Below are positions 1-49,426 of a stretch of 49,426 bases of DNA, piece by piece; position 1 is the stretch's first letter; the number at the start of each line of letters is the position of its first letter. The notes under the pieces were generated by a model. The model searched no databases and was not told where the DNA came from. It saw nothing but the letters and a program-made list of their open reading frames with translations. The position numbers and the translations under genes were made by a program. This stretch comes from an uncultured Pseudomonadota bacterium (GTDB lineage: Bacteria; Pseudomonadota; Gammaproteobacteria; Steroidobacterales; Steroidobacteraceae), in NCBI GenBank assembly GCA_903927005.1, contig CAIYLH010000087.1:1-49426 (forward strand). Direction: 5' to 3'.

Positions 1-2
1 CC

Positions 3-74
3 GGTCTGCCAGGTCACTCGCGGCTCCGATCACTGGACTATCTAACAAAAGTTGGAGCGGGCCGTGAACGATAA
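3..74 (+). CDS. 3' end of a cassette ORF (partial), reading into attC
   Basis: Only the tail of this cassette gene is present. The chosen frame reads GLPGHSRLRSLDYLTK and continues into the attC, stopping at TAA 72-74. The frame is supported by a homologous tail, LPGDSWLRSLDDLTK, in the inverted cassette at 6,727-6,981, which aligns without gaps. The family is not recognised and the upstream part lies outside the window. Confidence 0.4.
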   Translation, partial: GLPGHSRLRSLDYLTKVGAGRER

Positions 75-125
75 ATTTCCAACTACTGTGGCCGCCGAGC
101 GCGGCCGCTCAACCCTGAGTTAGCG
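41..125 (+). repeat. attC: attC site 1 (GTG subfamily)
   Basis: R'' TCTAAC and R' GTTAGCG bound complementary arms (TTGGAGCGGGCC against GGCCGCTCAA) that fold into the hairpin used by integron integrases. The loop holds an in-frame ORF, GTG 64 to TAG 123, reading VNDKFPTTVAAERGRSTLS. The next cassette starts 8 nt after the TAG. Confidence 0.92.
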
Positions 126-131
126 GGACCA

Positions 132-437
132 ATGCTCAGTTGGAGCACCTTGACAGTCGGAGAGCGGATTCAGGCTACGTGCCTGTTACTGCTCTTTAGT
201 GTCGGGCTGCTGACCTCTATCCTCAGCTCAACTTCAATTTCCGAGCGTCTCATTTACGCAAGTGCATTGCTCAGTGCCACCGCCGCAATACTCGACCCCC
301 AATTCGTACGAGCGAGGTCAATACGAGCCATTACGCTTCGATCGATGCCGAAACTCTGCCGAACGCTCGTTACCGTCGGTGGGATCTTGGGTTTTGCCGG
401 AATTGTAGGTGGCTGGCTATGGGCGAAATCGCCGTAG
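132..437 (+). CDS. Small cassette-encoded membrane protein, function unknown
   Basis: A 101-residue protein with about three hydrophobic segments (residues 15-33, 40-55 and 80-97), so probably an inner-membrane protein. No family is recognised. The ATG lies 8 nt after the TAG that closes the attC 1 micro-ORF, and no Shine-Dalgarno sequence is present between them. Translation may therefore depend on ribosomes arriving from the attC frame. The stop at 435-437 is just upstream of attC 2. It is the only gene of its cassette. Confidence 0.6.
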   Translation: MLSWSTLTVGERIQATCLLLLFSVGLLTSILSSTSISERLIYASALLSATAAILDPQFVRARSIRAITLRSMPKLCRTLVTVGGILGFAGIVGGWLWAKSP

Positions 438-444
438 CGCGTCC

Positions 445-530
445 CTCTAACAAAGACTGGAGCGTGCCGGTATGGATAAAGTGCCAATGACCGTGGCCGT
501 CGCGCGCGGCCGCTCAGTCCTGAGTTAGAC
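445..530 (+). repeat. attC: attC site 2 (ATG subfamily)
   Basis: R'' CTCTAAC and R' GTTAGAC bound the palindromic arms. The embedded frame runs ATG 472 to TAG 528 (MDKVPMTVAVARGRSVLS), with GGAG 9 nt before the ATG. Confidence 0.92.
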
Positions 531-537
531 GCAAGAA

Positions 538-918
538 ATGCGCTATCCCTTTATAGCTGCCGCGGCACTGCTCATCTGCGGATGTAGCGCTCCAGAAATG
601 CGGCAGCCTTCGGACGGCGCTTGGACGAGAGTCCCGTGGGCGGCGGGCTGCCTCTCCCATTCCGGAACTAGAGAGCAGCCTGCCAACCTGAATATTGTGC
701 TTACTGACGCTCTCAAAGCAGAACTGCTGGGAAAGGTTAAAAGTCTCGAACTCGAGCCAAATTTCTGCTGGTACGAAACGCCAACGGGTGATGTGATGCT
801 GCACGCCGGACCCGACTGCGGGCTCTCGCAAATCGTCAACTTTAGCCGCAGTGCCGGCAGTTGGGATGTCACTAACGTCAGTAGAGACTTCGCCCAATGC
901 GAGCTACACGTCCGGTAG
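538..918 (+). CDS. Putative cassette-encoded lipoprotein, function unknown
   Basis: A 126-residue protein that starts MRYPFIAAAALLICGCSAP. This is a short basic n-region, a hydrophobic stretch and a lipobox-like ICGC, so Cys16 is the likely lipidated residue. The mature part has two further cysteines (WAAGCLS and FCWYE) plus one near CELHVR. No domain is recognised. The ATG is 9 nt after the attC 2 TAG and lacks a clear ribosome-binding site. The stop precedes attC 3 by a few bases. Confidence 0.6.
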   Translation: MRYPFIAAAALLICGCSAPEMRQPSDGAWTRVPWAAGCLSHSGTREQPANLNIVLTDALKAELLGKVKSLELEPNFCWYETPTGDVMLHAGPDCGLSQIVNFSRSAGSWDVTNVSRDFAQCELHVR

Positions 919-924
919 GGCTGC

Positions 925-1010
925 GTCTAACAAAATTTGGAGCGGGCCGGTATGGATAAACTGCCTCTTCCCTCGGCCGCCGCGCGCGGCCGCTCAACCC
1001 TGAGTTAGGC
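925..1010 (+). repeat. attC: attC site 3 (ATG subfamily)
   Basis: R'' GTCTAAC and R' GTTAGGC with the family arms. Micro-ORF ATG 952 to TAG 1008 reads MDKLPLPSAAARGRSTLS. Confidence 0.92.
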
Positions 1011-1036
1011 GACCAGCGCACTTCGGAGGCACCATT

Positions 1037-1537
1037 GTGAAAAAGAAGGGAGGCCCCGGCACATTCAGCGGCACGCTCGCCGAGATTCGAGACGGAAAGT
1101 ATCTTGCGAACGCTCGCAATAGGTCGTCCCGAAGAAAGAGCAAATGGAACCTGCTACTGCCACTAGTCATCTTTCCGATATGGATCCTATTGTGGTGGGT
1201 AATGATTGAATTTGGGTGCTTGGCGAGCTTTCTGCTCCACGGGACTGCGGTGCCGGCTATTGGTGAGTGGATGAAGATTCTCGGTCCCGGGCCGATGACA
1301 CTTGGAGGGGCGCTAATAGCACTGCCGCCGTTCGTGCCGACGATGACAGCGGCGATGGTGATTGGAAACTTTCTTGTCTACCTGATACCTCCAGCTCGCC
1401 GAGCCATGGATGCCGAGGATCAGGGATTTCCCGGAACGGAGTACGCGACCGCCCAGTCCTCACTCGGACGCGCAACCGTCTATACGGCGCCGGTCGTCCT
1501 GTTCTTGTCTCTCCTAGGAGCATGGCTCATTGGTTAA
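1037..1537 (+). CDS. Cassette-encoded integral membrane protein, function unknown
   Basis: A 166-residue protein with a basic N-terminus (KKKGG, then RNRSSRRKSK) and about four hydrophobic segments (residues 38-68, 88-122 and 148-165). GTG 1037 is chosen because GGAGG at 1025-1029 is well spaced from it, unlike most neighbouring cassette genes. It lies 28 nt after the attC 3 TAG, so it need not rely on coupling to it. No family is recognised. About 44 non-coding bases separate its stop from attC 4. Confidence 0.6.
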   Translation: MKKKGGPGTFSGTLAEIRDGKYLANARNRSSRRKSKWNLLLPLVIFPIWILLWWVMIEFGCLASFLLHGTAVPAIGEWMKILGPGPMTLGGALIALPPFVPTMTAAMVIGNFLVYLIPPARRAMDAEDQGFPGTEYATAQSSLGRATVYTAPVVLFLSLLGAWLIG

Positions 1538-1581
1538 GAACCACCCGAACCTCCGGTACTGGCCCAACAGGCAATGTGCTC

Positions 1582-1667
1582 GCCTAACAAAAGTTGGAGC
1601 GGGCCGGGATGGATAAACTGCCCTTGAATATGGTCGCTGCGCGCGGCCGCTCAAGCCTGAGTTAGGC
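1582..1667 (+). repeat. attC: attC site 4 (ATG subfamily)
   Basis: R'' GCCTAAC and R' GTTAGGC are fully complementary. Micro-ORF ATG 1609 to TAG 1665 reads MDKLPLNMVAARGRSSLS. Confidence 0.92.
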
Positions 1668-1675
1668 GACCCAAG

Positions 1676-2128
1676 ATGCGCTTCCGATTGCTCAAGATCT
1701 TGGCTGCGGTCGCGCTCGCAGCGACCGCAATCACGATCGGGGCAGCGAACTACCTTGCCCGAAATCAGAAGCCTCAGCCGCTCGCGGTCGCGCTCCTCAT
1801 TACCGGGGACGACGGGCTGACGAATAGGTTTCGGGATGCGCTGGAGCACGCGCTGCGTACGGATCCGCGCTTTGAGATGGCACGTGCGGGCGCAGCCTAC
1901 GATCTACAAATGCGAATCCCAACGAACCTGCAACCTATAGCCGTAGGTGACCATTCTGGAATTCAAGTGCTGGTGACATTTGCAGACCACAGCGGCAAGC
2001 AATTCGGCTCCAGCGACCGAAGCTGCGTTGAGGAGGAGATGGCATCTTGTGCCGAGGGGGTGCTTGCCGACGCGAGACAGCTGTTGGCGGCTCGCCTAAC
2101 AAAACTTGGAGCGGGCCGGGATGGATAA
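1676..2128 (+). CDS. Cassette-encoded secreted or membrane-anchored protein with attC-encoded tail
   Basis: A 150-residue protein. Residues 1-26 form a basic-then-hydrophobic signal peptide or anchor (MRFRLLKILAAVALAAT onward). The rest is soluble and contains the pair SSDRSC and MASC. The reading frame crosses the R'' box of attC 5 and ends inside it, adding LTKLGAGRDG encoded by the recombination site. The start lies 10 nt after the attC 4 TAG without a convincing ribosome-binding site. No family is recognised. Confidence 0.6.
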   Translation: MRFRLLKILAAVALAATAITIGAANYLARNQKPQPLAVALLITGDDGLTNRFRDALEHALRTDPRFEMARAGAAYDLQMRIPTNLQPIAVGDHSGIQVLVTFADHSGKQFGSSDRSCVEEEMASCAEGVLADARQLLAARLTKLGAGRDG

Positions 2129-2179
2129 ACTGCCTTGGTATGTGGGCGCCCCGCGCGGCCGCTCAAGCCTGAGTTAGGC
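2094..2179 (+). repeat. attC: attC site 5 (ATG subfamily)
   Basis: R'' GCCTAAC and R' GTTAGGC. Micro-ORF ATG 2121 to TAG 2177 reads MDKLPWYVGAPRGRSSLS. The upstream gene ends within the site. Confidence 0.92.
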
Positions 2180-2187
2180 GAACCATT

Positions 2188-2544
2188 TTGGACTCAATGA
2201 TTGAACTCTCCCTCGCGCGCCCTTTGACGGTGGGTGACACCGGCGTCACAGACGTTAACGACGTTGAGTCGGTACGGGCCTTCTGCGACCGATTTGCCGC
2301 GCGTCTCATCGAGCGTTACCTGGCGCAAGGAATGTCGTGGGAGAGCGCCGACCTAGCGATTAACCGAGTCTACGATCTCATGATCCTCAATTGCGGCAGT
2401 AGCGTCCCTCGCTTTGCCTGGGACGTGTTCCTGGCCTTCGATGGAGGTGAGTGCTCGAATCCAAAAGGTGACTCATTTACACGGCCGCACATTGAGGAGC
2501 TCGCACGTGGTGGCCCGCCTAACAAAAGTTGGAGCGTGCCGTGA
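2188..2544 (+). CDS. Small cassette-encoded soluble protein, function unknown
   Basis: Up to 118 residues. It has no signal peptide or membrane segment, so it is probably cytoplasmic. The start is either TTG 2188 (10 nt after the attC 5 TAG) or ATG 2197. The C-terminus reads into attC 6 (PPNKSWSVP) and stops at the TGA inside the site. The body is rich in acidic residues and contains FAWDVFLAFDGGEC. I do not recognise a family. Confidence 0.5.
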   Translation: MDSMIELSLARPLTVGDTGVTDVNDVESVRAFCDRFAARLIERYLAQGMSWESADLAINRVYDLMILNCGSSVPRFAWDVFLAFDGGECSNPKGDSFTRPHIEELARGGPPNKSWSVP

Positions 2545-2602
2545 ACGATAAAGTGCCGATTCCTGATGCCGCTTACCGCGGCCGCTCAACCCTGAGTTAG
2601 AC
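2517..2602 (+). repeat. attC: attC site 6 (GTG subfamily)
   Basis: R'' GCCTAAC and R' GTTAGAC. Micro-ORF GTG 2541 to TAG 2600 reads VNDKVPIPDAAYRGRSTLS, with GGAG 6 nt before the GTG. Confidence 0.92.
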
Positions 2603-2605
2603 AAA

Positions 2606-3118
2606 GTGCCCAGCGTCACGTTCTCGGCATCGATCGTATTCGTCGCGACCGTGCTCGTGGCGCTAAACGCGCTTGCGGCCGAACCTGGACCTACGCGCGC
2701 GTTTATGGCTGAACTCAATAGGCTAGAGAGTCAGGCCGAGCGATTCCGTCCGGGCCGAAGCTCGGGCCCACTCCGTGCCGACAATATTCGAGACGAGGAA
2801 GTACGCGAGCTTCAAACTGCAGCGCGAACTCTCCTGCCCGAAGCAGTCGTAAACATTGCGTCCGTAACTGCTGGGTGCCCGTGCGAGAACGGCACGGCCT
2901 GTACTGCTCAAGTCTGGATCGCGGCTGCAACCCCTCAGAAAACACAACGACTGTTGTTCTCACGCATCGATGGTGCGTGGCGTCTAGGGCCAGCGGAAGA
3001 GTGGTGGCTGAAATTTGATCACCTTCACGCATCGCAAAGAGACAACCGAAACGTAATGGACCTCCTAAACGCCGAAATGCGCCTGCTTAAGGGGATGCCC
3101 ACATGTGCGCCCAAATGA
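2606..3118 (+). CDS. Cassette-encoded exported protein, function unknown
   Basis: A 170-residue protein with a typical signal peptide (residues 1-24, cleavage predicted at ALA-AEP). The mature part has a CPC motif (TAGCPCENGTAC) that could be redox-active or metal-binding, and an aromatic stretch EEWWLKFDHLH. GTG 2606 lies 5 nt after the attC 6 TAG and has no Shine-Dalgarno. No domain is recognised. The stop is followed by about 27 bases before attC 7. Confidence 0.6.
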   Translation: MPSVTFSASIVFVATVLVALNALAAEPGPTRAFMAELNRLESQAERFRPGRSSGPLRADNIRDEEVRELQTAARTLLPEAVVNIASVTAGCPCENGTACTAQVWIAAATPQKTQRLLFSRIDGAWRLGPAEEWWLKFDHLHASQRDNRNVMDLLNAEMRLLKGMPTCAPK

Positions 3119-3145
3119 TTGCGCCTGCGGGCTAATCTCGTCTTT

Positions 3146-3231
3146 GTCTAACAAAGGATGAACCGGGCCGTGAACGATAAAGTGCCACTGACTATGGCCG
3201 TGTACCGCGGCCGGTCATCCCTGAGTTAGAC
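3146..3231 (+). repeat. attC: attC site 7 (GTG subfamily)
   Basis: R'' GTCTAAC and R' GTTAGAC. The arms are slightly diverged (GATGAACCGGGCC against GGCCGGTCATCC), with compensatory changes that keep pairing. Micro-ORF GTG 3170 to TAG 3229 reads VNDKVPLTMAVYRGRSSLS. Confidence 0.92.
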
Positions 3232-3259
3232 CGCGCACCGATGCAAGGAGCGTCGCAGC

Positions 3260-3520
3260 ATGAAGGCCAGTCTGCCGAATTTAACTAGCGTGATCACACC
3301 GGGCGCGGCAATCGTCTCAGCCGTACAGGTCCTGGCCATGGTTGTATGCGTCGCTTCATACGAGAATGCGCCGGAAAGCGCCCTTGGCTCGTTCCTGCAC
3401 GAACCAAACGGCATCACGATTGCGATCGTGACCATAGTCGCGTTCAGTGCGGTAGCCGGCGGAATACTCGGTGCTCTGGGGCACCCGATGACGCCGCCGC
3501 GCAACAAGAGCGGCGGCTAA
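3260..3520 (+). CDS. Small cassette-encoded membrane protein, function unknown
   Basis: An 86-residue protein with two predicted membrane helices (residues 13-34 and 53-76) and a basic C-terminus. The ATG is preceded by AAGGAG at 3245-3250, about 9 nt away, so it has its own ribosome-binding site; it lies 30 nt after the attC 7 TAG. The stop codon is the TAA of the attC 8 R'' box. No family is recognised. Confidence 0.55.
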   Translation: MKASLPNLTSVITPGAAIVSAVQVLAMVVCVASYENAPESALGSFLHEPNGITIAIVTIVAFSAVAGGILGALGHPMTPPRNKSGG

Positions 3521-3600
3521 CAATATTTGGAGCGGGCCGGTATGGATAAACTACCCTTGCCTATGGCCGCCGTGCGCGGCCGCTCAACCCTGAGTTAGGC
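3515..3600 (+). repeat. attC: attC site 8 (ATG subfamily)
   Basis: R'' GGCTAAC and R' GTTAGGC. Micro-ORF ATG 3542 to TAG 3598 reads MDKLPLPMAAVRGRSTLS. The preceding gene terminates on the TAA of the R'' box. Confidence 0.92.
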
Positions 3601-3610
3601 GATTCACGAA

Positions 3611-4030
3611 ATGAAGTGGCGACCCGTAGCATCATTCGTCCTACTAGCTTCTGCTTCAGGGAACACGCTCGCTGGCGACTGCCTCAAATATGAGCCAGCT
3701 AAGGTCCACCTTTCGGGAACCATAGCGCGCGAGACATTCCCAGGTCCGCCGAACTACGAAAGCGTAGCTTCCGGAGACGCCGCGGAAACAATCTGGGTGC
3801 TGCGACTTAGCAAACCCATCTGTACCGTTAGCTCTAGCTCCGACGAAATCAATGAGGCCGAAAACGACCAAAGCGAGCTGCAACTTGTTCTCGAACCGGC
3901 TCAGTACAAGAGGTATCGTGCCCTCGTCGGGCGTCGTGTAACCGCTACGGGAACGCTATTCCATGCCATCAGTGGGCATCATCACAAGACGTTGCTGCTG
4001 ACAACGGAGGCGCTCAGTGGAATCGCCTAA
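3611..4030 (+). CDS. DUF4431-type exported protein
   Basis: A 139-residue protein with a signal peptide (residues 1-21, cleavage near LAG-DC). The mature sequence carries features I associate with DUF4431 proteins: CLKYEPAKVHLSGTI, FPGPPNYESV, LRLSKPICT, and GTLFHAISGHHHKTLLL near the end. The family is probably periplasmic and its function is unknown. The start lies 12 nt after the attC 8 TAG without a ribosome-binding site. The TAA stop is the one in the attC 9 R'' box. The domain call is from memory of the family pattern. Confidence 0.7.
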   Translation: MKWRPVASFVLLASASGNTLAGDCLKYEPAKVHLSGTIARETFPGPPNYESVASGDAAETIWVLRLSKPICTVSSSSDEINEAENDQSELQLVLEPAQYKRYRALVGRRVTATGTLFHAISGHHHKTLLLTTEALSGIA

Positions 4031-4110
4031 CAAAACTTGGAGCGGGCCGGGATGAATAAACTGCCTCGGTATATGGCCGTCGCGCGCGGCCGCTCAAGCC
4101 TGAGTTAGAT
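4025..4110 (+). repeat. attC: attC site 9 (ATG subfamily)
   Basis: R'' GCCTAAC and R' GTTAGAT. Micro-ORF ATG 4052 to TAG 4108 reads MNKLPRYMAVARGRSSLS. Confidence 0.92.
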
Positions 4111-4136
4111 CTCGCGCTTCTTTAAATAGCAGCGAC

Positions 4137-4164
4137 TTGACGTACTACGGCAATGCCGTATGCT
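4137..4164 (+). promoter_or_regulatory. Candidate promoter of the HigBA-type cassette
   Basis: TTGACG (4137-4142), a 16-bp spacer and TATGCT (4159-4164) resemble a sigma70 promoter. The -10 element overlaps the annotated ATG 4153. If this promoter is used, transcription would begin near 4,171, exactly at an in-frame TTG. Confidence 0.4.
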
Positions 4165-4485
4165 CCGCAATTGTTCAGCTTTGTAGAAACCCATCTCTTC
4201 ACGAAGCTGGTGACAGACTATTTGACGGATGATGAGTACGCGGCGCTCCAGCTCGCCCTTGTCGCCCATCCAGACAGCGGCCCGGTAATCCCTGGCTCAG
4301 GCGGTATCCGGAAATTGCGCTGGGCGGCTCCTGGTAGAGGTAAGCGCGGCGGTTACCGGGTTATCTATTACGTTCGGAGGGCGAACGGCGTCATCTGGAT
4401 GCTTACGATGTATCCAAAAAACGTCGCCGAGAATATCCCGGCGCATGTGCTCAGACAGATTCGGAAGGAAGTAGACGATGGCTAA
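4153..4485 (+). CDS. HigB/RelE-type toxin
   Basis: A 110-residue protein of the RelE/HigB fold. These are ribosome-dependent mRNA interferases whose activity is blocked by a cognate HTH antitoxin. Supporting segments are FVETHLFTKLVTDYLTDDEY, the central IPGSGGIRKLRWA, the basic GRGKRGGYRVIYY and the C-terminal IWMLTMYPKN. Toxin-first order with an 8-nt overlap into the antitoxin is typical of higBA. The start is uncertain: ATG 4153 gives full length, while TTG 4171 would match the promoter candidate and the family's usual N-terminus. It has no attC-coupled start, unlike the non-TA cassettes. Confidence 0.85.
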   Translation: MPYAPQLFSFVETHLFTKLVTDYLTDDEYAALQLALVAHPDSGPVIPGSGGIRKLRWAAPGRGKRGGYRVIYYVRRANGVIWMLTMYPKNVAENIPAHVLRQIRKEVDDG

Positions 4486-4750
4486 AGTAACCCGAAACGT
4501 TGGTAAGGAAATTCTCGATGGGTTGCGCGAATTGAAGCGCGGCGAATATGGTCGGGTAACTAATCTTCCTGCGATTGCTTCGATCCGCGAAAAGACTGGT
4601 CTACCTCAAACGCGGTTCGCTGAGCTCCTCGGCGTTTCAGTACGAACGTTGCAGGATTGGGAACAGGGGCGTCGGGCTCCGTCCGGAGCTGCTCGTACGC
4701 TGCTTGTGCTGGTTGATCGCAACCCGACTGCGCTGCTCGACGTTGCCTAG
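4478..4750 (+). CDS. HigA-type HTH antitoxin
   Basis: A 90-residue protein with an Xre-type helix-turn-helix at about residues 38-75 (REKTGLPQTRFAELLGVSVR, then TLQDWEQGRRAPSG). The family neutralises the HigB toxin and represses its own operon. It overlaps the toxin gene by 8 nt, indicating translational coupling. The stop lies about 10 nt before attC 10. Confidence 0.88.
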   Translation: MAKVTRNVGKEILDGLRELKRGEYGRVTNLPAIASIREKTGLPQTRFAELLGVSVRTLQDWEQGRRAPSGAARTLLVLVDRNPTALLDVA

Positions 4751-4759
4751 TGCGTCGAG

Positions 4760-4845
4760 ATCTAACAAAGGTAGGATCGGGCCGTGAACGATAAACTGCC
4801 GGTTCCTGACGCCGCCGCGCGCGGCTGCTCAACCCTGAGTTAGAC
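4760..4845 (+). repeat. attC: attC site 10 (GTG subfamily)
   Basis: R'' ATCTAAC and R' GTTAGAC. Micro-ORF GTG 4784 to TAG 4843 reads VNDKLPVPDAAARGCSTLS. Confidence 0.92.
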
Positions 4846-4859
4846 GCAGAGCAGACGTC

Positions 4860-5408
4860 GTGCCATTCACGCCTTTCCATATGGGACTCGGTGCCGCGTT
4901 TAAGGCGCTCGCAGGAAGACGCTTTAGTCTCATCACATTCGGCGTCGCGCAAGTTGCTATGGACATCGAACCCTTAGTTCGCATGATCCGCGGCGATAGA
5001 ATCCTTCACGGCTTCACCCACACCTACATTGGCGCGGCTGTCGTGGGAGCTGGAGTTCTCATTCTGGGCAAACCACTGGCCGCCCGCCTGAATGAGCTAT
5101 GGCGCCGGGAACTGATCCGGGAAGGCGCTGCCTGGCTAGAGGAATCGGGCGGCCTCGACTCGGGACCGGCCGCGGCCGGAGCGTTCATAGGCACGCTTAG
5201 TCATGTCGCTCTCGATAGTTTGATGCACGCCGACATCCGGCCATTCGCCCCATTCTCGCAGTCAAACGACCTGCTAGGCTTAATACCGCTAGGTGAATTG
5301 CATGCGTTGTGCGTCGTCGCGGGGATTGTCGGCCTCGTAGTCTGGGGCGGCCTTCGCTATCTGCATCGCCCTGCGCCTAACAAAGGTGGGACGGGCCGTG
5401 AACGATAA
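4860..5408 (+). CDS. Membrane protein resembling metal-dependent hydrolases (MPFTPFH family)
   Basis: A 182-residue protein that starts MPFTPFHMGLGAAFKAL. Histidine/aspartate motifs (FH at 6-7, DIEPL, HGFTHTYIGA, SHVALDSLMHADIRPF) are arranged as in small membrane-bound metal-dependent hydrolase-like proteins. About three hydrophobic segments are visible (residues 55-72, 105-118 and 145-165). GTG 4860 lies 16 nt after the attC 10 TAG, and GTG is supported by the conserved N-terminus. The C-terminal PNKGGTGRER is encoded by attC 11. The fragment at 9,018-9,050 is homologous to the start of this cassette. The substrate is unknown. Confidence 0.65.
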   Translation: MPFTPFHMGLGAAFKALAGRRFSLITFGVAQVAMDIEPLVRMIRGDRILHGFTHTYIGAAVVGAGVLILGKPLAARLNELWRRELIREGAAWLEESGGLDSGPAAAGAFIGTLSHVALDSLMHADIRPFAPFSQSNDLLGLIPLGELHALCVVAGIVGLVVWGGLRYLHRPAPNKGGTGRER

Positions 5409-5459
5409 ATTTCCAGTTGCCGCGGCCGTATCTCGCGGCCGCTCAACCCTGAGTTAGAC
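5375..5459 (+). repeat. attC: attC site 11 (GTG subfamily)
   Basis: R'' GCCTAAC and R' GTTAGAC; the left arm has lost one base (GGTGGGACGGGCC). Micro-ORF GTG 5398 to TAG 5457 reads VNDKFPVAAAVSRGRSTLS. Confidence 0.9.
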
Positions 5460-5511
5460 GCGGAACAATTGGTACTGGCAGCGGGGCGCGCGTCGCGATA
5501 TATCTAGCCCC

Positions 5512-5727
5512 ATGTCATCGCTAATCTTCAGCGACGTCGAGATAATGGGAGGGACGGCCTGCCTAGCCGGGACTCGCGTCCCATTCCAAACGCTGCTCGA
5601 TTATCTTGAAGGTGGCGACTCCCTCGACCAATTCCTCTCCGACTTCCCTAGCGTCAGTCGGGAATTGGCTGTCGCTGCGCTGCATCAAGCCGGCGATCTG
5701 GCGGTCGCAAATGCGCGTGTTGCTTGA
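5512..5727 (+). CDS. DUF433-type antitoxin
   Basis: A 71-residue DUF433 protein, recognised by GGTACLAGTRVPFQTLLDYL and the DSLDQFLSDFPSVSRE helix, a winged-helix-like fold. Such proteins are commonly encoded just upstream of DUF5615 PIN-like proteins and are regarded as antitoxins. Its 3' end overlaps the next gene by 17 nt. TATATC/TATCTA at 5499-5506 lies directly upstream of ATG 5512, so a near-leaderless mRNA is possible. The -35 match is poor. Confidence 0.82.
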   Translation: MSSLIFSDVEIMGGTACLAGTRVPFQTLLDYLEGGDSLDQFLSDFPSVSRELAVAALHQAGDLAVANARVA

Positions 5728-6031
5728 TGAGTGCGTCCCGAGGCGCCTGAGGACGCAACTCGCCGGCCACGACGTTCGCACTGTCCCCGAGGCCGGTTGG
5801 GCCGGCTTAAAGAGCGGGCGACTACTGGCGGCTGCTGCTGCTGAATTCGCCTGCTTCATAACGGTCGACCGAAACCTCCAGTTTCAACAGCGTCCAGGCT
5901 CGCTGCCTATGGCCGTCATTTTGCTGACCGCTCCGAACAATAAATTCGAAACGCTGCAACTGGCGATGGAGTCTGTCCGAACGGCCCTCGCAGCACTTCA
6001 GCCTGGAAGCCTCGTAGTCGTTCACGTCTAA
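5711..6031 (+). CDS. DUF5615 PIN-like toxin
   Basis: A 106-residue protein with the DUF5615/PIN-like pattern: MRVLLDECVPRRLRTQL (Asp6-Glu7), HDVRTVPEAGW in the middle, and ITVDRNLQFQQ for the second acidic cluster. The family is predicted to be a nuclease related to VapC and acts as toxin to DUF433. ATG 5711 is chosen over upstream starts because it begins the conserved core and gives a 17-nt overlap with the antitoxin. The stop is the TAA of the attC 12 R'' box. Confidence 0.82.
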   Translation: MRVLLDECVPRRLRTQLAGHDVRTVPEAGWAGLKSGRLLAAAAAEFACFITVDRNLQFQQRPGSLPMAVILLTAPNNKFETLQLAMESVRTALAALQPGSLVVVHV

Positions 6032-6099
6032 CAAAACTTGGAGCGGGCCGGTTATGGATAAAGTGCCGCCGCATATGGCCGCTCAACCCTGAGTTATCG
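6026..6099 (+). repeat. attC: attC site 12, shortened by about 13 bp
   Basis: R'' GTCTAAC is intact, but R' reads GTTATCG and the right half lacks about 13 bp between two GGCCG copies, consistent with slippage. The micro-ORF begins at ATG 6054 but is thrown out of frame (MDKVPPHMAAQP). It is the only site with such a deletion. Confidence 0.8.
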
Positions 6100-6152
6100 G
6101 TACGCAAGTGGCGACGTTGCGCTTGTCAGGGGTCGGTGCTACGGTAGTTGTT

Positions 6153-6386
6153 ATGGCTCGCCCTCTAAGTCAAATACAGGAAGAAATTCAATCGCTTAGC
6201 GCCTCCGATAAGGAGTCGCTACTGCGCTCGCTCTTGGACGAATTCGATAGGCCAGCAAACCCAGACGTCGACGCCGCGTGGCTGCAGGAAGCACAACGGC
6301 GGAGTCGAGAGATCGACGACGGAACGGTTAGGTGCGTCCCTGCCGATGAGGTATTCGCGCGCATCGAGGACTCTCTGAAGAGATGA
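6153..6386 (+). CDS. Addiction-module antitoxin (TIGR02574-like)
   Basis: A 77-residue protein beginning MARPLSQIQEEIQSLSASDK, with a helical segment and the AWLQEAQRRSREIDDGTVRC and VFARIEDSLKR blocks seen in the putative addiction-module component family (TIGR02574). Such proteins partner with ParE/RelE toxins. ATG 6153 is chosen over upstream in-frame GTG/ATG codons because the family motif begins there. The stop overlaps the toxin start as ATGA (6383-6386). The family also makes this the probable repressor of the operon. Confidence 0.8.
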   Translation: MARPLSQIQEEIQSLSASDKESLLRSLLDEFDRPANPDVDAAWLQEAQRRSREIDDGTVRCVPADEVFARIEDSLKR

Positions 6387-6674
6387 CGCCCGAGTTTCAC
6401 CCCGAAGCCCAGAAGGAACTGGCCGCGGCTGTGAAGACTGGAATAGAGCGGTCACCTGATCTCGGTCGCGAACTTCTTGCCGAAGTGCGTCGGGTCGTAT
6501 CCATTACTCTGCGAAATGCCGCAACTCGGTGGACGCCTCGATTCGCAGCATCGACGCTTTCCGCTGACGAGATTTCCGTTCGGAGTCATATTTCGGGTTG
6601 ACGGCGATCTGCTACGAGTCGTGGCCATCGCGCACCGTCGGCAACGACCGGGTTACTGGTCGTCGCGCACGTGA
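6383..6674 (+). pseudogene. ParE/RelE-type toxin, frameshifted
   Basis: The first frame (from ATG 6383) encodes [20 protein letters not shown] and [12 protein letters not shown], the usual N-terminal half of ParE/RelE toxins. The expected second half ([40 protein letters not shown]) is present but in the +1 frame, ending at 6674. The junction is near 6,500-6,510, so one base was gained or two lost. The product should be non-functional unless frameshifting or a sequencing error is involved. The antitoxin upstream is intact. Confidence 0.8.
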
Positions 6675-6675
6675 C

Positions 6676-6761
6676 CTCTAACTCAGGGTTGAGCGGCCGC
6701 GCGCGACGGCCACAGTAGTGGGCACTTTATCCATACCGGCACGCTCCAAGCTTTGTTAGAT
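6676..6761 (-). repeat. attC: attC site 13, inverted
   Basis: A complete attC read on the minus strand: R'' ATCTAAC at 6761-6755 and R' GTTAGAG at 6682-6676. Micro-ORF 6734-6678 (minus) reads MDKVPTTVAVARGRSTLS and is intact. It is the only reversed site in the array and directly abuts the broken toxin gene. Confidence 0.92.
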
Positions 6762-6981
6762 CGTCCAGTGATCGGAGCCACGAGTCACCTGGCAGACGGC
6801 GCGCGGCACGACGGCCGCGGAACAGCGATGCCAGTCGGCCTACATCGAGCGAAGCCGCCCTACTACCTAGCCGAATGGTTGTGGTCGGCGGAACCATGCA
6901 CCTCTCCGTGTGCAACTCGGCCCAATCGAAGCGCTCCCATCGTCGGCCCGGCCCTGCGATTCCGTCAAGCCCGGCGCGATC
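6727..6981 (-). pseudogene. Remnant gene of the inverted cassette
   Basis: The minus-strand frame is open from 6981 down to TAA 6727-6729 and ends in LPGDSWLRSLDDLTK followed by attC-encoded residues. Its last 15 codons match the tail of the cassette cut by the left window edge (3-74). No good start codon with a ribosome-binding site is seen; TTG 6915 and ATG 6897 are possible. The gene is probably 5'-truncated by the rearrangement that inverted it. The rest of the interval 6,762-7,007 holds nothing else recognisable. Confidence 0.35.
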
Positions 6982-7007
6982 TCACTACCGAAATCCTGCC
7001 AAAGGAC

Positions 7008-7094
7008 ATCTAACAAGGATTGGAGCGGGTCGGGTATGGATAAAGTACCGACTCCTGATGCCGCCGCGTGCGGCCGCTCAAGCCTGAGTTAGCC
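7008..7094 (+). repeat. attC: attC site 14 (ATG subfamily)
   Basis: R'' ATCTAAC and R' GTTAGCC. Micro-ORF ATG 7036 to TAG 7092 reads MDKVPTPDAAACGRSSLS. Confidence 0.92.
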
Positions 7095-7122
7095 GTCATG
7101 TTGGGGCTAGTTGCGCCCGGCG

Positions 7123-7151
7123 TTGACATTCTGAATTAACGTAGCTACGAT
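7123..7151 (+). promoter_or_regulatory. Promoter of BrnTA-type cassette 1
   Basis: A consensus TTGACA (7123-7128), a 17-bp spacer and TACGAT (7146-7151). The -10 element ends 5 nt before ATG 7157, so the transcript would start at or next to the start codon. The cassette therefore need not depend on an upstream integron promoter. Confidence 0.7.
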
Positions 7152-7156
7152 AATTC

Positions 7157-7429
7157 ATGCGCATCGCTTGCGACCCTGCGAAACGTGAATGGACGTTACG
7201 GGAGCGTGGTCTGGATATGCGTCGTGCCGGCGAGGTCTTTGCCGGCCTGCACTTCACTCGTTCCGACGATCGATGCGATTACGGCGAGCCACGCTTCATT
7301 ACTGTCGGTTCGCTCGACGACCGCCTCGTCGTGTTTGTTTGGATGCCCCGGGGATCTGCCCGACGCATCATTAGCATGAGACATTGCCATGACCGTGAAG
7401 CGAAAAAGCTCGAGCCGTACCTCAGCTAA
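7157..7429 (+). CDS. brnT: BrnT-type toxin 1
   Basis: A 90-residue BrnT family protein (RelE-like fold ribonuclease toxin). Motifs: DPAKREWTLRERGLDM, then AGEVFAG, DYGEPRFITVGSLDDRLVVF and the C-terminal RRIISMRHCHDREAKK with the basic catalytic region. It is expressed from the adjacent promoter, probably on a leaderless mRNA. Its 3' end overlaps the antitoxin gene by 41 nt, as is usual in brnTA operons. Confidence 0.9.
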   Translation: MRIACDPAKREWTLRERGLDMRRAGEVFAGLHFTRSDDRCDYGEPRFITVGSLDDRLVVFVWMPRGSARRIISMRHCHDREAKKLEPYLS

Positions 7430-7664
7430 GCCAGTGGAGGCGCCGGAGATTGACGCCGCGTGGATTGCTGGCGCCGATCTGTATGACGGAACGAAACTCA
7501 TACGGCGGGGACGGCCCAAATTGGCTAATCCGAGAAAGCTCCTGTCGTTGCGACTTCCCCCGGAAATTATCGCCCGTTGGAAGGCCTCGGGTCCGGGATG
7601 GCAAACTCGAATGGCCGAGGTCCTCGAGCGCTCCATTCCGAGACGTCGGCGGTCAGACGGCTAA
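7389..7664 (+). CDS. brnA: BrnA-type antitoxin 1
   Basis: A 91-residue protein with the BrnA signature: IRRGRPKLANPRKLLSLRL (ribbon-helix-helix DNA-binding strand) and GPGWQTRMAEVLER. BrnA binds and neutralises BrnT and represses the operon. ATG 7389 lies within the toxin gene. The stop is the TAA of the attC 15 R'' box. Confidence 0.88.
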   Translation: MTVKRKSSSRTSAKPVEAPEIDAAWIAGADLYDGTKLIRRGRPKLANPRKLLSLRLPPEIIARWKASGPGWQTRMAEVLERSIPRRRRSDG

Positions 7665-7745
7665 CAAAAAGTTGGAGCGGGCCGGTATGGATAAACTGCC
7701 ATGGTATATGGCCGCCGCGCGCGGCCGCCCAACCCCGAGTTAGGC
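7659..7745 (+). repeat. attC: attC site 15 (ATG subfamily)
   Basis: R'' GGCTAAC and R' GTTAGGC. Micro-ORF ATG 7687 to TAG 7743 reads MDKLPWYMAAARGRPTPS. Confidence 0.92.
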
Positions 7746-7752
7746 GTTTCTC

Positions 7753-7780
7753 TTGACCTAACTTACGTTGTAGTTATACT
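7753..7780 (+). promoter_or_regulatory. Promoter of BrnTA-type cassette 2, with inverted repeat
   Basis: TTGACC (7753-7758), a 16-bp spacer and TATACT (7775-7780), ending 6 nt before ATG 7787; a leaderless transcript is likely. TACGT (7764-7768) and ACGTA (7783-7787) form an inverted repeat around the -10, a plausible antitoxin operator. Confidence 0.7.
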
Positions 7781-7786
7781 GTACGT

Positions 7787-8080
7787 ATGACCAGTCTGAC
7801 GTTTGAGTGGGACGAGCGAAAGAACCGCGCAAATCGAACCAAACACGGCGTTTCCTTTGAGGAAGCGCAGACGGCCTTCCTGGACGAAAACGCGCGCATC
7901 ATTCCGGATCCTGAACACTCAGCCGAGGAAGATCGCTTCATCCTCCTTGGTCTCAGCATTCGCCTTCGCGTCCTTATCGTCTGCCACTGCTTCCGGGATC
8001 CCGACAACGCGATCCGAATATTCTCCGCACGGCCAGCCGATCCCTCGGAGCGCCGCGACTACGCTAGGTGGTTAAAGTGA
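7787..8080 (+). CDS. brnT: BrnT-type toxin 2
   Basis: A 97-residue BrnT protein: FEWDERKNRANRTKHGVSFE, EEAQTAFLDENARIIPDPEH, EDRFILLGLSIRLRVLIVCH and the C-terminal IRIFSARPADPSERRDY. These match the family's substrate-binding and catalytic segments. The stop overlaps the antitoxin start as GTGA (8077-8080), indicating translational coupling. Confidence 0.92.
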   Translation: MTSLTFEWDERKNRANRTKHGVSFEEAQTAFLDENARIIPDPEHSAEEDRFILLGLSIRLRVLIVCHCFRDPDNAIRIFSARPADPSERRDYARWLK

Positions 8081-8289
8081 AGAAGACATACGATTTTTCA
8101 AAGTCCACGCCCAACCCCTACGTTCGGAAGTCAAAGCGACAGATAACGATCCGCTTAGACGGCGATACAGTGGATTACTTTAAGGCTCTTGCCGAACAGA
8201 GTGGCATCCCTTACCAAAATCTGATCAATCTCTACCTTCGTGACTGCGCGTCGACGAAGAAGTCGCTCAAAATGGCGTGGGCGTCATAA
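8077..8289 (+). CDS. BrnA/CopG-type antitoxin 2
   Basis: A 70-residue ribbon-helix-helix protein: KKTYDFSKSTPNPYVRK, RQITIRLDGDTVDYFKAL and IPYQNLINLYLRDC. It is the cognate antitoxin and probable autorepressor. GTG 8077 (MKKTYDFSK) is preferred because it overlaps the toxin stop by 4 nt and begins at the family N-terminus; GTG 8068 would add three residues. It ends just before attC 16. Confidence 0.85.
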   Translation: MKKTYDFSKSTPNPYVRKSKRQITIRLDGDTVDYFKALAEQSGIPYQNLINLYLRDCASTKKSLKMAWAS

Positions 8290-8290
8290 C

Positions 8291-8376
8291 GTCTAACAAA
8301 GCTTGGAACGGGCCGGTATGGATAAAGTGCCAAGTACTGTGGCCGTCGCGCGCGGCCGCCCAGCCCTGAGTTAGCG
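8291..8376 (+). repeat. attC: attC site 16 (ATG subfamily)
   Basis: R'' GTCTAAC and R' GTTAGCG. Micro-ORF ATG 8318 to TAG 8374 reads MDKVPSTVAVARGRPALS. Confidence 0.92.
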
Positions 8377-8388
8377 ATTTCCGACACG

Positions 8389-8430
8389 CCATACCTAAGT
8401 ATGGCAAAATCCCCATACCAGAGGTAGTAT
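8389..8430 (+). promoter_or_regulatory. Operator/promoter region of BrnTA-type cassette 3
   Basis: A perfect palindrome CCATAC-CTAA-GTATGG (8389-8404) is followed by a third CCATAC half-site (8413-8418) and TAGTAT (8425-8430), which ends 7 nt before ATG 8438. The symmetry suits binding of a dimeric ribbon-helix-helix antitoxin. No good -35 is seen. Confidence 0.55.
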
Positions 8431-8437
8431 CCGTGCC

Positions 8438-8725
8438 ATGGCTGCTTCGTTTGAGTGGGATCCCGCCAAGGCTACGGCCAATCTCACGAAGCACGGCGTT
8501 TCCTTCTCAGAGGCGCAGCTCGCATTTTTCGACTCCCGACGCGTGATGGCCCGGGACCAGCGGCACAGTCGCACGGAGCTGCGCTTCTACTGCTTTGGGA
8601 AGGTAGGGGACGGAATCATGACCGTGCGCTTTACCTACCGAGACGAGGTGATTCGAATAATTGGCGCTGGCTATTGGCGACAAGGGAAGAAGATCTATGA
8701 AGCGCAAAATCAAATACACGAGTGA
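8438..8725 (+). CDS. brnT: BrnT-type toxin 3
   Basis: A 95-residue BrnT protein: FEWDPAKATANLTKHGVSFS, AQLAFFDSRRVMARDQRHS, ELRFYCFGKVGDGIMTVRF and VIRIIGAGYWRQGKKIYE. It is similar to toxin 2 in the N-terminal half but clearly diverged, so the two are not a recent duplication. It overlaps the antitoxin gene by 29 nt. Confidence 0.9.
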   Translation: MAASFEWDPAKATANLTKHGVSFSEAQLAFFDSRRVMARDQRHSRTELRFYCFGKVGDGIMTVRFTYRDEVIRIIGAGYWRQGKKIYEAQNQIHE

Positions 8726-8966
8726 GCCCCTAGGTCGAGTCGAAGTCGTAGCGGACTTCCTGCCGTCCCCAGATCAGCTCGTCCTGAACGACGACGGTGT
8801 CAAAGTAACGATCTCCCTGAGCAAGCGCAGCGTCGATTTCTTCAAAGCCCAGGCCGATCGTTCGAATACCTCGTATCAGCGAATGATTCGTCGTCTCCTC
8901 GACACCTATGCCGACCACTACACCGGGAAATCTCTAACAAAAGTTGGAGCGGGCCGAGATCGATAA
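8697..8966 (+). CDS. CopG/BrnA-type antitoxin 3 with attC-encoded tail
   Basis: An 89-residue ribbon-helix-helix protein: the basic start MKRKIKYTSEPLGRVEVV, then DDGVKVTISLSKRSVDFFKA and TSYQRMIRRLLDTY. ATG 8697 is chosen because upstream starts lie deep in the toxin. The frame crosses attC 17 and stops inside it, adding LTKVGAGRDR. Probable cognate antitoxin of toxin 3. Confidence 0.83.
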   Translation: MKRKIKYTSEPLGRVEVVADFLPSPDQLVLNDDGVKVTISLSKRSVDFFKAQADRSNTSYQRMIRRLLDTYADHYTGKSLTKVGAGRDR

Positions 8967-9017
8967 AGTGCCCTGCTATATGGCCATCGCGCGCGGCCGC
9001 CCAGCCCTGAGTTAGAC
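8932..9017 (+). repeat. attC: attC site 17 (last; micro-ORF start lost)
   Basis: R'' CTCTAAC and R' GTTAGAC. The reading frame is open to TAG 9013-9015 (DKVPCYMAIARGRPALS), but the start codon position reads ATC (8959-8961). It is the most distal site of the array. Confidence 0.9.
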
Positions 9018-9053
9018 GCAGCGCAGATGTTGTGTCATTCACGCCTTCTCGAC
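9018..9053 (+). pseudogene. Truncated cassette marking the array end
   Basis: The bases after attC 17, including GTG and codons for SFTPSRR, match the 5' end of the 4,860 cassette (GTG, PFTPFH) with about 80% identity over some 35 bp, then similarity stops. No further attC follows. The frame stays open into the VOC-family gene, which is probably fortuitous. Confidence 0.65.
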
Positions 9054-9139
9054 GTCATCCTCATGCCAGGCCTATCCGCGCCGATCTGTGCCCCGCGCCA
9101 ACCGACCTCCCGCGTCCCGATGCCGGCGGCAGTGGCGCG

Positions 9140-9505
9140 ATGATCCTCGGGCTGCGCACCGTGATCTATCCGACTCCCGACCTTGCCGCTGGCAAGCGCT
9201 GGTACACCGAGGCACTCGGTGTCGCGCCGTACTTCGACGCGCCGTTCTACGTTGGCTTCGCGGTCGGCGGCTTTGAGCTCGGCCTGGTGCCGGACGGGAT
9301 ACCGGGCACGAGTGGGCCGCAGGCGCTGTGGGGCGTGGCCGGGATCGAGGTGGCATACGCGGCGCTGCTCGAACTCGGCGCGTCGCCCCTTGAGCCGATC
9401 ACTGCAGTCGGAGAGGGCATCCGCGTCGCCGCTGTCACTGATCCGTTTGGCAATCGCCTCGGCCTGATCGAGAATCCCGGCTTCGACCCGTCCCGTGTCC
9501 GCTGA
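9140..9505 (+). CDS. VOC-family (glyoxalase/bleomycin-resistance fold) protein
   Basis: A 121-residue single-domain protein: LRTVIYPTPDLAAGKRWYTE, ALGVAPYFDAPFYVGF, then DPFGNRLGLIENPGF, the usual beta-alpha-beta-beta-beta halves of the vicinal oxygen chelate fold. Reaction unknown; such proteins include dioxygenases, isomerases and resistance proteins. ATG 9140 starts the domain. An upstream in-frame extension to 9,032 comes from cassette remnant sequence and is not counted. First gene of the chromosome proper after the array. Confidence 0.8.
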   Translation: MILGLRTVIYPTPDLAAGKRWYTEALGVAPYFDAPFYVGFAVGGFELGLVPDGIPGTSGPQALWGVAGIEVAYAALLELGASPLEPITAVGEGIRVAAVTDPFGNRLGLIENPGFDPSRVR

Positions 9506-9600
9506 GCGCCAGCGCGCACCGACGGCGGCGTGCCGTGTACGCTGGCGAGGCGGCTACGCCGCGTCAATTCGACCCTTCTGCCTGGAGTTCTAGCCGCCCC

Positions 9601-10008
9601 ATGTCCAACCACTCGACAGACCGTGACCGCCGTGCAGACCTTGCCGCCGGTGTGCTGATGGTCGCGATGCTCGGTGGCGCACTCGCGCTGATCTTCATGA
9701 TCCTCGACGCCGTACAGGGCCACTGGTCCGGCTTGAAGCTGGCGGCCCTGCTGCTTGCTGCGGTCGTGGCCGTGGCGGGAGGTATCCTCGCTCACAGCCG
9801 CGTCGACGCGCTGCGCGCTGCGTTGAATGGCCTGCTGGTGGCCGCCATTTACCTGACGGTGTACTTCCTCGATGCCCTGCTCGAGAGTCCTGCCAGCCGC
9901 CATACGGGCACCGTGCTGTGGGCGGCCGGTAGCGGCGCGGCGCTGTTGCTGGTGGTCGCCCTCATCTCGCGCCTGCCGCCGCCGGCTTCCGCCGACGACC
10001 CTCCCTGA
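9601..10008 (+). CDS. Four-helix membrane protein, function unknown
   Basis: A 135-residue protein with about four membrane helices (residues 15-38, 43-62, 75-93 and 104-124) and short polar ends. ATG 9601 is chosen with CTGGAG upstream; a longer frame from 9,535 lacks support. No family is recognised. It is followed closely by the DUF1272 gene. Confidence 0.65.
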   Translation: MSNHSTDRDRRADLAAGVLMVAMLGGALALIFMILDAVQGHWSGLKLAALLLAAVVAVAGGILAHSRVDALRAALNGLLVAAIYLTVYFLDALLESPASRHTGTVLWAAGSGAALLLVVALISRLPPPASADDPP

Positions 10009-10029
10009 CGCGGCCACGGGCAGCGCGTG

Positions 10030-10269
10030 ATGTTGCAGATGCGACCGGGCTGCGAATGCTGCGACCGCGATCTGCCGGCGGATTCTGAACTCGCGCGGAT
10101 CTGCTCGTTCGAGTGCACATTTTGCGCGCCGTGCGCAGATGGCATCCTCGCCGGCCGCTGCCCGAATTGTGGCGGCCAGCTCGTCCGTCGGCCACCTCGC
10201 TCGGCTGTGCAGCTCGAGCGCTATCCCGCGTCGATGACCCGGGTATTCAAGCCGTCACCGATCGGCTGA
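10030..10269 (+). CDS. DUF1272 zinc-ribbon protein
   Basis: A 79-residue protein with the DUF1272 pattern: MRPGCECCDRDLPADS, RICSFECTFCAPCADG and CPNCGGQLVRRPPR. Eight or more cysteines in CxxC pairs point to one or two zinc sites. Function is unknown for the family. ATG 10030 matches the usual family start; a GTG immediately before it is also possible. Confidence 0.88.
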   Translation: MLQMRPGCECCDRDLPADSELARICSFECTFCAPCADGILAGRCPNCGGQLVRRPPRSAVQLERYPASMTRVFKPSPIG

Positions 10270-10361
10270 CCGCAATCGAACGTGCGCTCGGTCCGTGGCC
10301 GGGAGTGCGCTAGGATTTGCCGCTGCGACAGCTTTGCACGCCCGTGCATCAGGGACGACGC

Positions 10362-11141
10362 ATGTTTTGGGAACTTAACGAAATTGCCCTTCTGCTGGGA
10401 CTGCTGGCCGGCTACCTGCTTGTACTCGAGTTGTCGTTCCGCCTCGGTCGTGCGCGCGCCGCGCGCGGCGATGCCGGCGCGCGCGAGCACATAGGCTCGC
10501 TGCAGGGCTCGATGCTCGGGCTGCTGGCACTGTTGCTGGGTTTCACCTTTGCGATGGCAGTGTCGCGCTTCGACACGCGTAAGGCGCTGGTGCTCGAGGA
10601 AGCCAATGCGATCGGCACTACGCTGCTGCGGGCATCATTGCTGCCCGAGCCCGCCCAACAGGAGGTGCCGCTGCAGTTAGCGGCCTACGTCGATGCGCGC
10701 CTGGCGTTCTATGCGGCGGGCGTGGACCCGGCGCGGCTCGCGGCGGCCAACGCGTCGGCCGCGCGCCTCGAGCGGCAGTTGTGGCACTTGGGGTCCGCCG
10801 CCGCGCAGGCCGATGTGCGCTCAGTGGCAGTGGGTCTGTTCATCCAGTCGCTGAACGAGGTGATCGACGTGCGCGAAAAGCGCCGCGTGGCCCTCGACAA
10901 CCACGTGCCGGAGCCGGTCATTCACCTGCTGCTCGCCTCATCCTGCGTCGCGCTCGCGCTGGTCGCCTACGGCTGCGGCCTGAGCCGTCGGCGCCGCTTC
11001 GTGTCAAATGCGACGTTTGCACTGCTGCTGGCACTGGTATTGACGACGATCCTGGACATCGACCGGCCACGGCGTGGGCTGATTCAGGTCAGCCAGGACA
11101 GCCTCGTCCGGCTCAAAGCGTCGCTGCCACCGCTGCCGTAA
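10362..11141 (+). CDS. DUF4239/bestrophin-like membrane protein
   Basis: A 259-residue protein with two N-terminal helices (residues 5-25 and 52-72, SMLGLLALLLGFTFAMAVSR), a soluble central region with EEANAIGTTLLRASLLP, and two C-terminal helices (190-210 and 217-235). The ALLLGFTFAMAVSRFDTRKA and VLEEANAIGTT segments are typical of the DUF4239 family, which resembles bestrophin channels. Function is unproven. Frames overlapping its 3' half on the same strand are shadows. Confidence 0.75.
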   Translation: MFWELNEIALLLGLLAGYLLVLELSFRLGRARAARGDAGAREHIGSLQGSMLGLLALLLGFTFAMAVSRFDTRKALVLEEANAIGTTLLRASLLPEPAQQEVPLQLAAYVDARLAFYAAGVDPARLAAANASAARLERQLWHLGSAAAQADVRSVAVGLFIQSLNEVIDVREKRRVALDNHVPEPVIHLLLASSCVALALVAYGCGLSRRRRFVSNATFALLLALVLTTILDIDRPRRGLIQVSQDSLVRLKASLPPLP

Positions 11142-11215
11142 CCGGCCGATGTACCGCGTGCGCGGGATGCCGTGTCGCGCGGCGAGCTCTGCGCTGCAGG
11201 TTGCGCCGCAGTACT

Positions 11216-11569
11216 ATGTACCACTGCTACCGCGGTGTTCGCGTAACGGTTGAGGCCTGCGCCTTGGAATCGGGGAGAGCGAGCTTGGTACTGACGGAAA
11301 CCTGGCTGAAGGGATCGATCGCGCTGTGGCTCGGAGTCGCAGCGACGTTCGCCGGCGTCTGTGCCGCCAGCGCGAACCTGCGCGCGCCGGTGCCCTGGCT
11401 GACGGCTGTTGAGGCGTTCACGATGCCGCTTGCGACGCTGGCGAGCAGCGCCGGGACGTTCGACAGCAGCGGTGTGTACTGGCTGCTGGTCTTGTCAGGG
11501 TTCCTGCTGTGGTCCGCGATCGGCTACGCCGCCGGCACGCAGCTCCTCAGGCATGTCGCTCACGGCTGA
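11216..11569 (+). CDS. Small membrane protein, function unknown
   Basis: Up to 117 residues with two hydrophobic segments (GSIALWLGVAATFAGVCAAS and YWLLVLSGFLLWSAIGYAAG). ATG 11216 has no clear ribosome-binding site. TTG 11285, with GGAG 7 nt upstream, would give a 94-residue protein starting directly before the first helix and may be the true start. No family is recognised. Confidence 0.45.
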   Translation: MYHCYRGVRVTVEACALESGRASLVLTETWLKGSIALWLGVAATFAGVCAASANLRAPVPWLTAVEAFTMPLATLASSAGTFDSSGVYWLLVLSGFLLWSAIGYAAGTQLLRHVAHG

Positions 11570-11722
11570 TGCGGCACCTGCCGGCCGCGAGCCGCTGATC
11601 GGCAGGCCAGCCGGCGGGTCGGGGCGCTGGGCCGCAGGCGGAGCTGGCGTTGAGGTCTACCCGCCTTGGGAACAGGGCCCCGCTCAGGCATGATCCGCCG
11701 ACAGGCAACCCCCCGGGACCCG

Positions 11723-12895
11723 ATGCTCATCATCCGCAACGCCGACGTGTACGCGCCTCACCCACTGGGCACGCAGGACCTGCTGCTCGGCGGCGGCCGG
11801 GTGCTGTGGATGGGCGCGCCCGGCGCGTTGCCCGCCCTGCCCGCCGTTCTGCAGGCGGGCAGCGAGGAGCTCGACCTTGCGGGTGCCCGGCTGATCCCCG
11901 GCCTGATCGACTGCCACGTGCATGTCACCGGCGGCGGCGGCGAGGCGGGTTTTCGCTCACGCGTTCCCCCGGTAGGCCTGAGCCGGTTCACAACCGCAGG
12001 CGTCACGACCGTCGTCGGCGTGCTGGGCACGGACGACGTCACGCGCACCCCGGGCGAGCTGCTGGCGACCGTGCAGGCGCTGCGCGAGGAGGGCTTGAAC
12101 GCCTGGGCGTGGACAGGCGGCTACCACCTGCCGCCGGCGACGCTGACCGGCAGCGTCCGCGGGGACCTGGTCCATCTTGAGCCGTTTGTCGGCATCGGTG
12201 AGCTCGCCATCAGCGACCACCGCTCCAGCCAGCCGACGCTCGACGAACTGCTGCGGCTCGCCGCCGACGCCCACGTTGCCGGGCTGATGACGGGCAAGGC
12301 CGGCGTGTTGCACCTGCATCTGGGCGACGGTCCGCGCGGACTGGAGCTGGTCCGCCGGGCGCTCGATACCAGTGAGTTGCCGCCGCGGGTGTTTCACCCC
12401 ACCCACGTCAATCGCCGCCGCGCGCTGTTCGACGAGGCGCTGGATCTGGCCCGCGCCGGCTGCACGATCGACCTGACGGCGTTCCCGGTCGAAGAGGGCG
12501 AGGACGCCTACACGGCGGCCGACGCACTGGCTCGCTACCTCGCCGCGCAGGCGCCCGCCGAGCGGATTACCGTGAGTTCCGACGCCGGTGGCTGCCTGCC
12601 TTGCTTCGATGGCGATGGGCGGGTGTGCCGGATGGATGTCGGCCAGGCCGGTGCGCTGCTGGCGACAATCGCTGAGCTGACCGGCCGAGGACTGGAGCTC
12701 GGCCGCGTGTTGCCTGCGTTCACCGCAAATCCCGCGAGGTTGCTGCGTCTGGCGCGTAAGGGCTCGATCGGCGCAGGTCAGGATGCGGACCTGGTCGCGC
12801 TGGACGCGACAGGAGCGGCGCGGACGGTCATCATCGGCGGCAACGTGCACGTTCGTGATGGCGTGGCCCTGCGCCGCGGCATGTTCGAGCACTGA
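11723..12895 (+). CDS. iadA: Isoaspartyl dipeptidase
   Basis: A 390-residue amidohydrolase, the same length as E. coli IadA. It hydrolyses beta-aspartyl dipeptides. Visible metal-site motifs are CHVHVTGGGGE (His65, His67), the MTGKAGVLHLHLGD segment, FHPTHVNR and SSDAGGCLP with the catalytic Asp. GELAISDHRSSQPT is typical of the family. In this locus the natural substrate is likely beta-Asp-Arg released from cyanophycin by the neighbouring cyanophycinase; that is inferred from context. It starts the iadA-cphB-cphA cluster, with 21 bp to cphB. Confidence 0.93.
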   Translation: MLIIRNADVYAPHPLGTQDLLLGGGRVLWMGAPGALPALPAVLQAGSEELDLAGARLIPGLIDCHVHVTGGGGEAGFRSRVPPVGLSRFTTAGVTTVVGVLGTDDVTRTPGELLATVQALREEGLNAWAWTGGYHLPPATLTGSVRGDLVHLEPFVGIGELAISDHRSSQPTLDELLRLAADAHVAGLMTGKAGVLHLHLGDGPRGLELVRRALDTSELPPRVFHPTHVNRRRALFDEALDLARAGCTIDLTAFPVEEGEDAYTAADALARYLAAQAPAERITVSSDAGGCLPCFDGDGRVCRMDVGQAGALLATIAELTGRGLELGRVLPAFTANPARLLRLARKGSIGAGQDADLVALDATGAARTVIIGGNVHVRDGVALRRGMFEH

Positions 12896-12916
12896 TCGGA
12901 GCAGGAGTCGACGCCG

Positions 12917-13756
12917 ATGCCCAGCAAGGTACCCGATGGCCAGCAACGCGGCTGGATCGTTCCGATCGGCGGCGCCGAGAACAAGGAAAACGACCGCCAT
13001 ATCCTCGAGCGGTTCGTGCGCGTGTCCGGCGGCGAGGCGGCCGACATAGTCGTGATCCCGACGGCGAGCCGCATGCACGAAACAGGTCCGCGCTATGAGC
13101 GCCTGTTCCGTGAGCTCGGCGCCGCCAACGTCAGCGTGATGGACTTCGATACGCGCCGTGACTGTCACGAGCCGGGTCGCCTGGAGCGGCTCACACAGGC
13201 CAGCGGCATCTTCTTCACCGGCGGCAACCAGCTCCGGCTGTCGACGCTGCTCGGGGGGACGCCGGTCGCCAAGCTGGTGCGGGTCCGCAACGCCCATGGC
13301 GTCACGGTGGGTGGCACCAGTGCCGGTGCCAGTATTCTCAGCGAGCACATGATCGCGTTCGGCGACGAGGGCTCCTCGGTGATCTCCGGCAGCGTGCGGC
13401 TCGCGCCGGGGCTTGGACTTACCAATCGCTTCATCATTGATCAGCACTTCCGTCAGCGCGACCGCCTCGGGCGGCTGATGACGGCGCTTGCCTACAACCC
13501 GTTTGCAGTCGGCATTGGCCTTGATGAGGACACCGCGGCGTTCATCGGCCCCGACGAGACGGTCGAGGTCGAGGGCAGTGGCGGGGTGACGATCGTCGAC
13601 GGCGCCGACCTGAGCTTTACGTCGATGGACTCGGTCAACGAGGGTCAGCCGGTCTGCATGCTGGGCATGCGCCTGCATGTGCTGGTCGCTGGCGCGACGT
13701 TCAACCTGCACACGCGGCTCGCCGATGGCAGCCGCCTGATGCGCCCGAAGGAGTGA
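12917..13756 (+). CDS. cphB: Cyanophycinase
   Basis: A 279-residue serine peptidase of family S51. It cleaves the polymer cyanophycin into beta-Asp-Arg dipeptides. The nucleophile is Ser135 in GGTSAGAS. Other family segments are IPIGGAENKENDR-like (VPIGGAENKEND), FFTGGNQLRL and GLGLTNRFIIDQHF. It lacks a signal peptide, so it is the intracellular form acting on the cell's own store. It lies between iadA and cphA, so degradation and synthesis genes are co-located. Confidence 0.95.
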   Translation: MPSKVPDGQQRGWIVPIGGAENKENDRHILERFVRVSGGEAADIVVIPTASRMHETGPRYERLFRELGAANVSVMDFDTRRDCHEPGRLERLTQASGIFFTGGNQLRLSTLLGGTPVAKLVRVRNAHGVTVGGTSAGASILSEHMIAFGDEGSSVISGSVRLAPGLGLTNRFIIDQHFRQRDRLGRLMTALAYNPFAVGIGLDEDTAAFIGPDETVEVEGSGGVTIVDGADLSFTSMDSVNEGQPVCMLGMRLHVLVAGATFNLHTRLADGSRLMRPKE

Positions 13757-13794
13757 CTTGCCGCTCGTCTGCGGACGGACGGGCCACGAAGCCG

Positions 13795-13835
13795 TATAAG
13801 TAGAGGGATCCGCGCGCGACGACGCGCGCGCTCCC
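13795..13835 (+). promoter_or_regulatory. Possible cphA leader: -10 element and strong GC hairpin
   Basis: TATAAG (13795-13800) is followed by a hairpin with two 8-nt CGCGCGCG arms (13811-13818 and 13823-13830) and an ACGA loop, extended by GGG/CCC pairs. No U-tract follows, so it is not an intrinsic terminator. It may influence cphA mRNA stability or translation. No convincing -35 is seen. Confidence 0.35.
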
Positions 13836-13872
13836 AGCGACGCTACCGCAACAAGGGATTGAAGCTGACGCC

Positions 13873-16689
13873 ATGCGCATCCTCGACCGCTCCGTCTACG
13901 TAGGCCCCTCCCTCCACGCTCACTTTCCGGTCATCCGGCTCGAGCTAGACCTCGGCGCGCTCGAGGCCTGGCCCACCGGCCGGCTCGGCGGCGAGTTCGT
14001 CGACCGCCTGGCGGTCGCGCTGCCTGGACTGGCAGAACACGGCTGCTCGTATCGCGTGCCCGGCGGCTTTCTGCGCCGCATGCGCGAGGACGAGGGCACC
14101 TGGCTCGGCCACGTGCTCGAACACGTCGCGATCGAGCTGCAGAACATCGCCGGCGAAGAAGTCACTTTCGGCAAGACCCGCAGCGCCGGGGCGGCGGGCG
14201 TCTACACGGTCGTCTACGAGTACGCGCAGCGCGATGAGGGCATCGCGGCCGGCGAACTGGGACTGCGCCTGCTGTGCTCGTTGTTGCCGGACGCGCTGCG
14301 CCCCGAGGACAGCGTGCCGGAGGGCTGGTGCTGGCCCGAGGCGCGGGATGAGTTCATTCGCTTCGCGCAGCGCCGGGCGCTGGGCCCTTCGACCGCCTCG
14401 CTGGTCAAGGCGGCCGAGCAGCGTGACATTCCCTGGCTGCGACTCAACGAACAATCGCTGGTGCAGCTCGGCCATGGCAAGTACCAGCAGCGCATCCAGG
14501 CGACCGTGACCGGTCGCACCTCCCACATCGCGGTGGAACTGGCGAGCGACAAGGAAGAGACCAACAAGATCCTCGCGACGCTCGGCCTGCCGGTGCCGAA
14601 GCAGGAGCTGGTGACCAGTGACGGCCAGGCGGTACGCGCCGCACACCGTATCGGCTTCCCGGTAGTGACCAAGCCCTACAACGGTAACCATGGCCGCGGC
14701 ATCTCGATCCGGCTGACCACCGACGACGAAGTCAGCGCCGGCTACGCCGTCGCGCGTGAGCATTCGCGCTCGGTGATCGTCGAGACGTTCCTCGAGGGCG
14801 ATGATCATCGCCTGCTGGTGGTCAACGGTGAGCTGGTCGCCGCGACCCGTCGTACGCCCGGTCATGTCGTCGGCGATGGCACCTCGACCGTCGCGCAGCT
14901 GATCCAGGTCGTCAACCAGGACCCGCGCCGCGGCATCGGTCACGAGAAGGTGCTGACGCGCCTGGAGCTCGACGCACAGGCCGTGAAGATGCTCGAGCAG
15001 GTGGCCATGACCGCCGAGTCCGTGCCGGCGCATGGCGAGACGGTCTATCTGCGCTCGACCGCGAACCTGTCCACCGGCGGCACGGCCACCGATGTCACCG
15101 ATGTGATCCACCCCGACAACCGCGAAATGGCCGAGCGCGCAGTGCGCGCGATTGGGCTGGATGTCGGCGGTGTGGACTTTCTGTCGAAGAACATCACCGA
15201 GAGCTATCGCACGATCGGCGGCGGCATCTGCGAGGTGAATGCCGCGCCGGGATTTCGCATGCATGTCGCGCCCAGCGAAGGCACGCCGCGTGACGCGGCG
15301 GGCCCGGTGATTGACATGCTGTTCCCGCCGGGCGTGCCGTCCCGCGTGCCGATCGCGGCAATCACCGGCACCAACGGCAAGACCACGACCTCCCGCATGC
15401 TCGCGCACATCGTCAAGATGGGCGGCTACACGCCGGGATTCACGACCACGGATGGCGTCTACATCGACGGCCAGCGCACCGTGCAGGGCGACATGACAGG
15501 GCCGGTGGCGGCGCGCATGGTGCTGGCCGACCCGCAGATCGACTTCGCCGTACTCGAGACTGCGCGTGGCGGCCTGTTGCGCGCCGGCATGGGCGTGCGC
15601 GAGGTCAACGTCGGCGCTGTGCTTAACGTGCAGTCCGACCACCTGGGGCTGAAGGGCATCGATACGCTCGAGCAGCTCGCCGAGGTCAAGCGCATCGTCG
15701 TGGAGATCGCCACCGACTGCGCGGTGCTCAACGCCGACGATCCGCTGGTGCTGCGCATGGCGGCGCACACCGAGGCGAAGAACATCTGCTACGTGACCGT
15801 AAATCCGCAGCACACGCTGGTGCGCGAGCACATCCGCGCCGGCGGCCGTGCCTGCGCGCTCGAGGCGGGCGTCAATGGCCAGATGATCGCGCTGTACGAT
15901 CGCGGCGGCCACATCCCGCTGGTGTGGACGCATCTGATCCCGGCGACGCTCGAAGGTCGCGCGATGCACAACGTGCAGAACGCGATGTTCGCCGCGGCCA
16001 TGGCGTTCTCGTTCGGCATCAAGCTCGACGCGATCCGCCAGGGCCTGCGCACATTCGACTCGACGTTCTTCCAGGCGCCGGGTCGCATGAACGTGTTCAA
16101 CGAGCATCCGTTCAAGGTGCTGTTCGATTACGGCCACAACGCCCACGCGGTCGCGGCGATGGCGGATCTGGCGCAGCGGCTGGAGGTGACCGGTCGCCGT
16201 CTGGTCGTACTCGCAGGTCCGGGTGATCGTCGCGACGAGGATCTGGTCGCGATCGCCAATGCGGTGGCGGGGCGTTTCGACCACTACATCTGCCGGCGTG
16301 ACGACAGCCTGCGCGACCGTGCGCCGGACGAGGTGCCGAGAATTCAGGCGAAGGCACTGCGTGCCGCGGGAGTGCCGGACGCGGCGATCTCGATCATTCC
16401 CGACGAGCAGGAGGCGATTGCGGCCGCGCTGGAGATGGGCCAGCCTGGCGACCTGCTGCTGGTGTTTGCCGATTCACTGGTGCGCTCGTGGAAGCAGATC
16501 ACGAAGTTCCGGCCTGCCGGCGCAGCGCCGGCCGCGCCGACCGTCGCATCTTCTGCGGCGGCGCCTGCCGCCACCTATGCATCGGAGCCGACCCCGGGTG
16601 CAGGCGACGGCCGGCCGGACACCTTCAGCCTCGAAGGCCTGATCCGCGATGAGCGCGGCGTACGGCTTGCGCCGGAGGTCGACGACTGA
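13873..16689 (+). CDS. cphA: Cyanophycin synthetase
   Basis: A 938-residue enzyme that polymerises Asp and Arg into cyanophycin using ATP. The order is an N-terminal domain (residues 1-160), an ATP-grasp domain (about 215-480, with HIAVELASDKEETNKIL, PVVTKPYNGNHGRGI and FLEGDDHRLLVV) that adds Asp, and a Mur-ligase domain from about 490 (P-loop GTNGKTTTSR, then VLETARGGLLRAG and LFDYGHNAHA) that adds Arg. A low-complexity Ala/Pro tail of about 60 residues follows, longer than usual. It is the key anabolic gene of the locus. Confidence 0.96.
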   Translation: MRILDRSVYVGPSLHAHFPVIRLELDLGALEAWPTGRLGGEFVDRLAVALPGLAEHGCSYRVPGGFLRRMREDEGTWLGHVLEHVAIELQNIAGEEVTFGKTRSAGAAGVYTVVYEYAQRDEGIAAGELGLRLLCSLLPDALRPEDSVPEGWCWPEARDEFIRFAQRRALGPSTASLVKAAEQRDIPWLRLNEQSLVQLGHGKYQQRIQATVTGRTSHIAVELASDKEETNKILATLGLPVPKQELVTSDGQAVRAAHRIGFPVVTKPYNGNHGRGISIRLTTDDEVSAGYAVAREHSRSVIVETFLEGDDHRLLVVNGELVAATRRTPGHVVGDGTSTVAQLIQVVNQDPRRGIGHEKVLTRLELDAQAVKMLEQVAMTAESVPAHGETVYLRSTANLSTGGTATDVTDVIHPDNREMAERAVRAIGLDVGGVDFLSKNITESYRTIGGGICEVNAAPGFRMHVAPSEGTPRDAAGPVIDMLFPPGVPSRVPIAAITGTNGKTTTSRMLAHIVKMGGYTPGFTTTDGVYIDGQRTVQGDMTGPVAARMVLADPQIDFAVLETARGGLLRAGMGVREVNVGAVLNVQSDHLGLKGIDTLEQLAEVKRIVVEIATDCAVLNADDPLVLRMAAHTEAKNICYVTVNPQHTLVREHIRAGGRACALEAGVNGQMIALYDRGGHIPLVWTHLIPATLEGRAMHNVQNAMFAAAMAFSFGIKLDAIRQGLRTFDSTFFQAPGRMNVFNEHPFKVLFDYGHNAHAVAAMADLAQRLEVTGRRLVVLAGPGDRRDEDLVAIANAVAGRFDHYICRRDDSLRDRAPDEVPRIQAKALRAAGVPDAAISIIPDEQEAIAAALEMGQPGDLLLVFADSLVRSWKQITKFRPAGAAPAAPTVASSAAAPAATYASEPTPGAGDGRPDTFSLEGLIRDERGVRLAPEVDD

Positions 16690-18524
16690 ACGCGCCGCTG
16701 CTGCTGCCGTTCGACGATTCGCGCCGCCTGACCGGACCGAACCTCTACTTCGGCGCCACCGGCGCCGTGCTTGAGGTCGTCGGCATCGTCCCCGACGAGG
16801 CGCTGCTCGCCGGCTGGCGCCGCCGCGCTGAGCGTGCGCTCGGCTGGCTAGGCTGGTCCGAGCGCGAACTGGTGGCGCGCCGCCACGCAAGTGGCGTGTC
16901 GCTCGCCGTGCGTGCTCCGTGCGACCAGCTGTTTACTGCAACGGAGCTGAACGAGTGGGCGCTGTGCGCGACGCTGGCTGAGTTGGAGCCGGCGCGTACC
17001 GAAGAGCTCATGACGGCGCTGCTCGCCGCGGCATTGGAAAACGCAGCCGATCCGGCCAGCGTGATCCCGCCGCTGCTGGAGGAGGCGGGCGCACGCGCGC
17101 GCCTGCAGACACTCGCCGCGCGCGAGGCACAGCCGGCGCTGCAACGGCTGCTGGCGGCAGCGCACGGCCTGCAGGTCGTACTCGACGAGACGACGCTGAC
17201 GCTAGGCTCCGGCACTGGCGCGCACAATTTTTTATTGTCGGCGCTGCCCACAGCGGACGAGGTGCCCTGGGCTGACGTGCATGGGGTGCCGACGGCCGTG
17301 GTGACCGGCTCCAATGGCAAGACGACCACGGTGCGACTGCTGGCCGCCTGTGCCACCGCGGCGGGCCGCCTTGCCGGCTACAACTGTACGGATGGTGTCT
17401 TCCTCGGCGGGGAGCGGGTCGAGAGCGGTGATTACTCAGGTCCTGCGGGGGCACGCCGCGTGCTGCGTGACTCACGCGTCCAAACCGCCGTGCTGGAGAC
17501 CGCGCGGGGCGGGCTGCTGCGGCGAGGGCTTGCGCTGCTGACGGCGGATGTTGCGATCGTGACCAACGTCAGCGCTGATCATTTTGGCGAGTACGGCATC
17601 CATGACCTCGACGCACTGGCCGAGGTGAAGCTCAGTGTCGCGCGACTGCTCAGCGCTGGCAGCGGGCTGCTCGTGCTCAATGCCGACGACGCGGTGCTGT
17701 GCGCGTGCGCCGCGTCGCAGCCGGCGGATCTGCGCCGCGGCTGGTTCGCGCAGGATGCGGATCATCCGCAGCTCGTCGCGCAGCGTGCGGCAGGCGGCGC
17801 CACCTGCGGGGTACGCGACGGCGTGCTGTGGCTTGCGCAGGCCGGCGCCGAGACGCCGCTAGGCGTGATCGCGAACATGCCACTCGCTGTCGGTGGCAGT
17901 GCCGCCTACAACGTCGCGAACCTGGCCGCTGCTGCGCTGGGCGCGGTGGCGTTGGGGATAGCGCCTGCGACCATCGCGGGGGTATTTGAGTGTTTCGGTG
18001 CGGCACCCAGCGACAATCCTGGCCGGCTGATGCGCTTCGAGGTCGGTGGCGTGCAGGTGCTGGTCGACTACGCGCACAACCCGGCAGGCCTCTGCGGCCT
18101 GCTGACGGTGGCCGAGCACCTGCGCGGCGGGCAGGGTCGGCTGGGGCTGATCCTCGGTCATGCGGGTAACCGACTCGACGACGATATTCGGGCGTTGGCG
18201 CAGGTTGCCGCCGCGTTCAGGCCAGCGCTGGTCGTGGTCAAGGAGGATGAAGCGCATCTGCGCGGCCGGGCGCTGGGCGAGATTCCGCGCCTGCTGCGGG
18301 CAGAGCTGCTGCGTCTCGGCTTGCCGGATGCAGTGCTGCCGATGTGCAGCACCGAGCTCGAGGCGGCGCGTTGTGCGCTCGGCTGGGCGAAGCCGGGTGA
18401 CGTGCTCGCCTTGCCGGTGCACTCGGTGCTGGCGCGCGAGGCCGTGCTTGCGATGCTGCCGCTTGAGGCCCGCGCGGCCGCCCGCCGTGCGGCCCGGCCG
18501 CCGCCGCCGCCTGCCCGTCGCTGA
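16686..18524 (+). CDS. CphA-like Mur ligase lacking the ATP-grasp domain
   Basis: About 612 residues if read from 16686. It has a Mur-ligase core: VTGSNGKTTTVR (about 206-217), TDGVFLGGERVESGDYSGPA, AVLETARGGLLRRG, NVSADHFGEYGI and VLVDYAHNPAGLCGL. The core closely parallels the C-terminal half of CphA, but no ATP-grasp signature precedes it. It overlaps cphA, so it is probably coupled and helps cyanophycin metabolism or makes a related peptide bond; that is inference. Start problem: conserved-looking codons (SRRLTGPNLYFGATGAVLEV) lie upstream of the first standard start, GTG 16767. The overlapping CTG 16686 may initiate. The C-terminus is Ala/Arg/Pro-rich. Confidence 0.82.
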   Translation: MNAPLLLPFDDSRRLTGPNLYFGATGAVLEVVGIVPDEALLAGWRRRAERALGWLGWSERELVARRHASGVSLAVRAPCDQLFTATELNEWALCATLAELEPARTEELMTALLAAALENAADPASVIPPLLEEAGARARLQTLAAREAQPALQRLLAAAHGLQVVLDETTLTLGSGTGAHNFLLSALPTADEVPWADVHGVPTAVVTGSNGKTTTVRLLAACATAAGRLAGYNCTDGVFLGGERVESGDYSGPAGARRVLRDSRVQTAVLETARGGLLRRGLALLTADVAIVTNVSADHFGEYGIHDLDALAEVKLSVARLLSAGSGLLVLNADDAVLCACAASQPADLRRGWFAQDADHPQLVAQRAAGGATCGVRDGVLWLAQAGAETPLGVIANMPLAVGGSAAYNVANLAAAALGAVALGIAPATIAGVFECFGAAPSDNPGRLMRFEVGGVQVLVDYAHNPAGLCGLLTVAEHLRGGQGRLGLILGHAGNRLDDDIRALAQVAAAFRPALVVVKEDEAHLRGRALGEIPRLLRAELLRLGLPDAVLPMCSTELEAARCALGWAKPGDVLALPVHSVLAREAVLAMLPLEARAAARRAARPPPPPARR

Positions 18525-18530
18525 CGCGGT

Positions 18531-19826
18531 TCAGCGCGCCGCGGCCACGCGGTCGTCGCGCACGACCACGCCGCCCTTCATGACGAAGTTCAGCGTGCGC
18601 AGCGCACGGATGTCGGTCAGCGGATTCGTATCCAGCGCGATCAGGTCGGCATAGCGCCCCGGCGTGAGGCCGCCGAGGTCCTTCTCGGCGCCGAGCAGGC
18701 GCGCCGGGTTGACCGTCGCGGCACGCAGCGCCTCCAGCGGGCTCATGCCCGCCTCGACGTACAGCTCGGTCTCGCGCACCGCGGCAACCGTGCCCTGGTT
18801 CGGCTCGAATGGAAACTGATCCGTGCCCATCGCGATGTTTACGCCCACGCGGATCGCGGTACGCAGCGCCTGCCAGTGGACCTCGCCGACCGACTTCGCG
18901 CGCTCCAGGTACCACGGCGGCGAACCGATCTTGGCGAAAAATTCCAGCGCTCCGGCCTGGCTGACGACGATGGTCGGCACGTACCAGCCGCCGCGCTTCT
19001 TCATCTCGCGGAACACCGCTTCGTCGAGGTAGTAGCCGTGCTCGAAGCAGTCGACGCCCGCCTCCAGCGCCTGCATCGTCGCGATCGGCGAGCCGGTGTG
19101 GGCGTCTACCTTGACGCCGTGGCTGTGCGCGATCTCTACCGCCGCGCGCATCTCGGCGACGGTCATGTCGGCCGCGGCGATGTCGCCCTTGGTGTCGGCC
19201 AAGCCCTTGCTGATCATCAGCTTGATCCAGCTGGCGCCCGCCATGATCTGGCGGCGGCTGAACTTGACCACTTCGTCCGGGCCGTCGACGCCGTTGGCGA
19301 GGAACTCGGCACCATGGCCACCGGTGGGGATCAGCGGCTCGCCGGCTGACCAGATGCGCGGGCCCTGCAGCGTGCCGTGGTCGATCGCGGCCTTGACCGC
19401 GAACTCGACGTGCTTCTCTTCCCCGGTCAGTCGCACGCTGGTGGTGCCGGCATAGAGTGAGGCGCGGGCATTGTCGGCCATCCGCAGTGCCAGTGCGCCC
19501 TCCGACTCATGCGCGAGTTCCTCGCCCTGCGCGCCAGGCAGCACGAGCCCTAAGTGCACGTGCATGTCCATCAAGCCCGGCAGCAGCCAGCGGCCATCGG
19601 TACGGATCACCCGTGCACCGGCCGGCAGCGCGATGCGATCCGCCGGACCCACCGCGATGATGCGCTCGCCCGCCACCAGCACGATGGCGTCGGGAATCGT
19701 GCGGCCGGTCTCCACGTCGACAACGGTGCCGCCAACCAGCGCGGTCACGGGCCCGGCGGCGGCTGGCGCCGGCATCGACCATGGCGCGAGCAGTGCGCCG
19801 AGCAGGAGTGCGATCGCTGTCTTCAT
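18531..19826 (-). CDS. Secreted metal-dependent amidohydrolase
   Basis: A 431-residue protein with a signal peptide (residues 1-24, cleavage near AAA-GPV). Amidohydrolase ligands are visible: MDMHVHLGL, the lysine of WIKLMISKG, KVDAHTGS, CFEHGYYLDE and the Asp of GTDQFPFEPN. This subgroup includes Xaa-Pro or Xaa-Arg dipeptidases and imidazolonepropionase-like enzymes. It is convergent with the CphA-like gene, ending 6 bp away. A role in dipeptide breakdown is possible but unproven. Confidence 0.85.
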   Translation of the reverse strand: MKTAIALLLGALLAPWSMPAPAAAGPVTALVGGTVVDVETGRTIPDAIVLVAGERIIAVGPADRIALPAGARVIRTDGRWLLPGLMDMHVHLGLVLPGAQGEELAHESEGALALRMADNARASLYAGTTSVRLTGEEKHVEFAVKAAIDHGTLQGPRIWSAGEPLIPTGGHGAEFLANGVDGPDEVVKFSRRQIMAGASWIKLMISKGLADTKGDIAAADMTVAEMRAAVEIAHSHGVKVDAHTGSPIATMQALEAGVDCFEHGYYLDEAVFREMKKRGGWYVPTIVVSQAGALEFFAKIGSPPWYLERAKSVGEVHWQALRTAIRVGVNIAMGTDQFPFEPNQGTVAAVRETELYVEAGMSPLEALRAATVNPARLLGAEKDLGGLTPGRYADLIALDTNPLTDIRALRTLNFVMKGGVVVRDDRVAAAR

Positions 19827-19858
19827 GGGGGCTCCGGTCTGCGCTGCGGTCAGCGCGC

Positions 19859-20887
19859 TCAGGTGTTCAGGTTGTACTTCATGATCCGGCCGTGCCGGCC
19901 AGTGCGATCCCGCTCCAACTCGTAGACGTCGCCCCGCGGTCCCCGTGTGCGCGCGGTCACCTGCGCAATCGAGGCGAGCTCCTCAGCCATCAAAACGACC
20001 TCACCCAAGCGCACGTGCGCGGGCAGATGCGCGGCGCTCGTGGCGCCGACGATAGCCGCCGCGACCTGCGGCCGGGCGAGTACGGCGAGGGTTGCGACGG
20101 TGGCGATGTCGCAGTGGTGGCTGCGCGCGATGCCCGCCAGTACGCCGAGCAATTCCTGCAACAGCGCCCACGGACCGAAGTCCTCGATGATCAGCCGGTA
20201 CTTGGTTAGCGAGCGGTTGGCGAGCTCGCCCACCGGCTCGGCGGCACCGAGCCAGCGCTCGGACAGGAAGCCGCCAAGCACCGTGCCGTAGCACAGCAGC
20301 CCAATGCCGTGCTGCTGGCAGAACCCGACCATCGCCTGCGCGGGGCGGGCATCGACCAGCGAGTACTGCAGCTGGTGCGTGAGCACCGGCACGCCGGCGG
20401 CGACGATCTCGGTGAGCCGCGGCAGGTCGAAGTTGGTGACACCGATGTGGGCGATCTTGCCCTTCGCGCGCAGCCGCTCAAGCTCGAGCGCGACCTCGAC
20501 GTAGCGCGCCACGCTGTAGTCCCACCAGTGGAACTGCACCAGATCCAGTTGCTCGACGCCCAGCCGTGCGAGCGAGCGGTCGATGATGGTCTCGACATAG
20601 GCGCCGTCCGCGTCGACGAGGCGGTCCAGATCCGGCACGAACTTGGTGTGCACCCGAATCTGCCGGGCAAGCGCAGGGTACTCGCGCCGGAACGAGCCGA
20701 TCAGCTCCTCGACGCCGGTGTAGATGTCGGCGCAGTCGAAGCTCGTGATGCCCGCCTCAACGAATGCGGCCATGTCGCGCCGCGCCTGCAGCGGGTCGAC
20801 CGCGCCGTGGCCGCCGGCGAGATGCCAGCCGCCTTTGATCAGCCGCGAGACGTCATAGCCCGGCGCGAGCGTGTGGCGCGGGATCAC
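19859..20887 (-). CDS. Aldo/keto reductase
   Basis: A 342-residue NADPH-dependent (beta/alpha)8 oxidoreductase. Motifs: FDCADIYTGVEELIGSF (catalytic Asp/Tyr), the VHTKFVPD strand with lysine, LDLVQFHWWDY, IGVTNF and AAIVGATSAAHLP near the cofactor site. Its start overlaps the stop of the TIGR04076 gene by 4 nt, so the two are translated together. Substrate unknown. Confidence 0.9.
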   Translation of the reverse strand: MIPRHTLAPGYDVSRLIKGGWHLAGGHGAVDPLQARRDMAAFVEAGITSFDCADIYTGVEELIGSFRREYPALARQIRVHTKFVPDLDRLVDADGAYVETIIDRSLARLGVEQLDLVQFHWWDYSVARYVEVALELERLRAKGKIAHIGVTNFDLPRLTEIVAAGVPVLTHQLQYSLVDARPAQAMVGFCQQHGIGLLCYGTVLGGFLSERWLGAAEPVGELANRSLTKYRLIIEDFGPWALLQELLGVLAGIARSHHCDIATVATLAVLARPQVAAAIVGATSAAHLPAHVRLGEVVLMAEELASIAQVTARTRGPRGDVYELERDRTGRHGRIMKYNLNT

Positions 20888-21276
20888 CGCGCCGATCCGG
20901 CGGGTAGCGGCGTCGCGGTCGTGTCCGCGTGGCGGAACCAGCGCTTTGCAGTACGCGTGATCCTAAAGCGCGTCGGGCAGTTCGGGTCAGGGCAGGCGAC
21001 CTCCGCATCGGTCGACATCCAGTCGGCGGCGTCGGTCATGCGCTGCTTGGCGGGCAGCAACGGCAGCAGTGCCGCCAGCGAGTACAGCGAGAACCCCTGG
21101 CCCGGCGGGAAGTGCAGCATCTCGCCGTGGACCTCGAAGTAGTCGCCGGCTGTCGCGCCGCAATAGATACGGGCACCCGGGGGGGCGATCACCTCGACGC
21201 GCAGGTCGTACAGCTCGAAGGAGCCGGGTTCGGTGGCAGGGTCTGCGGTCACGGCTGTCTCCGGCGAGCGGGCCAT
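20884..21276 (-). CDS. TIGR04076 family protein
   Basis: A 130-residue protein with the TIGR04076 pattern: YDLRVEVI, IYCGATAGDYFEVHGE, LHFPPGQGFSLYSLAALLPLLPAKQR, and a C-terminal CPDPNCPTRFRI pair that could bind metal. Function is unknown. It is the upstream partner of the aldo/keto reductase (ATGA overlap), a pairing I recall from other genomes. About 115 bp separate it from the divergent pirin gene, which should hold both promoters. Confidence 0.8.
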   Translation of the reverse strand: MARSPETAVTADPATEPGSFELYDLRVEVIAPPGARIYCGATAGDYFEVHGEMLHFPPGQGFSLYSLAALLPLLPAKQRMTDAADWMSTDAEVACPDPNCPTRFRITRTAKRWFRHADTTATPLPAGSAR

Positions 21277-21391
21277 CGGGGGATGGCCGGGCTGGCGAGG
21301 ATGACATTTTTCGTCGGCGCCGAGTATCGCCCGGCCACGCCCAAGCCCGGCATAATCGCGCGGCGACCGGGTCCCCGGTACGGGAGGAGCG

Positions 21392-22234
21392 ATGACGAAG
21401 CGTAGCGTGCGGCAGGTACTGCAGGGTCGACCGACCTCCGACGGTGGCGGCGTGCGGCTGACCCGTCTGATCAGTCCCGAGCAGGGCCTCGACCCGTTCC
21501 TGCTGCTGGACGAGTTCGACTCGGACGCCGCCGACGACTACCTCGCGGGCTTCCCCGCGCACCCGCACCGCGGCTTCGAGACGGTCACCTACATGCTCGA
21601 CGGCCACATGCTGCACGAGGATCACCTCGGCAATCGCGGCGAGCTGAAGCCAGGTGGCGTGCAGTGGATGACCGCCGGCCGCGGCATCGTCCACTCCGAG
21701 ATGCCGCAGCAGGTGGCCGGTCGCATGCGCGGCTTCCAGCTGTGGATCAACCTGCCGGCGGTCGACAAGATGAAGCCGGCGGCCTACCAGGACCTCGAGC
21801 CGGAGCTGATTCCGCGTGTTGCGGTCAGCGGCGGCGAGGTGGGCGTGGTCGCAGGCCAGTTTGTCGCGGCCGACGGCGGCATCGTGGCAGGTCCCATCAG
21901 CGGCGGCGCAACCCAGCCGCTGTACCTGGACGTCGCGCTCGCCGCGGGCGCGGCGCTGGAGGTGGCGACGCCGCCGGGCCACACCGTGCTTGCCTACGTG
22001 TTCGAGGGTGAGGTGACGATGGATGGCCGTACGCTTACCAAGGGCACGCTGGCGCTGCTCAACGAGGGCGATACGCTGGCGCTGCTAGGCACCGAGCGCG
22101 CAACGCGCGTCCTGGTGATCGGCGGCCGGCCACTGGGCGAGCCGGTGGTCCACTACGGACCTTTCGTGATGAACACCGCCGACGAGATCCGCCAGGCGGT
22201 GCGTGATTTTCAGAGCGGTCGGCTGACGGCCTGA
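21392..22234 (+). CDS. Pirin family protein
   Basis: A 280-residue bicupin. The N-terminal cupin shows the pirin metal motif HPHRGFETVTYMLDG and MLHEDHLGNRGEL, then VQWMTAGRGIVHSE. The C-terminal pirin domain includes FEGEVTMDGR and LVIGGRPLGEPVVHYGPFVM. Members are metal-dependent quercetinases or redox regulators; the specific role is not visible. ATG 21392 is preceded by GGGAGGAG. It is divergent from the TIGR04076-AKR pair. Confidence 0.95.
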   Translation: MTKRSVRQVLQGRPTSDGGGVRLTRLISPEQGLDPFLLLDEFDSDAADDYLAGFPAHPHRGFETVTYMLDGHMLHEDHLGNRGELKPGGVQWMTAGRGIVHSEMPQQVAGRMRGFQLWINLPAVDKMKPAAYQDLEPELIPRVAVSGGEVGVVAGQFVAADGGIVAGPISGGATQPLYLDVALAAGAALEVATPPGHTVLAYVFEGEVTMDGRTLTKGTLALLNEGDTLALLGTERATRVLVIGGRPLGEPVVHYGPFVMNTADEIRQAVRDFQSGRLTA

Positions 22235-22288
22235 GCTTGCCGGCGCGCGATGCGCGCGCCGCTGCCTGCCAGCAAACGCCGCTAGCGG

Positions 22289-23467
22289 TCAGCCGAGGAT
22301 ACGTTCCCGCGCGTATAGCGCGATGGCGATACGCGCGAGCAGCGCGCCGAGGGCGAGCGTACAGCCTGCCGACAGCGCCACCGCCGTGGTGCCGATGGGC
22401 TCTGCGCGCAACAGCGACTGGATCAGCAGGTGCTGGCTCAGCGATGGCACCCACATCAGTCCCAGGCGAGGCTCGACCTGGTAGATGGCGGCGAACATGA
22501 TCGGCAGCGTTGGTATGAGCACGAGCCCCGCCAGCCAGCTTTGTGCTTCGCGATAGCTGCGCGTGAACGACGCCACCAGCGTCAGCAGCGACGCTCCCAG
22601 CAACACGAACGGCAGCATCAGCGCATAGATCGTGCACGCGACGCGCGGGCCGAGGTTCAGCGCCATGCCATAGGCATCCAGATGCACCAGCGGCAGGCTG
22701 AGCGCGAACGTCGCGATCGTCAGTCCCAGCGACAGTGCCATGTAGGCCGCGGTCGCCAGGATCTTGCCGCCCACCAGCGAGCGGCGCGTGATCGGCAGGC
22801 TCAGCAGGGGCTCCAGCGAGCCGCGCTCGCGCTCGCCGGCGGTCGTGTCGATCGCAACGTACAGTCCGCCCATCAGCGTTGCAAACACGATGAAGTAGCT
22901 GAGCATGCCCAGCAGCGTCGTGGCCCGCCCCATCGGCGTCGAGACGTCGATCTGGTCGACCACGATCGGCTGCATGAGGCTCGGCGATAGGCCGCGCGCG
23001 GCCAGCCGCCAGCTGGCAACTTGCGCGGAGTACGCGCCCACCAGCGCTTCGGCGCGGGCGCGATCAGCGCCTACGCTGGTGTCGGAGGTGTCGGTGTAAA
23101 GCAGTACGCGGCTAGGCTCGCCCGTGCGCAGCCGCTCGCCGTAGCCGTCCGGGATCACGAGTGCGAGCCGAACCCGGTGGCTGCGAACGGCCTCGGCCGC
23201 GCCGGCTGCGTCGCCCGGCACGGCCTCGACATGGACGCGGTGATCGGTCAGGAACGCGACCAGGTTCGGCGCGTTTGCGCGCCCCGCCACGGCCAGCTGC
23301 AGCGGTCTGTCGTCATGCTCGCGGCCGCGTTCGATGCTCAGGTTCATCATCAGCGCGAACAGCAGTGGTGCGCCTAGCGGCCCCAGCACCAGTGCCGACA
23401 GCACCGTGCGCCGGTCGCGCAGGTTCTCGAGCACTTCCTTGCGGAACACCGTCCACAGCGCCCTCAT
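22289..23467 (-). CDS. ABC transporter permease, NatB type
   Basis: A 392-residue membrane subunit. It has one N-terminal helix (LRDRRTVLSALVLGPLGAPL), a large extracytoplasmic domain (residues 45-170, including LYTDTSDTSVGADRARAE) and five to six C-terminal helices, the ABC-2 layout of NatB/YhaP sodium-export permeases. It overlaps the ATPase gene by 4 nt. The substrate could be Na+ or a drug; this cannot be decided here. Confidence 0.87.
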   Translation of the reverse strand: MRALWTVFRKEVLENLRDRRTVLSALVLGPLGAPLLFALMMNLSIERGREHDDRPLQLAVAGRANAPNLVAFLTDHRVHVEAVPGDAAGAAEAVRSHRVRLALVIPDGYGERLRTGEPSRVLLYTDTSDTSVGADRARAEALVGAYSAQVASWRLAARGLSPSLMQPIVVDQIDVSTPMGRATTLLGMLSYFIVFATLMGGLYVAIDTTAGERERGSLEPLLSLPITRRSLVGGKILATAAYMALSLGLTIATFALSLPLVHLDAYGMALNLGPRVACTIYALMLPFVLLGASLLTLVASFTRSYREAQSWLAGLVLIPTLPIMFAAIYQVEPRLGLMWVPSLSQHLLIQSLLRAEPIGTTAVALSAGCTLALGALLARIAIALYARERILG

Positions 23468-24192
23468 GGCGAGGCCCCCTCCGTCAGCGCCGCGACGAAC
23501 GCGTCCTCAAGCGTGCCGCTGGGCACGCCGCGCGCAAGAGCCGCCGGCGTGCCGCGCGCGACCACGCGGCCGCCGCTGATGATCGCGATCTCATCGCACA
23601 GCGCCGCGACCTCCTGCATCACGTGGCTGGTGAACATGATGCAGTGACCTGCATCCCGCAGCCGCAGGATCAACGCGCGCAGGTTGCGCGTGGCGAGCAC
23701 GTCCAGCCCGTTGGTAGGTTCGTCGAGCACGAGATTCTGCGGTTCGTGAACTAGCGCCCGGGCGAGCGCGACCTTGATGCGCTCACCCTGCGAGAACCCC
23801 TTGGTGCGTCGCTCCAGCAGCGCTCCAAGCTCAAGCATGTCCGCCAGCGCATCGATGCGCCGCTCGAGCGCCACGCCGCTCATGCCCTGCAGCTGGCCGT
23901 AATAGCGGATGTTCTCGCGCGCAGTCAGATGTGGGTACAGCCCGGCGTTGTGTGGCAGCACCCCGAGGCGAGCCAGCGCGAGCCTGGGCTGGCTCGCCAC
24001 GTCGATCCCGTCCACCAGGGCGCGGCCCGAATCGGGGCGCTGTACGCCGTACAACAGTCGCAGCGTGGTGCTCTTGCCGGCGCCGTTGGCGCCGAGCAGG
24101 CCGGTGACGCAGCCATCAGGCGCGATGAGGCTGATCCCGCGCACCGCCTCGATCGTGCCGAAACGCTTGGTCAGCGAGTCGAGCTCGATCAT
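23464..24192 (-). CDS. ABC transporter ATP-binding protein, NatA type
   Basis: A 242-residue ATPase: Walker A GANGAGKST, signature FSQGERIKVALARAL (SQGE instead of SGGQ), Walker B NLVLDEPTNGLD and the switch histidine in FTSHVMQEV. It powers the NatB-like permease. It overlaps both neighbours by 4 nt, so the hydrolase, ATPase and permease genes form one operon. Confidence 0.93.
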   Translation of the reverse strand: MIELDSLTKRFGTIEAVRGISLIAPDGCVTGLLGANGAGKSTTLRLLYGVQRPDSGRALVDGIDVASQPRLALARLGVLPHNAGLYPHLTARENIRYYGQLQGMSGVALERRIDALADMLELGALLERRTKGFSQGERIKVALARALVHEPQNLVLDEPTNGLDVLATRNLRALILRLRDAGHCIMFTSHVMQEVAALCDEIAIISGGRVVARGTPAALARGVPSGTLEDAFVAALTEGASP

Positions 24193-25685
24193 GGCGCCGG
24201 TCCCGACGGGTCGATCACGAACGGCGGAGGGCTGGTGTGCTCAAGGCAGCTGGTGTCGAGACCCCGCGTCGTGCCGGACTCCAGGAACGTGGCGATGAGG
24301 CGGGCGGCGCAGCCGACGGCGAGCTGGCCATGCGCCTGTCCGCGCACGACGACGTGACGATGATCGACGAATGCCGCCGCGGCCCGCGCACCGAACTGCG
24401 GCGGTGTCACCGGATCGAGCTCGCCCGACAGCACCAGTGCCGGACTGTTCGCGTGCAGCGGCGCGTACAGGTCGGCATCGACGAGCCCGCGGGGCCAGCC
24501 GCTGCACAGTGCCGTGAGCTGCTCGAACGGGGCGACGCCGAGAAAACCCGCAGCTGCGCGTGCCCGATCTGCCGGCCCCACCTGCGGCAGATCCTCGCTG
24601 CAGGACACCGCGAGGTTCATGCCGTAAGCGAGCTGTGCGTCGAGGTGCGCGCCATACATCAGCAGCTGCGCGGCCAGTGGCGCGTAGTCGCCGTGTGCGG
24701 CGCGATCGATCAGGTACGGCAGCAGCACGGCGCCGGCACTGGAGTAGCTGACCAGCCGCACGGTGCCTGCAAGCGCGGTGGCGTCGAAGCGCAGCTCGCG
24801 CGCGCTGCCGCTGGCCGGATCGGCGAGGTGCAGCTGCTGCGGTCGCGCGGCAAGCTCCTGGCGCAGCGCTTCGAACGTCGTCGCCGGGTCGCCGAAGGCC
24901 CCGCTGCAGGCCGCGTCCGCGCGGCAGCGGGCGAAGCTAAGGCCGAGCGCGCGGACGGCGTTGTCCGGGACCTGCGGCTCGGGGCTCGCGTCCGGCGGCA
25001 GTGCGCCGTCGAGCACGACTGCGCGCACGTGCGAGCCATAGTGGCGGACGTAATGCTCGACCACGCGCGTGCCGTAGGAGACGCCGTACAAGCTGATGCG
25101 CGGCGCAGCCAGTGCCGCCCGCACCGCCTCGAGGTCGCGCACGGCGACGCTGGTCGTGTAGTACTGCGGCCTGCCGGGCAGCGCTGCCCGGCAGGCGGCG
25201 GAGAGCGCCTGCAGTCGTGCGACGGACGGCGTGCCGAGCTCGAGGTCGGCGGGCATCTGGCAGTCGAGCCGAGCGGAGCTGCCGGTGCCGCGCTGGTCGA
25301 CCAGCACCAGGTCATGCCGGCGCAGGATCCCGCCGAACGCCGGCGCGTAGCCGGCGTAAAAGTCGCTAGCCGCCTGGCCGGGGCCGCCCGCGATGATAAA
25401 TAGCGGCTCCAGTGCGTGGGCCCGGTCGAGTGCCGGCACGACCGCCACCGCGAGCGACAACGACCGGCCGGCCGGCTCCGCCGGGTTCTCGGGGACGGCG
25501 AGCTGGCCGCAGCGGGCGGCGACCGACGCCAGTCCCGCCGGGTGCTCAAGGCGGCAGTCGCGCAGGACCAGCGCGCCGGCCGCAGGCGCCGGGACCGCCG
25601 GACGGGCGGTAAACAGCAGGGCGCAGAGCGCCGCGCGGGCAAATCCTCGGCCGGCACGGGAAGAGAACATCCGCACATTGTCCAT
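24189..25685 (-). CDS. Secreted alpha/beta hydrolase (tripeptidyl aminopeptidase-like)
   Basis: About 498 residues. A basic-hydrophobic signal peptide is followed by an alpha/beta-hydrolase core of the S33/TAP type: FIIAGGPGQAAS oxyanion loop, VLVDQRGTGSS, nucleophile GVSYG, acid in SGELDPVTPP and His in GQAHGQL. Paired cysteines (CRADAAC, CSEDL, CSGW) suit the periplasm. ATG 25685 is chosen because longer frames run into mnmG on the other strand. First gene of the operon with the NatAB-like exporter. Confidence 0.83.
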   Translation of the reverse strand: MDNVRMFSSRAGRGFARAALCALLFTARPAVPAPAAGALVLRDCRLEHPAGLASVAARCGQLAVPENPAEPAGRSLSLAVAVVPALDRAHALEPLFIIAGGPGQAASDFYAGYAPAFGGILRRHDLVLVDQRGTGSSARLDCQMPADLELGTPSVARLQALSAACRAALPGRPQYYTTSVAVRDLEAVRAALAAPRISLYGVSYGTRVVEHYVRHYGSHVRAVVLDGALPPDASPEPQVPDNAVRALGLSFARCRADAACSGAFGDPATTFEALRQELAARPQQLHLADPASGSARELRFDATALAGTVRLVSYSSAGAVLLPYLIDRAAHGDYAPLAAQLLMYGAHLDAQLAYGMNLAVSCSEDLPQVGPADRARAAAGFLGVAPFEQLTALCSGWPRGLVDADLYAPLHANSPALVLSGELDPVTPPQFGARAAAAFVDHRHVVVRGQAHGQLAVGCAARLIATFLESGTTRGLDTSCLEHTSPPPFVIDPSGPAP

Positions 25686-25724
25686 GGCGGCCCGGCGGGG
25701 CGCCAGCCACGCTAAAATCCCCGT

Positions 25725-27461
25725 ATGCATCCCGAGCAGACATTCGACGTGCTGATTGTGGGCGGTGGCCACGCCGGCACCGAGGCGGCGTTGGCCGCGG
25801 CCCGCGCCGGCGCGCGCACGCTGCTGGTGACGCAGAGCATCGAAACGCTAGGCGCGATGAGCTGCAACCCGGCCATTGGCGGTATCGGCAAGAGTCATCT
25901 CGTGCGCGAGATCGATGCCCTGGGGGGCGCGATGGCGCGTGCCACCGACCGCGCGGCGATCCAGTTGCGCGTGCTCAATGCCAGCAAGGGCCCGGCGGTG
26001 CGCGCGACTCGCGCCCAGGCCGATCGGGCCCTGTATCGCCGCGCGATCCGCTCGATGGTCGAAAACCAGCCGGGACTGCAGCTGTTCCAGGCGGAGATCG
26101 CCGACCTCATCGTCGAGCAGGGCCGCATTGCGGGCGCCGTTACCGCAACCGGCGTGCGCTTGAGCGCGCGGGCGGTCGTGCTGACCGCAGGCACTTTTCT
26201 GGCCGGCCTCATCCACGTCGGTCTGCAGCAGAGCAGCGGCGGGCGGGCGGGCGATCCGGCATCGAACCGGCTGGCGGCACGCCTGCGCGAGCTGCTGCCG
26301 CGCGTCGGCCGCCTGAAGACGGGGACTCCGCCGCGCATCGATGGTCGCAGCGTCGATTATTCGGTCATGACGCCGCAGTACAGCGAAGAGCCGCTGCCGG
26401 TGATGTCGTATCTGGGGACCGCGGCGGATCACCCGCGGCAGGTGGCGTGCCATATCACCGCCACCAACGAAGCGACGCACGCACTGATCCGTGCCGCTGC
26501 CGATCGCTCGCCGATGTACACCGGCATCATCGAGGGCCGCGGTCCGCGCTACTGCCCCTCGATCGAGGACAAGGTCGTGCGCTTCGCCAACCGCACCGGC
26601 CACCAGATTTTCGTCGAGCCCGAGGGGCTCGACACGCACGAGCTGTACCCGAACGGCATCTCGACCAGCCTGCCGTACGACGTGCAGCTGGCGTTCGTGC
26701 GCAGCATCCGCGGCTTCGAGCGCGCGCACCTGACGCGGCCGGGTTATGCGATCGAGTACGACTTCTTCGATCCGCGCGACCTGGAGTACACGCTGGCCGC
26801 GCGCGCGCTGCCGGGCCTGTATCTTGCCGGTCAGATCAACGGTACGACCGGCTATGAAGAGGCGGCGGCGCAGGGACTGGTCGCCGGCTTGAACGCGGCG
26901 CGCGCGGCGCGCGGCCTCGCACCGTGGTGGCCAGGCCGCGCCGAGGCCTATATCGGCGTGATGCTCGATGATCTGATCACACGTGGCGCGCCGGAGCCGT
27001 ACCGGATGTTCACCAGTCGCGCCGAGTACCGCCTCAGCCTGCGCGAGGACAACGCCGATACCCGACTGACGCCGGCCGGCCGCGCGCTGGGCCTGGTCGA
27101 CGATGAGCGCTGGCGCTTTTACGAAGCGAAGCGCGATGCGATCGCAACGGGTGGCGCGCCCGCCGATGCCGACCCGCGGCTCGTGGCGCAGGTCGAGCTG
27201 GCCATTGAAGTCGAGGCGAAGTACCGCGGTTATCTGGTCCGCCAGCAGGCCGAGGTCGACCGCCTGGGTCGTCACGAGTCGACACTGCTGCCGGAGAATT
27301 TCGACTACGCCACCGTGCGCGGTCTGTCGACCGAAGTGCGCGAGCGCCTGGTCGAGGTGATGCCGCGCACGCTCGGCCAGGCGGGGCGCATCCCTGGACT
27401 TACGCCGGTGGCGGTGTCGCTGCTGCTGGTACATCTGAAGAAGCTCGGCCGCGCCGGCTGA
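25725..27461 (+). CDS. mnmG: tRNA uridine-5-carboxymethylaminomethyl modification enzyme MnmG, shortened
   Basis: MnmG, with MnmE, installs the cmnm5 group on wobble U34 of several tRNAs using FAD and NADH. Present are the FAD motif [32 protein letters not shown] with the catalytic Cys, [21 protein letters not shown] and [13 protein letters not shown]. At 578 residues it is about 50 shorter than E. coli MnmG (629). The gap lies between [15 protein letters not shown] and [16 protein letters not shown], where the helical C-terminal domain normally has extra sequence. TAAAAT (25713-25718) ends 6 nt before the ATG. Confidence 0.95.
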
Positions 27462-27489
27462 GCAGGCCCGAGTTCGTGGAGAGTGCTTG

Positions 27490-27969
27490 ATGACTGAGTT
27501 CTGTGATTTTCGCGTCGCGGCGCTCGAGGGCGACGCGGACCTGCTCGCGCCGCTACGGGGCAAGGTCGTGCTGGTGGTCAATGTCGCCAGCGAGTGTGGG
27601 CTGACGCCGCAATACGCGGGACTGGAGCGCCTGCACAGCGAACTCGCCGCGCAAGGCTTTGCGGTCGTCGGGTTCCCCTGCAATCAGTTCGGTGCGCAGG
27701 AACCTGGCGACGCGACCCAGATTCGTGATTTCTGCCTGCGTCGCTACGGCGTTAGCTTTCCGCTCGCTGCCAAGCTCGAGGTCAACGGGTCTGCGCGGGC
27801 GCCGCTGTACGCGTGGTTGACCGATCCTGCGCAGGGCCATCCCGGTGACATCGAGTGGAACTTCGAGAAGTTCCTGCTCGGGCGCGATGGTCGGGTGCTG
27901 CATCGTTATCCGCCGGCCGTGCCGCCCGAGGACAAGGGCCTGCTGCAGGACATCGCCGATGCGCTCTGA
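27490..27969 (+). CDS. Glutathione peroxidase (cysteine type)
   Basis: A 159-residue thiol peroxidase. The peroxidatic Cys is in NVASECGLTPQYAGL, the Gln in FPCNQFGAQEPG and the Trp-Asn pair in EWNFEKFLLGRDG, completing the usual catalytic tetrad. It reduces H2O2 and organic peroxides with thioredoxin or glutathione. ATG 27490 is preferred over the in-frame TTG just before it. It overlaps the next gene by 11 nt. Confidence 0.93.
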   Translation: MTEFCDFRVAALEGDADLLAPLRGKVVLVVNVASECGLTPQYAGLERLHSELAAQGFAVVGFPCNQFGAQEPGDATQIRDFCLRRYGVSFPLAAKLEVNGSARAPLYAWLTDPAQGHPGDIEWNFEKFLLGRDGRVLHRYPPAVPPEDKGLLQDIADAL

Positions 27970-28828
27970 GCTGCTCGCCGCACTCGTGTTTGCGCTGCCG
28001 TTGACGGCCGTGGCCGCTGCGCCCGCGCCGACGCCACTCGAGGCCGTCACCAGGACGCTCGGCGAGGACTTCGGCGCACGCCTGGCCGTGATGCTCTGCG
28101 CCGCTCCCGACCGGATGACCCGTGACGGCGGTCGCCAGCTGCGTGCCTCGCGGCCGGATCTGCCCGCTGCGGAGCTCGATGCGTTCGATGCGCGGCTGGC
28201 CGAGACAGCGCCGCGCATGCACGCCGCCTGCGAGGAACGCGTGGCCAAGCTGCTGGCGGGCGAGGACGGGCCGCGCGCGCAGTATGTCGCGCGGCTGCGC
28301 GAGGCTTTGCCGGCAGCGCTCGCGCCGCGTGAGATCGAGCAGCTGCGCACGTTCCTGGCCTCACCCGCCGGTCGCCATACCGAGGCGGTACGCCGTGACG
28401 TCGAAGGCGCCGCCTACGAGCAGGTCGTGCCTTGGGCGCAACAGGTGGCGCCGGGCCTGTACGGTGAACTTGGGATGATGCTGCGCGCGGATGTCGGCAT
28501 GCCGTCGCCGAAGGCCGCTGCACCGCCGACGCCTGCGATCCAGGCGAAGCTGCGCAACGCCGCGGCCCTGGGGGAGCGTTGCGGCCCGTTCTACCCGGAT
28601 GCCGCGCGCCGCGCAGGCGAGCAGGGCAGCGTCGTGCTGCTGGTTCACCTGTCCGACGCCGGCCGCGTGATCGGCCTGCTGCTGGAGGCCTCTAGCGGCT
28701 ATCCGTCGCTGGATGTCGCGGCAGCGGCCTGTGTTGGCGCGAACGGTGAGTTCGAGCCGCTGCGGATCAACGGCGCCGCGGTGCCCAGCTGGCAGCGGAT
28801 GAAGTGGACCTGGCGGCTGACCGAATAA
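27959..28828 (+). CDS. Exported protein with DUF2059-like region and C-terminal TonB-like domain
   Basis: A 289-residue protein with a signal peptide (residues 1-20, VAA-AP). Residues 90-160 (REALPAALAPREIEQLRTFL, then SPAGRHTEAVRRDVEGA) resemble DUF2059. The C-terminal 80 residues (FYPDAARRAGEQGSVVLLVH, VIGLLLEASSGYPSLDVAA) follow the TonB C-terminal pattern. No N-terminal anchor of true TonB is seen, so energy coupling is doubtful. ATG 27959 lies inside the gpx 3' end, implying coupling. Confidence 0.72.
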   Translation: MRSELLAALVFALPLTAVAAAPAPTPLEAVTRTLGEDFGARLAVMLCAAPDRMTRDGGRQLRASRPDLPAAELDAFDARLAETAPRMHAACEERVAKLLAGEDGPRAQYVARLREALPAALAPREIEQLRTFLASPAGRHTEAVRRDVEGAAYEQVVPWAQQVAPGLYGELGMMLRADVGMPSPKAAAPPTPAIQAKLRNAAALGERCGPFYPDAARRAGEQGSVVLLVHLSDAGRVIGLLLEASSGYPSLDVAAAACVGANGEFEPLRINGAAVPSWQRMKWTWRLTE

Positions 28829-29171
28829 CGCTGCAGTAACAGTCGCGCGCTGTGCCGGGCGGAGATTCCTGCTGGCGGCGAGGGGCAGCCCTCCGGCTCG
28901 GGTTCACCCCCCGGCGACGCCAGCAGGCCCGACGCCCCGTTCTGGCCGCGGCGGGTGGCTGGCCCCCAGTCCCCGCGCGCGTTCGGGGCGTTTCAAGCGC
29001 AGCGGACTGCCAATCGGGCGGTCAGGCTCTGCGAAAGGGCGCCTGGGCACTCCTTAGTCCATGGGATGGGTGGGTCGACGCTGCACAGGTGGAATTTTCC
29101 GGGGCGGCTCCGTACCATTCGCCGGCTTTTAAATCGCGTTCAGGCAAGCCGGTTCCGGCAGGCGGAGAAGT
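28829..29171. other. Gene-free interval with a structured element
   Basis: 343 bp between the TonB-like gene and cytochrome c4. Open frames here have no recognisable product and no ribosome-binding site. The notable content is a compact three-way-junction fold at 28,869-28,926 (separate entry). The last 40 bp contain CTTTTAAAT and a GGCGGAG that may serve as the cytochrome ribosome-binding site. Confidence 0.5.
28869..28926 (+). ncRNA. Candidate structured RNA (three-way junction)
   Basis: A perfect 9-bp outer helix CTGCTGGCG/CGCCAGCAG (28869-28877 with 28918-28926) encloses two hairpins. The first is AGGG-GCAG-CCCT (28881-28892). The second is a CCGG/CCGG stem with an inner GGG-TTCA-CCC (28893-28914). 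The GGGTTCA resembles a T-arm, but no tRNA can be built. It could be a leader element of the downstream cytochrome gene or a DNA-level palindrome. No Rfam family is recognised. Confidence 0.3.
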
Positions 29172-29810
29172 ATGGGATTCAGCAAAGGCACTCTTTTGAC
29201 GTTCGCGGCCGCACTGCTGGCCACGTTTGGCATGCAGGCTGCAGAGGCGCAGGCCCCGGCGGGCGATGCGGCGCACGGCGCCAAGATCGCCTACACCTGT
29301 CTTGGTTGCCACGGCATCCCTGACCAACGCAACGCCTACCCGAACTACCACGTGCCGAAGATCGGTGGCCAGCACTACGGCTATCTGGTCGCGGCGCTGG
29401 GCGAATACCGCGCCGGCGCCCGCCAGCATCCGACGATGCGCGGACAGGCCTCAAGTGTCTCCGAGCAGGACGCCCGCGACGTCGCGGCCTACTTCTCGAC
29501 CGAGAAGCCTGTGACCTCGGCGGGCAAGCCGACCGGTACTGCGCCGGCCGCCGCGCAGACCTGTGTCGCCTGCCATGGCCCGGACGGCGTCGGCATCCTG
29601 CCGGACTATCCGACGCTGGCCGGCCAGCACTACGACTACATCGAGCAGGCGCTGAAGGCCTATCGCGCCGGCAAGCGCCAGAATGCGATCATGAACGGCA
29701 TGGCGGCAGCCCTGAAGGATGAGGACATCCGCGCGCTGGCTGAGTACTTCTCGCAGCAGTCGCCGTCGTTGTGGGTGCCGCTGCCCCCGCACAGCACTGC
29801 GGCCCGGTAA
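29172..29810 (+). CDS. Dihaem cytochrome c4
   Basis: A 212-residue protein with a signal peptide (residues 1-26, AEA-Q) and two c-type haem motifs, CLGCH (43-47) and CVACH (about 132). Candidate axial methionines are in PTMRGQ and AIMNGM. The two halves are homologous, as in cytochrome c4, a periplasmic carrier feeding cytochrome oxidases. ATG 29172 is preceded by GGCGGAG. Confidence 0.92.
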   Translation: MGFSKGTLLTFAAALLATFGMQAAEAQAPAGDAAHGAKIAYTCLGCHGIPDQRNAYPNYHVPKIGGQHYGYLVAALGEYRAGARQHPTMRGQASSVSEQDARDVAAYFSTEKPVTSAGKPTGTAPAAAQTCVACHGPDGVGILPDYPTLAGQHYDYIEQALKAYRAGKRQNAIMNGMAAALKDEDIRALAEYFSQQSPSLWVPLPPHSTAAR

Positions 29811-29863
29811 GGGTGGCCGCGAGCGGGACTGTCGATTCGGGGCCGGCGCAAGCCGGCCTCGTC

Positions 29864-30808
29864 ATGTCTGAGCTCACCGATTTCGAGCACGGCATTACCG
29901 CGGTCGACACGCATTACGTGCGGCCGCAACTCGATGCGAGCCACCTGATCCGCCACGCTGGCCGGGCCGCCTTTGTAGACACCGGCACGACGCTGTCCGT
30001 GCCGTACCTGCTGGCCGCCCTCGAGGCGCGCGGGGTGGCGCGCGAGGCGGTCGACTGGGTGTTCCTGACCCATATCCACCTCGATCACGCCGGTGGCGCA
30101 GGCGCGCTGCTCGAGGCGCTGCCGAATGCACGGGCGGTCGTGCACCCGCGTGGCGCGGCGCATCTGGTCGATCCCACCATACTGATAGCGGCGACCCGCC
30201 AGGTGTACGGCGATGCGCTTTACGAGCGGCTGTACGGCGAGATCCGGCCGATCCCGACGGAACGGCTGGTCATCACCCGCGACGGCACCGAACTTGCGCT
30301 GGCCGGCCGGGTTTTTCGCTTCCTGCACACGCCCGGCCACGCCCTGCATCACCACGTGATCCACGACCCGCTGGCGGATGCCGTTTTCAGCGGCGATACC
30401 TTCGGCATCGCGTACCGCGAGCTGGACGTCGCCGGCCGGCCGTTCCTGATGCCGACCACGACGCCGACCCAGTTCGATGCCGTCCAGCTGCATGCCTCGA
30501 TCGACCGCGTTCTGGCGCTGCGCCCGGCGGCGGTGTTCCTGACGCACTACAGCCGCGTCACCGACATCGTCCGCCTCGGCGTGGAGCTGCACGCCGCGCT
30601 GGATGCCTACGTCGGCTTCGCCGAAAGCCACGCCGCCGACCCCGATCCGGTCGCCGGCATCGTCGCGGACATGACCGCCTGGGCCTGGAACGAGCTGGAT
30701 GCCCGCGGCCATCGTGCCGACGAGGCGACCCGCCAAGCGCTGCTGGCGGACGACATTCGCCTGAACGCCGATGGCCTGGTCGCCTGGCTGGCGCGGCGCA
30801 AGAGCTGA
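29864..30808 (+). CDS. Metallo-beta-lactamase-fold hydrolase
   Basis: A 314-residue protein with the metal motif [10 protein letters not shown] (about 68-77), later ligands in [11 protein letters not shown] and FSGDTFG, and a C-terminal helical region. It starts [19 protein letters not shown]. It resembles uncharacterised glyoxalase II-like enzymes. ATG 29864 is chosen because upstream frames overlap the cytochrome gene. Substrate unknown. Confidence 0.85.
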
Positions 30809-30897
30809 CGGCCCCGGGGCGGGATTGCCGGGGGACAGGCCGCCGGGCACCCCTGCTGGGTTATACTGCGACGCAACACGAACAGAGGGGTAGCGGC

Positions 30898-31779
30898 ATG
30901 TCTCGTACACCAACCTCGGCGGGAAGCCGCCTGTGGGCTGCCCTTGAGCAGGAGCGACCGCTGCAGGTCGCCGGTGCCGTCAACGCCTACAGCGCACTGC
31001 TGGCGGAGCGGGCGGGCTTCAAGGCCATCTACCTGTCCGGTGCTGGCGTCGCTAACGCCTCGTTCGGGCTGCCGGACCTCGGCATCACCTCCCTCAATGA
31101 CGTCTGCGAGGACGTGCGCCGGATCACCAGCGCGACCGACCTGCCGCTGCTGGTCGATGCCGATACCGGCTGGGGTGCCGCGTTCAACATTGCCCGCACC
31201 TGCGCTGACCTGATCCGCTCCGGTGCCGCCGGCATGCACCTTGAGGACCAGGTCGCGGCCAAGCGTTGCGGTCATCGTCCCGGCAAGGCGCTGGTCTCCA
31301 CCGAGGAGATGGTCGACCGCATCAAGGCGGCGGTCGATGGCCGCACGGACGATGAGTTCGTGATCATGGCGCGCACCGACGCGCACGCTGTCGAGGGGCA
31401 GCAGGCCGCTGTCGATCGCGCGCTCGCCTACGTTGAGGCCGGTGCCGACATGATCTTCGCCGAAGCGCTCAATACGCTCGACGAGTATCGCCAGTTCACC
31501 AAGGTCGTGACCGTGCCGGTGCTTGCCAACATCACCGAATTTGGCAAGACGCCGCTGTTTACCACCACCGAGCTTGGCGAGGCGGGCATCCGTCTCGCGC
31601 TGTACCCGCTGTCGGCGTTCCGGGCGATGAGCCAGGCGGCGCTCGCCGTGTACGGCGAGCTCAGGCAGGCCGGCACGCAGAAGGCGGTGCTCGACAAGAT
31701 GCAGACGCGCATGGAGCTGTACGACGTGCTCGGTTACCACGAGTACGAACAGAAGCTCGATCAGCTGTTCACGAAGTAG
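30898..31779 (+). CDS. prpB: 2-methylisocitrate lyase
   Basis: A 293-residue lyase that splits 2-methylisocitrate into pyruvate and succinate, the last step of the methylcitrate cycle for propionate. Diagnostic are LYLSGAGVA-like ([17 protein letters not shown]), VDADTGWG and the catalytic AKRCGH (about 121-126). GAGGGG lies 7 nt before the ATG, and TATACT (30862-30867) may be the -10 of the operon. First gene of prpB-prpC-acnD-prpF. Confidence 0.96.
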
Positions 31780-31838
31780 AACAAGCGGCGCAGGCCACAC
31801 GCAGTACAAATCACGCAGTAGATGACGGGGGTAGAGCC

Positions 31839-33002
31839 GTGAGCGACCAGAACACCGTGCCCGCAGCCGGGCCGAAGCCGAAAAAATCCGTGGCGCTCTC
31901 GGGCGTCGTCGCAGGCAACACGGAGCTGTGCACCGTTGGACGCAGCGGCAACGACCTGCACTACCGCGGCTACGACATCCTCGAGACGGCAGCGAACGCC
32001 GAGTTCGAGGAAATCGCGTTCCTGCTGATACACGGCCATCTGCCGACGGCGGCGGAGCTTGCCGGCTACAAGCAGAAGTTGAAGTCGATGCGCGGCCTGC
32101 CGCTGGTCGTGCGCGACGTGCTCGAGGCACTGCCTGCCGCCTCGCATCCGATGGATGTGATGCGCTCGGGCGTCTCGGCGCTCGGCTGCGCGCTGCCGGA
32201 GAAGGACGATCATGGCGCCGCAGGCGCCAAGGACATCGCCGACAAGCTGATCGCCTGTCTGGGCTCGATGCTCTGCTACTGGTATCACTTCGCGCACAAC
32301 GGTCGGCAGATCGACGTCGAAACCGACGACGACTCGATCGGCGGCCACTTCCTGACGATGCTGCACGGCAAGCAGGCACCGGCCGACTGGGTGCGTGCGA
32401 TGCACACCTCGCTGAACCTGTACGCCGAGCACGAGTTCAACGCCAGCACCTTCGCCGCGCGCGTCGTCGCCGGCACCGGCTCCGACATGTACTCGGCGAT
32501 CACCGCCGCGATCGGCGCGCTGCGTGGTCCGAAGCACGGCGGTGCCAATGAGGTCGCGTTCGAGATCCAGAACCGCTATCGCACGCCGGACGATGCCGAG
32601 GCCGACATCCGCGCGCGCGTCGCGAACAAGGAGGTCGTGATCGGCTTTGGTCACCCGGTCTACACGATCGCTGATCCGCGCAACGAGGTCATCAAGGGCG
32701 TCGCACGCGGGCTTGCCAAGAGCGCCGGCGACACGCGCATGTTCGACATCGCCGCCAGACTCGAGAGCGTGATGTGGGACATCAAGAAGATGTTCCCCAA
32801 CCTCGATTGGTACAGCGCCGTCAGCTACCACCTGATGGGCGTGCCGACCGCGATGTTCACGCCGTTGTTCGTGATATCACGCACCACCGGCTGGGCCGCG
32901 CATGTCATCGAGCAGCGCGCTGACGGCAAGATCATCCGTCCCAGCGCCAACTACACCGGACCCGAGCCGCGGCCGTTCGTGCCGCTGGCGGAGCGTGGCT
33001 GA
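31839..33002 (+). CDS. prpC: 2-methylcitrate synthase
   Basis: A 387-residue citrate-synthase-fold enzyme that condenses propionyl-CoA with oxaloacetate. Catalytic segments: [55 protein letters not shown] and the C-terminal [15 protein letters not shown]. The DLHYRGYDI start and the length favour PrpC over citrate synthase, as does the operon. GTG 31839 is chosen, with GGGGGTAGAG upstream. Confidence 0.95.
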
Positions 33003-33020
33003 AGCGAGCAGAAAACGCAG

Positions 33021-35615
33021 ATGAATACCGCACACCGTAAAACGTTGCCCGGCACGGCACTCGACTACTTTGACGCCCGCGCCGCGGTCGATGCGATCCG
33101 CCCCGGTGCGTGGGATGGCCTGCCGTACACCTCGCGTGTGCTGGCTGAGAACCTCGTTCGCCGTTGCGAGCCTAAGGTTCTGGTCGCCGCGCTCGGTCAG
33201 TTGATCGAGCGCAAGCGGGAGCTGGATTTTCCGTGGTTCCCGGCGCGCGTGGTGTGCCACGACATCCTCGGTCAGACGGCGCTGGTAGACCTTGCGGGCC
33301 TGCGTGACGCGATCGCCGCCAAAGGCGGCGACCCGGCGCAGATCCACCCGGTGGTGCCGACCCAGCTGGTCGTCGACCACTCGTTGGCCGTCGAGCACGG
33401 CGGCTTCGAGAAGGACGCGTTCGCCAAGAACCGCGCGATCGAGGACCGCCGCAACGAGGACCGCTTCCACTTCATCGAGTGGACCAAGAAGGCGTTCCGC
33501 AACATCGACGTGATCCCGCCCGGCAACGGCATCCTGCACCAGATCAACATCGAGCGGATGTCGCCGGTGGTGCAGGTGCTCGATGGCGTCGCTTACCCCG
33601 ACACCCTGATCGGCACCGACTCGCACACGCCGATGGTCGACGCGCTCGGCGTCGTCGGCATCGGTGTCGGCGGCCTGGAGGCGGAGAGCGTGATGCTCGG
33701 TCGGGCGGTGTGGATGCGCCTGCCGGACATCGTTGGCGTGAAGCTCGCCGGCAAGGCCGCGCCGGGCATTACAGCCACCGACATCGTGCTGGCGCTGACC
33801 GAGTTTCTGCGCAAGTCCAAGGTCGTCTCGGCGTACCTGGAGTTCTTCGGCGAGGGGGCCCGACACCTGACCCTCGGTGACCGCGCGACGATCTCGAACA
33901 TGGCGCCGGAGTTCGGCGCCACCGCGGCGCTGTTCTACATCGATCAGCGCACGCTCGATTATCTGAAGATGACCGCGCGCGCGCCGGAGCAGATCAAGCT
34001 GGTGGAGACCTACGCCAAGGTCACGGGGCTGTGGGGTGACGACCTTGCGCGCGCCGAGTACGAGCGTGTGCTCGAGTTCGATCTGTCGAGCGTGGTGCGC
34101 ACGATCGCGGGGCCTGCCAATCCGCACCAGAAGATCCCGACCTCGACGCTGACCGAACGGGGACTGGCCAAACACATCGAGACGGTGCCCGGCCAGATGC
34201 CGGACGGCGCGGTGATCATCGCCGCGATCACCAGCTGCACCAATACCTCGAACCCGCGCAACATGATCGCGGCGGGCCTGCTCGCGCGTAACGCCAATGC
34301 TCGCGGCCTGACGCGCAAGCCATGGGTGAAGTCGTCGCTCGCGCCGGGCTCCAAGACCGTGCAGTTGTACCTTGAGGACGCGGCATTGCTGCCGGAGCTG
34401 CAGAAGCTTGGCTTCGACGTCGTCGCCTTCGCCTGCACCTCGTGCAATGGCATGAGCGGTGCACTTGATCCGGTGATCGAGAAGGAAATCCTCGACCGCA
34501 ACCTGTACACCACCGCGGTACTGTCGGGTAACCGCAACTTCGAGGGCCGCATCCACCCGCGCGCGAAGGAGGCCTATCTCGCCTCGCCGCCGCTGGTGGT
34601 CGCCTACGCAATCGCAGGTACCGTGCGCGTCGACATCGAGAAGGACGCGCTGGGCGTCGATCACGATGGCAGGCCCGTCATGCTCAAGGATCTGTGGCCG
34701 GAGGACGCCGAGATCGACGCGATCCTTGCCAGGAGCGTGAAGCCCGAACACTTCCGCCAGGTTTACGACCCGATGTTCACCTTCGTGGTCGACCGCGGCG
34801 AGAAGGTCAGTCCCTTGTACGACTGGCGCGCACAGAGCACCTACATCCGCCGACCGCCGTACTGGGAAGGTGCGCTCGCCGGCGAACGCAGCATGCAGGG
34901 CATGCGGGCGCTGGCTGTGCTCGGCGACAACATCACTACCGATCACCTGTCGCCGTCCAATGCGATTCTACTCGACAGCGCAGCGGGCGAGTATCTGGCG
35001 AAGATGGGCTTGCCGCAGGAAGACTTCAATTCCTATGCAACCCACCGCGGCGACCATCTGACGGCGCAGCGCGCGACCTTTGCCAATCCGCGTCTGAAGA
35101 ATGAGATGGCGCGCGACGCCGACGGCAAGATCCGCGAAGGTTCGCTCGCCCGCATCGAGCCGGAGGGCAAGGTCGTGCGCATGTGGGAGGCCATCGAAAC
35201 CTACATGCAGCGCAAGCAGCCGTTGATCGTGGTGGCAGGCGCCGACTACGGCCAGGGCTCTTCGCGTGACTGGGCGGCGAAGGGCGTGCGCCTCGCCGGC
35301 GTCGAGGTCATCGCCGCCGAAGGCTTCGAGCGCATCCACCGCACCAACCTCGTCGGCATGGGCGTGTTGCCGCTGGAGTTCAAGCCCGGCACCAACCGCC
35401 TGACGCTGGGCCTCGACGGCACCGAGACTTACGACGTGGTCGGCGCACGCACGCCGCGTGCGACGCTGACGCTACGGGTCACACGCAAGAGTGGCGAGCT
35501 GGTCGAAGTGCCGGTGACGTGCCGACTCGATACCGCCGAGGAAGTGGCGATCTACGAGGCGGGTGGCGTGCTGCAGCGCTTCGCGCAGGACTTCCTCGAG
35601 GCAACCTCGGCCTAA
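33021..35615 (+). CDS. acnD: Fe/S-dependent 2-methylcitrate dehydratase
   Basis: An 864-residue aconitase-superfamily protein. Cluster cysteines lie in ITSCTNTSNP (about 404) and ACTSCNGMSG (about 473). The swivel domain has GADYGQGSSRDWAAKG and GFERIHRTNLVGMGVLPLEF. AcnD dehydrates 2-methylcitrate to methylaconitate and works with PrpF in place of the cofactor-free PrpD. It is about 18 bp downstream of prpC and 36 bp upstream of prpF. Confidence 0.96.
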   Translation: MNTAHRKTLPGTALDYFDARAAVDAIRPGAWDGLPYTSRVLAENLVRRCEPKVLVAALGQLIERKRELDFPWFPARVVCHDILGQTALVDLAGLRDAIAAKGGDPAQIHPVVPTQLVVDHSLAVEHGGFEKDAFAKNRAIEDRRNEDRFHFIEWTKKAFRNIDVIPPGNGILHQINIERMSPVVQVLDGVAYPDTLIGTDSHTPMVDALGVVGIGVGGLEAESVMLGRAVWMRLPDIVGVKLAGKAAPGITATDIVLALTEFLRKSKVVSAYLEFFGEGARHLTLGDRATISNMAPEFGATAALFYIDQRTLDYLKMTARAPEQIKLVETYAKVTGLWGDDLARAEYERVLEFDLSSVVRTIAGPANPHQKIPTSTLTERGLAKHIETVPGQMPDGAVIIAAITSCTNTSNPRNMIAAGLLARNANARGLTRKPWVKSSLAPGSKTVQLYLEDAALLPELQKLGFDVVAFACTSCNGMSGALDPVIEKEILDRNLYTTAVLSGNRNFEGRIHPRAKEAYLASPPLVVAYAIAGTVRVDIEKDALGVDHDGRPVMLKDLWPEDAEIDAILARSVKPEHFRQVYDPMFTFVVDRGEKVSPLYDWRAQSTYIRRPPYWEGALAGERSMQGMRALAVLGDNITTDHLSPSNAILLDSAAGEYLAKMGLPQEDFNSYATHRGDHLTAQRATFANPRLKNEMARDADGKIREGSLARIEPEGKVVRMWEAIETYMQRKQPLIVVAGADYGQGSSRDWAAKGVRLAGVEVIAAEGFERIHRTNLVGMGVLPLEFKPGTNRLTLGLDGTETYDVVGARTPRATLTLRVTRKSGELVEVPVTCRLDTAEEVAIYEAGGVLQRFAQDFLEATSA

Positions 35616-35651
35616 CGCTGATAAGCGCGCCGTTGGCGCGACGGGACCTGC

Positions 35652-36842
35652 ATGGCACACGCACCGCAAACCAGAATCGCTGCGACCTACATGCGCGGCG
35701 GAACCAGCAAGGGCGTGTTTTTCCATCTGCTGGATCTGCCGGAGCGCGCCCGTGTGGCGGGCGCGGCGCGCGACGCGCTGCTGTTGCGTGTGATCGGCAG
35801 CCCCGATCCGTACGCCAAGCAGATCGATGGCATGGGCGGGGCGACCTCCAGCACCAGCAAGACCGTGATCCTTTCCAAGAGCGCGCGGCCCGATCACGAC
35901 GTCGACTATCTGTTCGGTCAGGTCGCGATCGACAAGCCCTTCGTCGACTGGAGCGGCAACTGCGGCAACCTGTCCGCGGCGGTTGGCCCTTTCGCGATCC
36001 GCCATGGCCTGGTCGACGCTGCGCGCGTGCCGCGTGATGGCGTGGTGACGGTGCGCATCTGGCAGGCGAACATCGGCAAGACCATCCTCGCGCACGTGCC
36101 CATCAGTGCCGGTGTCGTGCAGGAGACCGGCGACTTCGAGCTCGACGGGGTGACCTTCGCCGCGGCCGAGGTACAGCTGGAATTCATGGACCCGGCGGCT
36201 GACGAAGAAGGCGCAGGCGGCGCGATGTTTCCGACCGGTCAGCTGGTTGACGACTTGGAGGTGCCCGGCGTCGGCACGCTCAAGGCCACGATGATCAACG
36301 CCGGCATTCCGACGATCTTCGTGAACGCCGCAGCGCTCGGCTACACCGGCACCGAGCTGCAGGAAGCGATCAACGGCGACGCGCAGGCGCTGGCGATGTT
36401 CGAGACGATCCGCGCTCATGGTGCGCTGCGGATGGGCCTGATCCGGCACCTCGACGAGGCGGCCAAACGCCAGCACACGCCGAAGGTTGCGATCGTTGCG
36501 CCGCCGGCCGACTACGTGGCTTCCAGCGGCCGGCAGGTCACCGCGGGTGAGGTCGATCTGCTGGTGCGTGCGTTGTCGATGGGCAAGCTGCATCACGCGA
36601 TGATGGGCACGGCGGCCGTGGCGATCGGTACCGCCGCGGCCATCCCCGGCACGCTGGTCAGCCTCGCCGCCGGCGGCGGCGCGCGCAGCGCGGTCCGCTT
36701 CGGTCATCCGTCAGGCACGCTGCGGGTGGGTGCCGAGGCCTGTCAGGTGAACGGTGACTGGTGCGTCACCAAGGCGATCATGAGCCGCAGCGCGCGGGTG
36801 CTGATGGACGGCTGGGTCAACGTGCCGGGCGACGCGTTCTAG
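35652..36842 (+). CDS. prpF: 2-methylaconitate isomerase
   Basis: A 396-residue PrpF (DAP-epimerase-like fold). Family segments: TYMRGGTSKGVFFHLLDLP, IDGMGGATSSTSKTVI, DWSGNCGNLSAAVGPFAI, TMINAGIPTIFVNA and the C-terminal RFGHPSGTLRVGAE. It isomerises the trans-methylaconitate formed by AcnD so that it can be hydrated. Last gene of the operon. No prpR regulator or prpE ligase is nearby. Confidence 0.96.
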   Translation: MAHAPQTRIAATYMRGGTSKGVFFHLLDLPERARVAGAARDALLLRVIGSPDPYAKQIDGMGGATSSTSKTVILSKSARPDHDVDYLFGQVAIDKPFVDWSGNCGNLSAAVGPFAIRHGLVDAARVPRDGVVTVRIWQANIGKTILAHVPISAGVVQETGDFELDGVTFAAAEVQLEFMDPAADEEGAGGAMFPTGQLVDDLEVPGVGTLKATMINAGIPTIFVNAAALGYTGTELQEAINGDAQALAMFETIRAHGALRMGLIRHLDEAAKRQHTPKVAIVAPPADYVASSGRQVTAGEVDLLVRALSMGKLHHAMMGTAAVAIGTAAAIPGTLVSLAAGGGARSAVRFGHPSGTLRVGAEACQVNGDWCVTKAIMSRSARVLMDGWVNVPGDAF

Positions 36843-36962
36843 CGCCCCGCCGGCCCCCCCGGCACGGGCCGCCTCGCGGCTGGTGCCGCTGTCCCCTTGG
36901 ATCAGGCATCATCGGGATGCCGCCTCGGCGGGATCAAAAAAAAGCGAATCGGGGGACGTGAG

Positions 36963-38801
36963 ATGAAGAAATTCTGGCGTATCGCCGGCTGGACAGCGCT
37001 GTTACTGGCGGTGGTGCTCGGCTATGCGGGATATAGAACGATCTGGGGCAAGCCGTTCACGATCAACGTGCTGGCCAACCGCCAGACGCTGTTTTACCTC
37101 GTTACGAACCCCGAATTGTTCACCTCGGTAGGCATTGCCGACGGCACCGTATTCGACTATCACTCGGACAAGCTCGCCGCCGTCGGTGTGGCCAAGCGTG
37201 ATGAGGATTATGCCGATGCCGCCCGCTACCTTGCCGAGGTGCGTGCTTTCGATCGCTCGAAGCTGGATCGCCAGCAGCAGATAACCTACGACATCCTGGT
37301 CGATCAGTACTCGACCGCGCTGTCCTTCCGTCGCTTCGACTGGTTGTCGTCCGAGGGGCTGTATCCGATCGCGCCGATGTGGGGCGGTGAGGTGACGCTG
37401 CCCAGCTTCCTGCAGTCGCAGCACGTCGTGAAGAACGCCAAGACCGCCCGCAACTACGTCAAGCGCCTGCAGGCCATGGCCGTGAAGTTCGATGGCCTGA
37501 CCGCTGAGATGCAGCGGCAGGCGAAGCTGGGCGTCGTGCTGCCGCCGGCGTTGCTGGACCGCTCGCTGCTGCTGGTGCATGAGGCGGTCGAGCCCAAGCC
37601 CGCCGAGCATCCGCTGGTGACCTCGTTCGTCAGCAAGCTCGCCGAGCTCAAGGACCTCGACGCGAAGGCTCGCGAGGAACTGAAGGCCCAGGCGATCGTT
37701 GCGGTGAGCCACGACATCTATCCGGCCTATGCGCGCATGAAGGCGGCCCTCGAGGGATTGCGCGAGGCCTCCGCAAGCCAGACCGCAGGCGTCGGCCGAC
37801 TGCCGCGTGGCAAGGCGTTTTACGCCTTGATGCTGCGGCAGATGACCACCACCGACTACACCCCGGAGCAGATCCACGCCAAGGGCCTGTCCGAAGTGCA
37901 GCGGATCACCGCCGAGATGGATGCGTTGTTGAAGGCGCAGGCCCTCGATAAGGGCACTGTCGCCGAGCGCATGCAGGCGCTGGCGAAGGAGCCTCGTTTC
38001 CTGCTGTCCAACGACGATGCGGGCCGCAAACAGGCACTGGACCGGTTCGAAAAGATCCTCGAGGAGGTCAATGCCCGGATGCCGGAGTACTTCCAGACCC
38101 TGCCCGCTACCAAAGTCGTCGTGCAGCGCGAGTCGCTGGCCGCCGAGAAGGGCGCGGCGGGTGCCCATTACGAGCCGGCGGCGATGGATGGTTCGCGACC
38201 CGGCCGTTTCGTGGTGACGCTGCGCGACCTTGCGGAGCTGCCGACCTTCGGCATGAAGACGCTCGGCTATCACGAGGGCATTCCGGGACATCACTTCCAG
38301 ATCGCGACGGCGCAGAACCTCAAGGATGTGCCGCTGATCCGCCAGCAGACGCTGTACTCGGCCTATGCCGAAGGCTGGGCGCTGTACGCCGAGAGCCTCG
38401 CGGCCGAAATCGGCATGTACAAGGACGATCCCTGGGGTGACCTCGGTCGGCTGCAGGCAGAGCTGTTCCGTGCGGTCCGCCTCGTCGTCGACACGGGTCT
38501 GCACGCAGAGGGCTGGAGCCGTGAGCAGGCGATCCGCTACATGGCCGATACGACCGGCATGCACGAGGCGGAGGTGACCTCCGAGGTTGAGCGCTATATG
38601 GGCCTGCCCGGCCAGGCCTGTGCCTACAAGGTCGGCCAGCTGAAGATCCTCGAGCTGCGCGAAAAGGCGAAGCAGGCGTTAGGTCCGCGCTTTGACCTGA
38701 AGGCGTTCCATGCGGTGGTCCTCGAGAACGGCGCCGTGCCGCTGACGATGCTGGAGCGCTTTGTCGATGAGTGGGTCGCGGGCCTGCAGGCCGCGCACTG
38801 A
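36963..38801 (+). CDS. DUF885 family metallopeptidase-like protein
   Basis: A 612-residue protein with an N-terminal membrane anchor (residues 7-24, WTALLLAVVLGYAGY) and the DUF885 hallmark GYHEGIPGHHFQIA (about 436-449), likely zinc-binding, with the downstream Glu in AEGWALYAESLAAEIG. Family members are uncharacterised periplasmic peptidase-like proteins. ATG 36963 follows GGGGGACGTGAG. The 120-bp gap before it contains a CCGCC/GGCGG hairpin but no terminator. Confidence 0.88.
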   Translation: MKKFWRIAGWTALLLAVVLGYAGYRTIWGKPFTINVLANRQTLFYLVTNPELFTSVGIADGTVFDYHSDKLAAVGVAKRDEDYADAARYLAEVRAFDRSKLDRQQQITYDILVDQYSTALSFRRFDWLSSEGLYPIAPMWGGEVTLPSFLQSQHVVKNAKTARNYVKRLQAMAVKFDGLTAEMQRQAKLGVVLPPALLDRSLLLVHEAVEPKPAEHPLVTSFVSKLAELKDLDAKAREELKAQAIVAVSHDIYPAYARMKAALEGLREASASQTAGVGRLPRGKAFYALMLRQMTTTDYTPEQIHAKGLSEVQRITAEMDALLKAQALDKGTVAERMQALAKEPRFLLSNDDAGRKQALDRFEKILEEVNARMPEYFQTLPATKVVVQRESLAAEKGAAGAHYEPAAMDGSRPGRFVVTLRDLAELPTFGMKTLGYHEGIPGHHFQIATAQNLKDVPLIRQQTLYSAYAEGWALYAESLAAEIGMYKDDPWGDLGRLQAELFRAVRLVVDTGLHAEGWSREQAIRYMADTTGMHEAEVTSEVERYMGLPGQACAYKVGQLKILELREKAKQALGPRFDLKAFHAVVLENGAVPLTMLERFVDEWVAGLQAAH

Positions 38802-38814
38802 CGCACGAGCCCCG

Positions 38815-39714
38815 ATGCACGGCCGGCTAGTCCTCACTGACGCGCTGCGCGCCACGATTGTCGCCAGCGCGGCGGGCGAGGGCACGACGGCAGACGCCGA
38901 GCGCGCCTGCGCGCGCGCGACGCTGCTTGAGGCGCTGGCGCGCGGCCTGCGCGCGCTGCGCGCAGGCGAGTGCAGGGCATGGCTCGGACCGCTGCTGCCG
39001 GGCGCGACGATGATGGGTGGCGCGCGGGTGCCGGGCACGAGTTACGAGCTGGACCCGGTGCAGGCGGCCTTCAACCTCGGCCTGCTGTTCTACATCGCGA
39101 ACGAGCAGCTGGCGCCGGCCAGCTGCCCGCACGATGCCGGCGACTGCCTGGGCGGCCTGCTCGCGGTAGCCGACTATCAGTCGCGCCAGAACCGTGCGAC
39201 TGACCGGCCGGCACTGCGACTGCGGCACCTGCTCGACGCCCTCGGTCGCGCGCGCTCCATCCAATGCGCGCTCGCGCGGCCCGGCACGGATCTGCCGCCG
39301 CAACAGGAGCGCGCGCGTAGCGCAAGCATTGCGACCGCTGCGGTGGCCACGGCGCTGCTCGGCGGCTCGCGCGCGCAGCTCGCCGCGGCGGTCGCGACCT
39401 CCTGCGTTGACGGCGGCGCGCAAGGACGCGTCGCGCTTGCCGACGCGACCGCTCATGGCGTGCGCTGCGCGCTGCGGGCGATGATGACTAGCGACGACGC
39501 GCTCGGTACGCCGGCAGTGGCGTCGCCGCCCGCTGCAGTGGTCTGCGTTCGCTCGCAGCCCGACTTCCGGCAGTTGCTCGACGCGCTCAACGCGGCGGTC
39601 GTGGCGCACTATCCCGCCAAGCAGGCCGCCATGATTGCCTCGCTGTTCACGGATGTGGCGGCCTTGGACGCGCTGCCGGTCGACGCATTCATCGCCGCGC
39701 TCGTACGCAACTGA
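38815..39714 (+). CDS. Shortened, divergent PrpD-like (MmgE/PrpD family) protein
   Basis: A 299-residue protein; PrpD is about 480. PrpD segments are recognisable in order: GPLLPGATMMGGARVPGTSY, ELDPVQAAFNLGLLF, CLGGLLAVADYQSRQ, VATALLGGSRAQLAA, SCVDGGAQGR and the C-terminal ALDALPVDAFIAALV. The expected acidic active-site region after AAFNLG (WLDFNDTW in typical PrpD) reads FYIANEQL, and most of the C-terminal domain is missing. Catalysis is doubtful. The frame is intact over 300 codons, so it may have a new role. It lies 2 kb after prpF. Confidence 0.75.
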   Translation: MHGRLVLTDALRATIVASAAGEGTTADAERACARATLLEALARGLRALRAGECRAWLGPLLPGATMMGGARVPGTSYELDPVQAAFNLGLLFYIANEQLAPASCPHDAGDCLGGLLAVADYQSRQNRATDRPALRLRHLLDALGRARSIQCALARPGTDLPPQQERARSASIATAAVATALLGGSRAQLAAAVATSCVDGGAQGRVALADATAHGVRCALRAMMTSDDALGTPAVASPPAAVVCVRSQPDFRQLLDALNAAVVAHYPAKQAAMIASLFTDVAALDALPVDAFIAALVRN

Positions 39715-39752
39715 GCCCCGCGGTGCCGCAGCGCGTGGCGTAAACTGCACCG

Positions 39753-40391
39753 ATGGATGCACATGCGCGCTCACTGCTCGAAGCTGGCGCCGCCGAACTC
39801 GGGATCGCCCTCGACGCGACCCAGATCGAGCGGATGCTCACGCTCTTAGACCTCGTCGTCGAGTGGAACCAGAAGTTCAATCTCACGGCGATTACCGAGC
39901 CGGTTGCGATGGTGCAGAAGCATCTGCTCGACAGCCTCACCGTCCAGCGCTGGATCGGCGGCCCGTTCGTGACCGACATAGGCACCGGCGCCGGCTTTCC
40001 CGGCTTGCCGCTGGCGATCGTGAACCCTGCGATGCGGTTCACGCTGATCGACTCGACCGCCAAGAAGATCCGCTTCGTTGAACACGCGGTGCAGGAGCTG
40101 GGCCTGGAGCAGGTCACCGCGGTGTGCTCGCGCGCGGAGGCCTGGAAGCCCTCGCAGCGCTCGCTCACCGTCGTGTCGCGGGCGCTGGGCAGCATCCCGG
40201 ATTTCGTCAGGAACGCCGGCCACCTGGTCGCGCACTCCGGCCGACTGCTGGCGATGAAGGGCAAGGACCCGATCGCCGAGCTCGACGACCTGCCGCCGGG
40301 CTGGATCGCCAAGGGCATCGAGCGGCTGCACGTGCCCGGGCTCGCCGACGAGCGCCACCTCGTGATCATCGAGCGGGTGCCGAGGATTTGA
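39753..40391 (+). CDS. rsmG: 16S rRNA (guanine-N7) methyltransferase RsmG
   Basis: A 212-residue SAM-dependent enzyme methylating G527 of 16S rRNA. Motifs: VVEWNQKFNLTAITEP, HLLDSL, the SAM loop TDIGTGAGFPGLPLAI, and FTLIDSTAKKIRFVEHAV. Also called gidB. TAAACT (39741-39746) ends 6 nt before ATG 39753. It usually follows mnmG; here 12 kb intervene. It overlaps the next gene as TTGA. Confidence 0.96.
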   Translation: MDAHARSLLEAGAAELGIALDATQIERMLTLLDLVVEWNQKFNLTAITEPVAMVQKHLLDSLTVQRWIGGPFVTDIGTGAGFPGLPLAIVNPAMRFTLIDSTAKKIRFVEHAVQELGLEQVTAVCSRAEAWKPSQRSLTVVSRALGSIPDFVRNAGHLVAHSGRLLAMKGKDPIAELDDLPPGWIAKGIERLHVPGLADERHLVIIERVPRI

Positions 40392-41428
40392 GCGCGGCGC
40401 TGGAATACGTTCTGGAACGCCCGCCTGAACTTGCCACCAGCCTGCCGCTGGCGGCCGGCATCGAATGGCTGCGCTTGCCCGTCCCGGGTGGTCTGCGCCA
40501 CATCAACGTCTGGCTGCTCGATGACGGCGACGGCTGCACGCTGGTCGACACCGGCATGAACGTCGCGGAGTCGCGCGCCGCCTGGGAGGGGCCACTCGGC
40601 GCCACGCTGCGCGGGCGGCCGCTGCGGCGCATCGTCTGCACGCACCATCATCCGGACCACGCCGGCCTTGCGGCCTGGCTAGCTGAACGGCACGGCGCGC
40701 AGGTGCTGATGACCGCGCCTGAATACGACCTGGTGCACTACCTTTATGCCTCGCAGGGCGATGCCGTCGAGATCGACGCCAGGCTCGCGCATTACGCCGC
40801 CAACGGCCTGCTGGCGACCGCCGAGAATCGCTCGATCCTCGCCGGCGAAGGCTACCTGCGGGTGATGTCAGGGCTACCGCCGGTGGTGCAGATACTGCGC
40901 CCGGGCGAGGTGCTCAACGCCGGCGGGCGGCGCTGGGACGTGCTGCAGCTGGCCGGCCATACCGACGGCCAGCTGCTGCTGCACGACGCCGACGCCCAGC
41001 TGCTGATTGCCGGCGACCAGGTCTTGCCCAGGATCAGTTCCAACATTGGTATCTACCCCGAACGCCGCGATCCCGATCCGCTGGACTCGTTCCTGGACGG
41101 GTTTGAGCGGTTGGCGGCGCTGGCTCCGGGAACACTGGTACTCCCCTCGCATGGCGAGGTGTTCCGCGGGCTCGGTGCGCGGCTGACGCAGCTGCGCCGG
41201 CACCACCTCGAGCGGTTGGAGGTGCTGGAAGGGCTGCTGCAGGGGGCGCCGGCGACCGCGGCCGAGATCGCGCTGCGGCTTTATCGGGGGGCACTGGACC
41301 CGCTCAACCGGATGCTTGCGCTAGGGGAAACGCTGGCCCATCTGCGCTACCTCGAGGTGCGGGGGCGGGCCGCTATAGAGGCGCCCCCGACCGGTCCGCG
41401 TCGTTACCTCGCCAGCTGCGGGGGCTGA
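40388..41428 (+). CDS. Metallo-beta-lactamase-fold hydrolase between rsmG and parA
   Basis: A 346-residue protein: LVDTGMNV, the metal motif CTHHHPDHAGL, LAGHTDGQLLLHD, LIAGDQVLPRISSNIGIYPE and LPSHGEVFRG, followed by a C-terminal helical domain (RRHHLERLEVLEGLL), as in glyoxalase II-like/LACTB2-like proteins. TTG 40388 overlaps the rsmG stop and is the only start that keeps the full domain. Substrate unknown. Confidence 0.85.
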   Translation: MSAALEYVLERPPELATSLPLAAGIEWLRLPVPGGLRHINVWLLDDGDGCTLVDTGMNVAESRAAWEGPLGATLRGRPLRRIVCTHHHPDHAGLAAWLAERHGAQVLMTAPEYDLVHYLYASQGDAVEIDARLAHYAANGLLATAENRSILAGEGYLRVMSGLPPVVQILRPGEVLNAGGRRWDVLQLAGHTDGQLLLHDADAQLLIAGDQVLPRISSNIGIYPERRDPDPLDSFLDGFERLAALAPGTLVLPSHGEVFRGLGARLTQLRRHHLERLEVLEGLLQGAPATAAEIALRLYRGALDPLNRMLALGETLAHLRYLEVRGRAAIEAPPTGPRRYLASCGG

Positions 41429-41459
41429 TGGCCGGTCGCGGTGTTATTCTGCCCGGCCT

Positions 41460-42275
41460 ATGAACCGCACCATCGCCATCGCCAACCAGAAAGGCGGCGT
41501 CGGCAAGACGACCACTGCTGTCAACCTGACCGCGTCGCTGGCGGCGACCAAGCGGCGTGTTCTGCTGGTCGATCTCGATCCGCAGGGTAACGCGACGATG
41601 GGTTGCGGCATCGACAAGCGCACGCTCGAGCGCTCGTCCTTCGATGTGTTGCTGCAGGAGTGTTCGGCCGCCGATGCCATCGTGCGCATCGAGCCGGGCG
41701 GCTTCGACCTGATTCCCGGCAACCAGGACCTGACGGCCGCCGAAGTGCGTCTGCTGGGACTGCTGGCAGGACGCGAGGTCAAGCTCAAGCAGGCGCTGGC
41801 GCCGCTGAAGAAGTCCGATTACGACCTGATCCTGATCGACTGCCCACCGGCCCTGAACATGCTCACGCTCAATGCGCTGGTCGCGGCCGATACGGTACTG
41901 ATTCCGATGCAGTGCGAGTACTACGCGCTGGAGGGGCTGTCGTCGCTGCTGTCGACCATCGAGCAGATTCGCGACAGCATCAACCCCGAGCTCAAACTCG
42001 AGGGCATCCTGCGGACGATGCACGACCCGCGCAACAACCTCGCCAATGAGGTCAGTGCGCAGTTGATCGAGCATTTCGACGAAAAGGTGTTCCGCACCGT
42101 GATCCCCCGCAACGTCCGCCTGGCCGAGGCGCCGTCTTTCGGCAAGCCGGCGCTGTACCACGACAAGGAATCTCGCGGGGCGCTCGCGTACCTGGCGCTG
42201 GCGGGCGAGATGATCCGCCGCGAGGACGAGCTGGCCGTTGCCGCCAGCACCTTCGCTGCGAACACCGGAGACTGA
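41460..42275 (+). CDS. parA: Chromosome partitioning ATPase ParA
   Basis: A 271-residue deviant Walker ATPase: IAIANQKGGVGKTTTAVNLT, LVDLDPQGNATMG, LIDCPPALNMLTLNAL. With ParB and parS it segregates the origin region. TATTCT (41445-41450) lies 9 nt before the ATG. It is followed 3 bp later by parB. Confidence 0.97.
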   Translation: MNRTIAIANQKGGVGKTTTAVNLTASLAATKRRVLLVDLDPQGNATMGCGIDKRTLERSSFDVLLQECSAADAIVRIEPGGFDLIPGNQDLTAAEVRLLGLLAGREVKLKQALAPLKKSDYDLILIDCPPALNMLTLNALVAADTVLIPMQCEYYALEGLSSLLSTIEQIRDSINPELKLEGILRTMHDPRNNLANEVSAQLIEHFDEKVFRTVIPRNVRLAEAPSFGKPALYHDKESRGALAYLALAGEMIRREDELAVAASTFAANTGD

Positions 42276-42278
42276 TCG

Positions 42279-43202
42279 ATGAGCCTGAAGAAGCCCGCGC
42301 TAGGTCGCGGACTCGGAGCCCTGTTGGGCGAGTCCGCTGCCCGTCAGGTCACCGCCAACGCCGCCGCGGTGGCGGCTGCCCGGCCGACCGCCGATTCGCT
42401 GACCAAGCTGCCGCTCGACCTGCTGCAGCGGGGCAAGTATCAGCCGCGCACCGACATGCGCCAGGACTCGCTGACCGAACTCGCCGAATCGATCAAGGCG
42501 CAGGGCATCGTGCAGCCGATCGTCGTGCGGCCGCTGGGCATCCCTGGACCCACTGAATCACAGCGCTACGAAATCATCGCCGGCGAACGGCGCTGGCGCG
42601 CCGCGCAGCTGGCGGGCCTGACCGAGATTCCCGCGATCGTGCGGCACGTGCCGGACGAGGCCGCAGTGGCCATGGCGCTGATCGAGAACATCCAGCGCGA
42701 AAACCTCAACCCGCTGGAAGAGGCGCGCGCGCTGGAGCGCCTGGTCAATGAATTTTCGCTGACCCATCAGGACGCAGCCACTGCGGTCGGCCGCTCGCGC
42801 GCGACCGTGTCGAACCTGCTGCGCTTGCTGGAGCTTGCCGACGAGGTCAAGGCGCTGGTCGGCAACCGCGAAATCGAAATGGGTCACGCCCGTGCGCTGC
42901 TCGGTCTCGCCAACAAGCGCCAGCAGGTCGAGCTGGCGGTTGAGGTGGCCAAACGGGGTCTGTCCGTACGCGAGACCGAGGCGCTGGTGCGTCGTCTGAG
43001 CGCGGCCGCTCGGGGCGGGGCGACCGCAGGCACCGCCGCGGCAGGGGCGGGCGACGCCGACGTACGCCGGCTCGAAACCGAGCTGAGCGAGAAGTTGGGC
43101 GCGAAAGTATCGTTCAAGCAGGGCGTTGGCGGACGCGGTCAATTGCTGATCAGTTACTCTAGTCACGAGGAACTGGACGGCATCCTCGCCCATATCCGCT
43201 GA
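42279..43202 (+). CDS. parB: Chromosome partitioning protein ParB
   Basis: A 307-residue protein: the starting KPALGRGLGALLGE ParA-contact segment, the CTPase/ParB motif YEIIAGERRWRAAQLAGL and IENIQRENLNPLEEARAL, a parS-binding HTH (LTHQDAATAVGRSRATVSNL, then LRLLEL), a linker with an Ala/Gly stretch and a C-terminal dimerisation domain. No parS-like palindrome was noticed in the window. Confidence 0.97.
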   Translation: MSLKKPALGRGLGALLGESAARQVTANAAAVAAARPTADSLTKLPLDLLQRGKYQPRTDMRQDSLTELAESIKAQGIVQPIVVRPLGIPGPTESQRYEIIAGERRWRAAQLAGLTEIPAIVRHVPDEAAVAMALIENIQRENLNPLEEARALERLVNEFSLTHQDAATAVGRSRATVSNLLRLLELADEVKALVGNREIEMGHARALLGLANKRQQVELAVEVAKRGLSVRETEALVRRLSAAARGGATAGTAAAGAGDADVRRLETELSEKLGAKVSFKQGVGGRGQLLISYSSHEELDGILAHIR

Positions 43203-43275
43203 ACTACTGGCAAAACACCGTAAAGTTGGTGATTTTGCGCTGGTGTCGGACCGCCAGCGGTGTTGCGCGGATTTC

Positions 43276-43304
43276 TTGAAGCACTGCAAAAAGATCCCTA
43301 TAAT
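43276..43304 (+). promoter_or_regulatory. Sigma70 promoter upstream of the atp operon
   Basis: TTGAAG (43276-43281), a spacer of exactly 17 bp and a perfect TATAAT (43299-43304). This is the best promoter match in the window. It lies 74 bp after parB and about 130 bp before atpI, so it should drive ATP synthase transcription. Confidence 0.85.
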
Positions 43305-43359
43305 GCGCGCGCTTCGCAGCCCGACGGCTGCTCGGCTGTCGGCGGACTAGCGCGAGAGG

Positions 43360-43395
43360 GCCACGCCATCGGGGGGACCCGGACGTGGCTTTTTT
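43360..43395 (+). terminator. Terminator-like hairpin in the atp leader
   Basis: GCCACG (43360-43365) pairs with CGTGGC (43384-43389), immediately followed by six T residues (43390-43395), as in an intrinsic terminator. It lies between the promoter and atpI. A second small hairpin, CCGAC/GTCGG (43321-43342), precedes it. Either an attenuator of the atp operon or the end of a short RNA of about 85 nt. Confidence 0.65.
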
Positions 43396-43434
43396 GCGGC
43401 CAGCGGCAGGTCCTGCAGGTTGGTAGGCGGTGCA

Positions 43435-43839
43435 TTGAACGATTCCGGACCCCGCTTGTTGTCGCCGGTCGCCGCTGAAAGGCGCGCCGCGCTCGCAGTG
43501 GTGGCCCGTCAGGCGCTGGTGGCGCTGGTGGTTGCCGGGATCGCGGGTTTGGGATTTGGATTTTCGGCTGCGCGCTCGGCTCTGCTGGGCGGCGGTATCG
43601 GGGTGGCGGCGACGCTGCTCTTCGTCATCGCGCTCTTCCGCTACCGGGAGGGGACGTCGGCGGCGAGGGTGGCGTGGAGCTTCTACCTCGGGCAGGCACT
43701 GAAGGTGATTTTGACCGTGGCGCTGCTGGCCCTGGTCTTTCGGTCCCGCGGGATTGCGCCTCTGGCGGTCCTCGCGGGGTACGTGGCGACTTACCTCGCC
43801 TACTGGTTTACGCCCCGCGGGCCGGCTTCGCGCTGGTGA
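43435..43839 (+). CDS. atpI: ATP synthase subunit I
   Basis: A 134-residue protein with four hydrophobic segments (QALVALVVAGIAGLGFGFSA, LLGGGIGVAATLLFVIALF, AWSFYLGQALKVILTVALLA and the last, LAVLAGYVATYLAYWF). This is the AtpI pattern of an assembly factor for the c-ring. Position directly before atpB supports it. TTG 43435, with GGTAGG 7 nt upstream, is preferred; TTG 43420 is also possible. Confidence 0.85.
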   Translation: MNDSGPRLLSPVAAERRAALAVVARQALVALVVAGIAGLGFGFSAARSALLGGGIGVAATLLFVIALFRYREGTSAARVAWSFYLGQALKVILTVALLALVFRSRGIAPLAVLAGYVATYLAYWFTPRGPASRW

Positions 43840-43886
43840 CGGATGGGACGGGAATCGGGAATGAAACTGGAACGATCGGAAGCTAA

Positions 43887-45100
<1,214 letters not shown>

Positions 45101-45140
45101 TTCAAGAACGCCCGGGCACACTCGGACCGCGAGAACCGCC

Positions 45141-45623
45141 ATGCAGATCAACTTGACCCTCCTTGGTCAGGCGCTTGCCTTCCTGATCCTCATCGGGCTC
45201 AGCTGGAAATTCATCTGGCCGCCTCTGCTGAACGCCATTGAGGCGCGTCAGAAGAAGATCGCCGATGGGCTTGCCGCTGCCGACCGTGGCCAGTCCGACC
45301 TCGAAGATGCCAAGAACCAGGCGCTCGCGATCGTTCGCGAGGCGCATGGCAAGGCCTCTGCGGTCGTCGACCAGGCCGGTCGCCGCGCCAACGAGATGGT
45401 CGAGGAGGCCAAGGGGACGGCGAGCGCGGAGGGTGCACGCATGATCGCGTCTGCCCGTAGCGAAGTCGCGACCGAGACCGCGCGCGTGCGTGGCGAGCTG
45501 CGGGCCGAAGTGGCCAAGCTGGCTGTCGCGGGCGCCTCGCAGCTGCTCAAGCGGGAAATCGATGCCAAGGCCCATGCGGCCCTGCTCGATGAACTCGCCG
45601 AGCAGATCGTCGTCGCCCGCTAA
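45141..45623 (+). CDS. atpF: ATP synthase F0 subunit b
   Basis: A 160-residue peripheral-stalk subunit. One N-terminal helix ([20 protein letters not shown]) is followed by a long charged coiled coil ([20 protein letters not shown] onward). ATG 45141 gives the standard length; an upstream start would overlap atpE. Confidence 0.96.
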
Positions 45624-45634
45624 AGGCACTCGCC

Positions 45635-46183
45635 ATGGCCGAAATCGCCACTGTCGCCCGACCGTATGCCCGCGCCGCGTTTCGTCACGCTCGTGAGCAC
45701 AACGCGCTGGCGGCCTGGTCGCAGCTGCTGAGTGTCGGTGCGGAGGTTGCGGCCGAGCCGCGCGCGCGCGCGCTGTTCGGCAGCCCGCGCCTCACGGCTG
45801 CGCAGCTGGTTGAGCTCGTGGTCGGTGTTGCCAGCGGCGCCGGCGCTGCGGTTGACCAGAACGGGCGCAACTTCATCGCGCTGCTGGCCGAGAACCGTCG
45901 CCTGGGCCTGCTGGGTGAGATCGCGGCACAGTACGAGGCCCTGCGTGCCGACGTCGAGAACACCATCGATGTCGAGGTCACGACGGCGATGGCGCTGACC
46001 GACGAGCAGCGCGCCACGTTCAGCACGGCGCTCGCCAAGCGTTTTGGCCGTCAGGTCCGCCTCAACGAGACGGTCGACGCCGCCCTCGTCGGTGGTGCGA
46101 TCGTCCGCACGGGCGATCTGGTGATCGACGGTTCGCTCACCGGGCGCCTCGCCCGGCTCGAGCAGCAGATGTCACAGCCGTAG
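45635..46183 (+). CDS. atpH: ATP synthase F1 subunit delta
   Basis: A 182-residue OSCP/delta subunit that links F1 to the b stalk. It starts with the family pattern TVARPYARAAFRHAREHN and ends VGGAIVRTGDLVIDGSLTGR, which is diagnostic. It lies 11 bp after atpF. Confidence 0.96.
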   Translation: MAEIATVARPYARAAFRHAREHNALAAWSQLLSVGAEVAAEPRARALFGSPRLTAAQLVELVVGVASGAGAAVDQNGRNFIALLAENRRLGLLGEIAAQYEALRADVENTIDVEVTTAMALTDEQRATFSTALAKRFGRQVRLNETVDAALVGGAIVRTGDLVIDGSLTGRLARLEQQMSQP

Positions 46184-46225
46184 GCCATCGGGCCCGCGGC
46201 CGCAAAGGTTAGTAAGGAAAGCAGC

Positions 46226-47767
<1,542 letters not shown>

Positions 47768-47777
47768 GAAGACGACC

Positions 47778-48638
47778 ATGGCCGGCGCGAAAGAAATCCG
47801 CACGAAGATCGCGAGCATCAAGAGCACGCAGAAGATCACCAAGGCCATGGAAATGGTTGCGGCGAGCAAGATGCGGCGTGCCCAGGAACGGCGTCGCGCC
47901 GCATTGCCGTACGCGCACAAGATGCGCACGGTGATCGGCCACCTGCGTCTGGCGAACCCTGACTATCGTCATCCGTACCTGGTCGAGCGGCCGGTGAAGT
48001 CGGTTGGCTACATCGTCATGAGCACCGATCGCGGCCTGTGTGGCGCGCTGAACGTCAACGTCTTCAAGCAGACGCTGATCGACGTGCGCGAATGGCAGGA
48101 GAAGGGCGTCGATGCGCAGCTGTGCGTGATCGGCTCGAAGGCACAGCAGTTCTTCCGCCGCACCAAGCTCCCCATCACCGGCAGCGTCACGCACCTCGGC
48201 GATCGTCCGCATGTGTCGGCGCTGATCGGCACTGTGAAGGTAATGCTCGACGCCTATGTCGAGGGTCGCATCGACCGCCTTTACGTGGTGCACGCCGAGT
48301 TCCTCAACACGATGAGCCAGAAGCCCGTCGTGCGCCAGCTGCTGCCCGCCGCGCCCGTCAAGAGCGCCGAGCTGCAGGACATGTGGGACTACATCTACGA
48401 ACCGTCGGCCGTCGAACTGCTGGAAGGGTTCATGACGCGTTACGTCGAGTCCCAGGTCTATCAGGGCGCCGTCGAGAACGTCGCCTGCGAGATGGCCGCG
48501 CGTATGGTCGCCATGAAGAGTGCGACCGACAACGCCGGCAAGATGATCGAAGAACTGCAGCTGATCTACAACAAGGCTCGGCAGGCAGCGATCACCAAGG
48601 AAATTTCCGAGATCGTCGGCGGCGCAGCCGCCGTTTGA
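47778..48638 (+). CDS. atpG: ATP synthase F1 subunit gamma
   Basis: A 286-residue central-shaft subunit. N-terminal [20 protein letters not shown] and the [13 protein letters not shown] helix pair with the C-terminal [20 protein letters not shown] helix in the rotor coiled coil. [11 protein letters not shown] marks the Rossmann-like domain. Confidence 0.97.
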
Positions 48639-48642
48639 GTAA

Positions 48643-49426
<784 letters not shown>

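Follow-up and report, generated by a model that had tools for sequence, protein, structure and literature searches.

The attC sites at the beginning of the window (by which we mean the whole 49,426-nt stretch of DNA analyzed here), together with those of related genomes within one group of environmental bacteria, contain a short internal open reading frame (micro-ORF) whose start, frame and stop appear preserved without a preserved peptide, a combination that points to a role in letting ribosomes cross the attC site to the next gene. On balance, we favor a translation-relay mechanism in which the attC frame is kept for the passage of ribosomes and not for the peptide that it encodes.

Seventeen attC sites span positions 42-9015, 16 on the forward strand and one on the reverse, and in 16 of them the loop is open in the frame that ends at the R' TAG (aGTTAG). 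A preliminary description of this DNA had proposed that a micro-ORF of constant length, 18 or 19 codons, opens with ATG or GTG and closes at the R' TAG in 15 of the 17 sites, the inverted one included; inspection of the array bears this out. Ten micro-ORFs start with ATG and have 18 codons (472-528 in attC 447-528, 952-1008 in 927-1008, 1609-1665 in 1584-1665, 2121-2177 in 2096-2177, 3542-3598 in 3517-3598, 4052-4108 in 4027-4108, 6734 down to 6678 in the inverted site at 6678-6759, 7036-7092 in 7010-7092, 7687-7743 in 7661-7743 and 8318-8374 in 8293-8374), the sites at 7010 and 7661 having one extra base 5' of the start. The other five start with GTG and have 19 codons (64-123 in attC 42-123, 2541-2600 in 2519-2600, 3170-3229 in 3148-3229, 4784-4843 in 4762-4843 and 5398-5457 in 5377-5457), the last of these sites being one base shorter 5' of the start. 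The GGAG said to lie 6-10 nt upstream is present exactly in 11 of the 15, at a spacing of 6, 9 or 10 nt, but is replaced by other letters in the sites at 3148, 4762, 5377 and 8293. There are two exceptions to the common plan: the decayed attC at 6028-6097 has a 13-nt loop deletion, one inserted base and TTAT at R', and has lost the frame, whereas in attC 8934-9015, where GAG-ATC precedes GATAAA, the frame is open and only the start is missing.

In the 82-nt window sites the TAA of R'' (cTAAc) terminates the micro-ORF frame on the upstream side, and the micro-ORF is thus distinct from the cassette gene. In the remaining two frames the common motif, GTGANNGATAAA, supplies TGA and TAA, so that genes arriving in another phase terminate where the micro-ORF begins. 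Cassette ORF 2188-2544, for instance, stops at the TGA overlapping GTGA; ORFs 1676-2128 and 4860-5408 stop at the TAA within GATAAA, and both ORF 3260-3520 and the cassette ORF preceding attC 4027-4108 stop at the R'' TAA. The segment GATAAA-S-TGCC, originally described as unpaired, is probably not wholly so, as its GCC can pair with GGC before L'.

The sites have R'' and R' boxes (CTAAC ... GTTAG) and paired L''/L' arms with an extra base in L''. When four sites were folded as DNA to look for the bottom-strand attC hairpin, the R/L hairpin appeared in the minimum-energy fold of three and in the centroid of the fourth; the DNA fold of positions 921-1016 is no better than that of shuffled sequences (z 0.45), which counts against the hairpin. 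RNA folds place part of the GGAG in pairs within the attC stem. The same genome encodes an IntI scoring above the TIGR02249 cut-off (G000:C129:92239-93174), and at the end of that contig a GATGTTAG core is followed by a cassette homologous to a window cassette; integrase and attI are thus linked to the array as parts of one genome, on a contig not joined to that of the window. Box anatomy, fold and array context agree in predicting that the window sites are integron attC sites.

Comparison of 206 oriented attCs from related genomes and neighbors with 89 control candidates extends the pattern beyond the window, with the reservation, which weighs against the relay, that the relatives were retrieved with a model built on ORF-bearing sites and the sample therefore leans toward such sites. 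The R' frame is open in 198 of the 206 (the remaining frames in 33 and 48), as compared to 56, 33 and 51 of the controls; among GTTAG-ended sites only, the three frames are open in 182, 28 and 43 of 189, and in 25, 13 and 24 of 41 controls. The 17 sites without a TAG at the end speak against the relay. An ATG or GTG at positions 18-47 is absent from 17 of the 206 sites and from 61 of the 89 controls; where present, the first one is in phase in 176 of 189 sites and in 9 of 28 controls. This difference persists after clustering at 80% (36 of 43 vs 7 of 26) and at 70% (13 of 16 vs 6 of 21). Sites bearing the motif are in phase in 152 of 156 cases, and a start at -3 occurs in 14 of the 27 motif sites that lack one at -6, vs 3 of the 129 that have one, such that loss of the GTG is often accompanied by an ATG one codon downstream. 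Neither start is present in 13 of the 156 motif sites, and some attCs (L195 and L266 sites) have an open frame with no start nearby; both observations are at odds with the relay. Phase to the TAG, stop avoidance and start maintenance in the relatives nevertheless support the earlier idea of an attC family with a fixed internal ORF.

The frame might instead be a frozen accident of a single ancestral attC, propagated with a nearly constant loop length through GC-rich loops that are poor in stops. Several observations fit this account: attCs within one chromosomal integron are generally similar, according to the accessible part of Ghaly et al. 2021 (PMC8352920); the distance from the motif to the R' end takes one shared value in 122 of 162 motif sites; and third codon positions are not freer than the others. 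The other length classes, 6 in phase and 5 off phase (the latter only 8 sites), give no significant count. Stops, however, are clearly rarer in the loops than in shuffled sequences, where stops at the neutral rate would have spoken against the frame: 173 sequence-variable loops contain 1 in-frame stop where dinucleotide-preserving shuffles predict 17.5 (0 of 500 shuffles as low), while frames +1 and +2 of the same loops contain 23 and 14; at the level of 80% clusters (40 loops) the figures are 1 and 5.6 (6 of 500 shuffles as low). The L333 control array, with 16 look-alike attCs, has in-frame stops in many sites and a variable phase. Moreover, the frequent replacement of a lost GTG by a start one codon downstream, and start-to-end lengths of 63, 78, 96 and 99 that are all in phase, are not anticipated from descent alone. 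From these sequence comparisons, shared ancestry alone does not explain the frame well, and we consider it an unlikely account, albeit the strongest of the competitors to the relay.

Selection on the peptide was rejected, as the loops show no excess variability at the third codon position. The third position is instead the least variable one in the loops of five out of five groups, so that examination of codon constraint (the dN/dS question) yields no peptide signal; across whole ORFs it is least variable in three groups, tied in G028_84 and marginally highest in G007_83 (0.20/0.20/0.22, 5 sites). The freer third positions of a small peptide-coding gene are accordingly not seen. Codons 6-8, which had been called variable, do vary, and do so at all three codon positions.

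It is improbable, and more so than common descent, that GTGNNNGATAAAGTGC is a DNA- or RNA-level recognition element (for a clade-specific integrase or a hairpin-binding protein, or as an RNA element) and the frame its by-product. The motif is conserved at the nucleotide level, including a T in GAT that the peptide does not need, and directly follows the L'' stem in most sites. Binding would predict neither the phase relative to the TAG, nor the scarcity of stops elsewhere in the loop, nor the switch from GTG to ATG; motif-less sites of G179 mostly still keep the frame, and in three genomes (G010, G011 and G016, one site each) in which GATAAA is out of phase, a different ATG, following AGGAG-like letters, is in phase. 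Neither do the window attCs contain a sigma-70-like promoter; a simple sigma-70 scan of 9.1 kb gave 4 sites vs 2.8 in shuffles, all outside attCs, and a promoter within attC was rejected. Least probable is that the open frame serves stop-less cassette genes running through attC to the R' TAG. In its favor, 13 of the 135 cassette ORFs reach the R' end or extend past it, and several attC subfamilies are open from R'' onward. Read-through tails as a sole cause do not fit the 33 sites whose R'' TAA shuts this frame on the upstream side, since 31 of these remain open and the first start is in phase in 30 of 32; the conserved starts, too, would be left unexplained.

The relay draws further on where cassette genes end and begin. 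The ORF ends before R'' in 67 of the 135 cassettes that have one, at the R'' TAA in 29, at the micro-ORF start in 20, at or beyond the R' end in the aforementioned 13 and elsewhere in 6. The median distance from the R' TAG to the start of the next ORF is 12 nt, and in 104 of 184 cases (controls, 27 of 72) that start lies no more than 15 nt from R'. SD-like letters of its own precede the next ORF in 23 of 184 cases vs 28 of 72 controls, a weak depletion; set against the relay are the assignment of cassette starts by a longest-ORF rule and the presence of SD-like letters at only 8 of 29 non-cassette ORFs of the window.

We infer that the micro-ORF is translated, opens the hairpin and permits reinitiation. 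After completing the preceding cassette gene at a stop in or near R'', a ribosome would restart at the GTG or ATG, aided in most sites by the GGAG of the L'' box, which would otherwise be paired in the mRNA hairpin. Translation of the micro-ORF would unwind the attC mRNA hairpin, and the ribosome would terminate at the TAG usually supplied by R' and reinitiate at the start of the next cassette a few nucleotides downstream. More tentatively, and with confidence falling short of even, the attC of this clade could be a built-in translation adaptor that couples any cassette, in any order or frame, to its neighbor: R'' (cTAAc), GTGA and GATAAA would provide stops for the phases in which genes may arrive, and the overlapping GTG/ATG would restart the ribosome in the sole frame open to the R' TAG, with the next cassette directly behind. 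If so, cassettes in any order or frame would be translationally coupled to their neighbors, a site doubling as a ribosome relay would lessen the importance of cassette order and number, and constraints of DNA folding and reading frame would be bound to the same 80-130 nt. According to the available text of one review (PMC8876359), cassettes are generally promoterless, some have no ribosome site of their own, and attC hairpins in mRNA impede ribosomes, all of which bears on how distal cassettes in long sedentary integrons are expressed.

The elements of this arrangement have precedents. Short ORFs (ORF-11, ORF-17 and ORF-18) are described for the attI1 site of class 1 integrons in the accessible portions of PMC8876359 and PMC4670013, where ORF-11, like the micro-ORF, overlaps a recombination site, has its own SD, stops at the TAG within a GTTAG core and is proposed to load ribosomes onto the next gene. 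The micro-ORF shares with such a leader the SD, start codon and core stop as well as an unconstrained peptide: amino acid changes in ORF-11 have slight effects, and codon positions in the micro-ORF likewise indicate no constraint. The attI1 ORFs differ in that, so far as these sources describe, they exist in a single copy in attI, whereas the micro-ORF recurs in almost all attCs of the array and in numerous attC subfamilies of related bacteria. The remark that attI1 short ORFs were known stands, but the accompanying suggestion of novelty needs narrowing, as the available text of PMC8876359, with Jacquier et al. 2009 as one of its sources, already reviews a short ORF in attC that relieves the hairpin barrier by termination-reinitiation. 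The mechanism proposed there is identical; the reviewed ORF occurs in attCs of mobile integrons, whereas the frame described here is maintained across an attC lineage whose sites share a start motif. In Ghaly et al. 2021 (PMC8352920), the attC families of chromosomal integrons are taxon-specific, with sequence and structure shared within a taxon, as in these sites; the accessible part of that paper mentions no intra-site reading frame and names 11 taxa, Steroidobacterales not among them. A literature search, with subscription journals mostly outside its reach, found no conserved ORF across an attC family. A clade-wide attC ORF with a kept frame looks like a new variation on this theme, while a short ORF in attC and attI1 ORF-11 are already in print.

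With regard to occurrence elsewhere, attC 927-1008 has no match in 72,556 plasmid records, and among 369 class-level genomes the exact pattern with GATAAAGTGC was found in a single one, that of the window, being absent from the few family or order members in that sample. In a pattern scan of named genomes, covering at least 119 stretches, 26 of the 126 matches listed have paired arms, and these are in phase in 21 cases and off phase in 5; the other 100 among the matches listed divide over the three phases as 27, 46 and 27.

The window begins inside a cassette array whose 17 attC sites lie at 42-9015. As the preliminary description had claimed, 15 of the 17 contain a short frame (micro-ORF) opened by a start codon (ATG in 10, GTG in five) and closed by the TAG of the R' box (GTTAG); the GGAG said to precede these starts holds in part: 11 of the 15 starts have an exact copy 6, 9 or 10 nt ahead of them, and the other four have none. 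The start is gone from attC 8934, and both frame and R' are gone from attC 6028. Single-base length differences in attCs 5377, 7010, 7661 and 6028 all fall upstream of the start; the sole length change downstream of a start in the window is the deletion in 6028. An integrase scoring over the TIGR02249 cut-off is found on a separate contig of the same genome (G000:C129:92239-93174), which stops shortly past an attI-like core and a partial first cassette.

Searched with a covariance model built from 16 of the 17 window sites, 9 of 15 genus-level and 53 of 200 family-level genomes had matches (both counts include the window's own genome); the window plus 40 fetched stretches gave 168 matches. Many loops share GTG-NNN-GATAAA-GTGC despite differing stems and lengths. 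An exact-pattern scan of named genomes gave mainly chance matches: among the 126 matches listed that lay in fetched stretches, the arms paired in 26 (21 in phase with the TAG, five out), and the remaining 100 were spread 27/46/27 across the three phases. Of 369 genomes sampled at class level, one had the pattern, and that was the window's own. A finder relying on R and L boxes alone returned 240 attC candidates; removal of two candidates (stretches L144 and L163) and 32 ambiguous sites left 206 oriented attCs. The window contributes 11 of these (five of its 17 were missed and one more was ambiguous), the biggest shares come from related genomes G024 (41) and G010 (23), and loci of the named-genome scan (L156, L179, L183, L194, L195, L205 and L214) supply 19. 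As controls, we took 40 integrase-oriented stretches adjoining integron integrases in other gammaproteobacteria, 23 of which yielded 89 candidates.

Of the 206 oriented attCs, 198 have the R' frame open from about position 22, as against 33 and 48 for the other two frames (controls: 56, 33 and 51 of 89). The outcome of this comparison is to some extent predetermined, because the shared motif around GATAAA itself carries TGA and TAA in those two frames. GTTAG ends 189 of the 206 sites and 41 of the 89 controls; within these subsets, the frame counts are 182/28/43 and 25/13/24, and a full ORF runs from first start to TAG in 160 of 189 sites versus two of 41 controls. Tests of phase and of stops are independent of the motif's own TGA and TAA. 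Of 189 sites with an ATG or GTG at positions 18-47, 176 have the first one in phase, against 9 of 28 such controls; after clustering at 90, 80, 70 and 60% identity, the proportions are 100/109, 36/43, 13/16 and 2/2, versus 9/28, 7/26, 6/21 and 1/6 in controls. Nor did stops occur at the neutral rate that the preliminary description had set against a maintained frame: downstream of the motif, 173 loops hold one stop in the micro-ORF frame (23 and 14 in frames +1 and +2), versus a mean of 17.5 in-frame stops in dinucleotide shuffles (0 of 500 as low). Reduced to a single site per 90% cluster (101 loops), the set gives one versus 11.9 (0 of 500 as low), and reduced to one per 80% cluster (40 loops), one versus 5.6 (6 of 500). 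The micro-ORF frame is likely under selection.

After removal of one double-counted site, the motif is present in 156 sites, 152 of them in phase. A start stands at -6 from GATAAA in 129 (three also having one at -3); the other 27 comprise 14 with a start at -3 (eight in the window, one each in genomes G005, G008, G021, G024 and G083 and in stretch L183) and 13 with neither. Fisher's test on this switch gives p = 3e-10, which overstates it because the sequences are related; the switch is seen in several attC subfamilies. Among 200 unique sites, the length from start to R' end is in phase in 151 (54, 57, 60, 63, 78, 96, 99 or 108), eight are off phase (one mis-bounded; in three, we judged the starts to be non-homologous codons) and 41 have no start at positions 19-28. 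Motif-to-end distance is in phase in 154 of 162 sites; since 122 of these form a single class, with six further classes in phase and five out, the length evidence rests on site abundance rather than on a count of independent events. In one site each of G010, G011 and G016, the motif is out of phase and an ATG after AGGAG-like letters is in phase with R' (ending TTAT in G010). Compared with the window's sites, the 83-nt sites of G007 have a loop one base shorter and one base more before R', keeping the frame.

Judging from codon variation, the peptide product is not the thing conserved. A dN/dS-type check, as earlier suggested, spoke against peptide selection: in the loops of all five groups, variability is lowest at the third codon position. 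When the whole ORF is taken, this holds for three groups; in one the third position is tied, and in the fifth (G007_83, five sites) it is marginally the most variable.

The best reading, which we consider reasonably probable, is that the micro-ORF acts as a ribosome relay: a ribosome would restart there, open the attC hairpin in the mRNA, terminate at the R' TAG and reach the next cassette start. The idea of such a mechanism has been put forward before: the review PMC8876359 states that termination-reinitiation at a short ORF inside an attC may ease the hairpin, as with ORF-11 in attI1, where amino acid changes have a slight effect. Passages of PMC4670013 on the subject present the hairpins of attCs as obstacles and ORF-11 as a helper, and make no mention of an ORF in attC; literature searches found no report of clade-wide conservation of such an ORF. 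The R'' TAA shares the micro-ORF frame in 33 unique sites, which sets the micro-ORF apart from the cassette gene; 31 of these sites are open, and first starts are in phase in 30 of 32. Across 137 intervals between neighbouring oriented attCs (some may span an unoriented attC), two contain no ORF reaching 60 aa. In the others, the longest ORF stops short of R'' in 67 cases, at the R'' TAA in 29, close to the micro-ORF start (-3 to +13) in 20, at or past the R' end in 13 and elsewhere in six. Where the stop falls at the micro-ORF start, it is in most of the listed cases the TAA of GATAAA and in some the TGA of GTGA. That the motif provides a stop in all phases plus a restart is an attractive but more doubtful proposal, because the TGA is absent from ATG-type sites and GTGG occurs in some sites. 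Returning to the relay, the next ORF starts a median of 12 nt past R' (no more than 15 nt away in 104 of 184, versus 27 of 72 in controls) and has SD-like letters of its own in 23 of 184, versus 28 of 72, the window's non-cassette ORFs also having them in just 8 of 29. In predicted RNA folds of four sites, part of the GGAG is paired in the attC stem (minimum-energy fold in three, centroid in the fourth).

A different 86-nt attC family (L195, 182-4265) has an open R' frame, but with a start codon in some copies only and a shifted phase in others. Stretches L257 and L258 of genome G179 hold attCs of 84-122 nt without the GATAAA motif, mostly in phase from GTG to TAG; one of the six oriented has a stop and one a frameshift. 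At the end of G000:C129 (L312, 13260-13406), the attI-like site also has a 20-codon ATG frame, closed by the TAG within its GTTAG core, a single case that could have arisen by chance. Immediately after that core lies, in normal orientation, a homologue of the window's inverted cassette (6670-7013; attC 6678-6759, minus strand), with about 138 nt alike, not identical.

Toxin-antitoxin-like cassette genes lie at 4153-4750, 6150-6386, 7157-7664, 7787-8080 and 8438-8725, on the basis of Pfam matches to RelE with an HTH/MqsA-like partner, an Unstab_antitox protein, BrnT with BrnA, and two more BrnT; Pfam gave no match for 6383-6598 or 8697-8963. A DUF433 protein (Pfam) followed by an overlapping ORF (5512-6031) is a possible further pair. 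Promoter-like sites at 4137-4164, 7123-7151 and 7753-7780 start 10-31 nt past an attC, before toxin-antitoxin-like genes; they are three of the four in the first 9.1 kb, a total close to the shuffled mean.
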